Of a DNA stretch of 64,000 nt, positions 1 to 64,000 are shown one piece after another (position 1 is the stretch's first letter; the number at the start of each line of letters is the position of its first letter). The position numbers were made by a program, and so were the translations under genes. Source of the stretch: Blepharisma japonicum (taxonomy: Eukaryota > Ciliophora > Heterotrichea > Heterotrichida > Blepharismidae); NCBI GenBank assembly GCA_949751835.1, contig CATKHK010000003.1, positions 124,001 through 188,000 of the forward strand, written 5' to 3'. Below the pieces are notes generated by a model, which was not told the origin of the DNA, searched no databases, and worked only from the letters and a program-made list of their open reading frames with translations.

Positions 1-447
1 TTTATCTGAATTTGACACGTTTGATTGTAATTGATTTTTTACTTGTAAATAAAACGGGATATTCCCATGATATTTTGACTTTTTATGCACAACATCAATA
101 GGGTTTTTCGATATATGTGTTTTTATATATTCGCTGACATGGACCATACTATTATTAATGCTTTTTGACTTAGAAGAGTCTGTTGGTGAATTTACTTTAC
201 TAAAAGTCTGTGATATATTTGCGGCAGACCCCGATTTGTCAAGAGTATTCAGAGATGGCCTATACGATAATACATTTTTCCTTATAATCCTTGATCCTTT
301 TCAATTGGGCTTTTTATATGTAAAAGTCTCACGCAACTCATTCGTAGATTTTGTATTAAAATTTAAACGATGAGTTATATATCCATGTGGAGATTTTGAC
401 TTATATATTGTATGCCCTATATCTCCTTCACGTATCAACTTTTCCAT
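1..447 (-). CDS. Hypothetical protein, 3' end outside window
   Basis: With TGA read as Trp, an open frame of 149 codons runs from an ATG at 447 to the window edge without TAA or TAG. The single TGA lies in the context KPN-W-KGS. The protein is basic and rich in Ser, Asn and Lys, with no membrane segment or domain I recognise. It begins MEKLIREGDIGHTIY. The start lies 33 nt from the 3' end of the next minus-strand gene, which is normal spacing in this window. I cannot assign a function. The frame is convincing because it stays open in AT-rich DNA with coding-like composition. Confidence 0.6.
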
Positions 448-479
448 TTTTTACATAATTATCTAAATCTATTATTCCC

Positions 480-1410
480 TTACATCATGAGACATGCACA
501 AAAGTTAGGTTTTTCGTCGGATTCGTGGTCTCTTCTTGCTTTTCTTCTTTTTTCTTTTACTTGAGGTGTTTGTTGAAGCATGGTGGATTCAAGTCTTAAG
601 CCTCTGATTGGTAATGTTTCGTATGCATGGGATTCTGGCTTATTGCTGATTGGAATTTCTACAGGAGGATTGGGGACGTTTGGGTCAATTTTTTTCCTTT
701 TGTCTAAAAAACACCAGACATATCTGTCTAAATGGTCAAATTCTTCTGATAGCAATTTGTCTTTTTCGATTCTGACAAGTTTTTTTATTAATTCATTTTC
801 ATTGAGAGCAGGACATTCTAGCTCACTTGTAAGGTTTTCTTTTTCTACTTGGATTTTATTGATAGCGAGATCTGGCTCTTCGTAGCTAGCATTGATATTT
901 TTTGCTCGTAAAATTTCATTAGCAATGTCGACTAAGCAGCCTTTTAAGTTTTCAATTGTCGTATTTAAGGGTAATTTTATTTCAAATTGAATCATAACTT
1001 GGAATTCAATGCTAGTGATCCTTATATCAAGTCAGATGTCCTGAGAGGTTATATCGCAAGTAATATTATCGCCATTAGCAGTAAATTCTCCAATACTCCC
1101 TTTCTAAATTAAAAATTACTTTTGGTAGAATTTGTTGGTTTCTTGACAAAGAGTTTGCATAGAGATTATTCAAACCTGAAAAAGCTGGGTATTTCTCTAT
1201 TGTTTCACATATAAAAAACCTCAAATAATTCAAAGAATCGCTGACTAAAAGTTACTTAGGATCGCAGTTAAGCTGAATAGTGCTGCTTGGGTGGATGTTT
1301 AAGTGGACATTCAAAGTTATTTGCTTTTGTGGCTGATTATTGTGGCCTAAATACACATATTTTTCTGTTTCTTCGTTTTGGATGCCAAGCTCCTCTAAAA
1401 GATCATCCAT
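480..1410 (-). CDS. Hypothetical protein with C-terminal CaaX box, two mini-introns
   Basis: Three exons on the minus strand encode 299 aa. Introns at 1241-1255 (15 nt) and 1104-1119 (16 nt) both have GTAA...AG ends. Removing them joins three frames from the ATG at 1410 (MDDLLEELGIQNEETEKYV) to the TAA at 480, and the total coding length is a multiple of three. One in-frame TGA is read as Trp. The last residues are FCACLMM: CLMM fits a CaaX prenylation box (Met last suggests farnesylation), with another Cys two residues before it that could be palmitoylated. The middle region looks like mixed beta/alpha without a recognised domain. Membrane attachment is an inference from the C-terminus only. 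Confidence 0.7.
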
Positions 1411-1512
1411 AATCTATGAGATAACTTATTATAAAATTTTATAAAATCCTCTTTTCTTATTAAATCCCAATTTATTCAAAAATCACAGAATTTTATTAAA
1501 ATTATTATTTAA

Positions 1513-2001
1513 TTATGCTTCAGGGATACGATATTTTCTAACAAGTTCTTCTTCATCAGATAATGTAAATTCTTCATCAACAAAAAATTCCTGGTTTAAT
1601 TCCTCTATTCCTTTATTTTTAAAAAAAGTTGCTAATTGAGCTTGACATATCTCTGATAATGATTCAATCCCCATAATATCAGCTGCGCTCATAGTATCAA
1701 TCAAAAGTTTTAAATCTAACGATTTAATGAAAAAGCAATCCCATGGATCTTCTAAGGCATCTGAAATATTGTTTGAAGGTAAAGGCTTTTTTGGGACATC
1801 AGGGTGTTTATATTTATGATGGTGTGCGAATTCCAACACTTTTTGCAGCGAATTCAATGAAATATCGTTGAGAATAATTTCGTTAGAGTTTTGTGATAAT
1901 AATTCATTTTTTATGAGGATACTGATGTTTTTGAGTTCAGATCTTGTGACTATTCTATGTCCTTCTTTTGTAATTAGAGTTATTTGCTGAGAAGTTAGCA
2001 T
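1513..2001 (-). CDS. SKP1: SKP1-like SCF ubiquitin ligase adaptor
   Basis: The 162 aa protein has the usual Skp1 length and layout. An N-terminal BTB/POZ-like half begins LTSQQITLITKEGHRI and contains VLEFAHHHKYKHPD, the counterpart of the Skp1 WCTHHKDDP segment. After the acidic linker come DPWDCFFIKSLDLKLLIDTMSAADIMGIESL and a C-terminal Skp1 dimerisation/F-box-binding tail (GIEELNQEFFVDEEFTLSDEEE). In SCF complexes Skp1 links cullin-1 to F-box proteins that select substrates for ubiquitination. Here the tail ends at RKYRIPEA and the canonical Trp-Cys near the C-terminus is absent. The gene is divergent from the PLAC8 gene at 2088, with under 90 nt between the two starts. Confidence 0.88.
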   Translation of the reverse strand: MLTSQQITLITKEGHRIVTRSELKNISILIKNELLSQNSNEIILNDISLNSLQKVLEFAHHHKYKHPDVPKKPLPSNNISDALEDPWDCFFIKSLDLKLLIDTMSAADIMGIESLSEICQAQLATFFKNKGIEELNQEFFVDEEFTLSDEEELVRKYRIPEA

Positions 2002-2087
2002 GATTTAATAATAAATATATAAATATGAAAATACCAATAATTTTTATATTTTCCACATTTTTTTTGTTTTTTGGATTTATAATAAAA

Positions 2088-2414
2088 ATGAATCAATGGA
2101 AAGCAGAACTCTTAGGATGTACAAATGCATTTCCAGCATGCTGGGTTGTGTTTCCTGGTAATTGGTTAGGATCATCGCTTTTACAAGGATTGACTATATA
2201 TGAAATGAACGAAGGCAACGGAGGTATAAAAGAATGCCTATTAGGGACTTTTACAGGCTGTTTTGGACTTGCTATTAACCGTCAGAAAATCCGACAGAAA
2301 TATGAAATTGCAGGAAGCTGTTTAATAGATTGCCTTTTATATAGTTTAGGCTGCAATTGCTGTTTATCTTTACAAGAATTCAGAGAGGTTCGTATGCATA
2401 TAGGAAAAGTATAA
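2088..2414 (+). CDS. PLAC8-family Cys-rich protein
   Basis: From the ATG at 2088 the protein is 108 aa: MNQWKAELLGC followed by Cys-rich hydrophobic stretches (NAFPACWVVFPGNWLG; KECLLGTFTGCFGLAINRQKIRQKY) and a CNCCLSLQEFREV tail. The W-x-x-x-L-x-x-C opening and the C-terminal CxCC...Q-E-x-R/E pattern match the PLAC8 (DUF614/cornifelin-like) family. Members are small membrane-associated proteins linked in plants and fungi to Ca2+ or metal handling and cell-size control. An in-frame ATG at 2025 would add a very hydrophobic Phe/Ile-rich leader, but the family normally starts just before the Trp, so 2088 is preferred. A second family member lies at 42134. Confidence 0.72.
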   Translation: MNQWKAELLGCTNAFPACWVVFPGNWLGSSLLQGLTIYEMNEGNGGIKECLLGTFTGCFGLAINRQKIRQKYEIAGSCLIDCLLYSLGCNCCLSLQEFREVRMHIGKV

Positions 2415-2881
2415 TTAAAATAATAGATAGCTAATTATAAGAATTATCAGTTTTAAAAAGCAATGGAAGATAAATTACCATATTGATCAGATTATAACTA
2501 ATATGGGAAACATGAAAAATGGTGAGATATTGAATATTATGCTGGACTTTATCTTTAAAAAAATCTAACAAAAATATAATAAATGTATAAATACTAAGAA
2601 ATTTGATATATTTATACTCAAATATACTAATCCTCTTAAAAACCAAATTTTTTTATTCTCATGATTTTCCATTATAATTAATTATCATCTTTCCTCAGAT
2701 TTTCAAATCTATCTAGCCTAAGCCACAGCAATCATTATTTAATTTGAATTCTTCTATAGTCTTAATTTTAAATCTGATTTTTTTTAAAATACCGACACTC
2801 TATTCAAATTAATCATCTTCTTTCTGATCAGATTATTTTCATCCATTAACAAATTTTTTTCAATAGAACCCAATAATAAAT
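2415..2881. other. Intergenic, no gene seen
   Basis: This is AT-rich spacer between the PLAC8 gene and the GPI-type surface protein gene. A 71-codon minus-strand frame at 2431-2646 is very rich in Ile, Phe and Tyr and has no neighbour or motif supporting it. I see no RNA gene or repeat. Confidence 0.5.
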
Positions 2882-4030
2882 ATGAAATCAATCTTGATAA
2901 TCCTCTTTTGTACAGTCTCTTTTGGCTTAGAATACCAATCATGCAGCACCGTTAGCTGTGGTATAGGAGCTAATAACCAATGTATATCTGTTTATACAAA
3001 CAACAAGACCGCAATAGTAACACCATGCTCAGCCAATGAAACATGTGCTGATAATGGCCAATTTTCAGGCACAACAGGGAACTGGGCACCAGCCAGCTGT
3101 GCACAACAATCGGCACAAGCGAATTCCACAATTGACTGCTCTACGAGTTCGATGACTTTAACAGGGAAGCCTTGCTGCAATGATAATAATTGTATAAGTG
3201 GAAGCTGCGATAGTGGGATTTGTGAAGGACTTTGAAACGGGGCCAATTGTACAGTCGATGAAGAATGCAAACCAGGGTATTATTGTAAAAGTACTAACGT
3301 GACAATCCCAACTAATGGTACAAATACCACAAATGGGACAGATATCACAAATGGAACAAATATCACGAATGGGATGACAGGGGTGTGTTCAGGCTCTTTA
3401 TCAAGCGGTGACAGCTGCACATTTCATAATGAGTGCCCAATAGGATATGGCTGCAATAATTCAACATGCACTCAGCTTTTTTCACAAAATATCAATGCCA
3501 CTGTGTCTGATAAAATGTTTTGCAAATCAGATTTTGAGAGAAATGGCAAATGTGATGGAATTTATATAGAATCAAATAATACCCGTCTGTCATCCCCATA
3601 TGCTTGTACCATTGGCCAACAATGTAATTATGTATATGCAACGGACGGCGCAACTGCAGCTACAGATTGATGCCAATGTGGAGGGGTAAAAAATAATACT
3701 GGATACTGTGGAAGCTATGGAAATGTCATTGGTTACTGGGATCAAGTTTTCCCAAAACTTCAGTATAGCCGCTCTGACTGTTCAGGAAATTACTCACACA
3801 CTGATAATTTCACTGAAATTTTCAACTGCAGCTCACTTTCTAATACTGAAGAACAGTATTTAGTTGGAGTGAATGAACAAGCCACTTATTGGACTTTATA
3901 TCAGTCTGGTGCTATTAATTCTTGTGTGAATCAGCTTGGACTGTTCCCAACCAATATCTCTTTGAGTTCCAGCACAAGTGGGGCTATGATGATGATGGTG
4001 ATTTCTTCAATCTTATTAATATTTGCCTAA
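2882..4030 (+). CDS. Secreted Cys-rich glycoprotein, probably GPI-anchored
   Basis: The 382 aa frame crosses two TGA codons read as Trp. A signal peptide (MKSILIILFCTVSFGL) is followed by an ectodomain with regularly spaced cysteines, including CCNDNNCISGSCDSGICEGLW, a dickkopf/EGF-like pattern also seen as C-x5-GYGCNNSTC. Around residues 140-165 lies a short Thr-Asn-Gly-Thr tandem repeat (NGTNTTNGTDITNGT), which creates several overlapping N-glycosylation sequons. The C-terminus is a hydrophobic tail (SGAMMMMVISSILLIFA) after a small-residue stretch, as expected for a GPI-attachment signal. Such proteins commonly coat the surface of ciliates. The ligand or function is unknown, and the GPI assignment is inferred from the tail. 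Confidence 0.75.
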
Positions 4031-4050
4031 TAGGATTTATTAAATAATTA

Positions 4051-5364
4051 TTATTTATTCAAAATTATAGAAGTGTCTTGATCTTTTTGCTCTTCTAAAG
4101 ATTTTTGTGATTTGGTATGTTTGATAATTCGACCACATAATTTTTCCATTTTATCCATATGGTCTGTCAATTTATCTACTTTTTCCTTTATCGTCACTAT
4201 AAATTCATCCCCAGCGCCACCCATTTCTGTAATATTTTCTCTATTTTTCTTTAATTCTACTATTTTTTCCCTTAAAGATTCATAGGAATCTTTTGTGATT
4301 TGATGCTTTTTCCCAAGCTTATTTTTACACCCAAAATAAATAAGCCCAGCTTGTATTGTGTCTGCTGCAGCTTGTGTTTTATAAATTGAAGCAAAAGAGT
4401 TGGATTCATTAGTAGAAAAACTTGCATATTTTTGGATAACAATGATAAAAAGTGATAAAAACACAGTCCCTAATGAATATCCAATAACAGCCATAGTTCT
4501 TCCAAAATAACTTATAGGATAAAAATCCCCATACCCTACACTAGACATAGCAGCAAACATACATCAAATCCCGCTTAAAGGGTTTTGAAAATCTTGATGA
4601 GAAAGATCTATCAATGGTCTCTCAAAAATCCTCATCAGGCATCCACAAATAATCATAGAAGGTATCACTAACAAAAATAATATTGCAACCATAGGATGCT
4701 GGGCAACTAGACATTTAAATACAAATCTTACATTTGCTTTGGCATTATTATTCAAACAAAAAGTTCTTGCTAAATGATTTTGATAGGGTGTATAATTGAT
4801 AATAGCTCTATATATAAAAATCAGCCTTACAATCATAAAAATATATAATAATTCTGAGAGGTTATAACAAATTTCTATTGTTTCATAATTATATCTATAC
4901 GGCAAATATACTGAAGCGTTTACATAAGGATAAGGAAAAATAAATAAAAGTATAAATTCAACTGTTCTGCTCATGCTAAAAGTCTTTTTAATTTTCCGCT
5001 TAATCACCACTGGGAAATTCCAAACAGTAATTTTATATTCTGGCTCTACACTCATTAAGTATTTATCCAATAAAGCCTTTTTGCTGTCTCTTTGAACTAA
5101 GAAAAAGAATGAAGCAAATGTAGTCACACACGTCATTTCTCGAAAATATTCAACACGGCTGAGATTTTCTTCACAATTATCATGTGTTCGTGTTGGGGAA
5201 TAGCTGAATTCATAGTCTAATGTAGCCGCTGCAAGTCCAATTAAACTAAAAAAGCCAGAAAGCAGCTCACAAGATCTTCATTCATTAAAGATTGCTTCTG
5301 AAGTACTGACTCCTTTATTTCCTGATTTTTTAATCAATACGTCTTTCAACGTATATTTACTCAT
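4051..5364 (-). CDS. SK-like (Ca2+-activated) potassium channel
   Basis: The 437 aa protein reads from the ATG at 5364 through two TGA-Trp codons. Several hydrophobic segments in the first 300 residues form the transmembrane domain. The pore reads WCMFAAMSSVGYGDFYPIS, containing the K+ selectivity signature V-G-Y-G-D, and its Trp is encoded by TGA at 4564-4566. After the last helix comes a segment QAAADTIQAGLIYFGCKNKLGKK, placed like the calmodulin-binding domain of SK (KCNN) channels, then a coiled-coil Lys/Glu-rich tail. The first helices are shorter and the voltage-sensor Arg ladder is not evident, which favours SK over voltage-gated Kv. It probably controls membrane potential for ciliary responses. 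Exact Ca2+ gating is inferred from family resemblance. Confidence 0.75.
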
Positions 5365-5415
5365 CTTATTGTGACAAAATAATAAATTTTTGATTTATTA
5401 AAAAATGCAATTAAA

Positions 5416-7617
5416 CTAAGAATTAACTAAAGTCAACAAGTTTCCTGAGTTGCTGGCAATAAGTATGTTTAAATCTGTATATGTAGTGATACACTCCTGC
5501 AATTCGTCTTGAGAGAAACCTTTGGCTAAAACTCTTCTTTCAATCCCTGCAATATCTGATGTTAAATTATCACCCTTTTTGCATTCTTCTCTAATAATTT
5601 TGAAAATTGCAGAAATAGGGTCAATTCGCTGCTTTGGTGCATTATCTATGTTGACAGAAGCTCTGGATGACTCCATTAATCTTAAAGCTTCTTCTATATC
5701 ATCTTGGTCTACTGTTTCGCTGAATCTTAATCTTGCTAGCCCTTGAGCTAAACGAATAATCCCAAGTAAAGTTCTGGGTGTTACGTAAACATAACCAACT
5801 TTAGTTATATCAGTTTGTTCTAAGCGTTTTTCTACATATTTTTTGATAATAAAATTATGGAGACCAGAAGGAATTATTGGTTCCATTCTTTTCGCTTCAG
5901 CTATATAAGCTCTCATGAAATTCGCATCTAAAGGAACAAAATGGTCTTTTTCTTTTGCTTTAAGATGCTGATGGACAAAGGTGACAGCTTCTGCTAAAGA
6001 AAGATCAGACTGATGGTCAGGAGCATCCAGCAGCAAAAAAACTAAATCAAACCTTGACAGTAGTGCAGCAGGTAAATTAATATTTTCATGAGGAGTTTTT
6101 TTCCTATCATATCTTCCATAGAGTGGATTTGCAGCTGCCAATATTGAAGTCCTTGCATTTAACGTTGTCGTAATCCCAGCCTTTGCAATAGACACACTTT
6201 GTTGCTCCATAACTTCATGAATGGATGTCCTATCCCTTTCGTCCATTTTATCAAATTCATCAATACAACAAATCCCTTGGTCAGCTAGGACAAGTGCACC
6301 TCCTTCCAAGGTCATTTCTCCTGTAATCGTATCTTTTAGCACAGCAGCTGTCAGCCCTACCCCTGATGACCCTTTTCCGGTCGTATAAATCCCTCTTGGA
6401 GCCAGCACTGAAATATGCTTCAAAAGCTGGCTTTTAGCGACCCCTGGATCTCCCATAAGCAAAATATTTATGTCTCCTCTTATTTTCATACCGTCTGACA
6501 TTTCTTTGGATACTCCTCCGACTAATAATAAAAGTAAAGCTTTTTTGACGTCTTCGAGGCCATGGATTTCAGGGGCAATGGACCTTGATAATCTTGTATA
6601 CATATCTTGGCCTTGTCGTTCACTATGGATTCTTTCGACCATTTCGGCACTGAGAGAGGTGTCTTTGTAAGACTTTTTTTCACGGGTGATTTTGAAGGCT
6701 TCTATATAAGTGTCGTGGATAAGACCAGCTGTGACAGCTCTGAAGCCGATATAAGGCATAGTTAAGAGAGGACCTGTGATAGTTACAAGGTCTCCTGGGG
6801 TACATTGTCGGGTAGCTGCACTATAGGCGTAGACTTTCATAGATCTGGGGACTTGGCCCATAGGAACTTGATCAGATGGCTCTTGGATACGAATTTCTTG
6901 GAATGAGACAAATTTAGACCCTCTGGTTTGGTGGTGAAGGTTGCCACGAGAATTACTAGCTTTACAAACTTCAGACGTGCACTCTACAAGTGGCAAATAT
7001 GATAACCCTCCTACTGTTTTAAACTCTTCATGCCCACATACATCACATACAAAAGATGCAACTGCCATATGAGGTTTTACCTCAGTCGCCCTTGTAACGA
7101 CACCTTTAACGGAAATTAAATTCCCCACATTTTTTGAGTCGACCCTTCTTAATGGGATAATTGGAAATTTCAGCCCTGGACGATGTGAAATAATGAGATC
7201 ATATCTTCTTAGAATCTCTGGAGGCAGTTTATTTCTGCTGTCATTTGTAAGCCGTTGCTCCAGTATAACATCTTGGACTGTTTTAGGGAAATCTCTTGTA
7301 GGTGGAGGTATAATGCTGTCTACAACGTCCATGAACATTCTTTGGTATCTTTTGGTGTTTGACTTAATGTTTTCTACTAATCTTGCATCTTCGCTTCTTG
7401 TTAAAAAGCTTTCTAAATCTTCTAAATATATCTCAATCAAACTTCTGTCTCTATCCGCAATTTGTTTTAGTTGGATTAGATAAGAAAAACGACCGAGATT
7501 TGGGTCTGGTTCTAAGTCAGGATCAGTGAAAGTTTGAAGGAACTCGGTCAGACTTTTCTTTTCTTCGTCAAAACTAGGCTTCTGCCATTCACGATTTGCC
7601 TTCATTCTTTGCGCCAA
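5416..7617 (-). CDS. MCM7: DNA replication licensing factor MCM7
   Basis: The intact 733 aa frame matches the length and order of MCM7. It has an N-terminal OB region with a zinc finger (CDVCGHEEF ... CTSEVC), then the MCM7-type stretch GSKFVSFQEIRIQEPSDQVP and the AAA+ core. Walker A GDPGVAKSQLL lies near residue 389, Walker B with IDEFDKM near 453, and the arginine finger LLSRFDLV near 520. The TLEGGALVLADQG and INLPAALLSRFD segments are MCM7-like. It acts in the nuclear Mcm2-7 replicative helicase ring. The 300-nt upstream region holds the GC-containing words ATGGCGCT (7624) and TTGGCGAA (7685), reminiscent of E2F sites used at S-phase genes. That regulatory reading is an inference. Confidence 0.96.
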   Translation of the reverse strand: MAQRMKANREWQKPSFDEEKKSLTEFLQTFTDPDLEPDPNLGRFSYLIQLKQIADRDRSLIEIYLEDLESFLTRSEDARLVENIKSNTKRYQRMFMDVVDSIIPPPTRDFPKTVQDVILEQRLTNDSRNKLPPEILRRYDLIISHRPGLKFPIIPLRRVDSKNVGNLISVKGVVTRATEVKPHMAVASFVCDVCGHEEFKTVGGLSYLPLVECTSEVCKASNSRGNLHHQTRGSKFVSFQEIRIQEPSDQVPMGQVPRSMKVYAYSAATRQCTPGDLVTITGPLLTMPYIGFRAVTAGLIHDTYIEAFKITREKKSYKDTSLSAEMVERIHSERQGQDMYTRLSRSIAPEIHGLEDVKKALLLLLVGGVSKEMSDGMKIRGDINILLMGDPGVAKSQLLKHISVLAPRGIYTTGKGSSGVGLTAAVLKDTITGEMTLEGGALVLADQGICCIDEFDKMDERDRTSIHEVMEQQSVSIAKAGITTTLNARTSILAAANPLYGRYDRKKTPHENINLPAALLSRFDLVFLLLDAPDHQSDLSLAEAVTFVHQHLKAKEKDHFVPLDANFMRAYIAEAKRMEPIIPSGLHNFIIKKYVEKRLEQTDITKVGYVYVTPRTLLGIIRLAQGLARLRFSETVDQDDIEEALRLMESSRASVNIDNAPKQRIDPISAIFKIIREECKKGDNLTSDIAGIERRVLAKGFSQDELQECITTYTDLNILIASNSGNLLTLVNS

Positions 7618-7922
7618 ATTATAAATGGCGCTAGTTTAGTGTGTTGATCTATTTCTAAGCAATTCTTGCAGTAATTAGGCAAAATTGGCGAATTTAAATT
7701 AAAAATGATATGTAAAACATTTATGCAATAATAAAGAATTAATTTGTAGAGAAATTGTAAAAACATAAAAAAATTAGATAAACTAATGAATTTTCTGAGG
7801 TTTTGGTATGAAAAAAGCTCGTTTTAATAATAAATTATCTGATTGACTTACAATTTAATTGACATTTTGCAATTTTTTTAAAAATTGTGATTTTAAAATC
7901 AGTAATTAAATATATTAATTAT
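7618..7922. other. Intergenic, MCM7 upstream region
   Basis: This spacer lies between the MCM7 start and the 3' end of the next minus-strand gene. Near the MCM7 ATG it has GGCGC at about 7627 and TTGGCGAA at 7685, unusually GC-rich words for this DNA. The rest is AT-rich and no gene is seen. Confidence 0.5.
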
Positions 7923-9965
7923 CTACTGTTTTGTAAAATGCATCCTTTCATTTCTATAATTGAGATAGGCCTCCTTATGGATATCAGAGATTAGCCCTTG
8001 CTTATAGCTTTGCCATTTTTTAAACCCATCATGTAATTCATCAGTTGTCCATTCTCTTGGGCAATCAATTTCATATGTATTTTTCAATAAAGCTTTTAAA
8101 TACAACTACATAAACCTTACAATCGAATTTTCTGACAATAATCCAAGATGCTTCTGGTTCAAAATAAATATTTTCATTCCATGTGAGTTGGAAATTACGC
8201 TGAACTTTGCTGGCTCTACATCAATATTATCAATATCATCTATATCTTTATTGGGTGTTTTTAATAATATTCTCCCTCCAAAAAAGTCTCCAACCCTTAA
8301 TATATTAATTTCAAGTCTCTCTTTAAAAATGTGGTTTTTTTTGGACAATTCCATCACATTTTCTCCAAAAAATTCTTCAGCTTTCTTGACTTCTTCAACA
8401 TCTGACAAATCCATAGCCCTATAAAGCAGCTTTTTCTTATAATTTTCTACAGTTTTTCACACAGAATCAGCCCTAACATTCATATCATTATTTCCAGTTA
8501 AAAATGGTTTAATGATTTTGGATTTTAGCTTTGGACTTACAGCTTCTGTAGGAAATTTTGGTAAGCAGCTGTATCCTTCTCAAAATACTGTACATATGCC
8601 ACTATAAATTACATATAAACCTTTAGGTTTCATGCCTTTTTCTAATATAATTTCATTTAGTCCATAAGTTCTAGGCTCAATATTGGTGGCTAATGGGATA
8701 AGTCCTAAAGCTTCAGTGCCTTCAAAAAGATTAAGACTTTTAAAAAAGTCAACTTTTATTTGGACACCAACTTGTAATTGTTCTTGGAATATAAGACGAT
8801 AATCATCTTTTGGGATTGCTATCATATAAGTTTTTTCACTAGCAATACATGATGCAGCTCTTTTAGAGTTATCAGTATTAGTAGCTAATAAAGCCCTCTC
8901 CCCAAATGTTTGTCCATCATACATAGAGTGGATTTTAATTTCTAAATTCCCAAACTCTGGCGATTTTTTTAAAATATCCACACTTCCATAAATAATCACA
9001 AACATATATTCCCCACTTTCTCCTTGCCGAACTATTGTTTTCCCAGCTTTATAAGACTTAAATTTGCATTTTTTCAGTAATTCCACACATATTTCTGGCT
9101 TGAATTTACCAAAAAAACTTAACTTGCTTAAAACTGAAGCAAGTTTAAAATAATCTCTTTTTTCTGGCTGTTTTAAATACTCTTTTTCAATAAATCTTAA
9201 ATCGTCGCAGCTTAATGACCCTTTAAAAATCTCACCAAAATCTTTATCTATTGATAGAGCAGGCTCTAGCTGGGCATTATAAGCTAATTCTTCATGTATT
9301 TTATCCCGAATTTCTTTAATAGATTGCAATTTCAGTTCTTGAGACATTAATGCTTCTTGCACATAATCAGTACAAAATTCATCTTTTTCTTGTAAAAGTT
9401 TCCTTGTGGTATCTTCCGTTATTAAAACCTTTTGGGTATTTTCATTAGCGTTGAAGCTTGAGTCAATTTTTTTGGTTTCGTCTGCTAATTGATATGATAA
9501 ATCAATTTCAGTTGGAATCCCTGTGACAAAGCTTTTTTTTATGATTGGAAGATATGGGAGAGGAATTGATGTTTTTGATTTCTTGGACCTTCTTATTGTT
9601 GAAGATTTTGATGAAGGAGTAGCGGCTCCAGCCTGAGGGGTTAAATTAAAAGATAATCTTAGCGTGTTTTTCTTGCTTTCCCATTCTTTGCAAAGGTTTT
9701 CGACTTCTTTTGAACTTGAGAGGTTAGATCTGCTTGTAAGCAGATTTTTGTCAAGCAAAGGGTTATTGGCAGTTTTACTGGGGTTGATTTTGATAGGAGA
9801 GAGAAGAAACTCTTTTTTACGTTTTAGCCGAGCTGTTTTTGGAGTTTCTTGCTTGCTGCTGAACCTAAAAGATGTGAGCGGTTTCAGCTTTAAGCCCTCA
9901 TCTTTAGAATTGTTGCTGTCAATGTAAATAAATTTGAATTTTGAATTCAGGCTTTTGCTAGTCAT
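7923..9965 (-). CDS. Cyclic-nucleotide-binding domain protein
   Basis: The frame reads through two TGA-Trp codons and one 15-nt intron (8106-8120, GTAAGG...TAG), giving 675 aa. The first ~220 residues are Ser/Thr/Lys-rich and probably disordered. A CNB domain follows: LSKLSFFGKFKPEICVELLKKC, then a phosphate-binding cassette FGERALLATNTDNSKRAA near residue 354, with the Glu and Arg that contact the cyclic phosphate in PKA-type domains. A second, more diverged CNB-like fold begins near FFKSLNLFEGTEALG and continues across the TGA codons. There is no kinase domain or channel pore, so this is a stand-alone CNB protein, as are many in ciliates. The ligand is unknown. Another double-CNB gene lies at 33801. 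Confidence 0.8.
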
Positions 9966-10351
9966 TATAAGTTTATTTTTGGAAAATTATTGTAATAGGC
10001 ATATTTTTCATTTTTAGGATATTTTGCAATTTTAGATATTTAAAGACAGATTTACAGACACGAATTAAATGGATTTTTATAAGAGAATTTTTTGTTTGGC
10101 TGATCAGAAAGCTGGATAATTATTTCTTAAATCTTTATAGCTATATTTCGCAATCTATATAAAACCATATCCAAATTAATTGTTAATCAATAGTATTATA
10201 GAGAGTACAAAGAAGGGCATTTTTGAATTTTTATAAATTTTACTCAATTTTTCTCTCTAAATCATTTATTTAGACCTCAAAACTCTCATTTCATTAAAAC
10301 TCATGATAATTTTTCTTATTTAACATTAACTATAATGTCAATAATTTTCAG
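9966..10351. other. Divergent intergenic region
   Basis: This spacer separates divergently transcribed CNB and ECH1-like genes. From about 10045 it resembles the sequence upstream of the second ECH1 copy (about 11527-11846), so it belongs to the duplicated unit. No gene is seen. Confidence 0.5.
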
Positions 10352-11167
10352 ATGGAGACCATTATATTAGAACGGCTTTCAGAGAATGTTGCCTTAATAA
10401 CATTGAATAAACCAAAAGTCCTAAATGCTATGAGCAGAAAGATGATGGAAGAGATATCCAGGACTATGGGCGAGCTTTCAGACGATCCTGATATTCGATG
10501 CATTATACTTAATGCCAATGGCAGAGCCTTTTGTGCAGGGATCGATATCAATTTTTTAAGAGATTTCTTTGAAGAAACCAAAAGAGCAGATCCGGCTAGA
10601 ACTGGCATCCAAATAAGAGAAAAACTAAAAGTTTTGCAGGACTATATCACGTCGATAGAAAAATGCACAAAGCCAGTCATAGCTGTTGCCCATGGACTAT
10701 GCATTGGTGCAGGGCTAGACCTGATTACAGCTTGTGATGTCAGACTTTGCTCAGCAGACACAATTGTTGGAATAAGAGAAACTCGCGTTGGGATGGCAGC
10801 CGATATAGGCACTTTACAAAGGCTTCAAAAGGTGGTCGGAAATCAGTCGTGGGTGAGAGAAATAGCTTTTACAGGAAACGATATAAAAGCTGTTGAAGCT
10901 ACAGCTCATGGGCTGTTTTCTAGATGCCTTGAAAACAAAGAAAAAGCTTTCGAGGCTGCTTTAAAACTTGCCAATGAAATTGCAGCTAATAGTCCAGTGG
11001 CTCTAGTAGCTGCTAAATGTTCAACGGTTTATTCAAGAGATCACTCAGTTCATGAAGGATTGGATCATATTGGCAACTTTAATGCTTCTGCTTTACAAAC
11101 TGAAGATTTACAAAGAGCAGTGATGGCAATATTACAGAAAGTAAAGGCAGTCTATCCAAAATTATAA
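10352..11167 (+). CDS. ECH1: Delta(3,5)-delta(2,4)-dienoyl-CoA isomerase-like (ECH1), copy 1
   Basis: This is a 271 aa crotonase-superfamily enzyme. The oxyanion-hole segments are RAFCAGIDI and HGLCIGAGLD. The three acidic residues important in ECH1 are all present: the Asp in GAGLDLITACD, the Glu in GIRETRVG and the Asp in MAADIGTLQRL. The GNQSWVREIAFTG and YSRDHSVHEGLDHI segments are also typical of ECH1 rather than of ordinary enoyl-CoA hydratases. The enzyme shifts double bonds during beta-oxidation of unsaturated fatty acids. The protein ends YPKL; mammalian ECH1 ends SKL, so PKL may be a weak type-1 peroxisomal signal. There is no obvious N-terminal mitochondrial presequence. It is the first half of a tandem duplication. 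Confidence 0.88.
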   Translation: METIILERLSENVALITLNKPKVLNAMSRKMMEEISRTMGELSDDPDIRCIILNANGRAFCAGIDINFLRDFFEETKRADPARTGIQIREKLKVLQDYITSIEKCTKPVIAVAHGLCIGAGLDLITACDVRLCSADTIVGIRETRVGMAADIGTLQRLQKVVGNQSWVREIAFTGNDIKAVEATAHGLFSRCLENKEKAFEAALKLANEIAANSPVALVAAKCSTVYSRDHSVHEGLDHIGNFNASALQTEDLQRAVMAILQKVKAVYPKL

Positions 11168-11846
11168 GTTAATATCACAGAATATTTATTCCATTAGCAT
11201 TTTCTTTAATTTAAAAATTATTTTGTGATAAAACCTTAACTCATTCATTAAGCTAAAAACTGGGGGAAAAATAGATAAAGGTCTTAGCAAAAAGTTCTGC
11301 TTTTTCATTTTACGTTAGTCAGAATGGCTTTTGAGTCGAGAAAATTTATGTTAAAAAATTATTTGATTTCGTTAAATATTAAAGATCGAGTTTGGCTTAT
11401 TAATTAACATGGATAAATTTTCATAATTTCTCAAATGGAAACTTTTACTTATAAAAAGCCATAAAGAAGTATTTTTGGTTTATGCTAAAATTAAGAAGTC
11501 GCTTATTTTAATAACAAATTAATATATTTCAGCAAACGCGAATTAAACAATTTTTAATAACAGAAATACTGTTGTTTGATTTCAACAGAAGGCTTCATAA
11601 TTATTTCTTAAAGCTTTCTCGCTCTATAAAACAGTATAAAATTTATTTGCTTAATCAAAAGTATTATAAAGTAAGAGTTTTAAGTATACAGAAAAGCCCT
11701 ATACAATTTTTTTGCAATCTTATCAATTTTATTCAATTTTCTCCCAACAATGATTTATTTAGATCATGCAAGAGTAAATTCATTAAAACTCATGATGTTT
11801 TATTTATGGATATGGCATAAATAAGCATGATATTAATAGTTTTCAG

Positions 11847-12662
11847 ATGGAGAACATCATATTAGAACGACTTTCAGAGAATATTGCCTTAGTAACAATG
11901 AATAGACCAGAAAAACTAAATGCATTAAACAAAACTTTGATTGAAGAGTTGTCCAAAACTATCGACGATCTTTCAGAAAATCCTGATATCCGATGCATTA
12001 TACTTAATGCCAGTGGCAGAGCCTTTTGTGCAGGGATCGATGTGGTTTATAAAAGTAAGCTCTTAGAAGAATCACAAAGAAGTGATAGCGCTAGAACTGG
12101 TATCCAAATAAGAGAAAAACTCAAAATTTTAGATGAACATGTATCGTCATTAGAAAGATGCAAAGTACCAGTCATAGCCGTTGTCCATGGATTATGTTTA
12201 GGTGCAGGGGTTGACTTGATAACAGCTTGTGATATCAGATTTTGTGCGGCAGACGCAATTGTTGGAGTAAGAGAAACTCGCCTTGCAATAGCAGCTGATA
12301 TGGGCACTTTGCAAAGGTTTCAAAAAGTGTGCGGAAATCAGTCGTGGGTGAGAGAAGCAACTTATTCAGGAAATGATATAAATGCTGAAACATGTACAGC
12401 TCATGGGCTGTTTTCTAGATGCCTTGAAAACAAAGAAAAAGCTTTCGAAGCTGCTTTAGAACTTGCTAATCAAATTGCAGCTAAAAGTCCAGTAGCTCTA
12501 GTAGCTGCTAAATGTTCGTTGAATTTCTCAAGAGATCACTCAGTTAGTGAAGGATTGGACCATATAGCTAACTTTAATGCTTTTGCTTTACAAACTGAAG
12601 ATCTAGCAAAAGCTATGATGGCATTAATGCAGAAAAATAAGCCAGTCTTTCCAAAATTATAA
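11847..12662 (+). CDS. ECH1: Delta(3,5)-delta(2,4)-dienoyl-CoA isomerase-like (ECH1), copy 2
   Basis: This 271 aa paralog is the same length as the upstream copy. It keeps all recognised catalytic acids (GAGVDLITACD, GVRETRLA, IAADMGTLQRF) and the same C-terminus (FPKL). Differences cluster in the region after the first oxyanion motif (GIDVVYKSKLLEESQRSDS) and in GVRETRLAIAADMG, where Gly-Met of copy 1 becomes Ala-Ile. This may alter the acyl pocket. Both copies look functional, with no stop or frameshift, so this is either a dosage duplication or early subfunctionalisation. Confidence 0.88.
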   Translation: MENIILERLSENIALVTMNRPEKLNALNKTLIEELSKTIDDLSENPDIRCIILNASGRAFCAGIDVVYKSKLLEESQRSDSARTGIQIREKLKILDEHVSSLERCKVPVIAVVHGLCLGAGVDLITACDIRFCAADAIVGVRETRLAIAADMGTLQRFQKVCGNQSWVREATYSGNDINAETCTAHGLFSRCLENKEKAFEAALELANQIAAKSPVALVAAKCSLNFSRDHSVSEGLDHIANFNAFALQTEDLAKAMMALMQKNKPVFPKL

Positions 12663-13064
12663 GCTAATATCACAGAATACTTAATCCATTAGCGTTTTCT
12701 TTTAATTTAATTATTGTTTTGTGATCAAAAACTTAAATCATTCATGAAGCTAAAAACTGAGGAAAAATAGATAAAAGTCTTAAGCAGAAAGATCTGTTTA
12801 TTCATTTTATATTAGTCAGAATGGCCAATGAGAAGATAAAACATATGCCAGTAGCATTATAATGAAAAAATTTGATTGCATTAAATATAAAAAGATCGAG
12901 TTTGGCTTATTAATAACTTAGATAAATTTCATAATTTCTTTAATGGAAACTTTTGCTCTTAAAAAATCTAAAGAAGGGTTTTAGTTTATGCTAAAATTAA
13001 GAAGTGGCTTATTTCAATAAATTATGATATTTATTTCTCTGTTTTTGAAGATTCTATATTTTTC

Positions 13065-14747
13065 ATGGTAGATCTTCTTATTTTTATCAGCGAAGATGCT
13101 AGAAATTACAGTGCTCTTCAAGGCGACCGCTCAAGGCAGCTCATCGAAAAGAATTCCACATTATCTTTTTCAGAAATTTCTCTCCTTTATCAATATCTCA
13201 ATGATGAGTCTCAGTACCAACCCAACATTGACATATGAAAATTTTACTCAGCATGTCTTGTAAATTCTATTCTTTATCTCCCCAGCTATCCTTCTCCCAA
13301 CTCTCAAGAGCCTATATTTACCCCAGAGCACGTTATAGACTCAATAAAATACCTTCTTTTTTTATGGGAAAAATATCATGTACAATTCCCTGAAACCTAT
13401 AACAGACTTGTCTCCAAAATATCTGAGGCAATAAATAGCTGCGAAGATTTTAAATTATTATTAAAATGAATTGAGCAAGCCTTGTCTTGTAGAGAAAAAT
13501 TTGGAGTAGACATAAGCACAATAGAAATGTACAGCTCTATAAAATCATGTACAGAATTAATTAAAAATGCGGCCTCAGATAATAAAAATGTAATACTTGA
13601 AAATTTAGAAAATTTGAAAGAATTAAAAGTGCTGAATATTGACCCTGGGTACAGCAGAGACTTAATTGTCAGCTACGCTCTTAAATGGATAGAAGTGACA
13701 AATGATGTTAATGAAGACCAAAGTATTTTAAATCAGCCAGTCAAAAAAGACCCTGAAACAAGCAGAATAATGCTAGAAATCATAAAAAAGCTTGGAATAA
13801 CAGATGAAAAATTAGTAAGCAGAATAAATTTTTTAATCCAAAAATTCCCAGATGCACCTTCTAACCAAGAAATTGTTTGAATAAGCCAGCGAAGCCAAAT
13901 AGAAATAATATCCACAAAATATATGCGTGGCGAAATTAATGTTTCTAGATGTAGAATCACCTGGAAAGGCCAAAAAATAGATGCTGCAATAAAAACATAT
14001 CAAGATGACAATTACAAAAATTGGGAAAGATGCAAAAAGGAAGCTGAAATTTTAACTTCTTTATCAGGCAGATCAAAATATTTTTTGGATTTTTATGGCT
14101 GCTTTTATGATGAAATACAAGACGATGGCGTAAAAAAATGCTCAAATATTGTAATGGAATACTGCCCATGGACGCTTTCAGAAATAGTGAAAAATAGGTT
14201 TAATCAAAATCAAGGATTTACACCAATGGAATTATGTTCACTATTTTCAGATTTATTAGAAGCCTTTCAGCTTTTAGCAAAATGAAAAATTTTTCATCAA
14301 GATATAAAGCCAGAAAATATTTTACTCACTGAAGTTAATAATAGCCTGCAAATAAAAATTGCTGATTTCAATGTTTCTGGAATTGCTAGCATAGTAGAAG
14401 ATACTTCAAGCCCGACTGCGGAGCATGGTGTATATGGAACTTTGAGTTATATGGCCCCAGAAATCAGACAAGCGTACATTAATGGTATAAAAAAAGCCAA
14501 GTTTAGGCCAGAAAAAGCTGATGTTTTTTCTCTTGGGTTAGTATTTTATCAGCTAGCAACTTTTAAAGATATTTCAAGATTTAATGAAAATCCTGCAAGG
14601 AGAGAAGAAGTGAAACAGGATATAGAAATTGAGTGGATAAGGAATTTAATATACGACATGCTGAACTTTAATTATAAAGAGAGACCTTCATTTAAAAAAG
14701 CACTCTCCAATTTAATTCGTGAATCAACAGCATTAAGAGATGACTAA
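13065..14747 (+). CDS. Protein kinase with DFN and HQD variant motifs
   Basis: The 560 aa protein reads from the ATG at 13065 across four TGA-Trp codons. Residues 1-280 are helical, without a recognised domain. The kinase domain begins near residue 295 with ITWKGQKIDAAIKTYQ (Lys ~310 pairs ATP). The catalytic loop reads WKIFHQDIKPENIL, with Trp407 encoded by TGA at 14283 and Asp413 as the base; Gln replaces the Arg of HRD. The metal-binding motif is ADFNVSG (Asp434), DFN rather than DFG. GTLSYMAPEI and DVFSLGLVFYQLA complete subdomains VIII and IX. It is a non-RD kinase, probably active since Lys, both Asp and Asn418 are kept. The substrate is unknown. Confidence 0.85.
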
Positions 14748-14813
14748 TATAATTATCATTTTAAAAAATTATTAGAAAATTATAAATAAGACAATTTTTT
14801 CTAAACTAATTGA

Positions 14814-16175
14814 TTAAGAAATGCTTTGCCAATTTTGGATCATTATTTTTTGAATACAAAGCAAAGCTGCACCATTTACTTCTTTATTAGGGTTCTGCAA
14901 TAGTTCCATCGCTCTTATTTTAGCTCCAAGCTTCCCAGCAACAGTTTTCCCATATGGGTGAAATCTTGCAAATTCTCCAATATCTCCTAGTGCCAATACA
15001 ACAGTCTGCACACTTTCTGACATTAATAGCTGCACAAGTTTTTTGACAGGCCCAAAGCTATCGTTTTCCAAATGTTTAGCATTTTCTTTCCAAAAGGCTT
15101 CAGTATGAGTGACCCCTGGTACTAAATCTCCTCTTTCTACTTCTTTTAGCCACTTATCAAATGACGAAAACAGCTTAACGCTGCTTGCTAGGACATCCCC
15201 TATATCTTTAACTAGATCTGTAACGTCTTGGTCCTTTAATATTCTTTTTGACAAATTATCAATAATTTCGACCAATTTATTTTCTATCATAATTTCTATA
15301 GTCCCTTCTCCTGCTGATAGGTTTTTTAAGGTTCCTAAGGCGACTCTGATGACTTTTTCCTTGTCAGTTCTACGCAGCTCTTTGATTATTTTTCCAATTA
15401 AATTGTAGTCACTTCTGATAAAAAATTCGTAGGAGTCTTCGTCAAACGAGAGCATCCACAAGCAGCAAATTGCAGCATAAATTGGCTGGAAAATCCCTGA
15501 TTTTTGTTCTAAAAGTGGAACTAAAACGGTCCGAAGCCCTCCAGTTCTTAAAAATTCTCTTCTTATTGCGTCTATCTTGAAGAGAGGCAAAAAGCAATAA
15601 GTGGCTTCTTCTAATGGTAACGAATTTTCCATAGCTTGATTTATCAAGGAATCAACTAATCTGGAAGCTTGGTTTACAAAATCTCCAGGGTTTTCTCTAT
15701 TTCTCAAAATAACTTCACTTAAAATTGATGCAAGAATATGACTAGCTGCTCCTACAATTAATGGAATATTTTTAAAAGTATTTGCAGACCTCACTAATAA
15801 AGCCATAACATTAAAGGTTTCTCGGCCTGTAGCCAACTGAACCAAGTTTGCAATTTGACGGCTGTCATCTTGGATAGCTCCATCAATAGTAGCTAAAAGA
15901 CTTTGGGCAAAAACATCGTCGTCACTTGTACAGTCTAATAGGGAGAATAAGGTGCGATATATAGGAATTGGGTCTTCTGCGATTCTTTTGCGTTGCTCTT
16001 CAAGATTAGAAATCATAAATGAGGTGTAGATATCAGATTGGCCACGGCCTATAGAGCCTGCTGCTTCGATTTGGTTAACGTTGGGCTTCATATAGAGAGA
16101 GACACTTGAATACGCTTCTGGGTGGACGTAAAAGACTATGGAATAAGCCATCAATCTATCTCTAGCGACTGCCAT
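14814..16175 (-). CDS. VMA13: V-type ATPase subunit H
   Basis: The 453 aa frame has the armadillo/HEAT-like helices of V-ATPase subunit H. The most diagnostic part is the C-terminal domain: SSFDKWLKEVERGDLVPG, HTEAFWKENAKHLE, then VVLALGDIGEFARFHPYGKT and a final NGAALLCIQKIMIQNW. These match the FDEY...FWRENA...VGEYVRHYPRGK...ALLAVQKLMVHNW pattern of the family. The subunit sits between V1 and the a-subunit of V0. It is required for activity of the assembled pump and inhibits free V1. The length is close to the yeast and human proteins (about 480 aa), with a slightly shorter N-terminus. Confidence 0.92.
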   Translation of the reverse strand: MAVARDRLMAYSIVFYVHPEAYSSVSLYMKPNVNQIEAAGSIGRGQSDIYTSFMISNLEEQRKRIAEDPIPIYRTLFSLLDCTSDDDVFAQSLLATIDGAIQDDSRQIANLVQLATGRETFNVMALLVRSANTFKNIPLIVGAASHILASILSEVILRNRENPGDFVNQASRLVDSLINQAMENSLPLEEATYCFLPLFKIDAIRREFLRTGGLRTVLVPLLEQKSGIFQPIYAAICCLWMLSFDEDSYEFFIRSDYNLIGKIIKELRRTDKEKVIRVALGTLKNLSAGEGTIEIMIENKLVEIIDNLSKRILKDQDVTDLVKDIGDVLASSVKLFSSFDKWLKEVERGDLVPGVTHTEAFWKENAKHLENDSFGPVKKLVQLLMSESVQTVVLALGDIGEFARFHPYGKTVAGKLGAKIRAMELLQNPNKEVNGAALLCIQKIMIQNWQSIS

Positions 16176-16362
16176 AATTTATGTTATTGGCTTAGCTGAC
16201 ATTTTGGAATATTAAAAAGCTAAGATATTATAATTTAAAATCAAATATCAACACTGCTAGTATTTTTATAAAAATGAATAAAATCATTATATCAACAAAA
16301 CATATTAATATTAATAAAAGATCTTTATTTTTTAAAGAACTATTTTTAAAACATTTCAATAA
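16176..16362. other. Short intergenic spacer
   Basis: This spacer lies between the V-ATPase H start and the 3' end of the EF-hand gene. It is very AT-rich and no feature is seen. A plus-strand frame starting here overlaps the EF-hand gene antisense and is not supported. Confidence 0.4.
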
Positions 16363-16912
16363 TTATAATAAGAGTGTCTCGAGTCTAAATATAAAATACT
16401 TTGCAAAGTCCCACAAGCTGATAGGCGAAGTCATATCAACTCCTAGCAATCCCATTAATTCTTCCACATCTTCATCAGTCACAGGCACCACCACCTTGCT
16501 TTGCAGTACATTTTTAATCTCTTCCATAGTTGTGCTTCCTCTGTCCTTTTTGTCAAACATCCTAAACAATTCTCTTCGTTCGTGTTCTTGGCCTCCTTCA
16601 TACCAAATTTTCGTAGCAATTCTTTCCACGTCTTTAAGCTCTACTCTCAGTGGGTTTCCAATAAACTCTTGAATGATTTTTTCTAAGTCTTTTCTAGGCA
16701 TTTTCCCACCTCCTACATATTGTAAAATAGCCTTAAGTTGAGACATGGAAATGGTTCCTGAATTTTCGGAGTCAAAATAGCCAAAAGAGTCTCTGATGTC
16801 GTTAAGAATTCTTTCAGGCAGGACAGCTTCTTGGTTGGTGTGTCCTCGTTTTCTCTGAGAAATTTGTCCTGGATAGAGATTTACCTTGAAGAGTTCTAGT
16901 AGATTGAATCAT
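16363..16912 (-). CDS. EF-hand calcium-binding protein (calmodulin/centrin-like)
   Basis: Two exons encode 177 aa. The 16-nt intron 16869-16884 (GTAAAT...CAG) lies after codon 9, and removing it joins MIQSTRTLQ to GQISQRKRGHTNQ in frame. A first EF-hand-like helix-loop-helix reads IRDSFGYFDSENSGTISMSQL; its loop keeps Asp, Ser/Asn, Gly and Thr-Ile. A second, ELFRMFDKKDRGSTTMEEI, has a degenerate loop, and between them lie paired helices of a non-binding hand. A C-terminal SLWDFAKYFIF ends the protein. The overall layout resembles four-hand calmodulin, centrin or axonemal EF-hand proteins such as DRC8. I cannot choose between these. Only the first loop looks able to bind Ca2+ well. Confidence 0.75.
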
Positions 16913-17125
16913 AAATAACTGTTATAAATGAAAATTATATCAGTATTTTGACTTAAAAATCAAGAAAATATTTTCTACTTAAATTAAGGCATTTAAAAAT
17001 CGTAAACCAGAAATAGCTACAGATTTATCCTTATTATGTATCATTTTCTAAATTTTATATTGATTAATATTGTTGTTATTATTAAAAGTAAATTAATATC
17101 ATTTCTCATAAATCTAAATTAATTT

Positions 17126-17827
17126 TTAAGCTTCGCTTTCAATTTCTTGTATTAATTTCTGGACGTTTTCATCTTCCAGCATCTGTAATCCAGCCCTTTG
17201 CATTACTGCTACCTCAATATTTCTGCTGCCACTTTCAACTACTTCTAATAGTCCTTTAATAGCTAGTTTCAAGGTTTGGTCCATTGACTGATTTTCTTGA
17301 TAATTTTTCTCTAAAAATTCAACCACATTTTTAGAATTTTTGCCAATTGCTTGAGCTTTCCATGCGCTAAAACTTCCAGATGGCTCAGTCATGAATAGTT
17401 TTGGCTCTCCTGCTCTTCCAAATCCTACAACTAAAGTTGAGACTCCATAAGGCCTCACACCTCCTTTTTGAGTGTATTCTTGCTGTGTCCTAGCAATATG
17501 TCTGGCAATATATTCAGCAGATGGTGGGTCTTCCATTGTTAACCTAAAACTTTGGCATTCAACCCTTGCTTTATCACATAGCACTCTTGCGTCTGCAGTA
17601 AGTCCTGCAAATGCTAGTGCAATTCCTTCATCAAGAACATGGATTTTCTTGACAGTCCTGGTATCTTGAAGTTTAGCAGCAGCTTTTCTTTCAACAGCTA
17701 GCACAGTGCAATCAACCCCTTGAACCCCTACGGCACAGCGACCTTTTCTGACAGCTTCCATTGCATATTCCACTTGAAATAGATGCCCATCAGGTGAAAA
17801 TATAGTGATAGCAGTATCGTATGACAT
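17126..17827 (-). CDS. PSMA7: 20S proteasome subunit alpha type-7 (alpha4)
   Basis: The 233 aa protein starts [22 protein letters not shown], the alpha-subunit signature, and has the alpha4-specific [19 protein letters not shown] and [12 protein letters not shown] segments. [12 protein letters not shown] and DPSG-like [19 protein letters not shown] follow. The length is slightly shorter than the human protein, which has a Lys-rich tail lacking here. It forms part of the outer ring of the 20S proteasome that gates substrate entry. It is intronless, without TGA codons. The gene lies 31 nt from the 3' end of the EFHB-like gene on the same strand. Confidence 0.95.
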
Positions 17828-17858
17828 CTTTATATGATAATCTTAGTAAATAATTAGA

Positions 17859-19160
17859 TTAAACTAGTCCTTGTGCCTCATACCATCTTAAAGCTTGAAT
17901 AAAAGACTCTAAAGAAACAATTCCTGCAAATTGTAGCGCTTTTGAACAGACTGCTTCAAGTTTCCCACGCTTGATTTCCATCCCAGCACAATCAAATAAA
18001 TCTTTTATTTCTTCTTTAGGTCGTTCTCTTCTGAATTCTTCAATTGTTATTCCATAACGAAGCCAGAAATCAGGGTATAGTAATTGTACAGCTGATGCTT
18101 CATCTCCATAATTATTTGGATCTGCAACAGATTTAAATGACTTTTTGGGTATATCATTTCTAATTGTAGGGACACCAAACTGTCTATCTTCATCTCCTTC
18201 CTTTACAGTATTTCTAAAGCCAAACCTATTAGTTCTCCCTAAATCTGGATCAGGCTGTACCTCTCTTTCATTAGGCTGCCCATGTATGCATTGTTTCGCC
18301 GTTCACTCATTTTTTCGATGAATTGAAGACCCAAATGCATGGTCTTCTGGCAAATTTGGCTTCCCCTGACCTAAATTTCTGGGTTTTCCTAAGTCTTCAT
18401 GTGCGGTTGATCTGAAATCTTCAACAGTTTTTTGGACAATGATAGTTTTTGGATGAGTGCTTCCATATTTTTCTGGCTGCAATGAAATTGCAGCCCCATC
18501 TAACTGTTTAGGATCAGGTAGCCCAAATCTATGTTCATGTTTATCAACTGGCCAATTATAATCTCTCCTTATTTGTTCTCCAGCTTCAGTAACTCCATGA
18601 GATTTATAATACATTTTTCTTACATCGTCAGGTTCCATTGCTTTTCCACCTGGAGGAAAAATCAAAGTATAAGCACTTTCACTGCCGATTGTCTTGACAC
18701 CATATTTAAACTCAGGATCATGCACTACGCTTGGCATTTCATAGTTTCTTTCCATAGGCCTTCCAAGTGGTTCACGAATGCTTGAAGCGTATTTATCTTC
18801 TTTAAGTTTATTAGCAAATTCTGTAAGACCTTGTAGCTGATTTGGCTTTATGACCTCATGGACATGGTCTGATCCGTGAGTCTTTTTACCATATGTAAAA
18901 GATTCTGGGGGAAGTGGATCGTCTGCAACCCCGTAATGTATCTGTTTCGCACCTGGTTCTTCATTGAAGCTTTTTCTGAATTTTTTGATATTTGGTGGAG
19001 TAGATGCACGGGGTTGTTCTGGCTTGATACAGAACTCAGCACCTTCGTCAGGCATTTTGGTTACCAATCCAGCAGGAGGGAGGTTTGCATTATTTCGAGA
19101 CTGGTTTTGAAATCCTGCGTTTGAGTAGTAAGAAGCTTGAAATGGAGGTTTGAGAGCCAT
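17859..19160 (-). CDS. EFHB: EFHB/CFAP21-like ciliary protein
   Basis: The 433 aa protein reads through one TGA (NE-W-TAKQ). It has repeated F/YG-x-K/L motifs separated by Pro- and Asp-rich stretches: HYGVADDPLPPESFTYGKK, FKYGVKTIGSESAYTLIFP, HRFGLPDP and RQFGVPTIRNDIPKK. DYNWPVDKHEHRFG and NNYGDEASAVQLLYPDFW resemble EFHB, an EF-hand family B protein that is a microtubule inner protein of ciliary doublets. A C-terminal helical region (GLFDCAGMEIKRGKLEAVC-like) matches the EFHB end. It is shorter than the vertebrate protein (over 800 aa). Assignment is by pattern recognition. A ciliary role fits a ciliate but is inferred. Confidence 0.72.
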
Positions 19161-19438
19161 TTGGAATATATAAATAACTGCTATTTAAATGAAGAATTAA
19201 AAAATCCTTATGAAATATAGTTCGTGAATAGTAATTAAATGTATTAGATGAAATATTTTATGAGGGATCATGCACTTATAATTTAATGAATTGGATTATA
19301 TTCTTAGCAAAGCACTTTATCTCTTATAAAATCTATCAACAAACCGTTCCCCAGTTTTCAAGATTTGATAAAAAGTTAAGCTAGTTTTAATCTATCCTAT
19401 CAGTTTAGGGAAATCTTTGCACTATTCAAGATTTCATT
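19161..19438. other. Intergenic, nothing recognised
   Basis: This AT-rich spacer is upstream of the EFHB-like gene. No frame, repeat or RNA gene is evident. Confidence 0.4.
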
Positions 19439-19960
19439 CTATAATTGCTGTGACTTAATCAGCAAAATAGTAAGGTCATCCTCAACATCAAGCTCCTCTT
19501 TAGCATTTAATGAGTGAGACTATATATTTGTATTGTACGACTACACAATAAGAATTTTTTCAATTATGAACATCATCACTTTCTTTGTTAATAGACTAAA
19601 AAATTTCTTTGGCATATTCTTGAATAAATTTCTTTAAATTCCCTAAATTATTTGATTTTTGCTAATTCATCACATTGGCAGGTTCTTAAGAGATCTAATA
19701 GCATTTTAAATCAATTGAAATGCCATTTGTTTCTCTCAAAGTACGCTCTTCTGCATCACTAATAAAGCTACTAAAATTTTAACATACAAATCAAAAATAC
19801 TTGTGCCAGTGAAATTTAGCTCATATTGTAGAGGATAGCAATCTAACTTATATTTCTCACTTAGATTGACATCAAATTTTACTATTAAAAATGTCAGCAC
19901 TCAATTTAAGATACTTACTTAATTTCCTTCTGATCGAAATTTCTCTAAATATTAATTAAA
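19439..19960 (-). pseudogene. Possible decayed gene, PP2C-like C-terminal end
   Basis: On the minus strand several stretches read like protein but are broken by TAA/TAG and frame changes that no 15-16-nt GT-AG intron repairs. The last stretch, ending at the TAG at 19439-19441, reads ELDVEDDLTILLIKSQQL. It resembles the final DD-x-T-hydrophobic strand of PP2C-type phosphatases. Further upstream are SSFISDAEERTLRETNGI and NLGNLKKFIQEYAKEIF. I cannot rebuild a gene, so this is either an old pseudogene or chance. Confidence is low. Confidence 0.25.
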
Positions 19961-20182
19961 TTAAAAGTTATGATTTTTCAGATGTCCAAATGAAGGCGTG
20001 CACAATGGGGGTGGACCGAACATATCTTTTTTAGGGGTGGATACTTGAAGTCCTCGGAATTCAAATAAAGGATCATTTGTGTTTTTCTTAAGCATTCTTG
20101 ATATAGGACTAAGATTTGGATCTTGTTCTCCAAATAGATTTAAGTTTTCGTCGTTTTCTTGTATCTGGTAGCTTTTTTCCAT
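19961..20182 (-). CDS. Small hypothetical protein
   Basis: The 73-codon frame starts MEKSYQIQENDENLNLFGEQ and ends FGHLKNHNF. It is hydrophilic, with a Pro-rich C-terminal part (STPKKDMFGPPPLCTPSFG), and the composition is coding-like. It has no TGA, intron or known domain. It stands alone between two spacers and divergent from the gene at 20683. It could be a short regulatory or structural protein, and chance is not excluded. Confidence 0.45.
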   Translation of the reverse strand: MEKSYQIQENDENLNLFGEQDPNLSPISRMLKKNTNDPLFEFRGLQVSTPKKDMFGPPPLCTPSFGHLKNHNF

Positions 20183-20682
20183 TTTAAATATTTCATATCG
20201 ATAATTTTAGCGAAATATATGAAAATGGGGCAAATTTATTTTGAATTATTTTATTTCGTACTTTATGGATTCTTGTGCAATTAATTTAAAATTGATGATT
20301 TTGGGTATCTTTTATGCCATCATTGATAGTCTTATTATTTCCTGATATTTGAGAAATATTGAGATTAGCAATAATAAAATTAATTATGAAAATATTTTTT
20401 AAATCCTTGGTTTATCAAATTGATAAAATTAAAATAAGAAAAATTAATCTCTAAAAATAGCATATGAAACAATTTCTTAAATTAAATATTATTTAAATAT
20501 ATACAATGATGATTTTCTAGTTTTAATCACCAATTTTTTATTTTCTAAACTTATTCTAACATATGAAAACTTTTTTTATATTTTATAAGCCTTTTTCAAG
20601 TAAATTTTCACTTTTTGCCATATTCTGATTTCATCGTTACTAAATCCCTTTTTTTATATTCTAATGGAAATTAATCGAAGAA
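20183..20682. other. Intergenic spacer between divergent genes
   Basis: These 500 nt of strongly AT-rich DNA lie between divergent starts. No gene or repeat is seen. Confidence 0.4.
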
Positions 20683-21846
20683 ATGTGTGAACCAAAAAAT
20701 AAAAGCGTAAGAATTGCAAATATTTCTCTCAGCCCTGATTTAAGCTCAGTTATTAATACTTCATCTGACCAGTCTGGAAGCACACCAAAACGAATTTTAT
20801 TTGTAAATAGAAAAATAAAAGGATTAAAAAATGATGGAACACCATCACTAGGATCCTTAGAAGAAGATTTCATGCTCGAAACTGATGGAAACCCTAAAAA
20901 TTTTTTAAAAGAGTTAAATTCTACCACAGGAGTATACTCAGCCAGCAATATTTTAAGTGGACCACAATATGATGATAATGGTAACATTATCCCTTATTCA
21001 ATAGTTGGATCACCAAAATTATTTGGAGCTAATAAATCCTTAGATTGGGAAAGTTTCGAATCCAAACTATCTGATACTGATAAACAAAGAATTAGTAGGC
21101 ACGCGATTTTTAATAAAAAAGCTTATAATCTAGATCCTGAAAAAGAATTCAAGGAAAAACTTAAAAGAATTGAAGAAGGCTCGAAAAAAGAAGAATTGTT
21201 AAAAAATGAAAAATTAAGAAAAATGAGACCTAGCGAAAGAATTATACAAGAACGACAAGAAAAAATACTAGAAGCTTTCAAAAATACTGAATACAGATGG
21301 AAAGAAATTGAAAAATCGTTAGGAAAAAAATTGAACAAAAACGAAGGAGATTTATTGGCAAACCGAGCACAGGAATATAGAGAAAAAGTTGAAGAATGAG
21401 ATTTTTTAGATAGAACAATTTCAGCTAAAGAAAAAGCTGGAGATTTCTCATGGTATATGTCATTAAGAGATAGGTCGAAAGAGAAACTTGATACTTATCT
21501 GCATGTAGGTAATAAATTTTCTGGATTATTTTCAAGAGTGACAGAAAGATCAGGAGAACCTGAGCCAGTTATCAGAAAACCAGGATTAGCAAGAACCTTA
21601 AATAAGACTTTTAGAGATGAACCATATTTTCAAAAGAGAATTCAAGAGGAATCTAAGTATAATGACAAGGGTGTAAATTGTATGGAAGTTGAAGATCTAT
21701 ATGTGGTAGGGGTCGCTAAATTTCCTTTAGAATTAGAAGCAGCAAAAATTGGAGGACTTGAAAATGTGAAGCCTAATTTAATAGAAATTCGAGAGCATGA
21801 GGAAATTATTGCTGAGAATTATGATGAAAATTATATTAGAAATTAA
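20683..21846 (+). CDS. Hypothetical coiled-coil protein
   Basis: The 387 aa protein has one TGA read as Trp (KVEE-W-DFLD). The N-terminal third is Ser/Asn-rich. Residues ~145-260 are charged and helical (KEFKEKLKRIEEGSKKEELL, ERIIQERQEKILEAFK), a likely coiled coil. The C-terminal third is mixed, with GLFSRVTERSGEPEPVIRKP. I do not recognise a domain. A nearby upstream ATG at 20664 is in another frame that soon hits TAA, so 20683 is the start. It may be a cytoskeletal protein; this is an inference from composition only. Confidence 0.7.
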
Positions 21847-22013
21847 TATTACATTGTTTATAATTTATATAAAATTTCTCGTAAATCCATAAAAATTTAA
21901 AATTCGATAAGATATATTAAAGGTGAAATAATTAAAATCCATTTTTAAGGTATTTCATATCTTCCATTTTTCCTATTAAAAGTCAATCTATTCTTATGGG
22001 CTTATAATGGAAA

Positions 22014-22217
22014 ATGTTTCGCAACTATTTACACCTACCCAAAACAATCAAAATTCAGCCTTTTAAGTGGAATGACTCAAGCCGGATGCTAGAAGCTGCA
22101 AAAATAAACTCTCCACTCCATTTCAATAACCTTGTTGAAAAACGGGTTTACAAGCAGAAATCCGAGCCACCAGAAGTCCCATCATCAAGAGTAAGGATCT
22201 TTAACGAGCTGAAGTAA
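22014..22217 (+). CDS. Small basic hypothetical protein
   Basis: The 67-codon frame runs MFRNYLHLPKTIKIQPFKWND to VPSSRVRIFNELK. It is basic, without a membrane segment, and has a plausible composition. An overlapping ATG nine nt upstream opens a different frame that stops after 19 codons. No family is recognised. The gene is isolated, with 1.28 kb of empty DNA downstream. Confidence 0.4.
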   Translation: MFRNYLHLPKTIKIQPFKWNDSSRMLEAAKINSPLHFNNLVEKRVYKQKSEPPEVPSSRVRIFNELK

Positions 22218-23501
22218 TAAACTAAGCTTTTATAACTTTAAAATTCTTTCTTTTCTTAAAATTTTAACTTTTAAGTAAATGGTCCTTCTTCTGCATCTCG
22301 GCAATTTTTTAGCTTGTCAGAACAAACTGATAGGCAGATTTATCATAATTCTGAAATGATTTCTGTAAAGTAGAAATAGCATATACTAAAAGGCTGCAAA
22401 AACTTTTGCCTGATCATCGACTGACTGAAGAATCAATAATAGCCTGAGAATAGATTTTTGGGACTAAGAGAAAGGAAAGGAAAGGGAAAATTCAACAATC
22501 AAATTATTCAATATTCTATAGTTAGAATAGCAAAATAAGACTGTTTTACCTTTTAAAAATTAAGAAAAGTCCAGCTATGGTTTGAAGGGAATTTTATGGC
22601 CCTGCTTCTCAAATTGAATTAAGGCGGTTGAAATCAGAAATTTAAATTAGAACTTATAATAATCAAATAAAATAATTTATCAAATCGTAGAATCGCGAAA
22701 TCATATTCTGTTCATTGGATCTGATAAGATTTCAGTGCTACATTACAAAATATAAATTTGCCCTAGTTTTCCGCTTTAACCTATTATACTTTTAGCTCTA
22801 TCCAATATATTTTGTGCTAGTTAATAACTAAAATTATTCAGACATTATTATCCTTGGGGAAATTCAGTAATACCTTTTCTTCAAAGATCTTAATATAAAA
22901 TCAATTACTGCGTGCAGCTTCAAAAGGTTATTCTATCAATAATTTTACTCATAAAAAATTTGATTTTATGATCATATATGGAGAATTTAAATCAATTTTA
23001 AATTTTGCATATTAAAAACTAACTGGCTCTTATAATAATGAAAAAAATAGCCAAGTATATCATTTTTCGAATGATTGTTTAAATAAAATTTGAAATAACT
23101 ATGCCATTTATGGAATACTAACTTAGTCCCAATTATATTGAAATTATCACTTTTAAGATTAAATTATAGCTTTTATTGACATATTTATTCATGACGAAGG
23201 TATTTTAGTGTATCAAATTGGAAAAATTGTAGATTATTTGAGTAGAATTCAAATTATTATTAAATATGCTTAGACATAATTATCAATTAAATCAGGCTGC
23301 ATTTACTATTTTTCAAAGCTAAATAAGATATTCGCCCATATTTTAAGAATTTCTTATAAATATGTCACATTAAGCCTGACAATACCTAATTCTCCCCTAA
23401 TCCTCTATGCTTGCTAATTTCCTTTAAAATTCATCCTTTGGTTGTTACCAATTTTATCCACACTTCCCATCCAGTAATTAATTATAAAACATTAACTCCC
23501 A
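22218..23501. other. Long intergenic region, no gene found
   Basis: These 1.28 kb of AT-rich DNA are the longest empty stretch before the array. I scanned both strands allowing TGA as Trp and 15-16-nt introns and found no sustained frame. A purine run AAGGAAAGGAAAGGGAAAA lies near 22475. There is no tRNA-like cloverleaf that I can see. Confidence 0.45.
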
Positions 23502-25253
23502 ATGGATAGCTGCTTATGTGCTCACACAAATTGCAAAAAGTCTCCAGAATGGGTCTGCAACCACAAAGAAGGCACTTCCTTCTTATGTAGTGACCATCTC
23601 AAGTCTCATATGGCTGACGAGTCTCAGCCTCATAATTTATCGATTCTTCAGTGTCTTAACCCTATCACCAGAAGCTCAATTTTAGAATTTTTTATAAAGG
23701 AAAAAGAGAGTCTTGAGCAAGCTAAAGCTAATCTTATTAAATGTCTTGAGTCAAAATTAACAGAAGCAGAAAATACGTTTGCCAGTGATCTCGAGATTTT
23801 AGATAGTGAAATTACTAAAATTCATAATATTCAATATGAAATTATGTCGGCACCAGAAATTTTGCCAAAAGATGCAAGTCCTTTTGTGAAGCTCACTACC
23901 TTGACTAAAGAAGATGCATTACAGAGACTTCAAGAACTATATCAGAGTATCTCACAAGAGGTAATAACGAGGATGATTTCTTCGTACAGTTGGCGGAATC
24001 TGGAAGATTTAGAAAAAAAATGTGAAAAAATTAAGGAAGAAATGAGCGAAATCATGGAGAAAAAAATCGATGAAATTGTAAAGGAGAACGAAGAGAGAAT
24101 TAAGAATCTTAAGCTTGAAAATGAGAATATGGTTGAAAAGATGAAAGTAAGTTTCAGTGAAAAATTAAAAGAAATCGAAAATAAACACAAAAATGAAATT
24201 GAAGAAATTAAATCAAATTTCCAAAAGGAATTTGAAATGAGGCTTCAAACAGTCCAAGAAAGTTATTTAAAGGCACATACAATTAAAAATGAAGATAGTG
24301 ATTTTAGGAGTCTAAATTCAAGCCAAGCAAATGATTTTGAGTTTGATATGGGATCAGAGGCGTCTACTGAAAGCTGGACAATTTCGTTTAATAAATATAC
24401 AGGAAAAGAATGATTTCCTTTTCCGTTTAAGATTGATTTTTTAAAGCCAACGCCTATCCCAATAGTTTCATCAAATAGTATATCAATTTTTAAGCATTGG
24501 ACAAAAGAGCTTATCATAGGAAATTTAGGAAATGACTCAAATAGATCCACTCAGCTTTCACTTTTTGAGTCAATGGATTTAAGGACATCAATGTGTCCAC
24601 TAAGTGATAATTATATTTTCTGCTATGGGAATCACCCATGTACAGGGATTACTTTCCTGATAGATCCTTTTATGAGGATAATCCATCTTCCTCTAGGTTA
24701 TCCATGTCATGGCTCAGGAAGTATATTTTACGATAATAAAGTCTACACTTTTGGAGGTTTTGATGGGAAAAACTTAGTCCGAGCTGCTTATTTCGACCTC
24801 AGTCAAAACTTCTGGCATCAACTATCTCCTATGCCGAAGCCTTCAGCCAGATGTTCTTGCGTTATATACGGCAACATGATCCTACTAACAGGAAGGCAGC
24901 ATTCTGATGCTTATTTGTATGACATTACGACAAATTCATACTCAGCATTAGGGCTGACCTTGCTAAAAGACTCAACCAAAATAATTTTAACAGGGAACAA
25001 GTGTGTCTATATAATAGACGCCAAAGGCTTTATTTATAAAAGTGATAAAGATGACATTAATATATGGAAGCCTATAAAAGAAGCTAAATTGAAAGACAGA
25101 TGGTTGAACTCATATAGAGTGTTATATAATAACTCTGTATACTTCATTTTGGATCATAAGCTATATAGATTTGATTTGGAGAGTGAGACAATAAAGAGTG
25201 TCAAAAAAGATGTGACCGCGCTTTCTGATAGAGATATTGAGATTTCTCTTTAA
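23502..25253 (+). CDS. B-box/coiled-coil/kelch protein
   Basis: The 583 aa protein has one TGA read as Trp at 24411. The N-terminus is B-box-like, with Cys/His spaced as zinc ligands: CLCAHTNCKKSPEWVC, then FLCSDHLKSHM and H further on. Residues ~65-270 form a long Glu/Lys-rich coiled coil. The C-terminal ~200 residues contain kelch-type blades: GSGSIFYDNKVYTFGGFDGK, AAYFDLSQNFWHQLSPMP and ARCSCVIYGNMILLTG, each with the G-G or V/I-Y-x-x-G pattern followed by W. This TRIM-like order (zinc, coil, beta-propeller) is frequent in ciliates. It may work as a ubiquitin ligase cofactor or scaffold, but no RING is present. Confidence 0.75.
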
Positions 25254-25680
25254 GATAATATCACTTTCAAAAGATAAGCTTGAATAATTAGTTATAATTT
25301 ATAATGCTCTTGGAGTGTATTAACAATGAAGATTATTTATATTTTTGTTTATTTTAATATGAATGCTCTGTCTATATTAAAGATAAAACTTGATCTTCAC
25401 CGTAATACTCTTTGTACTTTCTAAAATGCTACGAATAACTTACCTTCTCTTATGCACGCAAGCTTCTTGACATAAAAAATATTCATGTATTTTAAGAATA
25501 CCGCTCTTTTTATTAACATTTAAATAAATTCCAAAATCACGAACCACTAAGGTCTAATACATCTTTTCTTCATTAATACCGCTATTTTATCATTTTCTTT
25601 TATTTCTTCATGTTATTTCTAACGTTTTTTCTTCTTTTCATGAATACCTCCATAAGACTTTATAACAATTATTCATAATT
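25254..25680. other. Intergenic, no gene seen
   Basis: This AT-rich spacer between plus-strand genes has several TATTTATATT-like words. I see no open frame with TGA as Trp that is long enough to support. Confidence 0.4.
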
Positions 25681-26292
25681 ATGAATTCAAACAAGTTCCC
25701 ATCATCATTAGGATACAGCAACCGGCTGAGAAGCCAAACTCCTTATACACAAGCTACATACACAGAAATTCTTGAAGATCTTGAAATGCTAAATTGGCAT
25801 AAGCCAGCATCTTCACAAAATGAGATTCATTTCCCTCCAAAAATTTTAAAAAAAAGAAAACGAACAGTCCATAAGTTTGAAAATCTTGATGAAGATTTGG
25901 CAATTGAAAGCTTGATATCTTTGATGATGACAAAAAAGCCTCCCCTTAAAAAATTTTCTGTTAAAAAAATTGTTAAAAAATGCGTATCATTTGAAATGCT
26001 TCAAGAAAATGTGGACCCGATTAGGAAGGTGCAAGTTGTTTCAGAAAGTAAAATAATGCAAAAAATGACAAATCAATGGGTTTCTCCTTATTTTGTGAAT
26101 TTTAGCTTTCCGAAAAGTGCATTTGTTTTGCCGACAGTGAAGGAATGGAAAAACTTGGGATTTCCTTATCAGGATTCTGAGGTGAAGATAAGAAAAGTTC
26201 CGCTTGAGGATGGGAAAGTTCTTCAAAATAAGGTTTCGTTTTATCAAAACGTAGGAGAAAGATTAGACTTGGTTTCGCAAAAGATTACTTAA
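25681..26292 (+). CDS. Hypothetical basic protein
   Basis: The 203 aa protein begins MNSNKFPSSLGYSNRLRSQT. It has several basic clusters (PPKILKKRKRTVHKF, KKPPLKKFSVKKIVKKC) that could act as nuclear localisation signals. The second half is mixed (SPYFVNFSFPKSAFVLP). There are no membrane segments, TGA codons or introns. I do not recognise a family. Confidence 0.6.
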   Translation: MNSNKFPSSLGYSNRLRSQTPYTQATYTEILEDLEMLNWHKPASSQNEIHFPPKILKKRKRTVHKFENLDEDLAIESLISLMMTKKPPLKKFSVKKIVKKCVSFEMLQENVDPIRKVQVVSESKIMQKMTNQWVSPYFVNFSFPKSAFVLPTVKEWKNLGFPYQDSEVKIRKVPLEDGKVLQNKVSFYQNVGERLDLVSQKIT

Positions 26293-26719
26293 TGTAAAAT
26301 GGTACTCTATTTAAATAATAAGCTCTTTTGGTACCTTTTTTAAATTTTAAAAAATTCATATTTTTTAGTTGATTTTGAGAGTTTTTATATTTAATTTTTT
26401 ATTATTTTAGAATTTAAATTCGTATTTGTGCATGAACTCAATATCAATGCCTATAAAACCTTTAAAAATTAAATAGCTTATTGCATGATAAAAACCTTTT
26501 GAATGTAGTATAAAAATAATAATTGATTTATTTTTCTAAAAAATAATTTAAGTAGAGCTCGGAAAATAATATTTAGAAACTAACTAATCTTATGGTTATC
26601 TAAAATATTTTTTATGTGACTCTGTGTAAAAACTAGAAAAATCTTAACCATATTAGATTATAAACCTACTTCACTGATTAATATGAAACTGTTTTGTTAA
26701 TAATTATTTTGTGGTTCAG
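26293..26719. other. Intergenic, no gene seen
   Basis: This AT-rich region is upstream of the first acylated kelch-like gene. No frame or repeat is recognised. Confidence 0.4.
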
Positions 26720-28315
26720 ATGGGTAATGCAGCAAATAAGCAAAATAAAAAGAACTCTAAGAAAATTCCAGAGTTTTACTACCTCAACCGCAAGCGACAG
26801 AGACTTCTTCACGTTGAGCCAGGCCGGCTAACTTCATCTCAATTTCAGCCAGCTGTTGTTTTCCCTCCTGACTCAGCCATTGGTTATGTCCAAGGTTCTT
26901 GCATTATGGTTGCAGGAGGATCTGAGAAAAACAAGTTTATCACTCGCGTTGCTTTAATTAACACTTCAACAATGAAGCTCAAGTTTTTAAGCCCACTTCC
27001 TATTGCTTCAAAGGAAGGTCATTTATATGAGTATAAAGAATGAGTTTATTATGTAGGCGGACTATCAGAAGCCAAACTAGATCCTAGGTCTTCTCAGGAT
27101 GAGCCAGCCCCTTTAATGAGATACCATATGAATAAAAATAGGTGGGAATATTTTGTAAATTATGAAGATGAAGGTTTAGTAAAAAGAAGTATTATAAAGG
27201 AAAAAGAGCTCCAAGAGGACGAAGAGGTCCATGTAACTGTCGACAAAAATGAAAAAACACTTTATAAGTTTGAATTAACTGAGCTTACACTTAGAGATTT
27301 GCTATTGCCAGGCACTTTTATGAGTAATGGTAAGATATATTTCATCGGAGGATTTATTATGGACTGAATTGGGAGACTGATCCCAAATAAACAAGTATTT
27401 TCTTTAGACTTATCTCGAAATAAGCCTAAATTTCAAATTGAGCCATTTAAAATTCCGTTTTTAGTAGTACGACCTATATGCTCAAATGGAGGTAAGCATA
27501 TCTTGATTACTGGTGGACTAAATCCAAGGTCAGGGAGACCTAGCCAATATAGTTATGTTTTGACTTTAACAGATACTTCTGCTACCTTCACACCTTTAGA
27601 TGTACTACAAGTCGAGCTTCTTGAAACTTGTGCTCCTATTACTTTGGAGAATTGTGTCATTTTCCCTAATTATCCACTTGTCCCAGTAAGAAGAAGACAT
27701 TTAAAAGAATGGCAAATATTTGATGTAAAAAAAGAAAAGAGGTCAAAATTTGTTGAAACGAATGAATTAATAAAAAATGAAAATGAATTAGGTGATGACG
27801 AAAAAGAACCAATTAAGAAATGGAAACCAATGATAATACCATTAGGAGCTTTTATTAGCGAAGAAGAAGGATTTGAGTTTACAACGAAAAAAGATGAAAG
27901 CGCAGTAGATGAGGATGGAGTTATCATAAAAATGTGTGGATTAGAATATGAAGAAGAAGAAGATGAAGACATAAAAGATCCTGTAAAAAGCGACAGAAAA
28001 ATAGAGATTGGAGGACCGGAATCATTTAAAACATATGATCCAGAAATGATACAAATAAATACAAATAAAAAAAAGGATTATGAATTAGTTGAAAATACAG
28101 AAAGATCCAACAGCAGGAGGACAACTTGTGCAAGCAAAAATTCGAAAAATATAACCATAATAGAAAATAGTGTGTCTAGAAAGAAAGAAAGGGATAAATC
28201 ACTTCCTTCGCATCCAAAATGTCCAACTAATGAAAATGTGGCTGAAACTGCGACCAAGCCCAAAGGAACTCTTGAAGATTATTTTCTTAAAAATTTAAAA
28301 GATAAAAAGCATTAA
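26720..28315 (+). CDS. Kelch-like protein with N-myristoylation signal, copy 1
   Basis: The 531 aa protein starts at the ATG at 26720 (MGNAANKQNKK); Gly2 with small residues behind it suggests N-myristoylation. Two TGA codons are read as Trp (YKE-W-VYYVGG, FIMD-W-IGRL). Kelch-like blades are visible: SCIMVAGGSEKN, VYYVGGLSEAK, KIYFIGGFIMD and HILITGGLNP. The last third is acidic/basic low complexity (YEEEEDEDIKD, Ser/Lys-rich tail). The next gene is a diverged tandem copy with the same order. The protein is probably a membrane-tethered beta-propeller scaffold; partners are unknown. A GTG-initiated extension of three codons is not needed. Confidence 0.75.
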
Positions 28316-28433
28316 TTTTAGAGAATTAATACACAATTAAATGAAACTATAGGAAATTATTTATCTATAACTTGCTATTTATTTTATACAAATAATTATT
28401 TTAAATATGTATTTAATAATTAAAAATAACACA

Positions 28434-29849
28434 ATGGGCTGCAAATTTTTGAAGTCTCCAATAAGTAAAAACCCTTCTATCGAGCCATTCTATTACTTAG
28501 ACAGAAAAAGACAAAGACTTATGTACATCGAGCAAGACAAAATAATAGCATCTCAGTTCCTTTCTTCCGTCATATTTCCTCCAGATTCTGCTATCTGTTA
28601 TATCGATGAGTCATGCATTCTCGTTGCTGGAGGTACAGATGGTAACTCCTTTTCCACAAATTTTATATTAATCAACGCTTTAAGGATGAAAATCAAGTTT
28701 TTATCATCTCTTCCAGTAGGTGCTAAAGAAGGAAGCTTATATATTTACGAAAATTGGGTTTATTATGTAGGCGCTGTCTCTCGTGCTATTCTTGACTCAA
28801 GATCTGTACAAGAAGAAGCTGCTCCTCTCATGAGATTTGATTTTAAAAAAAATCGTTGAGAATATTTTGTAGGACCGAATATACAAGAGTTCATGAAAAG
28901 AAAAGTGCAGCATATTGGTGAAAATGATGAAGAGTTTGATCCAAATGAAAATAATTTATATAAATTTGAGTTGGACCAATTTACATTAAGAGATTTATTT
29001 TTACCTGGGACTTTTATGAGCAATCATAAGATTTATTTTATTGGAGGATATATAATGGATAATATTGGAAAATTAATTCCAAATAGCCAAATATTTTCAC
29101 TTAATTTAAGAGGGGATAGACTGAGACTTGTAGTTGAGCCTTTTACAGCCCCATTTAATGTAATAAAACCTATATGCTCATCAGGAAATCATCATATTAT
29201 AATAACAGGAGGGTTTGATGCAAATACTGAGCTGCCAAGTCCTATAAGTTTCACATTATCCTTAAACAAATCATATATAAAGTTCACCCCTTTGGATGTT
29301 TTACCCATTAATATTCTAGAATCATGCGCTCCAATATACAAAAATGATCATGTTATTTTCCCAAATTTTCCATTTGTTCCTATAAGAAGAAAATCAAAAA
29401 AAAATTGAGAAATTTTTGACGCAGGAAAAAATAAAAAACACAATTTTATGGAAACTGCTGATTTGATAAAAAGTGTCAACAAAAAAGGAGAAAACGATAA
29501 TCCTCCTATAAGAAGAATCAGGAAAATGGCAATTCCAATAGGAGTTTTTAAAAGCAAAGAAGAAGGTTTTGAATTTTTAAAAAAAATGGACGAAAGCCAA
29601 TCAATGATTGTAGACGACGAAATTAATATAGACATTGATGAAACTGAAACTAATAGCAAAGAAGGACTATCACCCACAAATAAGAGCAAGCAAGCTGAAA
29701 GCTTCTCGGTTTACAATAGAAGCACTACCATAAATGAAAAAAGTCATCTTACTATGAATGTCGAAGACAAGCCTAAAAAGATAGTAATAAAATCAAAGAA
29801 AAAAGAGAAATACCGTTCTCAAAATAAAAATTTTATTATTTATGAATAA
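28434..29849 (+). CDS. Kelch-like protein with dual acylation signal, copy 2
   Basis: The 471 aa protein starts at the ATG at 28434 (MGCKFLKSP). Met-Gly-Cys is the classic dual signal for N-myristoylation at Gly2 and palmitoylation at Cys3. Two TGA-Trp codons lie in the frame (KKNR-W-EYFVG, SKKN-W-EIFD). It aligns along its length with copy 1: FYYLDRKRQRL, VIFPPDSAICYI, LLPGTFMSN-like LFLPGTFMSN, FTPLDVLPINILESCAPI. The Asp/Glu-rich segment is shorter and the Lys-rich tail differs. Upstream in-frame ATG at 28407 would hide the acylation signal, and copy 1 supports the shorter start. It is separated from copy 1 by 118 nt. Confidence 0.75.
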
Positions 29850-30026
29850 TTTATATTCCATATTAATTTTCTTTGTTAATAGAAAAATCTAGATACTTAA
29901 ATCAACTGATTTTAATCATTATAAATACGCTTATTATGTAGTTTTCTTAACAAAAAAAAATATTGAAAGATTTTTATAGCTTAATTTTTTATATCAGCCT
30001 GGAAAAGCCATAAAAAATACCATAAA

Positions 30027-30389
30027 ATGTCATCAATCCACGGAGAGGCTCTGTGTGCAAATAAAACCTGTATAGACCCAATTGTAAGTATTTCGCAAGA
30101 AAAATGTTATTATAGGCCAGGAAACTCATGAAAAGCAACCCATCCACAGTTAGCTAAAATAATCAAAAAGATGAATCCTCCAAGCCCATGTAAATTAGTT
30201 AGAGATAGAGATCAGCCTATTTCAGGCAGTATTTTAAAGGCTATAGCAGTTCCTATTGGAATAGAAACAATTCCAGCTCCAAAACCAGCAGAAAGAGAAA
30301 CCATTGTACAGAGTAAAAAGTCCTTATCTTTTGTGATGGAAAATAGCTCGATTCTTAAGAGAAGAATCAATCGTATTGCTATGCAATAA
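30027..30389 (+). CDS. Small hypothetical protein
   Basis: The 120 aa protein reads from MSSIHGEALCANKTC with one TGA as Trp (NS-W-KATHPQ). The C-terminal half is basic and Ser/Pro-rich (ILKAIAVPIGIETIPAPKP, SSILKRRINRIAMQ). Its AVPIGI and preceding residues faintly recall the IPIG(V/A)F segment of the kelch-like copies just upstream, so it may share ancestry with their C-terminal part. A GT-AG pair 16 nt apart occurs at codon 20, but splicing it would truncate the frame, so I keep the unspliced form. Confidence 0.5.
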
Positions 30390-30552
30390 AGATATATTTA
30401 ATTTAATTGATGAGTATAAATAAATCCTTATCAAAATAATAAAATATCATTAGAACTTTAATTAATTATAAAAAATTTTTGAAAAATTAATTAATAGCAT
30501 TATTTAGACTAATTTTAAAATTAAATCATGATTTTTATTAGAATAAAACTAA

Positions 30553-30993
30553 TTATTGCTCATCAATTATACTCACATCAGATTGATTTTCTTTTAAACC
30601 ACAATAGCAAGATATGTATAGGATCCCAGTTCCAAATAAAGCTATAGCAATTGCGTAATTAATTAGTGAATTCTTACTCAAACAGAGAGTTGCAACGCTG
30701 CTTAAATCTTACAACATATAAAAGAAACCTCGCCCTATGTGTCCTTTAATGAACAAAAATTTGTCAAGAATAGATTTTAGACGTAGCTCAGAGCCTACGA
30801 TAAATAATCCAAATAATCTAACTTGAAATTACATGTAGTAAACTGGCAAAATGATATTTATTGGATCAGTGATGCTTGGAGGGATTAAACCAAATACCCC
30901 TATCAATATAAGAAATGCTGCCATCACAAGACTGCATGTTTTAAGCCATCGATCCCATTTCTTAGGCAGGGTTGGGTATTTTATGTCTACCAT
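30553..30993 (-). CDS. COPI-associated four-TM membrane protein (TVP15-like)
   Basis: Three short exons encode 136 aa. The 15-nt introns 30818-30832 (GTAATT...TAG) and 30698-30712 (GTAAGA...CAG) each restore the frame exactly. Four hydrophobic segments are visible: CSLVMAAFLILIGVFGLIPP, INIILPVYYILFGLFIVGSE, a third in GFFYMFVATLCL, and YAIAIALFGTGILYISCYCG. Between them lies ELRLKSILDKFLFIKGHIGRG. This layout and the GRG-F-Y motif match COPI-associated/TVP15 Golgi membrane proteins. The tail ends ESD-like QSDVSIIDEQ. Because of the introns, no single open frame reveals the gene. Confidence 0.7.
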
Positions 30994-31496
30994 ATTATAT
31001 ATTTATTTTACAAATAAATTTTTGGTATTTCAAAACCTCTTGATAGCTCAGAGCACAAAATAAATTCATACTGAATATGAATAAATTTTCCAGTAGTTAT
31101 TTTATATTTTTTAATTTTCAATTTTTCAGACAATTAGAAGCTAACTTAAAAATGGATTTTTTATTAAATTTGACTTATAAAATATAAATTATTAAATGGT
31201 CAAGAAAACTTAAAGAAAGTCCCTACAATAGAAATATGGATTATTTTAATTCTCATTCTTTGATTCCTATGCACACCAGCCAAACTTTTAATCCATTACA
31301 CAATTAAATAGGAATTGTCTACATTTCACAATCTCTTTTCCTCATATATATTAATCTTTCGTCATTCTTATTATTTATGCGACAACAAGAAGTTTGATCA
31401 ATATCTTTTCATCATGGATATTTATAAATAAAATGGAAATTATTTGTTTGTCTCTTCCATTTATAAATGTTCATTTAATTCAATAATAATCAAATT
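30994..31496. other. Divergent intergenic region
   Basis: About 500 nt of AT-rich DNA lie between the COPI-associated protein gene and the CDPK gene, which are transcribed away from each other. No gene or repeat is seen. Confidence 0.45.
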
Positions 31497-33066
31497 ATGG
31501 GTTGTTGTCAAACACTTAAAACTATCAGCATGACAAAAAGTAGTGGTAAGACTGCTGATAGTAAAGCAAAAAAGAGATCTCTTGGAGCAGGTGACATAAA
31601 TAATAATAATTCGCCAAATTGTTCAGCAATTTTCAGAATGCACCGAGGGCTTTTTGTTTCCCATGTAAAATGTCTTGCAACAGAAAAGTTCCAAAATTTA
31701 CAAAAAATTGGGACTGGTGGTTTTGGAATGGTTTTTAAAGCTATAGAAAAAGAGACGGGAATATCAAGAGCTCTTAAATTTATCCCTAAAGATAGTATAA
31801 ATCAAGGCACAATTTTTGAGGAAATCGACAACTTAAAACAGCTTGTAAATTTAAAATTAGGATCATCCTAATGTTTTATCAATTATTCAAGTAATAGAAG
31901 AGCCTGACAGACTTGCTATTGTTACTGAATTATGTACAGGCCCCAATTTGTATGAAAAAATTTCGAAGTCTCGAATATTCACAGAGAATCAGGCTGCTAA
32001 TTATATGCATCAGATTTTTTCAGGCCTTCTCCATTGTCATAAATCTGGAATAATCCATAGAGATTTAAAGCCAGAAAACCTGATTTTTGAGACCTCAAAT
32101 GAATGTTCATTACTAAAAATTATTGACTTCGGAACGTCTTGCAAAAACTGCAAAGTAAATAGTATAAAAGAACTTGTCGGTACTGTAACGTCTATTTAGC
32201 CATATTATATGTCACCTGAGGTAATTAATCAGAATTATACTAAAAAGTGTGACTTGTGAAGCTGTGGGGTGATTTTATATGTGATGCTCTCTGGGGCAAT
32301 GCCTTTTAATGGCTATAATACACATATCATTTACAATAAAATTAAGGAAGGAGAATTTTCTCTTGAATGTGGAGTTTGAGATAAAATTTCTCACGGCGCC
32401 AAAGATTTAATTAGGCAGCTTTTGGCTAAGGATCCGAATAAACGAATTTCAGCCTCAAGAGCACTGAATCATCCTTGGATTTTGCGAGGAATTAAAGGGG
32501 CAATTGTAAATAAACCATTGAATGTAAATATAATTTCAAGGCTTCAAAGCTATACAGGTGCCAACGCATTAAAACAAGCCACTCTTAGATATATAGCTAG
32601 CCATTTAATGGAGGAAGAAAAGAGTAGAGAACTGAACCAAACTTTTGTAAAAATTGACAAAGATGGAGATGGAAAACTGAACAAAACTGAGATCCATGAA
32701 GCTTTGAAGCAGCTTAAATTAGATAAGCTCTATAATGTGAAAGAGATTATGGATAAGTGCGATGTTGATAGAACTGGGTTTATTGATTATACAGAGTTTA
32801 TTACTGCAGCTATGGACTGAGATAAAGAATTATCAACCGATAGATTGATTTCAGCCTTCAAAATCTACGATTCTGATGGAAATGGATGCATTTCATTAGA
32901 TGAAATAATTAGTTTCATGGGTGAAGGTTTATCAGAAAATGCTGAAAAAGTCTTCAAAGAAGCAGACACAAATGGTGATGGAGTTATTGATATAAACGAA
33001 TTTATAACTTTAGTCACTGGAAGAACTTTGCAGTTTGGGATTGATATCAGTACCCAAGCTGCATAA
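31497..33066 (+). CDS. CDPK: Calcium-dependent protein kinase (CDPK)
   Basis: The 512 aa protein is encoded after removal of two introns: 31845-31860 (16 nt, joins KQL to DHPNVLSII) and 32185-32199 (15 nt, joins LVGT to PYYMSPEV). Both lie inside universally conserved kinase motifs. Three TGA codons are Trp, including CDLWSCG. Domains: an N-terminal MGCC dual acylation signal, the kinase domain (GTGGFGMVF, ALKFI, HRDLKPENL, IDFGTSC), a junction helix, and four EF-hands with loops DKDGDGKLNKTE, DVDRTGFIDYTE, DSDGNGCISLDE and DTNGDGVIDINE. All catalytic residues are present, so it should be an active, membrane-tethered Ca2+ sensor kinase. Confidence 0.95.
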
Positions 33067-33104
33067 AGTATATATTTTTTAAATTATTCAATTAATTATG
33101 ATAA

Positions 33105-33749
33105 ATGGAAGTTATAGAAAATCATCTCCTTAGCCATAACAATTCCTGTAAGGTTTCACCTTTGAAAAATTATAATCAATTTGCAGATTCGAATGAATTA
33201 CAAGGACTATCAGGAAGGAAGCATATAATTAAATCATTTTCTCAAGATGAATTTGTATGGAGACCTACATTGAAGATTGTATCACCTAAAGCTCATTCTC
33301 CAAAAATTATTAGGAGAAAATTGATTAATACTCCTTTACCTCCTATTCCTGTGCCAGTTAGGAAAAAACAAACCTTAGAAGCTCCTTTTTTAGACAGAAA
33401 AGAGTACAATTATCATACAAAAATTGTTAAAAATGATTATGGAGATAGAGTAAATGACTACTATTCAAACTATTTTCACGTAGAATCACAAATGGGGAGA
33501 AAGCAACGCATACAAGAATTAATAGAAAAACGAAACCATATTTCTTATGCTGCCGCTGGAGATAAACCTTATAAGAAACCTGAACAGTCTTCAGGATTTT
33601 TTCTTTTAGATGGCCTTGTATCAGGGGTAGACTATAAAACCCCTATATCATTCAGATTTTTAAAAAATCTCCCTAATAAATACAATGGAGCAGGAATATA
33701 TACATCAATAATGAAAACTCTTTCAAAAGAAAAACTCAATAAACCTTAA
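33105..33749 (+). CDS. Hypothetical protein
   Basis: The 214 aa frame begins MEVIENHLLSHNNSCK. It has a Pro-rich patch (INTPLPPIPVPVRKK) and ends LPNKYNGAGIYTSIMK-like basic sequence. There is no domain I recognise and no TGA. It starts 38 nt after the CDPK stop, typical of the compact spacing here. It may be a small cytoskeletal or ciliary protein, but nothing in the sequence proves this. Confidence 0.6.
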   Translation: MEVIENHLLSHNNSCKVSPLKNYNQFADSNELQGLSGRKHIIKSFSQDEFVWRPTLKIVSPKAHSPKIIRRKLINTPLPPIPVPVRKKQTLEAPFLDRKEYNYHTKIVKNDYGDRVNDYYSNYFHVESQMGRKQRIQELIEKRNHISYAAAGDKPYKKPEQSSGFFLLDGLVSGVDYKTPISFRFLKNLPNKYNGAGIYTSIMKTLSKEKLNKP

Positions 33750-33800
33750 AATATTACATATCTGATAACTAATTTTGCAACCTCTAATAATGGTTTTTTA

Positions 33801-35075
33801 ATGTCAGAAGAAAATTTTCCTATTTTATCACCAAGAATGTCGAATCACAGATCAACCCCGACCTTGAAAAAGCAATTTTTCGTCGCGGATTTCAAAATTA
33901 TGCCATATACATTTGACAGCGTAATTCCTAGATGACTTTTAGATCGAAGAGATTTTAAAGATCGGCTGAAACAGCTAACTAGGACAGATATTGCAAATAT
34001 TTGCACAAAGCTTAGTGAAGAGCGTTCTCAATTCGAAAAAGAGTCTGTGGCTAAGTGGATTAAAGATTGTCCTTATTTTTCGTCTATGAGTAATAGAAAA
34101 CTACTTGAAATTTCTAACCTTTTGAAAACCCACTGTTTCGTTAAAGGAGCCAATGTTATAAAAGAAGGCGAAATTGGTGACTGCTTATATGTAATTTTAA
34201 AAGGTCAAGCTGGTATTTATTTAGGAGGAATAGCTCAGCCAATAGCGATTAAACACCCAAGAAATGTAGTCGGAGAAGCTGCATTAGAAAATGCTGTAGT
34301 AAGGACAGCTACAGTAAGAGCAGAAACTGATTTAATTGTCCTAGAATTATCATGCCTTGATTATTTACAATCCGCACAAAAAGAAAGGCAAAGAGAAAAG
34401 CATGAAATTAAAATTTTTTTAAGATCAGCCAGTTTTTTTAAAGATTTATTACCGTCAAAATTAGAAATTTTAGGGAACAATATTTTAGTTATGGAATATT
34501 CAAAAAATCAAAACGTCTATAAGCTTGATGAAAGCGCGCACCATCTTTATATTATAAAGCAAGGCTCAGTTTTATTAGAAGCGCCTGTTTGTTTTGATCA
34601 ATATAAAAAAATCCCTTCATCACTGAGAGAATGAAATGGGAGCGACACAAGAAGAGAAATGAACCAAATCTTGAAATACTATGGGCCAGCAGAGTTTTTT
34701 GGCGAAAGAGAAATGATTTTAGGTATTCCTAGAGATACACAAGCTATTGTAACGTCTGATAGAACAGTTTTGTATATTTTATCAAAGCAAAGCTTTGATT
34801 TAATTTTTTCTCACTCAGATAAAGCAAAAATCCTGAAAAATTCTGTTTGTAGGCCGACGAGTAGAGAAATGAGAGAAAACATTACCAAAAAAGTGGAAGC
34901 TTTTAATACAAAATTAAATTCACTTTTAAATGCTTGCAACGTTAATGTCCGACCTACCGACCGAAGCTCCACAATTGACCGAAAAATAATAAGAAAAGTG
35001 ACATGGGCAAGATCCCTTGCACAGCGATACAAAGATGATTTAACAAAAGAGCTAAATACCGCTGGAGACTTATAA
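33801..35075 (+). CDS. Protein with two cyclic-nucleotide-binding domains
   Basis: The 424 aa protein starts at the ATG at 33801 (MSEENFPILSPRMSN). Two TGA-Trp codons occur (IPR-W-LLD, LRE-W-NGS). CNB domain 1 reads CPYFSSMSNRKLLEISNLL, IKEGEIGDCLYVILKG and a cassette VGEAALENAVVRTATVRAE with Glu and Arg kept. CNB domain 2 begins ASFFKDLLPSKLEIL and has the cassette FFGEREMILGIPRDTQA, with Arg-Asp in place of Arg-Ala. A Lys/Glu-rich C-terminal helix follows. There is no catalytic domain. It resembles PKA regulatory subunits in having tandem CNBs but lacks a clear dimerisation/inhibitor N-terminus. The ligand is unknown. Confidence 0.8.
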
Positions 35076-35124
35076 TTATAATCCTCGCTTATGTAACATA
35101 TTTTTCATAATAATTAAGCTTAAA

Positions 35125-37422
35125 ATGGAAGGATTTTATCTCGATCATTACAATATTGAAGCGCTTAAGCATTTATTTAAAAATTTTTCAAGAGATGCTT
35201 TGACTACCATGAAAACATTGACCATTAATAAAGAAGAAATCATAAAATTCCCACCCCTTGGGACTTTACAAATATTCAGGAGTTTAGAAGAACTTATTAT
35301 CACAAATTGTAAAATCACTGATTTCCCTACTGAAGTAATTACTGCTTCAATGCCACTATTAAAAAAAATTGATTTAAGGAGCAATAATTTTGCCACAGTT
35401 AAAGTTTTGCTGCCATTAGGAGAATTATCAAAACTAGAAGAATTACATTTAGAAGGGAATCCATTGACTTTATTGTCACATAGGATAAGCTTGCTACAAG
35501 CTTTATTATTTCCAAAAAATAAAATTCGCTATAAATTATCAGCTTGCTATACAGCCAGCTACAAGGCGATAAAGCAGCCTAAGCAACAAATAATAGTTAG
35601 AGATTCCAGAAGCGTTACTAGTATAATTTTAAATAGCAGTAAACCTGCCAAAGTCCCTCGGAAAGGGATGTTTCCAATGCTGAAGTTTTTAAATCATGAA
35701 GTCATCACTGAAGACGAAGTTAATAGCGCTCGACCTTTTATTGATGAAACTTGGCTTGCGACTGAAGAAAATCAAGCTAAAGATTTAGACCCGATTTTGG
35801 AAAAAGTCAAAAAGAAAAATGCCAAAATTTTGGCGCTAAGGGAGAGGTATGGAGCTGATATTTTAAGACAAGGGCTGCATCCTTGTGATTCAAAAAAACC
35901 TAGGGTTGAACATGTGTCAAGGACTGTGAGGCTCCAAGATATGCTGATTAGGTCATCAAGAGAGCCATCAGTTATTGATGCTGAGCCTGAAAGCTCTATA
36001 AATACATCAGTTAATGATAGCAAACATGAAGAAAAATTGCAGGATTCGCCTAATAAAGCTTTTACTGAAGAAAAATTTTTAGGGTCAAAAGCTTCAAATG
36101 CCCATATGCCAGAAACTCCTGGGATAGATTCATCACCATTACTATCAAAATCAGTAAAAAAAATCCCACTTACTCCTATACCACCTCTTCCAGAGCCTCC
36201 AAAGCCGCCGGTATCTCCATTAATTGAGTTTAAAAAACGAAAAAATATGCAAAGAGAAAATTTATGAAATTTATTAGACAGTGATCGAAATAGATCACCT
36301 TTTTCAGCCACACGAAGAAGCTCCTTAATCCAGCTAATCCAAGAAGCTAACATAGAAGAGCCTGAAATGGTCGTTGAAGAGAAAAAAAATGAAGAAGTCC
36401 TCAAAGAAAAAATGAAATCAATAATAGAAGAAAGCAAAAAGATTCGTGAAAGAGCCATAGAGCCTTTTTTAAAAAAAATTTATAACTTCAACGAAGTCAA
36501 CCAATTTGTAAATAAAATAGACCCATATATAAAAAACAAAGTACAAACAGTCAGCGATGTGCTGAATCTTGTAAATGATACTAAAGGAAAAACACATGGA
36601 ATTACTGATATGGAAGTAAGGCAATTATTACAAGAAAATATGACAGACATGCCATTAGACGAAATTGAGCTTCTCCATAAAATTGTAGCATTAGATGATG
36701 ATATGCAAAATATGAGATTAAAAAACACATATTTAGATTGGTGGCTGGGAAAAATGGAAAAGAAAAGACTGCAAATTGCAGAGCATCAAGCAATTTTGGC
36801 TTTACATAAAAAAAGAATTTTTGGGAACCCTACTCTTGCAGTAAAGTCTCCGAAACCTTGACAAGAAGAATATGCGCCACCAAAAAATCCATTAGTTTCA
36901 AGAGCTGCAAGTCAAGGGTATAAAATAAGATTACCTGAAAATAAACAAATTGCTACAGTGCATAGAATGGCTGAACAGGAGTTTAAAAAGAAAGGAAAAG
37001 AAGTGATTGAAAAGGATGAGCATTTTTCATCGATTGATTTTAAATCACTATTTAAAGATCCGAATGTAAAAGAAGGACCTGTTATTTATATAAAGCCTAT
37101 ATTAAAGCTTGAAACAATGCTTGAGCATTTACACACTCAGCTAAGAGAAAAAGAAAAAGAATTCGAAGAGCTTAGCTATGATGACAAAGTTATGCTGAGA
37201 TTACAAAGGATAAAGAAAAACATTGCAGAAAGAGAAATCATGAGAGACAGACTGAAATCTTTATATAGCCAAGTAGAAAAAATGAAATTGGAATTCCAAG
37301 AGAATGAAAAAGAATATTTTTATAATATGTATGAAAAGAAAGAAGATATCCATGACTTGCTTAGTAAAGAAGATTTTTCTAAAGTTGAGCTTCCAAGATT
37401 TATTATTCCTCTAGAAAATTAA
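35125..37422 (+). CDS. Leucine-rich repeat coiled-coil protein
   Basis: The 765 aa frame crosses two TGA-Trp codons (RENL-W-NLLD, SPKP-W-QEEY). The first ~140 residues hold LRRs: SLEELIITNCKITDFPTEV, LLKKIDLRSNNFATVKVL and KLEELHLEGNPLTLLS. A Pro-rich linker near residue 355-370 (LTPIPPLPEPPKPPVSP) precedes long charged coiled coils with 'KLETMLEHLHTQLREKEKE' and a final helix. The LRR plus coil order is common in axonemal and basal-body proteins. The gene starts 49 nt after the CNB gene stop. A ciliary role is an inference. Confidence 0.78.
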
Positions 37423-37513
37423 TTTAATTTTTATTCTAAAATTCTAAATTAAATTTTGTATCAAAATTACCATTTTCATGATATCTTAATTTCTTCTCTA
37501 GATTTTTAGTGCA

Positions 37514-38482
37514 ATGAGAAGAAACAGGACACCAGAAAAAAATTTATCCAGAGCAGGAAAGTACTTAGTTTCTATTCGACACAAAACTCCAGTCCCAAAA
37601 CTCGATATAAGCGATATAGCTACTAAACGAGCTATAAGCCCAATCAAATCTCAAAATGACGATAGCCTGTTAGCTCGTTATGACCCTACTAAAAGAAGAT
37701 TTACAAGCGAATGAACAGGAGACATTGATATCAAGAATTTCCAATATGCCCTATCAAATATCCAAGAAAAATCCTTAAGCACGCCTCTCTTTACAAAACC
37801 TAAAGAAAAAATCGACATCAATAAAATACCAGAGTTAATTTCTTTTAGAGAGCAGGCCAGAAAGATTGAAAAACAAAAACCTGACTATATAAGATGCCTA
37901 AGAAAAAGTTTTCGAGAGCTACAATCAATGAATTTGAACAAAGACCAAATTCCTAATTTAAGCTCAATTACTTGCAAAATCCCATTTGGTCGGCCAAACT
38001 CCAAACAATTTTTTTCTGCAGTAAAATCCGGCGATGAAGAAGAAACTCGAAAATTCCTATTAAAAGACCCATTTTTGGTCCACGTTTTTGACGAAGTCGG
38101 CCTAACAGCTCTTCATTGGTCATCTCTACGAAATTATCCTGGGATTGTTTCCCTTCTTTTATCAAAGCGTGCTATTATTGATTCAATCGATACTGCCCAC
38201 AGAACTCCTTTATTTATTGCTGTAAAATACAATTCGATAGAATGTGTCCGATGTCTACTTATAAACATGGCCGATCCCTATATTTCTTCAAATTCAAAAA
38301 AAATGCCTATAAATATCACACAAACAAAAATTTGTGAAAAATTGATAAAAAAAGCTATGACTTTTCATACTTTATATGCAAAACTCCCTGAACCACAGCG
38401 CAGTCAAAAATGGAAAGAAGAAGCGATTCCGGTATTTGAAGGAAGCTATAAATCTCAGAAAAAGACTGGAATAAAATTTTAA
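37514..38482 (+). CDS. Ankyrin-repeat protein
   Basis: The 322 aa protein contains one TGA-Trp (FTSE-W-TGDID). The N-terminal half is basic and disordered-like. Ankyrin repeats occupy the C-terminal part: KQFFSAVKSGDEEETRKFLL, DEVGLTALHWSSLRNYPGIV and DTAHRTPLFIAVKYNSIECV, with a degenerate last one. The TALHW and TPLFIAV cores are diagnostic. The stop TAA at 38480-38482 overlaps the stop of the convergent phosphatase gene. No catalytic domain is present, so it is an interaction scaffold. Confidence 0.82.
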
Positions 38483-38967
38483 TCCTTTAATGAATTAATT
38501 AAATATGTGCTTAATAACTCTGAGCCTACTTGTTTAAGCTGCCTTCTAAATCCAAAATTCGGATAAATGCATAGTCTTCTTCTTTGAACGAAATTGTGTG
38601 CTTGCTCAAAATCTAGCTTGTGTTTTGCCATTATATAAGCAATTACTACTGTGGCACTTCTGGATCGGCCTGCTGCACAATGAACTAGGACTTTCTGGTC
38701 TGACAGGAGGCTACTGCTTATAAATTTAAGTGCTTCTGGCAAAAGAGGAACCATATTTTCACTTTCTAAATCATTTATTTGCACAAAATGGTAATTAATT
38801 CCTGGAAATCTTATATCTGATTTGTATTCTAGTACTTGGACAATATTTTTAATTCCTAAATTTTGTAGAAGTTCTAAGTTTTCTGCAGCAATTTGGCTTC
38901 CTAAATAAAGCCCATTTTCAATTTCATGGATATCTTCTTGGAATCTTTGGAGATCGGAATTATCCAT
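38479..38967 (-). CDS. Dual-specificity protein phosphatase
   Basis: The 162 aa protein is a minimal DUSP catalytic domain. The active-site loop VHCAAGRSRSATV spans about residues 95-107, with Cys97 as nucleophile and Arg103 binding phosphate. The general acid is probably Asp66 in INDLESENM. An N-terminal EIENGLYLGSQIAAEN is the typical DUSP opening, and YIMAKHKLDFEQAHNFVQRRR follows the P-loop. It probably dephosphorylates Tyr and Ser/Thr of MAPK-like proteins. The gene converges on the ankyrin gene so tightly that the two TAA stop codons share the palindrome TTAA at 38479-38482. Confidence 0.9.
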   Translation of the reverse strand: MDNSDLQRFQEDIHEIENGLYLGSQIAAENLELLQNLGIKNIVQVLEYKSDIRFPGINYHFVQINDLESENMVPLLPEALKFISSSLLSDQKVLVHCAAGRSRSATVVIAYIMAKHKLDFEQAHNFVQRRRLCIYPNFGFRRQLKQVGSELLSTYLINSLKD

Positions 38968-39281
38968 ATTATTTTAAATTAAATAAAATCATGCGCTTAA
39001 TATTAATTATAAAAAAATCTGATATTTGCTGTCCAAATATTTAAAATTCCAGCAAATTTTCAACTCTTTATAATACTTTAATTCAAATTTTAGCAAACAA
39101 AAAACCAGAAAATCTAAAAAATGAGGAAAAAAGAGGAAATATGAATTTTTTATTTTACTAAAGGTTTTACATCAGCTATTTTAAGACTGTTAGAATATTT
39201 AATCGATAATTATTTTGCATATTTATTTTCCAAAAAGAAGATTTGCAGTAGCTAGCTAATTTCTTTAGATATTAATAATCT
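38968..39281. other. Divergent intergenic spacer
   Basis: About 310 nt of AT-rich DNA lie between the phosphatase gene and the CaaX-ended gene. No gene, repeat or RNA is recognised. Confidence 0.4.
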
Positions 39282-39758
39282 ATGAAAAGCATGATCAATA
39301 ACTCCTTACATGCTCTGCAATTGACCCGTGAAAAAATATTAAAAGAAAGAGAAAGTACTTCAGAAACACAAGCCACTCAAGGCCCTTTAAGATCTATTCC
39401 TACACAAGGGACTGAATTAAGTGAAAGTGAAGACGAGGGAGATAACTCAAGTAGACTAAAGGATAAATCAATTTCTGCAGGTGTTCAATACCAAAGAGGT
39501 GGCCTTGGAGTAAGAACGCAGGTAGATTTAAATCAACTAAGACAAGAAATTAAATTAAGGGAATCTGAGCAATTTGAAAGGGAAAGGGAAATTAAAAATA
39601 TCTTGGGGAGCGACACAAGCCAAGATGAGCAGGGAAGTGGAGGAGAAGAACAAGAAAAGCGAGTAAATGAAGAAATTAGAAATAAAGTTGAAAATATAAT
39701 TATCCTCGATCAGAGTGATATAAAATGCTGCTGCAGTCGGACGTGCAACTTGTTGTAG
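39282..39758 (+). CDS. Hypothetical protein with Cys-rich CaaX-like C-terminus
   Basis: The 158 aa protein is hydrophilic: Ser/Glu-rich (TELSESEDEGDNSSRLKD), with Gln/Arg/Glu helices (RQEIKLRESEQFEREREIK). It ends IKCCCSRTCNLL. The last four residues CNLL fit a CaaX box with Leu last (geranylgeranylation), and the CCC cluster upstream could be palmitoylated, as in small GTPase tails. No GTPase motifs are present. Membrane anchoring is inferred from the tail. There is no recognised domain. Confidence 0.6.
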   Translation: MKSMINNSLHALQLTREKILKERESTSETQATQGPLRSIPTQGTELSESEDEGDNSSRLKDKSISAGVQYQRGGLGVRTQVDLNQLRQEIKLRESEQFEREREIKNILGSDTSQDEQGSGGEEQEKRVNEEIRNKVENIIILDQSDIKCCCSRTCNLL

Positions 39759-40052
39759 TCGATAATTAATGAGAATGGAATGTTAGCAAATTAAATTTTA
39801 AATGAATTTTTAATTAATAGTTTAGTAAATAAAAAGTTAAATAAAGTTGAATGATAATAGGTGAAGAATTTTACTTTTTTATTTTCAAAAATAATATTTC
39901 TTTATAATTTAAAAATCTGCTAATAAAACTTCTTTTGCCTTAATTTTAAAATATTCACTATGAATCAAGACTTTCCAATACACAATTGTGCAATTCTTAT
40001 TTTTGGGCTATTTACCCAAAAATTTAAATCAAGCATTTTAAAGCAGCAAGCC
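39759..40052. other. Intergenic, nothing recognised
   Basis: This is AT-rich spacer DNA with no sustained frame or motif on either strand. Confidence 0.35.
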
Positions 40053-40253
40053 TTAGCAGATTTCTAAAAAAAAATTTAATGTTTGCATAAAATTTATTAC
40101 GCCCTCTAAAGCCATCTTACCATTGGAAGCAAGATAAATGATTATCAAGCCACATCTAGTAAAAAATATCGTTAAATGATAGAATGCTATTACAAAGAAA
40201 TAGAAAACGAAGAGTGTGACTGAAAAGGAGAAGCCTCTGAAGTTCCAAACCAT
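40053..40253 (-). CDS. Small hydrophobic protein (tentative)
   Basis: A 66-codon frame from the ATG at 40253 reads MVWNFRGFSFSVTLFVFYFF and is rich in Phe, Ile and Leu, so it would be a one- or two-TM protein. A candidate 15-nt intron at 40106-40120 (GTAAGATGGCTTTAG) keeps the frame and shortens the product to 61 aa. It matches no small membrane protein family I can name. It is divergent from the gene at 40308 with 54 nt between starts. AT-rich DNA easily yields hydrophobic frames, so confidence is limited. Confidence 0.35.
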   Translation of the reverse strand: MVWNFRGFSFSVTLFVFYFFVIAFYHLTIFFTRCGLIIIYLASNGKMALEGVINFMQTLNFFLEIC

Positions 40254-40307
40254 TTAATATCTCAGCACAGCATCTGCGAATACACCAGCTGTAAACACAA
40301 TAAAATA

Positions 40308-40652
40308 ATGCTTGAGCTAGAATTCGATGAAAATTCTGGCTTCAGGTTTTTACTTTTGACCTTCCAAAAAGATGAAAAGCCTATTCCTTTTATATTTGAA
40401 GAAAGTATGAGTGAAAATAATTTGATAAGTCTACTATTAAGAAGCCCATCTGAAGAAATCATTAGGTACAAAATGAAAATCGAAGGGAAAATTTCGTGTA
40501 TCGAATATGAAGGAAATGTACAGAAGTTTGATGGGAAAAATATAGAGGAAAATCAACAGTGCTTAAAGGTGCATGCAAGGCAGATGCAGCATTTCTCTTA
40601 TATTTCTGATGATGGGGAAAAAAGATATAAAATTGTGTTAACAGTGTTATAA
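40308..40652 (+). CDS. Hypothetical protein
   Basis: The 114 aa protein begins MLELEFDENSGFRFLLLTF. It is mixed alpha/beta, acidic at the start, with ISCIEYEGNVQKFDG and FSYISDDGEKRYKIV strands. There are no signal peptide, TGA codons or known domain. The beta-rich pattern could be a small scaffold or subunit. I cannot name it. Confidence 0.5.
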   Translation: MLELEFDENSGFRFLLLTFQKDEKPIPFIFEESMSENNLISLLLRSPSEEIIRYKMKIEGKISCIEYEGNVQKFDGKNIEENQQCLKVHARQMQHFSYISDDGEKRYKIVLTVL

Positions 40653-41114
40653 AAATTTTGGAAGAGTAGAGAAAGATATAAAATAAAATAATTTTGAATA
40701 AGGATCTTTACTAATAAAAAATAATATTTTGTGATGATTAGTAAATCCTGAATTTCGAGAATGATCTGTCATTAAGAATTTTCAAATAACTTTTGCAGAG
40801 ATTAAACTTAAACTAATCTATATTAAAGTAATTTTAAATTTATCAGCAAGATTTACTCATATCTAAGAAAAATGAGTCAGTGCTTATTAAGAATTATATA
40901 AAAATGCTAGAGGAATAGCAAACCACCTATCAAAAACTATAAAAAATTATATCATGCATAATTTCTTAATTTTAGTTACCAATTAAAGCAAAATAATTAA
41001 TTGCAAAAGCCAATTTCTTTAAAATTTAACCCTAAAGTGCTTTACTTAAAATCCAAAACGTTTCCATCCCTCTTATTATTTTCCTATCATTTAATAAATA
41101 TTTCTAATTTGTTT
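40653..41114. other. Intergenic, upstream of UBTD gene
   Basis: This AT-rich spacer runs to the UBTD start. An in-frame extension upstream of 41115 exists but removes the N-terminal MGSAC signal, so it is not used. No other gene is seen. Confidence 0.4.
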
Positions 41115-41799
41115 ATGGGATCCGCTTGCACGTCAAATCCAAGTCCTCGCAATCATTCATCTTCTCATAACTCAAGGCTAAGGACAATGAAACTGGGCAA
41201 TTTCACGTTTCAGTTGTATGGTAACCTATATTTTAGAAAATAAAATTGTGGGAAAAGGCTGCAGAAGAACACCAGCTTGGGAAACACAAGCTACTAGAGA
41301 AGAGGTGGATAAAAAACGCAAGGAATTTTGGGAAACCAGGGTTGATGGAAACCCTGAAGTTTGGCAATTATTAAAAGGTGCAATAGATGAGCCTTTACCA
41401 GGAAACTCCTTAGCAATGATACAAGCTGCAGGCCTTTCATTAGCTGATGGAGTTTTGATGACTGTTTATGACCAAGGGCAACACCGCTATGAAATTCCTC
41501 CATATCTAATCAATGAACCTGAACATTATGGGCAAGGTCTAGATGTAATATCAATAAATCAGCCGATAAAAGAAGAATTAATTGAACTGACTTTGCGGTC
41601 GACGAAATATAAAGATTGAGTAGTTCGCATTAGCAACTGCACAAAAGTTACACAACTAAAAGAAGACTATGCAAGAAATTTTGATACCAAAGATTTGAAA
41701 ATTAGGATGTTTTCAAGTGGAAAGGAATTAAAAGACGGAAATACGCTGGCTCACCATAATGTTAAAGCAGGGATGGTGCTCCAAGTTGCAGTTCTTTAG
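41115..41799 (+). CDS. UBTD: Ubiquitin domain-containing protein (UBTD1/2-like)
   Basis: Two exons encode 222 aa. The 16-nt intron 41221-41236 (GTAACC...TAG) joins FQLY to ENKIVGKG. One TGA is Trp (YKD-W-VVRI). The N-terminus MGSACTSNPSPRNH matches the Gly2/Cys start of UBTD proteins and suggests myristoylation. The UBTD N-domain follows: TREEVDKKRKEFWETRVDGN, EVWQLLKGAID, LAMIQAAGLSLADGVLMTVYDQGQHRYEIPPYLI. The C-terminal ubiquitin-like fold is TKVTQLKEDYAR...RMFSSGKELKDGNTLAHHNVKAGMVLQV. The family interacts with E2 UBE2D enzymes. Confidence 0.9.
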
Positions 41800-42133
41800 T
41801 TATTGTTAATAATTCGATTTATTTAAATAGGTGAAAATTAAATAAAATTTTATTGATAAGGTTGCTGATGTGAGATGCATTCTTTTTGCATACAGATTTT
41901 TATTCAAAATTCAAAATAGTCGAAATTAGACTTGATAATTATTTTTTTATTGCAAAAAGATCTTAATTTTGATATTAGAATGCAAACTTTAAACTACTTA
42001 AATGCAAAATGCACCAATTACATTTAAGAATGATAACAATTTCTTTTTGAGGAAAATATAGTTGATTTCTATTCTTATTGAGCTGAAAATTTTTGTAACA
42101 GCTTTAATAAGCAAACGTCATTGTAGTAATAAA

Positions 42134-42523
42134 ATGATGGGTGGATGGGACTTTAAAATTTGTGAATGCTACCAAAACCCTGTAATGTGCTTGTTTGCGT
42201 GGTGCGTTCCATGCGGAATGTGCTGTATGCAAGGTATTGATGCCAAACTCTCTGATCCAGAAAACAAAAATGCCTTTTTAGTTGCATGCTTATGTAATTG
42301 CTGCTTGGGCTGTTGCGGAGCTGCTTTTAACCGCTACAATTTAAGACTAAAGCTTAATATTGAAGGCTATGCTATTATGGATTTATTGCAGACTTGGCAT
42401 TGCTCATGCTGCGCAGTTACTCAAGAATGGATGACTACAATGAAGCGCCAAAAGAACAATCACAAACTTTTAATTTGCCAGCTTAATGAAACGCAAGAAG
42501 GAGGAAATGGGGAAAGAGCTTAG
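42134..42523 (+). CDS. PLAC8-family Cys-rich protein
   Basis: The 129 aa protein starts at MMGGWDFKICECYQNPVMCL. The W-D-F-x-x-C-E/F-C opening, central CLCNCCLGCCGAAFNRYNLRLK block and final CSCCAVTQEWMTTMK give the complete PLAC8 Cys framework, clearer than in the gene at 2088. A leading extension in frame from 42062 lacks an ATG. Members are small membrane-associated proteins implicated in cation or organ-size control in plants and animals. The precise role here is unknown. Together with 2088 it shows a small dispersed family. Confidence 0.85.
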   Translation: MMGGWDFKICECYQNPVMCLFAWCVPCGMCCMQGIDAKLSDPENKNAFLVACLCNCCLGCCGAAFNRYNLRLKLNIEGYAIMDLLQTWHCSCCAVTQEWMTTMKRQKNNHKLLICQLNETQEGGNGERA

Positions 42524-42823
42524 AAATCTTAGAAAAATACTAAATCATTAACTTAATTATAGTTATTTAGTATTATGAAACAGCTTCGAAAATAATATAT
42601 GAAAATTACAGAACAAATCTAATGATAAGTCTAATGATTTTTCATTAAAATGCAACCATAATACGTTCTTATTCTGTAGAGAAAATGTAAATATTTATAA
42701 TTGTTAATGTAAAGTAGTAATTACAAATTAGTGCTTAATTGGTTAATTTAAAATGATAATGGTGGGAAAAATAGTTATGAAGAAGAGCTTTTTCTGCTAT
42801 TAAATTATCATTTCAACCTGCAT
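42524..42823. other. Intergenic spacer
   Basis: About 300 nt lie between the PLAC8 gene and the 3' end of the ABCG gene, which converge. The DNA is AT-rich and no feature is seen. Confidence 0.35.
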
Positions 42824-44713
42824 TTATCCTAGCTTTGTTCTTGTCATTAATTTTAAAATTATAAAAGCAATAATACGAGCGCATGTGCTTATAACAATTA
42901 TCCCAACAACCCCTTCTCATATTTCATGGGAAAAACCTAAGCTTCCTAAAGGATCGCAAGATGGCTCACATGATAAATCAAGATCTGTATACTCATTAGC
43001 AGCTAAAGCTTGAAATCCCCATTTAAATGGCTAAATAATTTTTACTGTCATGTAAGAAATTCACCTAAAAGAAATAGGAATATTATCTAGCTTCACATAT
43101 TCTCCACCAAAAGCCACTAATGGCAGTACTAAAATTGAGCTAAAAGCCATTGCATTTTCAGATCGAGAAAAAATCGCCCCAATTATGCAGCCTAGCCCAA
43201 CTCCACATTGCAATAATAATGTGTAAATAAAATCTATATGAAGCTTACAAAAAATGATAAATTTTGACCCATCATTATTATTAAGTCCAGTAGAAAAATA
43301 TACAATAACCGCTGTCATAATTGCAATAATAAAAGTCCAAGGCAAGTCTGCAATATTTTTAGCTAAAAAATAAGGGATTGTTCCATATAATCCTTGACTT
43401 CTTTCTTTAATATAAGGAGCTCTTTCTAGCGGAACTAAATAAAACTTACAGTTATTCACAGTCGTCCCATTTCCTTGGACAACAGAAAACATAACCAAAA
43501 GATAAATCAGTCCATTTCGATTTTGTATAGACTTTTCATTATCTCCTAAATCATTGAAAAATATCGCAACAATAACACTAAACGCAAGATGACTCGCAAG
43601 CCTAAGTTTTAATGAAAGTTTATTCCTGCTTGCATTTTTGGCAGCTCTTTTAAGCAGCTCAAAAAACTCTACCCATATTCCAGGATAATACACTTTTATA
43701 TTATGAAGTTCCGTAAGTTCATATTCAGCATTCTGCAGCTCTTTATTGCCTTTTTCTCTATATGAAGTAAATAATAAATTCATCATTTCTTGCTCATTTT
43801 CTGTTATATCAAATCTATTTGTGACGTGAAAAATTCTCATATAAAAATCAGCTGGATTTATAGACCTTGGGCATTTATATCCTAATTCTGAAAAATATTT
43901 TCTTGATTTTTTGCAAGAGCCTTGGTAGACAATATTTCCTTCTAATAAAAGAATAAGTTTGCCAAATTTTTTAAAAATTGAAGAGCTGGGCTGATGGATT
44001 GTAGTAATTATGGTCCTGCCTTTTAAAGCTTGTTTTATTAATAAATCAATCACTAATTCTGCGTTATAACTGTCCAATCCGGATGTAGGCTCATCAAGCA
44101 TTAGAACGCAGGGATCAGTTATCAATTCCATTCCTATGCTGAGCCTTTTCTTTTCTCCTCCAGAAAGTCCTTTAATAATCTCATTTCCGATTAAATTGTC
44201 AGCAATATTGGAAATATTGAGATCATCAAGAATTTCTTGGGCTTTTAAAGATTTTTCTTCAATGCTACCAGGGAATCTGAGCATGGCATAAAACATTAAA
44301 TATTCTCTTGGAGTTAAGGTCGGGAATAAAATATCATTTTGAAGCACATAAGCCGAGTACTGGTTAAAATTAAAATTATTGATATTCTGGCCATTTGCTT
44401 TGACGGTTCCGGATAGGTTTGACCTTAATCCATTTTTAATTCGGCCTGCTAAGACATTTAATAAAGTAGTTTTTCCAGACCCAGATGATCCCATAATTGC
44501 TGAAAATTGTCCTGGGTTCGCATCTCCTGAAATGCTTTTTAATATTTGATGTGTTTCTTTTTTAGAGGAAATTGAGTAGCTGATATTTTTCCAGGAAACT
44601 TTGATATGATTATGAGATTTTATTAATGAATAGCTGACACTCAAATAATTGTCTGGAATTTTATTTTCCTCTGGAAAGGTATCAATATTGGTGATATTTA
44701 CCTTTTGTTTCAT
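42824..44713 (-). CDS. ABCG-family half transporter
   Basis: The 624 aa protein is encoded by two exons. The 15-nt intron 43031-43045 (GTAAAA...TAG) joins YMT to PFKWGFQALA. Two TGA codons are Trp. The order is NBD first, then membrane domain, as in ABCG. Walker A GSSGSGKTTLLN lies near residue 77, the signature LSGGEKKRLSIG near 187, and Walker B CVLMLDEPTSGLD near 207, followed by the H-loop TTIHQPSSSIF. The membrane half has about six hydrophobic helices and an NEYTDLDLSCEPSC extracellular loop with Cys. It should dimerise to move lipids, sterols or small hydrophobic compounds. Confidence 0.9.
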
Positions 44714-45717
44714 TTATATTTATAGAGACAATGAAACTGTTTAGATTTATCCACCATTTTAAATCTAAACCAGAAATTGGAGGTGAAGAAATTTATGTTT
44801 TGATAAAAATATTTGAGTAATATATTAAGCTGCAAAAGCATTTTCTTCATAAATGCCTTTGCTTATATAGTGCTGGATATAGTTTTTGAAGATTTTAATA
44901 CTAAGTCTAAATATGCCGTAGAAATCTGAATTCTTAAAACTGAAAAGAGCATTCAGTCTTGATCCTAAGGTGATGCTCGACGTTTTTGATGAAGACGGTT
45001 TTTGAAGGAGGGATAAAGGTAATGTAGCTGATTTGGTATTGGGCGTTAAAGATGTATTAAGTCATGTAAGTTAGTCTATATGTGAAAGAGAAGTTGGCAT
45101 TCTTGAGAGCGTTTTTAGTAATCTTGAGCTTGTTTAGTGAGTATTGAAAACAATTTATTATTATATTTATAATTTGGTATGGTGATGGTAGTGCGCAAAA
45201 TTAAACATTAATACAATTGCAAAATCTAAAAAAGCTTTATTTTTATATATAATCTCTAATGTATTATATTAAATAGATTTAATATTATTATTTTTGGCGA
45301 AACTATAAAGGTGATTCTATTTTTTATATGCAATTACTGTGGCGCTTAACTCTCTATAGACTGATATATTATTATCAGTTTATATACAATTTCTTACCTC
45401 TCTTTATGGTTAGGATTTATATAGCTCCAAAGTCTATATAGCATTATTTCTTGTTTGATATATATAGCAGGTTCCATTGCATTTTCTCTCAAACTGGCCA
45501 TTTCTATCTCTTTTATTATTAAAATACCTTTCTCTTAATAAGCTGCTAATCATTTCTGACAATTTTAAACTTTTTATTAAGCTGCTAACAAACATGATTT
45601 CATCTAGAAATAAACTTAAGCTATTTATTTTATTAATATAACGTTTATTCAGCTATAATGGTACCTTTTGAATTACCATAACTTCCATCATTTTAATATT
45701 TACAAGGCGAAGTAATT
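44714..45717. other. Large intergenic region with a coding-like minus-strand stretch
   Basis: About 1 kb lies between divergent ABCG and acyltransferase genes. Most is AT-rich. One 82-codon minus-strand frame at 44825-45070 is described separately. The remainder shows only A/T-rich words and no repeat or RNA gene that I can support. Confidence 0.4.
44825..45070 (-). pseudogene. Unidentified coding-like fragment without start
   Basis: An open frame of 82 codons ends at a TAA at 44825 and has coding-like composition (SRLNALFSFKNSDFYGIFRL, YISKGIYEENAFAA). A TGA near its start would be Trp. There is no ATG in the frame. A TAA immediately upstream separates it from an in-frame ATG nine codons earlier, and no GT-AG pair of 15-16 nt removes that TAA. 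It is either a broken gene, a 3' exon with unusual splicing or chance. No family is recognised. Confidence 0.25.
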
Positions 45718-47649
45718 ATGTTGCCTTTATTTTTTACTTTACTATACACACTTTCTCAAGCAGACCCAGGAATTTGTAAAAGTGCTTTAATATCTGTATA
45801 CACCAAAACCCACAAAGACGCCACAAAAATGCTTTATTACTCAGGAAGAGATTTTGATGATTTAGGAAAATATGATGACTGCAATGACTTAGACTCTGCA
45901 AAATATCTTTTAATAAGAGGAAAAGTCCAAGGAAATATAGGAATGATTGGCCTATGCGGCCCAAAAGAATGCTCGACTTCCGATTATGATGATTTAAAAG
46001 GATGGCTTGATGTCGCCTTAAATTTGACTTCAAGAGGAATTGAGCTTAACACACTGAAATTTTATTTTTCTTATGATTATAATCATGAATCACTTGACGG
46101 AGGAGCTATTTTTATGGTAATTTTATGGTGCTTGTTAATAGTCGTTGTCATTTCAGGCACATATCTTGAATACCTGAAAATTCAAGACCCTGAAAAAAAA
46201 TTTGAAGGGAAATTGGGGATTTTAATGACTTTTTCAGTCATACACAATTCTTCAAAAATATTTGTGCTGCCTATAGAAAAAGACAATTTGCAAATATTTA
46301 ACGGAATTAGGGTTTTTGGAATGCTTTATATCATTATTGGGCATTCTTATTTATATCAACTAAGTGCAGCAATCACAAATCCGAATCAAGCAATTGATTG
46401 GATAACTGATTTTGGGCATAAATTTATATCAATGGCGCAATATCTTGTTGATATTTTTTTCCTTATGGCTGGGTTTTTGCTCGCATATCTTACAATAGGA
46501 GAAATGAATAGAAAAAATGGAAGGATTAATTGGGTTGTGTTTATAGCCCATCGCTTTATTAGAATGATTCCTATTTATTGGTTTGCTTTTTTAAACTACC
46601 TTTTATTAGAAAGATATATAGGAGGTGGCCCACAATGGCCATCATTTAAACAGCTCACTATAACAGGTTGTGACGATTATTGGTGGTCAAATCTTTTGTT
46701 TTTAAATAATCTTTTGCCTAGTGATGCTTATTGTTGTATGGGCTGGACATGGTATGTAGCTAATGATGTACAGTTTTATTGTTTTACACCTATTATTTTG
46801 ATAATTTATTATAAGAGAAAATATTTAGCATATATTCTCTTATTTGTCCTTATTTTGTTGAATTTTATCATAATTGCAGGGCTATCAGACAGGCATGATT
46901 ATAATCCCACGATTTTACATGGGTTAAATGATAAGCATCAATTTTTAAATATTTATGTAAAGCCGTATACAAGAATGTGCACTTATATATTAGGGTTAAT
47001 AATCGGATTTATATACAGGTCAAATGTTGACTATAGACCTGTGAGTTTGATATCTGCTGTAACTGATATTGAAAACTCTGAACAGTCTGCGTTTGAAAGC
47101 CAGCTTTTCCCTGATAAGGATAGAGATGTTAAGGATAATTCAAGCTTAGATTGGGTTACAAATTTAGAAGTTATGTCTATAAGGTGGATTTATAATTGGA
47201 TGATAAGGTATTCAGCATACGTTTTAGGAGCTGGATTAATGTTTATGATAAACTTCCTTCCTTATCAGCTTGATGATCATGGATTGGATTACTGGACGCA
47301 GAATGGAAAAACCACCTTTTTGGTATTCGAACATTTTACATTTGCCGTGGGATTCAGTTTGATTCTAATTCCTATGCTTTTTGGGAGATGCAGGGTATTA
47401 CATTATATCTTAAGCTTTAAATATCTTGTGCCGCTGGCCAGAATTAGTTTTTCAGTTTACATTATTCACCCTATTTTTATTTATTTAGTTGCTTTGTCAA
47501 GATATCAAGCCTTTTACTTGCAAGATTGGGAACTACTTTATAATGCAATTGCGACGATTTTCTTATCGTTTATTGTAGGTTTTATTTTATCTATGACTTT
47601 GGAAAGCCCGATTTTAGCATTAGAAAGGAAGCTTCTTAGGAAGAAATAA
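45718..47649 (+). CDS. Acyltransferase-3 / NRF-6-like membrane protein
   Basis: The 643 aa frame has a signal peptide (MLPLFFTLLYTLSQA), then an extracellular NRF-type domain with Cys pairs (CKSAL, YDDCNDLDSAKY, LCGPKECS). The membrane domain begins with a helix at ~131-150 and continues through an acyltransferase-3 block: NGIRVFGMLYIIIGHSY (the His corresponds to the catalytic region), YLVDIFFLMAGFLLAY, and more than ten helices. WTWYVANDVQFYCFTPIIL is typical of the nose-resistant-to-fluoxetine (NRF-6) group in animals. Such proteins probably acylate lipids or move hydrophobic ligands. No TGA or intron is present. Confidence 0.88.
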   Translation: MLPLFFTLLYTLSQADPGICKSALISVYTKTHKDATKMLYYSGRDFDDLGKYDDCNDLDSAKYLLIRGKVQGNIGMIGLCGPKECSTSDYDDLKGWLDVALNLTSRGIELNTLKFYFSYDYNHESLDGGAIFMVILWCLLIVVVISGTYLEYLKIQDPEKKFEGKLGILMTFSVIHNSSKIFVLPIEKDNLQIFNGIRVFGMLYIIIGHSYLYQLSAAITNPNQAIDWITDFGHKFISMAQYLVDIFFLMAGFLLAYLTIGEMNRKNGRINWVVFIAHRFIRMIPIYWFAFLNYLLLERYIGGGPQWPSFKQLTITGCDDYWWSNLLFLNNLLPSDAYCCMGWTWYVANDVQFYCFTPIILIIYYKRKYLAYILLFVLILLNFIIIAGLSDRHDYNPTILHGLNDKHQFLNIYVKPYTRMCTYILGLIIGFIYRSNVDYRPVSLISAVTDIENSEQSAFESQLFPDKDRDVKDNSSLDWVTNLEVMSIRWIYNWMIRYSAYVLGAGLMFMINFLPYQLDDHGLDYWTQNGKTTFLVFEHFTFAVGFSLILIPMLFGRCRVLHYILSFKYLVPLARISFSVYIIHPIFIYLVALSRYQAFYLQDWELLYNAIATIFLSFIVGFILSMTLESPILALERKLLRKK

Positions 47650-47738
47650 CAAATTATTAAGCAATTTATTAAATTTTGCTTTATTCATAAAAATTTTGTT
47701 TTCACAAAATTCCTTTAAATCCTAAAATTAGTTAATAA

Positions 47739-47999
47739 ATGTCACTTTTGTTTAGAGCATTTGCATCTTACTATAAGATGAAAACTCATTCTGGCATCAA
47801 AAAAAGAATCAAAATTATAGGAAGCTTATGGGAGAGGCACTTCATGTTTTACCCAACTAACAAGCATCACAAACTCATCAACAAAAGTAAGAATAACTTG
47901 AAGAGGAAGACAAATCCAAGAGAACTTACATGCCCTGGAGATGTAAAAAGACTGAAAAGGTTGATGCCTTATTGGAACTTTAAAAAGTACAAGAACTAA
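47739..47999 (+). CDS. MRPL35: Mitochondrial ribosomal protein bL35m
   Basis: The 86 aa protein contains KMKTHSGIKKRIKIIGSL, the invariant bL35 opening, a basic middle (NKHHKLINKSKNNLKRKTN), and VKRLKRLMPYW, equal to the bL35 RVRRLLPY end. A short N-terminal part MSLLFRAFASYY is basic/hydrophobic and probably forms a mitochondrial presequence. It belongs to the large subunit of the mitoribosome. The gene is nuclear and intronless and lies 89 nt downstream of the acyltransferase gene. Confidence 0.88.
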   Translation: MSLLFRAFASYYKMKTHSGIKKRIKIIGSLWERHFMFYPTNKHHKLINKSKNNLKRKTNPRELTCPGDVKRLKRLMPYWNFKKYKN

Positions 48000-48819
48000 T
48001 TTAATTTAGGCTTACTTGGTTCTATATGAGATTATTGATCATCTTAATAATTGGTAAGAGGAAAATGGGAAATTTTATCTTTTTAATCATTCATTTCAAC
48101 AGAGAAAATTATGTGCTTATTCTAATTGTAAAATATATTAGTATGATTATAGAAAATTAATTAAATTTTCGAATCTAAAAATAAAATCTTTGGCAAAATG
48201 ATAAATAAATCTATGATAGATTTTGATAAAAGAATATTAAAATAGTTAAAATTCACAAATCTATGATTTATTTTTCATAATCAATTGTTTGAACATAATA
48301 AGATAATTTAAAAATGATATGTGATAAAGGGGACTATTAAGCAGTAACTAAGAGTAAAATTAATTCATATATAAAATAAATTAGATAATATGCTTCATTC
48401 AAGAAATAAAAAATGGAAAACTAGGCTTTTAATTTGTTTTTATATCTTAAAAAATGCATATACCTTTAATGGCAGAGAGATTGAAAATTGCATTAAAAAA
48501 AAGATTATATGCTATTAAAATAGAGCTTCTTTATACTAATTAATAAATTAGTTTTCTACAACTCTCTAGTTAATCATTTATACATATATCGTTGCAATTA
48601 AACAAAAAGAAATAATGGTATAAACCAGTTTTTGTGATTGCAGTGCATTACTTAGTTATAGTTTAAACCAAGTCTTATAGAATCATCAGCAGTTTTGAAA
48701 ATTACTATGACTTTAACGATAACTTTGATATTTTAATTTGTCGCCAAATTTAATATTTAACTCCATACCCAATTTCATAAATTGAATTCCTTTCAACAGA
48801 ATATAAAATAACAAGCATC
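48000..48819. other. Long intergenic region, no gene found
   Basis: These 820 nt of very AT-rich DNA lie between two plus-strand genes. I found no supported frame with TGA as Trp, and no repeat or tRNA-like structure. Confidence 0.45.
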
Positions 48820-50439
48820 ATGCAAAAATCTAGTTCTACAACAAATCAAAAGCTCATTCAAGGAGAAAGCACCTCAGACCCTAGTAAAATCTACAGCCTG
48901 ATCCCACCTCGCAAAAGGCACTTAACTCCAAACTCCCGAGTTCGCAGTACAAAAGTAATAATTCCTTCACAAGGGTCTTCTTTTTGTCATACACCTCAGA
49001 TTTCTGATATTATCCCTTTTATCACTTGTGGGAGTATTCCTGCTGGTTTTCAATTTCCACTGAAAAATCGACTGAAAAACCAAAAATATCTCCCATCGAA
49101 AAATCTTGAAAATTCGCCTACAAGGAGAACTTCAGTTACAGTTGGAAAAGAATTTTCTCCTGAGGCAAGAACTGATTCTACTATGGCTAATTCTTGATAC
49201 TCGAACCAAAATCCATGTAACTCAATCTCAGAAGATGCTTCATCTCCGCATAGACAAGTTGAATCTTTGCCAGGCACTGAAGATAAAGAATCACCAAAAA
49301 GCGTAAGGGTTTCTTATACAACCATGTCAGAATTCCATCAAATTGTACCAAAAATCAACACAAAATCTGTATTAAAATCCAAACTCATAAATTGCCAAGA
49401 AAAAATTTATAAACTTCCTAATAGGGCTAAAACACCAAATATCAGACCTAGAACACCTGAATTTTATCACAGTAAAAATCCTCATATCCAAGAATCTATT
49501 CAAGAATACTTTGCAGGATCAAATATCTCAAGGCTAAAACGCAAAGGAAAAAATGACGAAAAAAAACTTGATTTTTCAAGCGATTTTGTAAATATCAAGT
49601 ATTTATTAGCTGGACATAAAAATTCAGTAAATTGTGTAGAAGTTTGAGATGAAAATATATGAAGTGGCTCCAAAGACTGTAAAATAAATGTCTGGAATTT
49701 TAATGAAATACAAAAAAGTGATAAGAAAATTATCAGAAAACCTGTGGCGATTGGGAAACATAATGGCTCGATTAATGTGATAAAGAAATGTAGCAATTTA
49801 ATCGCCTCTGGAGGGCAAGACTGCTATATTAAGCTATGGAGCCCAAATTACAAAGAAATTGGATGTTTGAAAACTTCATCAAGCATAAAAAGCTTAGAAT
49901 CTCTTTATGGTAATAAATTGATTTCAGGAAGTTTAGAATCAATAACATCTTGGGATTTAGCTAAGCAAACACATATAAGAGAACCTTTAACCGAGCACCT
50001 TAAAAAAATAAATTCTTTGACTAGACATACTGAATTTACATTTATCAGTGGGTCTGATGATTCAACAGTAAAGCTTTGGGATTTAAGGGTTCCAAGGTCA
50101 ATTTTAACTTTAATTTCTCATGAAAATTCAGTTACTTGTACAATATTTACGAGCCAATATACTTTTCTTTCTGGATCACTTGACAAAAGTATAAAGGAAT
50201 GGGATATTAGGGTAGCTGATGTAATAAACACAAGGCAATCAAATAGTAAAATTTATTGTATGGCTGCTGTAGACTTGAAAATTGCTGCTGGGGGAAATGG
50301 CATTGAAATTTGGGATGAAAATAAACACAAAGATATTAATTTTCATGAGGGAAGAATTAAATGTTTGTGCTATGATAGCAATCAAAAGTTATTGTTTTCG
50401 AGCAGCACTGACAACATAGTCGCTGCATGGTCTTTTTAA
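48820..50439 (+). CDS. WD40-repeat protein
   Basis: The 539 aa protein crosses three TGA-Trp codons, two of them inside the first blade (VEV-W-DENI-W-SGSKDCKINVWNF). Residues 1-260 are Ser/Pro-rich and probably disordered. From ~265 there are about seven WD40 blades: LLAGHKNSVNCVEVW, LIASGGQDCYIKLW, FISGSDDSTVKLWDLR, FLSGSLDKSIKEWDIR and LFSSSTDNIVAAWSF. The protein ends right after the last blade. No F-box or other added domain is visible. It is a scaffold with unknown partners. Confidence 0.88.
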
Positions 50440-50531
50440 AGAATAAGGAGCGAAATATTCCTTCGAAGTTATATTTAAAATGCATAGTTTAGTTGTAAGA
50501 ATATATAAATAACTACTATATTTGAAAATTC

Positions 50532-51089
50532 TTATAGTAAATAATTAAAAAATGTAACCAGACACAAATAGATTTCAATAACAGTCCCTAATATTAAAAG
50601 GAAACCAAATGCCCAAGCTCCATAAACTATCCCTATGATACTTTCCAAAATAATATAAATGCTTCATGCATGCATAAAGATCATCAGCAGCTGAAAGAGT
50701 CTTTTATTATCTGCACCAATGCAGTTTGAAAGCATAGAGCAATGATGATGAAATTCTCTTACACATCGATGACATTGCACGCAATGAATAGTTGTATCAT
50801 CCTTATTCATTTTGCAGGTATCGCAATAATTATACGTAAAACCTTTTCCAGAAAATCCTATTTTTTGTTTCAGTAAAGGCTTAAAAGCTAAGTCCAAGTA
50901 ATACCCAGGGTCTGATGTGAAAACGCATAACGAGAAACAAATGCACAGAGATGATAGCAGAAGATGAAAATTATTAAAAATTTCAGGATAAAATCCACTT
51001 GCCAATCTATTGCTGTAAAATGATATTCCTATTATGATGAATAAAGTAGTAACCAAATTTCCAGGATTAGGGCAGCTGTGTCGTTCCAT
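50532..51089 (-). CDS. DHHC-family palmitoyltransferase-like protein, HHHC variant
   Basis: The 185 aa protein has one TGA-Trp (MHA-W-SIY). Two N-terminal helices are followed by the family DPG motif (SDPGYY, residues 59-64). The Cys-rich domain YNYCDTCKMNKDDTTIHCVQCHRCVREFHHHC spans about 87-117 and keeps the zinc ligands. The active-site tetrapeptide, normally DHHC, is His114-His115-His116-Cys117, so Asp is replaced by His; SNCIG follows as usual. Two further C-terminal helices complete the four-TM topology. The TTxE motif and long tail are not seen, making it one of the shortest members. Whether it transfers acyl groups is uncertain. Confidence 0.8.
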
Positions 51090-51360
51090 TTAAGTTTATA
51101 AGAATTCCATATTTCATATTTCACTGTGATTTCAAAGAATGAACTAATTACTATTTAAACATAAAGTCTGATAGGATTATTATTAATATCTTCTTTACTT
51201 TATTTTAAATTATTAAAAATAATTTTATTTATAATATTTTACAATTTTATAAATATATACAATCTATATTGAATTTTATTTAGTATCTGAAAGGCTGCTT
51301 TATTATTTTTGGAATTTCAACTCAATTTAGAAAAGAATTTTGGTTTATTAGATAAAACTG
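51090..51360. other. Intergenic, AT-rich
   Basis: This spacer is upstream of the DHHC-like gene, with A/T runs and no frame. Confidence 0.35.
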
Positions 51361-52600
51361 ATGCCTATTGCAACCACGATAAAACAGACGAAAGAGGCGC
51401 TTGTTAAAACACTTCCATAGATTTGAAAGAATACTGAATAGGAAGGCTCTGCCTCGGCTTAAGCAAGAACACATTCCGTTGATGATGAGTTTTTCTTGCA
51501 TTTTCTCAAAGAGGGTATGTTTTGCAGTGCGTCCACAACAGAAAAGAGCGCTCCTAGAAAGAAAGCCCTCATGTAGAGTCCATGATGGGTTACATAAGAC
51601 AAGAAAGCGTCTCCATTAAAAGAAGACAGATGGGGGTCACGGTCACTAAGGAGGCTACTATTTTATATTGCAATGGATTTTTTTTGGATGACTTATCTAA
51701 ACGCTCTCCTTAGGGCAATACCCATCCTATGCGGTCGTTTAGCGTTCTGGAGGGTCACTCCATATAATAGGAAATAATGAGGAGCTTTTAAACTTCAATA
51801 CTTTCATATATAGTTGAAATATGTGATCTCTTCACAGAAGGAACACAAATTGTAAAGTTTTCGATGGGATGCTACTAAGAAGATTATTTATACTTTGATG
51901 ATGATGATGATGATGATGATAAAAAAAACTTCTATAAGCCGAGCAGCATCGAAAAAATAAGCCTGATTATTTTGTTCAACTGCGCATATATAATAATCTA
52001 AACTTTCTGCAAATATCTGTGATTGAAGTTCTTGAAATGTCGATAGCATATTAATATCTATTTTCGTCAAGTCTACGTCAAGATTCTCAGGCAGAATTTT
52101 AACTAAAGATTAATAAAAAGATCGAATTACGTCCATTTTTATATAGAGACAAAGTTTGTTTTCGATTAAGAAAGAGGTTATCAAAGACGCTAAATGCATC
52201 TCTAGAAAAAAATCAACAAATCAGAGAAATAGTGGCTGCTCCTGGAAATAGAAGAGAAGTATCTTTCTATGCCTTTAAAACGAATCTTTTTGGATATTGC
52301 AAGAAGAATGCGCAAGCAAGAATTTTGATCACTTGGGGATCAATCATGTGCGATGAAATTGGAATCCAAGAAAAATTAGATAGCCTCATTCCACAGAACC
52401 AGTCAAATTGACTCTTCGAGAGTGAGTTAAATGAATAGACATAATGTGGTCGCACCGTCATAAGGAGGAAATCGAAATGGTTAGGATTAAAATAAAAGTT
52501 TACTCCAAAAAGGAGTATCGTAAGATCTCCAAAAAGAAACGGGATCAAAGTCCCAAAAATAAATTTTATTGCTGCTTATATAAGAAGTCTAATATTTAAG
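51361..52600. other. Compositionally atypical region with broken frames, possible mobile-element remnant
   Basis: Parts of this stretch (about 51380-51760) are clearly richer in G and C than anything nearby. No intact gene is found. A minus-strand frame of ~258 codons from an ATG near 52135 down to 51355 contains five TAA, no TAG and several TGA, with hydrophobic ends (FFLGALFSVVDALQ, FVCFIVVAIGISFI). A plus-strand frame of ~110 codons near 52104-52435 (LRPFLYRDKVCFRLRKRL) lacks an ATG. Fragments do not match a transposase I can name. Possibilities are an old insertion, a decayed gene, or foreign DNA. I do not claim a product. Confidence 0.3.
51897..51920 (+). repeat. (GAT)8 microsatellite
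   Basis: Eight perfect GAT repeats (24 nt) lie in the atypical region. In one frame they would encode poly-Asp, in the antisense frame poly-Ile. This suggests that the flanking frames are not under strong protein selection. Confidence 0.9.
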
Positions 52601-52640
52601 ACTCTACAAATTTTTAAAGAAAAGATTAAATAAAGTATGA

Positions 52641-55295
52641 TTACTGATTACTAAAGATACGCTTTACGCGCTTAAAAGAGTTGCAAGACTCATACTTTCG
52701 AATTTCTTTGCAATAATCAATAAGACTTTTCCATTTCGGATTCCTTGCTAAGCAAGTTTCATTTCCAATAGCGTACATTCCATACTTCGCTCTGCTGATA
52801 GCTACATTCATTCTTCTCTCATCCTTGAGAAATCCAATTTTTCCAGATCTAACAGCACTAAAAATGACAATATCAACTTCTCTTCCTTGAAAACCATCCA
52901 CCGAACTTACCTCACAATTATTTTTCCAAGAATTCCCATATCTTTTAAATAATAATTTTTCAATGTGCTGAACTTGTCCTTTATAAGGAGAAATTATTCC
53001 AATGTGAGCATCATTTCTACCAATTCTCGTTCTAAGTACTTCATAAAGCTCTAATGCGAACTGTGCTTCAGGAATATTATAGTAGCTCATAGAGCCTTTT
53101 GATACCTTTTCTCTAGACGTGCTAATATTGAAAAAGAATAACCCTTCAGGATATACCCAACTTGGTATTGTACGATTATTTATGCTGTTTCCTGTACGGA
53201 TTTGATTTTTATAAAACGTTTTGCTAGTAAAATCACTGATTTCTCTCATCATCCTATATTGCTCACATAATAGAACAGGCTTAATATTACATTCTGTCAT
53301 TCTTTCAAATAAGGATCTGTCATACCTATTAATTTTTGATTTTTCTGAAAAAGTTGTAGCTGGAAGTTGTTTAGGATCTCCAATTAATATAATTGATTTA
53401 GGGTTATATAGAAATGGTATTGAGGTACTAACCTCTAAGCTTTGGCAAGCTTCATCTATAATTAGATAGTCAATTGATTTAATATTTTTCATAGCTGTAA
53501 AAGAGCCAGCTCCACTTAAAGTGCAAAATATAACATCTGAGTTTTTAATTAAATCTTTTTGGCATTTATTCTTATTCCCAAAGAAATTCTTTCTTTTCTT
53601 TCTCAGATCTGACAGTTTAGGATAAAGTTCTCTCATAGTGCTCAAGGAATTATAGTTATTTTCTTTTTTCAACCCTTCTATTTGTTTTTCTAGTTTTTCT
53701 ATATCTTTGATTATTTCTGTTATATTCAGGTTTGAATTTTTTTCTTTAAGCAATCTTTCAAGTTTTTCACCCAATCTTATTGAATGTACAGTCATTTCTA
53801 TTTCTTCAGGAGTTTTTTCTTCTTCTTCAACACCTAACTCATGCTTTTGCTTTTTTTCTCCTATCCTCAATAAAGAAATATCTTTTCTTTTAATTCCATA
53901 TATATCAAAAATTCCTTTTCTTAGCACAGTTGATGCAATTTCATCAACTGCTGCGTTGCTTTGGGCACAAACTAAGATCTTGCATTTTGGATTAATTGCA
54001 AGGAGCCCTGATAAAATCCCAACGACTGTAGTTGTTTTTCCAGTTCCTGGAGGCCCCTGAATTAGAGATATTTTCCCATCAGACTGTATTGAATTTTTAA
54101 TTGCATCAACCTGAGAACTGTTATAATTTTTATTTCTTATAGTATTCATGAAGACTGTGGGTATACATTTTTCTCTTACTGGCACACATACTTTAGGGTT
54201 AAGAATTTGACTTCCCAGTGATAAATCTTCAAAGTCGCCTAATGCATCAAATTCTCTCTTTACGGGTGTAATATTCCCTATTGAAGTTGCTATATATTTT
54301 CTTGAAACTTTAAATAATTTTTTCCTGCTTGGATCTAGTGAAATCGTGATATTATTGTTTTTCCCTTTATTTACCAATCCTAGTGTTCAATTAATATTTC
54401 TATTTTGCAGCTCTTTAAAGTTTTTAGGTGCTTGGCCCTGGTCAGGAATAATTAGCACAATATCATCATTTCGGATTTCATTTTCAAATACTGCTTCATC
54501 TGAGTCTCTTTCAGAGATAGATGCATACCTTTTTTGAACATTAAGATTTAAACGATAACTGTTCGACAAGAATGCTTCTCCTAATGCTTGTTCTAATATT
54601 GCATCTAATTCAATATAAAATGCATGCTCAAAATGATGTCTGTATGTTGACTCATCTTGAAATGAGCTTGGTATCGGTATTGGCTTCTTTTTAGGGGTTA
54701 AAGGGTTGTAGGAGAGAATAAAAGTAATAAAATCTGAAAATTCTATATCTGATGAATTTGATGAGTCTGAAGAGGAGTCAGAAAAATCACTAGAATTTTT
54801 TCTTCCTATGTTAGACTGTTGCTGTTGATAGGTTCTAATTTGGGTATTGTTGTACCTATTTTTAATTGGAATATTTGAATTGGCTTTAGGTTTTGGCTGA
54901 GATGGACTTACATAGGGCGATATATCTTCTTCATCATAGCTATCTCCATCTAATCAATATTGCGAGTATCCTCCTGTCTGATACAAATTTCCTGCAAATG
55001 CTTGACTGGTCGTTTGGGCTTGAGATTTGCAAGTTGATGCTTGAGGAGATGGAAGTCCTAGTGGAGTAACATTTTTAATTTGAGTTGTACAATTGTTATT
55101 AGTTGGGTAATAACTGGCAGGTATATTGCTAAAATTGTTCGTGGATTTGTATAATCCTTTCTCTGTTGTAGCCAAAAGAGAGGCTCCTCCTAGCTTGCAG
55201 GCTGTATGCTGAGATACTTTCTCTAGCGGTTGCAGGCTAATAGATTCCTTTTCTTTAAGCTCTCCAGAGTCACATGTTGATCATATGGATCCCAT
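52641..55295 (-). CDS. Upf1/Sen1-like SF1 helicase, array copy H1
   Basis: The 884 aa protein reads from the ATG at 55295 (MGSI-W-STCDSGEL) through several TGA-Trp codons. Residues 1-190 are Ser/Asn/Gln-rich. A conserved family N-domain follows (FEHAFYIELDAILEQALGEAF, NDDIVLIIPDQGQAPKNF, INWTLGLVNK). The SF1 core has Walker A GPPGTGKTTT at ~414, an insert with coiled coil, motif II IDEACQ, motif III GDPKQLP, EQYRM, VDGFQGREVD and RRMNVAISRAKYG (motif VI, arginine finger). These define the Upf1-like branch of SF1B RNA/DNA helicases. Its closest relatives in the window are H3 and then H2. All motifs are intact, so ATPase activity is expected. The biological role is unknown. Confidence 0.9.
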
Positions 55296-55337
55296 TATAT
55301 TATTGCTTCATTAATCTCTTTTTTTGTTAAATCTCCA

Positions 55338-55387
55338 AATTTCGGGAATATATGGCGCATTTTTTAAATTTCGGGAAAATATGGCGT
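55338..55387 (-). promoter_or_regulatory. Duplicated TTCCCGAA element upstream of H1
   Basis: Two imperfect direct repeats, AAATTTCGGGAATATATGGCG and AAATTTCGGGAAAATATGGCG (plus strand), start 29 nt apart and lie 43-92 nt upstream of the H1 ATG. On the gene strand the shared core is TTCCCGAA. The same core precedes H2, the pseudogene and H3 at similar distances, so it is a likely common promoter element. Confidence 0.6.
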
Positions 55388-55527
55388 TAAAAAAATTATA
55401 GCATATATAAACTTGAAATCAAAAATTTCAATTTTATCAACTGATAAATAGCTAGAAACCGTTGTTATTCAGCTACAAATTATTATTTACAGAACTTTAT
55501 CAAAAAACTCAATTAGATATAAATCGA

Positions 55528-58044
55528 TTAAAATATGTTAAAGATATGCTTCACATCTTCGAATTTTCTACAAGACTTGTATTTCTCAATCTGCATGGAA
55601 TAGTCCAACAGAGCCCTCCATTTAGGATTGCTTGATAAACAAGCTTCATTGCCAACAGCGAACATTCCGTACTTCGCTCTGCTTACAGCTACGTTTATTC
55701 TTCTTTCATCCTTGAGAAATCCGAGTTTCTGTGATCTTACAGTGCTAAGAATCACCAAGTCTACTTCTCTTCCTTGGAAGCCATCAACTGAACTGACTTC
55801 ACAATTATTTTTCCAAGAATGCCCATATCTTTTATATAACAAATCTTCTATGCGATCTACTTGCTCTCTATAAGGAGAAATAATTCCAATAGAAGCATTG
55901 GTATTGTAGATTTTCTTACTTATTAGAGCGTAGAGTTTTAGCACAAATTGTGCTTCGGATTCATTATAAAGACTTTCTTTGTTTGAGGGTTTTATTTCTT
56001 GAGAAGTCTCAAGATTAAAAAAGAATATCCCAGAAGGACATACCCAAAGAGGAATGGGGCGATAAAGAACACTTTTAGCAGTTTCAAGCTCCCCATTATA
56101 GAAAGTTTGGCTAACGAAATCATTGATTTCTTCCATCATTCTATATTGTTTTCTCAGCATAATTGGCTGTATATTACAATTTATCATTCTTTCAAAAAGC
56201 GATCTATCAAATCTGTTTATTTTCGATTTTTTCGAAAAAGTAGTTGCTGGAAGTTGTTCTTGGTCTCCAATCAATATTATAGATTTGATAGTATCGGAAA
56301 ATGGTATTAATGTACTTGCTTCTAAGCTTTGGCAAGCTTCGTCTATAATTAAGTAGTCAACTGAATCTACATTTCTCAAAAGTGCAGATCCAGCAATACT
56401 TAAAGTGCATAATATAATATTTGCAGACTTTATTGTCTGAATTGAGAACTCTTCTTTTTTTTGGAAGAATCTCTTCTTCATAGTTTCCAATTCATCTATT
56501 TCATCAGAAATTGAATTGAAATTTTCCCGAAGCTTTTTCAAGAGGTTATGATTTCCTCCTCTTTGGGATCGGTTTATTTTTGCCTTTATATCTTTAAGTT
56601 TATGAATTTTTGATCTGATCTCATTAGTTGGATTATAAATACCTTCTTTCTCAAGCATTTTTTCTACAATAACACTGAGTTTTATAGAATTTATGCTCAT
56701 TTCTACTTCCTTAGAAGTTTTTATTTCTTCTTGGGCTCCCAATTCATGGGTTTCCCGTTTATTTCCTATCCTCAATATCTTGATATCACTTCTTCTATTT
56801 CCATTTTTATCAAAAATCCCCATTTTCAATATTTTTGACGCGATTTCGTCAACAGCTGCATTGCTTTGAGCACAAATTTGGACCGTTACCATTTCGTCTA
56901 GGAAGAGCCCTGACAAAATTCCTACAATGGTAGATGTCTTTCCAGATCCTGGAGGTCCTTGAATTAGTGTAAAATTGTCATCAGATCTTATTGACTCAAC
57001 AATCGCTTCAAGTTGATACCCGTTATATTTACTTCTAATCGTATCCAAGAACACCCAAGGGAGTTTCTTTTTGCGGCCTTGCTTTTGTTGAGGACGAAGA
57101 ATTTGCTCCTTCCACAAGCAATCACCAATTTGGATTAGTGCTCTGTATTCTCTTTTTAAAGAAGAAACATTCCCAATAGGTGTGACCAAAAACTTTGTGC
57201 TGCTCTTAAGCAAAGCAGCCCTATTTTCTCCAAGCATTATCTTAATTTCTGTGTTTTTCCCATTCATGTTTTTATAGACCAATCCTAAAGTCCACTTGAT
57301 ATTTCTTTTTTGAAGATCTTCAAAACTGCTTGGGATCTGCAATTGCTCGCCAATAATCAAAATAAGATCATGTGTTCTGATTTCATTAGCAAAATCTGCT
57401 TCATCTAGGGTTTTTGTACTCACAAAAGCTTGCCTCTCTTTCATATCGAGACTCAATAGATAGCTATTTTTAAAGCATACTTCTTTTAAAGCTTTTTCTA
57501 GAATGGCATCAAGCTCGATAAAGAATCCATGCTCAAAATAGGAGAAGTAGTCTGAGTCATCTTGAAAAGAATTTGGGATAATTCTTGGCTTTTCTTTTGG
57601 TCCATATGGGCTATAGTTTAAAACATTTTTGATAAATTTCCCAAAAATGGCTGGGGAACTTGAAGATGCAGTGGTCGTCAAATCAGAACACATGGATTCT
57701 GAATCTGAGGCTGAGTCTGAGTCTGAGTTTGACTCTAGATCTGATTTTGGGGTTTGGGTTGAGTTTAAGCATAAGCTTGAATAGCTTTGCTCAATTTCGA
57801 ACAAATAAGATTCATACCTAGGCAATGAACCACTATATGAATAATAGAATGGGTTTAGATTGCAAGCAGGCATTGAACTTAGAGAATAGCCTACATATGA
57901 ACTATTCATTAACTCATCCATAGATTCTTTAGCAGCTGCATATGTAGGGAATACACTGGGATTAATCTCTTGTGGATATGCATTCAAACCATCTCTTTTT
58001 TTGTTTAGTTGAGCTGAGCAATCTGACCTTGGAATAAATTCCAT
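55528..58044 (-). CDS. Upf1/Sen1-like SF1 helicase, array copy H2
   Basis: The 838 aa frame is fully open, without internal TGA. The N-terminus MEFIPRSDCSAQLNKKRDG differs from H1 and H3. A Ser/Asp/Glu-rich tract lies at ~100-130 and the family N-domain at ~165-260 (FSYFEHGFFIELDAILEKAL, IKWTLGLVYK). Walker A is GPPGSGKTST at ~363, motif II DEACQ, and motif III GDQEQLP, in which Pro-Lys of the sisters is replaced by Gln-Glu. KQYRM, VDGFQGREVDLVILSTVR and RRINVAVSRAKYGMFAVGNE follow. It is the parent or sister of the truncated pseudogene upstream, with which it shares about 150 bp of promoter. Catalytic residues appear intact. Confidence 0.92.
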   Translation of the reverse strand: MEFIPRSDCSAQLNKKRDGLNAYPQEINPSVFPTYAAAKESMDELMNSSYVGYSLSSMPACNLNPFYYSYSGSLPRYESYLFEIEQSYSSLCLNSTQTPKSDLESNSDSDSASDSESMCSDLTTTASSSSPAIFGKFIKNVLNYSPYGPKEKPRIIPNSFQDDSDYFSYFEHGFFIELDAILEKALKEVCFKNSYLLSLDMKERQAFVSTKTLDEADFANEIRTHDLILIIGEQLQIPSSFEDLQKRNIKWTLGLVYKNMNGKNTEIKIMLGENRAALLKSSTKFLVTPIGNVSSLKREYRALIQIGDCLWKEQILRPQQKQGRKKKLPWVFLDTIRSKYNGYQLEAIVESIRSDDNFTLIQGPPGSGKTSTIVGILSGLFLDEMVTVQICAQSNAAVDEIASKILKMGIFDKNGNRRSDIKILRIGNKRETHELGAQEEIKTSKEVEMSINSIKLSVIVEKMLEKEGIYNPTNEIRSKIHKLKDIKAKINRSQRGGNHNLLKKLRENFNSISDEIDELETMKKRFFQKKEEFSIQTIKSANIILCTLSIAGSALLRNVDSVDYLIIDEACQSLEASTLIPFSDTIKSIILIGDQEQLPATTFSKKSKINRFDRSLFERMINCNIQPIMLRKQYRMMEEINDFVSQTFYNGELETAKSVLYRPIPLWVCPSGIFFFNLETSQEIKPSNKESLYNESEAQFVLKLYALISKKIYNTNASIGIISPYREQVDRIEDLLYKRYGHSWKNNCEVSSVDGFQGREVDLVILSTVRSQKLGFLKDERRINVAVSRAKYGMFAVGNEACLSSNPKWRALLDYSMQIEKYKSCRKFEDVKHIFNIF

Positions 58045-58084
58045 TATATAGACTCTATATTTGTCTTTAATAAATAGGAAGGGT

Positions 58085-58114
58085 TTCGGGAATTGTCATT
58101 AGCGGGCTAATGAC
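58085..58114 (-). promoter_or_regulatory. TTCCCGAA element plus palindrome upstream of H2
   Basis: TTCGGGAA (plus strand) at 58085-58092 is 41 nt upstream of the H2 ATG. It is followed by a perfect inverted repeat at 58095-58114: arms GTCATTAGC and GCTAATGAC around GG. The palindrome could bind a dimeric factor or form a hairpin. The pseudogene promoter has the same layout with two arm mismatches. Confidence 0.6.
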
Positions 58115-58229
58115 AAATAATCGAAATATGTATTAGCTTTTTATAAATTATGCTAAAATTAAATAAATATACATTAGATAATATATAAAAATATCTGATT
58201 TTTTACCATCCCTCAATAGTGAAGGATAT

Positions 58230-59636
58230 CTGTTTCGTTAGTTTCTAAAAGTGGAAGAGTTAAAGTGCAGGATATAATATCTGCAGTACTTATTTTTTCC
58301 GCTTTGTGTTAGAAGTTCTTATTTCTTCTTGGGCTCCTAGCTCATGTGTTTTTCTTTGTCTCCAATCCTCAATATTTTGATATCACTTTCTATTTCTATT
58401 TTTATCAAAAATCCCCATTTTCATTATTTTTGACGCGATTTCGTCAATAGCTGTATTGATTTGATCACAATTTGAACCATTACCAGTTTCTTTAGGAAGA
58501 GACTCGATAAAATTCCTATAATGGTATATATCTTTCCAAATCCTGGAGATCCTCGAATTAGTGTAATTTTGCCATCTGATCTTATTCAATTTGATACTTG
58601 CTATATTTACTTCTAATCTGCTCCAACAAAAAACAGCTGATAGAGTATTTTTGTGGCCTTACTTTTGCTAAGAAGGACGAAATAGCGATTTCAACAAGCA
58701 ATCATCAATTTTGATTAGTGCCTTATATTCTCTTTTTAAAGAAGAAGCATTCTCAATAGAAGTTGCCAACTATTTTCTGCTGCTCTTAGGTAAAGTCGCC
58801 TTGTTTCTCCAAACGGAATCTCAATTTTTGTATTTTCCCCTTTCATATTTTTATATACCAATCTCAAAAATCCACTTGATATTTCTTCTTTATAGCTCTT
58901 CAAAAACTGTTTGGGGTCTGAAACTGCTCGTCAATAATCAAAATATTTTCATTTGTTTTTATTTTATTGATAAATTCTGCTTCTTCTAGTGTTTTTGCAC
59001 TCACAAAAGCTTGCCTCTCTTTCATATCAAGACTCAATAAATAGTTATTTGCAAGGCAAACTTCTTTTATAGCTTTTTCTAGAATGGCATCAAGCTCTAT
59101 AAAGAATCCATGCTCAAAATAGGATAAGTAGTCTGAATCATCTTGGGATAATTCTTGGTTTTTCTTTTGATTCATGGATTATAGTGTAAAAGTTTTTGTT
59201 AAATTTCCCAAAAATGGCTAGGGAGCCTGAAGATGCAGTGGTCGTCATATAGAGCACATTGAGTCTGATTCTAGGTCTGATTCTAGGCTTTGAGTTGAGA
59301 TTAAGCATGAGCTTGAATCTGAGTTTTCATATCGTTGGACAAAGGAAATTTCAATTCAGGCAAATTATAATTATAAATTTTCTAAACTTTGCCTTCTTAT
59401 GGTATTTTTCAAATTATTCCTTTAAAAAAAATAAATTAAATCAAAATAATGATTAAATTATTACTTAAAACAATTAATAGGATGGTTTGATTGTAAGCAG
59501 GCATTGAACTTCCAAGTTCTTCAGTAGCTGTAGATATAGGGCGTGCCCATGGTATGAATTCTTGTGCATTTGGATTCAAACCATCGCTTTTTTTGTTTAG
59601 CTGAGCTGAACAATCTGACTTCGGAATAAATTCCAT
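58230..59636 (-). pseudogene. Truncated, chimeric helicase pseudogene
   Basis: A start identical in context to H2 (MEFIPKSDCSAQLNKKSDG, ATG at 59636) is followed by a frame that stops within 70 codons. Family segments reappear in shifted frames: FFIELDAILEKAIKEVCL and SLDMKERQAFVSAKTLEEAEF at 58900-59175, then a damaged Walker A (GSPGFGKI instead of GPPGSGKT) near 58555, and DEIASKIMKMGIFDKN at 58383-58589. The 3' end jumps to a short piece resembling H3 at 61580-61650 (TGCAGGATATAATATCTGCAG context). Everything beyond, including motifs II-VI, is missing. It is non-functional. The promoter with TTCCCGAA is kept. Confidence 0.88.
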
Positions 59637-59675
59637 TATATAGACTCTAATTTGTCTTGAATAAATAGGAAGGGT

Positions 59676-59705
59676 TTCGGGAATTGCCATTAGCGGGTTA
59701 ATGAC
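59676..59705 (-). promoter_or_regulatory. TTCCCGAA element upstream of helicase pseudogene
   Basis: TTCGGGAA (plus strand) at 59676-59683 lies 40 nt upstream of the pseudogene ATG, followed by a decayed version of the H2 palindrome (GCCATTAGC, GTTAATGAC). The surrounding ~150 bp is nearly the same as upstream of H2. The duplication therefore included the promoter. Confidence 0.6.
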
Positions 59706-59869
59706 ATATAATCGAGATATGCATTAAGATTTAGAAATTTGCTAAAATTGAATAAATATACATTAGATAGCAAATAAAAATATCCTAAGTACAATCTTCA
59801 AAGAGTAATGTAATCAAAAATTTAGTTTTGAAAGAATTGTAAAAGACGCGTTTTCAAATCTTTTTATAT

Positions 59870-60110
59870 TTGAAAAGCGTTCTCAATGTATATTTCCATT
59901 TCTTCCATATATAATCATACTTTTCTGAAGTTCATTCTTCTTTTTCATCCTTAAAAGAACTCCGTTCTTTGAATTTTAAATATTACCAATGGAAAAATCT
60001 ACTTCTCTCTTGAAACTATTAGATGAGTTGATTTCATAATTAAATCTAACATCATTTGGCTTTTTTTAAATAGCACAGATTGCCTTGTGTTATATAACTT
60101 GATTTTTTTA
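59870..60110 (-). pseudogene. Heavily decayed helicase C-terminal remnant
   Basis: Minus-strand fragments resemble the region around motif V/VI of the neighbours: NYEINSSNSFKREVDF compares with NCEVSSVDGFQGREVD, and after a frame change SFKDEK compares with GFLKDERR. The plus-strand nucleotide context (TGTTATATAAC before it) also matches H2 (TTTATATAACAAATC). There are multiple stops and frameshifts. It is probably the remaining 3' end of another array member whose rest has been lost. Confidence 0.45.
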
Positions 60111-60148
60111 ATAAAATTTTTAATTTTTATTTCATCTTTTAATCAGAG

Positions 60149-60388
60149 ATGCCAAACAACAAAAAGATTGTCGAGAGGCTTGGCTATCATTCATTGGTGT
60201 GAAGAATATATATAAAGACTCATTGGATTTTAGAAACCCAAAGTCTGAAATTGAAGAAAGAAACGATTTTAAGTGATATCTATAAATTGCTTATGCACTA
60301 CAGATATAAAGAGGTGATGATAGCTTGGAATTCTCAAAATGAAGATAAAGGCAAAATTTTAGATAAAGAGTTTATAGAAGAGAGCTAG
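60149..60388 (+). CDS. Small hypothetical frame using TGA (tentative)
   Basis: A 79-aa frame from MPNNKKIVERLGYHSLV-W-RIY runs through one TGA and ends EDKGKILDKEFIEES before TAG. It is the only plus-strand frame in the helicase array and has a coding-like composition (SDIYKLLMHYRYKEVMIAW). No family is recognised. It may be a real small gene or a remnant. No intron is needed. Confidence 0.3.
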
Positions 60389-60722
60389 TAGAGGAGTTAA
60401 AGATTCATTCCTCAATAATTTTTTAATTAAAGTTTATGATTTTTAATTAATTTATTAGATACGAAATGTCTAAATTTATGTAAAATTTAAAAAAACTCTA
60501 ATTGAAAAATGATTCGATAAGCCAATCTTAGAGAAATTTTATTCAAATACTTTAAGTTCCACAATATATCCAATAAATAAAAGTTCTGATAAACATTTAG
60601 TAAGAATTATTATTTCATTATATAATAATTTTAAATGATGCTTGTACTTAGCTTATTTAATCAAAGAAACAATTCTGATCTTTAAAATGAAATAAACTAT
60701 AAAAATATAAAATAAAGAATGA
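60389..60722. other. Intergenic, downstream of H3
   Basis: This AT-rich spacer lies between the small frame and the 3' end of H3. No gene or conserved motif is recognised. Confidence 0.4.
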
Positions 60723-63407
60723 TTATTGCTTATTAAAAATATGCTTACCACCTTCAAAAGTTTTACAACACTCATACTTTCGAATTTCTTTGCAATAATC
60801 AATAAGGCTTTTCCATTTAAGATTGCTTGCTAAGCAAGTTTCATTTCCAATAGCGTACATTCCATACTTCGCTCTGCTGATAGCTACATTCATTCTTCTC
60901 TCATCATTGAGAAATCCAATTTTTCCAGATCTAACAGCACTAAAAATGACGATATCTACTTCTCTTCCTTGGAAACCATCCACAGAACTTACCTCACAAT
61001 TGTTTTTCCAAGAATTCCCATATCTTTTAAATAATAATTTTTCAATGTGCTGAACTTGTCCTTTATAAGGAGTAATTATTCCAATGTGAGCATCACTGTT
61101 ACCAATTTTCTTTCTAAGTAACGCATATATGCTCAATACAAATTGAGCTTCAGGGTCATTAAAATAGCTCATAGAGTCATTTGCCATAGTTTCTTTTGAT
61201 TTTTTAAGATTGAAGAAGAATAGCCCGGTTGGGCATATCCATTTTGGAATTGGGCGAGAATTTATGCTATTTCCAGTCTGGATTTGATTTTTATAAAATG
61301 TTTTGCTTGTAAAATCACTGATTTCTTTTACCATTCTATACTGCTCCCTTAATAGTGAAGGGTTATTGTTGCATGTCATCATCCTTTCAAAAAAGGATCT
61401 ATCATATTTGTTTATTTTTGATTTTTCTGAAAAGGTTGTGGCAGGGAGCTGCTTGGGATCTCCTATTAATATAACTGATTTAGGGTTATATTGGAATGGA
61501 ATAAGGGTGCTAAGCTCCAAACTTTGACAAGCTTCATCAATAATTAAATAGTCAACTGAATTAATATTTTGAGTAACTAAAAAAGAGCCAGCTCCACTTA
61601 AAGTACAAAATATAATATCTGCAGCTCTTATTTTTTCCGCTTTGTACAGCTCTTTTTTAAGAAAGTACTTGGCTTTTATTTTTTTTAGCTCTTCAAGATC
61701 ATCAGAGAGTAAATTGAATTCAGTTTCAAGATCTTCCATCGCATCATATTTCCCTCCTTTTTGTAGCTTTTCCATTTGCTTTTCTATTTTTTCGAGTTTT
61801 CGAATTATTTTTGTTATATCTAATGAAGGGTCATAAAGTCCTTTATCATTAAGCATTTTTTCCACGATCACATTCAATTTAATTGAATTTATGCTCATTT
61901 CTATTTCAGTTGAAGTTTTCACTTCTTCTTCAACACCCAGCTCGTGCTTCTGTCTCTTTTCTCCAATTCTCAGCAGAGAAATATCATCTCTTTTATTCCC
62001 ATTTATATCAAAAATACCTTTTTTCAGTACAGTTGAGGCAATTTCGTCAACTGCTGCATTACTTTGAGCACAAATTAATACCTTTATACCCTGATTAACT
62101 GCGTAGAGTCCTGATAAAATGCCTACTACAGTTGTAGTTTTTCCAGTTCCAGGAGGTCCTTGAATTAGAGATATTTTTCCATCAGAACTAATTGAATTTT
62201 TTATTGCTTTCACTTGTGATTTATTGTATTTATTTTGGATTGTTTTTATAAATTCATTGGGGATATTTTTTTCATTACATTTTTGGTATGGCTGAGGACT
62301 AAGGATTTGTTCTCTAAATGAAAATTGATCAATCTTATCTAGCACTGAAAACTCTCTCTTTAAAGATGTAATATTCCCAATAACCGTAATCATGTATTTT
62401 CTGTTATATTTTAGCTCATTCCCTCTATCTGCATAAAGCAAAATTTCAAATTCTTCTTTCTTATTTTTCCTTTTATTTCTCTCTACCTTTTTGTTTATTA
62501 ATCCTAAAGTCCAACAGATATTATAATCAGTCAGCTCTTCAAAGTTCATAGGATATCTATTCTGCTCAGGTATAATTAAAACAATATCATTTACACACAC
62601 TTCATTCTCAAATTTAGCTTCATTTGAGCCTTTATTTGATAATAATGCAACATTTTCTTCCATTTTCAAGCTTAAAAGATAGTTATCGTGCAGAAAAGCT
62701 TCGTCTAATGCTTGCCTTAAAATTGCATCAAATTCTATATAAAATGCAGGCTCAAAATGAGATCTGTAAATAGATGTATCTTCAAATAATCTTGGTATTG
62801 TTGTTGGCTTAATTTTTGGCTGAAGAGGGCTGTATGCCAAAATAAAGGTGACAAATTCTGAATAAACTGTTGGAACGTCTGGAGAAATAGGAAAATCGAT
62901 AGCAGGCGTAATATTTTGAGAAAAATCTGTCCTTTTCTTGGCCTTTTTTGATCTTCTTTTATTTTTTCCTTGTTTGGATTTTTTTGAAGCGTTGCTACAA
63001 TTGACTATAGCAGCAACACTATTAGAACTGCTTTCAGATTTATCCTGAATCGGAGTAATGCTGCTTAAATTCAAGGTATCTGAGCTAGCAGTAGAGCTTT
63101 CGTCAAAATTTATGTATTGATGAGGTCCAATTGTGCCAAAATGGCTGGGATCATTATTTAAGGTTTGAGATTGATTAGCATTGGAGGATGAAAATCCTAG
63201 CAAATTAGGGCTTTTGATTTGGTTTCATAGTGTATTTTTACTTGTTTCTGTAGTTTCACACAAGTTTTCATCTGATTGCTCCAAATGAGAGAACCTTTCT
63301 AGCTTACAATCTAGACGTTGAATTACTATCTCTGAATGACATAAACTAGATAATTTCTCTGCACTCAGATTCTCAGATTCTAATGATCTTAATAAAGACC
63401 CCATCAT
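60723..63407 (-). CDS. Upf1/Sen1-like SF1 helicase, array copy H3
   Basis: The 894 aa protein reads from the ATG at 63407 (MMGSLLRSLESENLS; the next codon is also ATG) with one TGA-Trp (NTL-W-NQIKS). A low-complexity N-terminus with a basic stretch (KKSKQGKNKRRSKKAKKR, ~130-147) may be a nuclear signal. The family N-domain (FEPAFYIEFDAILRQALDEAF, ICWTLGLINK) leads to the SF1 core: Walker A GPPGTGKTTT at ~417, DEACQ, GDPKQLP, EQYRM, VDGFQGREVD and RRMNVAISRAKYG. Its last ~150 residues are almost identical to H1, while H1 and H3 differ more in the N-terminus, a sign of gene conversion in the array. All motifs are intact. Confidence 0.9.
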
Positions 63408-63449
63408 ATTTTTATAATTAAATGATTTCTAAGACTTAAATTTTAACAA

Positions 63450-63457
63450 TTCGGGAA
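63450..63457 (-). promoter_or_regulatory. TTCCCGAA element upstream of H3
   Basis: TTCGGGAA (plus strand) occurs once, 43 nt upstream of the H3 ATG at 63407, matching the position of the element in H1, H2 and the pseudogene. Nearby CCAATATC and CGGCATATGG words are not shared exactly. Confidence 0.55.
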
Positions 63458-63603
63458 TAATTGCCAATATCAAGCTAACGGCATATGGTCAAGTTAATAA
63501 AGGAAAAATTGAAGTTTATAAATAAACGAGATTTTAAAGTAAGAAAGATGAATTCAGAAATGATAAAATAAAAGATATAAGATGCAATTATTCAATAAGA
63601 TTA

Positions 63604-64000
63604 CTAATACCTTGGTTTATTGAAAATATATCTCACATCCTCAAAAGAGCGGCAAGACTCATATTTGTATAATTCTTTGCAATAGTCAATCAGACTTCTC
63701 CATTTAGGGTTACTTGATAAACAAGCTTCATTCCCAATAGCATACATTCCATACTTTGCTCTGCTGATAGCTACATTCATTCTTCTCTCGTCTCTGAGAA
63801 ACCCAATTCTTTCAGATCTGACAGTACTAAGAATAACTAAATCGACTTCTCTCCCTTGAAAACCATCAACTGAACTGACTTCACAATTTTTTTTCCATGA
63901 ATTTCCAAACCTGTAATATAATAAATCTTCAATATACCGAACTTGTCCTTTATAAGGAGAAATAATTCCTATGTGAGCATTCGTATTATATGTTCTCTTT
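63604..64000 (-). CDS. Upf1/Sen1-like SF1 helicase, array copy H4, 5' part outside window
   Basis: The last 131 codons of another helicase run from the window edge to a TAG at 63604. Visible motifs are HIGIISPYKGQVRYIEDLL, NSWKKNCEVSSVDGFQGREVDLVILSTVR (motif V region), ERIGFLRDERRMNVAISRAKYGM (motif VI) and EACLSSNPKWRSLIDYCKELYKYESC. The LVILSTVR segment is closer to H2, while RRMNVAISRAKYGMYAIGNE is closer to H1/H3. The frame is intact as far as seen. The array therefore continues past this window. Confidence 0.9.
   Translation of the reverse strand, partial: KRTYNTNAHIGIISPYKGQVRYIEDLLYYRFGNSWKKNCEVSSVDGFQGREVDLVILSTVRSERIGFLRDERRMNVAISRAKYGMYAIGNEACLSSNPKWRSLIDYCKELYKYESCRSFEDVRYIFNKPRY

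Follow-up and report, generated by a model that had tools for sequence, protein, structure and literature searches.

The distal end of the stretch analysed here (the window: 64,000 nucleotides, C3:124001-188000, from a Blepharisma japonicum genome of 45.2 Mb in 224 contigs) carries helicase genes lying head to tail, and the locus raises the question of which type of helicase has multiplied there and whether its copies may serve the small-RNA machinery of a ciliate. That the DNA is of ciliate origin, as the first-pass annotation had assumed, agrees with the genome, which fits Blepharisma: (CCCTAACA)n repeats stand at or near contig ends, and the accessible text of PMC9942806 reports CCCTAACA as the Blepharisma telomere repeat, UGA as a tryptophan codon in B. 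stoltei, and an assembly with 64 telomere-to-telomere sequences. TGA is read as tryptophan in the helicase genes as well, since one column of the family alignment holds W in all 14 members, seven of them encoding it by TGA, and H1 has an in-frame TGA at 54387-54389. With code 4, H1, H2 and H3 each form a single open frame inside the window, and the helicase genes stop at TAA or TAG. Translation table 6 (TAA/TAG as glutamine) was ruled out, as the gene bodies are free of TAA and TAG and yet terminate in them.

The array consists of five intact helicase genes and one pseudogene, all on the minus strand, with gene starts taken at the first in-frame ATG. H1 (52641..55295, 884 aa, three TGA codons, stop TAA), H2 (55528..58044, 838 aa) and H3 (60723..63407, 894 aa from the first ATG) lie whole in the window, and each combines an open frame with the Pfam domains AAA_11 and AAA_12 and with all seven helicase motif patterns. 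H4, an open frame cut at the window edge, has its 3' end at 63604..64000 and extends as far as 66645 (continued coordinates; C3:190645); H5, also an open frame, lies beyond the window (67606-70458 in continued coordinates, C3:191606-194458). The head-to-tail order thus stands as first described, on the minus strand and from 52641 up to the edge of the window, while the count of four genes rises to five. The array proteins are pairwise 47-60% identical, which makes an assembly artefact unlikely. With dS of 0.86-1.94 and dN/dS of 0.21-0.39 among the intact copies (0.21-0.30 for H2 against the other four), the genes show the signature of purifying selection, and all five are apparently working. 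Their N-termini are short, of low complexity and hypervariable, and the family alignment bears out the variability already noted for this part. Four of the five array proteins start with MG or MMG, H2 being the sole one not starting MG; H3 begins with MM, and MG starts also occur in other genes of the window. Membrane anchoring through N-myristoylation was considered and dropped on account of these last two observations and of the poor fit beyond H1 and H5, the only two that match well what we take to be the consensus. An Rfam scan of the window gave no match at gathering scores.

The truncated pseudogene that had been recognized within the array is a decayed copy of H2 that lacks the 3' half (about 58260..59638, minus strand; blastn and tblastn). 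It covers H2 residues 1-444 of 838, together with the region upstream of H2, and is 83% identical to H2 over 1328 well-aligned bases. Fifteen of the 16 scored indels shift the frame, and the differences are spread almost evenly over the three codon positions (0.167, 0.157 and 0.196), compared with about twice as many differences at position 3 in working pairs. Within it, the 48 bases at 58260-58307 resemble H3 most closely (90% identical), a hint at a mosaic origin of the pseudogene. The first-pass annotation had also listed an older remnant and, with it, two stages of decay; we find one decayed copy, the piece at 59490-59636 being its own 5' end, and neither tblastn (E up to 1e-3) nor the family HMM, run on seven stretches around the genes, detected a further helicase remnant.

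With respect to the type of helicase, the label Upf1/Sen1-like holds for the SF1 class, and Sen1-like fits better than Upf1-like. AAA_11 and AAA_12 were found in the nine family proteins scanned, and also in J3 and J4, two of the four related genes (J1-J4) on contig C10; for J2 the scan used a cut piece. Among PDB chains, H3 matched best to 8ftm, 8fth and 8ftk and to yeast Sen1 (5mzn, 8ram). The first three are labelled "5'-3' RNA helicase-like protein", which we take to be Chaetomium Sen1, and 8ftm and yeast Sen1 are 47% identical in the alignment. Bit scores for H3 fell from 245-236 for Sen1-type chains to 197 for UPF1, 135 for SMUBP2, 97 for ZNFX1, 88 for aquarius and 85 for DNA2. The prong (subdomain 1C) is needed for unwinding and termination, and an insertion in the alignment has a place and size suitable for it, as judged from sequence alignment alone. 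Profile A1, built from 13 members and omitting J2 because that gene spans two loci, likewise matched Sen1-type chains best and aligned to residues 1112-1861 of yeast Sen1, whose brace is placed at 1097-1149 in the accessible part of PMC5452015. The N-terminal part of the H3 core (62235..62894, minus strand) had been taken for a lineage-specific domain. That description does not hold: at E up to 10 its profile, A2, reached no PDB chains other than fungal Sen1-type helicases, with E of 3.8e-5 to 1.5e-4 for 8ftm, 8fth and 8ftk and a weak match to yeast Sen1 (5mzn, E 0.059), and these matches fall in the corresponding region of fungal Sen1. By position it agrees with the brace and barrel as described for yeast Sen1 in the accessible part of PMC5452015.

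On these comparisons all five array genes are classified as Sen1/senataxin-type SF1B helicases, closer to Sen1 than to UPF1, SMUBP2, ZNFX1, aquarius or DNA2. UPF1 and SMUBP2 share the SF1B class, but the array genes score higher on Sen1 and fall outside both in the tree. UPF1 identity was ruled out by its lower scores, by the position of the genes outside the UPF1 clade and by the best matches of profile A1; the Pfam listing of the nine proteins scanned contained no Cys-His zinc domain of UPF1. ZNFX1 was ruled out by its score (97 bits, where the best Sen1-type chain reached 245) and by a Pfam listing with no NF-X1 finger. The likeness in sequence to Sen1/senataxin extends over a full-length helicase core including the brace and barrel region, the motifs and the best PDB matches, whereas the array proteins differ in their short, low-complexity N-termini, in a CAQSN motif Ia, and in belonging to a set of 14 copies instead of one or few. 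As none of the nine family proteins had a Sen1 N-terminal domain in its Pfam listing (E up to 0.1), the family is filed as having a Sen1-type core and not as Sen1 orthologs.

A protein search of the genome, whose gene counts are lower bounds, returned at least 14 Sen1-like genes, of which C3 holds five, C10 four and C43 two, with single genes on C109, C1 and C97; it also returned at least two UPF1-like genes (C32 and C54) and at least one SMUBP2-like gene (C14). On these counts no other array of the 14-gene Sen1-like family is as large as the C3 locus. All 14 genes carry the seven helicase motif patterns, and motif Ia reads CAQSN throughout the C3 array and CAPSN in the nine genes outside it. 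In the tree the family falls into four clades, each supported at 100/100, and the C3 copies form one of them; the C3 and C10 arrays are joined at 98/96, all 14 genes group together at 100/98 beside fungal Sen1, and their split from UPF1/SMUBP2 has 94/93. These values are to be read with a long SMUBP2 branch, two rows of odd composition and weaker branches within the C3 array (82/70 to 93/86). The phylogenetic check proposed at the outset therefore came out in favour of a tandem family: the five copies are not scattered over different universal orthologs, and UPF1- and SMUBP2-like genes lie elsewhere in both tree and genome. The term "ongoing birth and death" was an overstatement for the C3 array, given its dS values; younger duplicates occur at other loci (the C43 pair, dS 0.26, and three C10 copies, dS 0.45-0.50). 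The second array, on C10, has HPDK in the N-terminal parts of all four proteins. The Pfam DnaJ model gave 26.9 bits for J3 (cut-off 27.8), 18.9 for J2 and 16.1 for J1, with no match listed for J4 (E up to 0.01); by motif and order, and below the curated threshold, the J1-J4 N-termini are described as J-domain-like fusions.

The link to small RNAs comes from the sequence before the genes. The element TTCCCGAA stands 48-57 bp upstream of the ATG in all five array genes and 45 bp upstream of the old ATG of the pseudogene. Motif search placed two such elements before H1 (55341..55377, 53 and 82 bp before the ATG), and ATTCCCGAA before H2 (58085..58093, 48 bp), before the pseudogene, where it has been kept (59676..59684, 45 bp), and before H3 (63450..63458, 50 bp), all on the minus strand, as is the element of H4, which lies 57 bp before its ATG, upstream of 66645 in continued coordinates. 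ATTCCCGAA occurs four times in the window against 0.45 expected, namely before H1, H2, the pseudogene and H3, and CATATATTCCCGAAA occurs three times in the genome, always inside the array. In 186 kb with 93 gene-like ORF starts, the element lies within 90 bp upstream of the five array genes and of none of the other 88. None of the nine Sen1-like genes outside the C3 array is preceded by the forward element. At J4 the element was seen inverted, starting 45 bp upstream of the ATG.

Across the genome, ATATTCCCGAAA has 15 occurrences against 12 for its reversed control; the count is near chance, so the signal is where the sites lie: three in the array and three others 46-52 bp upstream of the start codons of the PIWI genes that stand in tandem on C87. 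The pattern ATTCCCGAAA N33-51 ATG gave 35 rows against 23 for the reversed pattern, and all 35 were inspected: C3 has five of them and C87 three, and the remaining 27 fall at 25 other loci. Seven of the 28 non-array loci are gene starts, belonging to four PIWI genes (three on C87, one on C6), the C54 TROVE gene, a UvrD-like helicase gene of C13 and, with a Pfam score slightly below the cut-off, an NDUFB7-like gene of C32; a zinc-finger-like gene on C90, with the element merely 17 bp upstream of its first ATG, was left uncounted. The element thus recurs at 46-57 bp in unrelated families, with extra common bases on either side. In particular, the leaders of one C87 PIWI gene (C87a) and of the C54 TROVE gene have TTCCCGAAA-N-ATCCCTTAT in common, and GCCATAT is common to H1, H5 and both UvrD-like genes of C13, the second of which has the element just 23 bp upstream of its ATG. 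The combination CATAT N0-8 TTCCCGAA has 19 sites against 14 in the control, seven of them at gene starts (H1 twice, H4, H5, TROVE and the two UvrD-like genes) and the other 12 not. A wider regulon defined by ATTCCCGAA[CGT] was dropped, as its 34 rows against 40 for the reversed control showed no enrichment; apart from H3 (twice), they fell at 31 other loci (one inside the C97 gene), none of which was a clear gene start. An RRM-like gene is a borderline case (ATG 62 bp downstream), and three loci with frames of 68-89 aa, as well as a frame nested in a longer ORF, were left uncounted. The comparison of 7/28 with 1/31 gives a Fisher p of 0.018, or 0.038 without the NDUFB7-like gene; both values are post hoc, since the motif was noticed by eye.

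An element of this kind might not be a regulon signal at all: it could have been inherited within each array and match other families by chance. The motif is short and was picked after seeing the data, copies within one array are not independent, the totals for all four patterns stay similar to their controls, and the Fisher p for position reaches only 0.018. As the raw counts are barely above the reversed-pattern controls, the signal resides in position and gene identity. We judge a chance origin to be quite unlikely, given that the array element stayed intact while synonymous sites diverged (dS 0.86-1.94) and that it recurs at 46-57 bp in unrelated families together with flanking bases. Its distribution among silencing genes is partial. 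Eight of the 12 PIWI genes found lack it, and the motif-bearing ones belong to one of two large PIWI clades, requiring two changes on the PIWI tree. It was also absent at the four Dicer-like and two PiggyBac-like starts examined, in a survey of starts that leaves aside a Dicer-like gene on C20, other PiggyBac-like genes, two other TROVE genes and a weak RNase III match at C3:3445. Separately, an upstream CCCC run was observed at 8 of 18 starts of small-RNA or editing genes, at none of 76 background starts and, in a second background drawn from motif-fetched loci, at 2 of 13 starts (pooled, 8/18 against 2/89, Fisher p 5e-6, post hoc).

An element common to the helicase genes and some PIWI genes suggests that the helicases belong to the small-RNA machinery, and it lends the earlier small-RNA guess independent, circumstantial support. 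The reading that we favour, plausible though short of probable, is that the array genes are switched on together with a PIWI subset and remodel non-coding transcripts or PIWI-target complexes, most likely when a new macronucleus is formed. The proteins H1-H5 would move along RNA at the expense of ATP and, like Sen1, remove RNA-RNA, RNA-DNA or RNP contacts; the shared promoter or 5'-leader element would be regulatory and would lead to co-expression of the array genes with a subset of PIWI genes; the helicases would then act on non-coding RNA or PIWI-target complexes in a small-RNA pathway, with macronuclear development as the presumed time of action. Among precedents, Ema1 promotes the scnRNA-lncRNA interaction in Tetrahymena (PMC10830130) and is needed for chromatin binding of Ptiwi09 in Paramecium (PMC11724296), according to the accessible parts of both papers; the array may be a functional counterpart of this ciliate RNA helicase, which works with PIWI-bound scnRNAs. 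A development-specific SEN1 paralog in Oxytricha (PMC5312943) is a further precedent. In B. stoltei, the genes most strongly up-regulated during development include a PIWI and a Dicer-like gene, as stated in the accessible text of PMC9942806.

Duplicated Sen1 may also be read as serving ordinary Sen1 duty, with the copies acting as termination or R-loop helicases for dosage or for different life stages, free of any special tie to PIWI, and with the element marking a broader expression class. The Sen1-type core over its full length would suit such a role, as would the presence of the element at the NDUFB7-like gene and the development-specific SEN1 paralog of Oxytricha, which arose together with Pol II paralogs (PMC5312943, accessible part). 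By its description there, the Oxytricha paralog resembles the array as a case of Sen1 duplicated in a ciliate, with one copy for macronuclear development, but neither a tandem array nor a link to PIWI genes is described in that part of the text. We regard ordinary duty as unlikely, considering that the element is at none of the 88 background ORF starts, that the genes bearing it are mostly RNA-silencing or helicase genes, and that nine other Sen1-like genes could cover the general task. Rather less likely still is defence, in which the array and the tandem PIWI genes would protect growing cells against foreign RNA or transposons by RNA-based means, their paralogs multiplying as in defence families. 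Helicases and motif-bearing PIWI genes do both occur in tandem arrays, the helicase N-termini are hypervariable, and a TROVE gene, with its Ro60-type RNA-binding domain, is among the element-bearers; against this, the array copies are old by their dS and under purifying selection.

A more specific form of the favoured PIWI-linked reading is possible but doubtful: GCCATAT..ATTCCCGAAA, about 50 bp before the ATG, would mark a small regulon made up of the Sen1-type array, a PIWI subset, the TROVE gene and the two UvrD-like genes, and Sen1-type helicases, perhaps including the J-domain-like fusions, would be dedicated remodellers of the PIWI pathway. This putative promoter element was not met with in the literature searched, nor was the array, the search having covered titles and abstract openings on Blepharisma helicase/Piwi, ciliate Sen1, Ema1 and promoter motifs, with subscription papers and supplements outside its scope. 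A possible recruitment of Hsp70 to small-RNA complexes is hinted at by the J-domain-like helicase fusions. Helicases are prime candidates for the step, still open, at which small RNAs encounter their target transcripts during genome editing in ciliates, and an element common to helicase and PIWI genes turns a vague guess about their part in it into one that can be tested directly.

Tryptophan codon use was compared among helicase coding sequences genome-wide. TGA, which encodes tryptophan in this genome, is common in the array-type helicase genes, with H5, one of the five tandem Sen1-type genes, using seven TGA and two TGG codons; both UPF1-like genes contain no TGA and encode tryptophan by TGG only (12 and 9 codons, respectively).

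A second tandem array of four Sen1-like genes occupies C10:131005-146048. All four encode HPDK within a J-domain-like N-terminal stretch, and DnaJ Pfam scores for these N-termini fall under the cut-off. Two further Sen1-like genes form a young pair (dS 0.26) at C43:240775-247664, with both proteins starting with MKNS[CR]VVDLT[ED]D, a sequence similar to a SUMO-interacting motif. Within the window itself, other tandem-looking pairs comprise two enoyl-CoA-hydratase-like frames, named by eye (10310-12659), and two related frames, each with an MG start (26687-29405).

The element found upstream of the array genes, TTCCCGAA, also precedes three of the four PIWI genes arranged in tandem at C87:83374-94768, the fourth being without it. 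Two related genes on C13 both carry the element: the product of the first (C13:57900-60460) is a UvrD-like helicase according to Pfam and PDB matches, and the kinship of the second (C13:101200-101940) to it is drawn from N-terminal sequence only. Finally, in a post hoc comparison with other ORF starts, preceded by a CCCC run in 0 of 76 cases in one set and 2 of 13 in another, such a run was located 10-80 bp upstream of the ATG in 8 of 18 PIWI, Dicer-like and PiggyBac-like genes.
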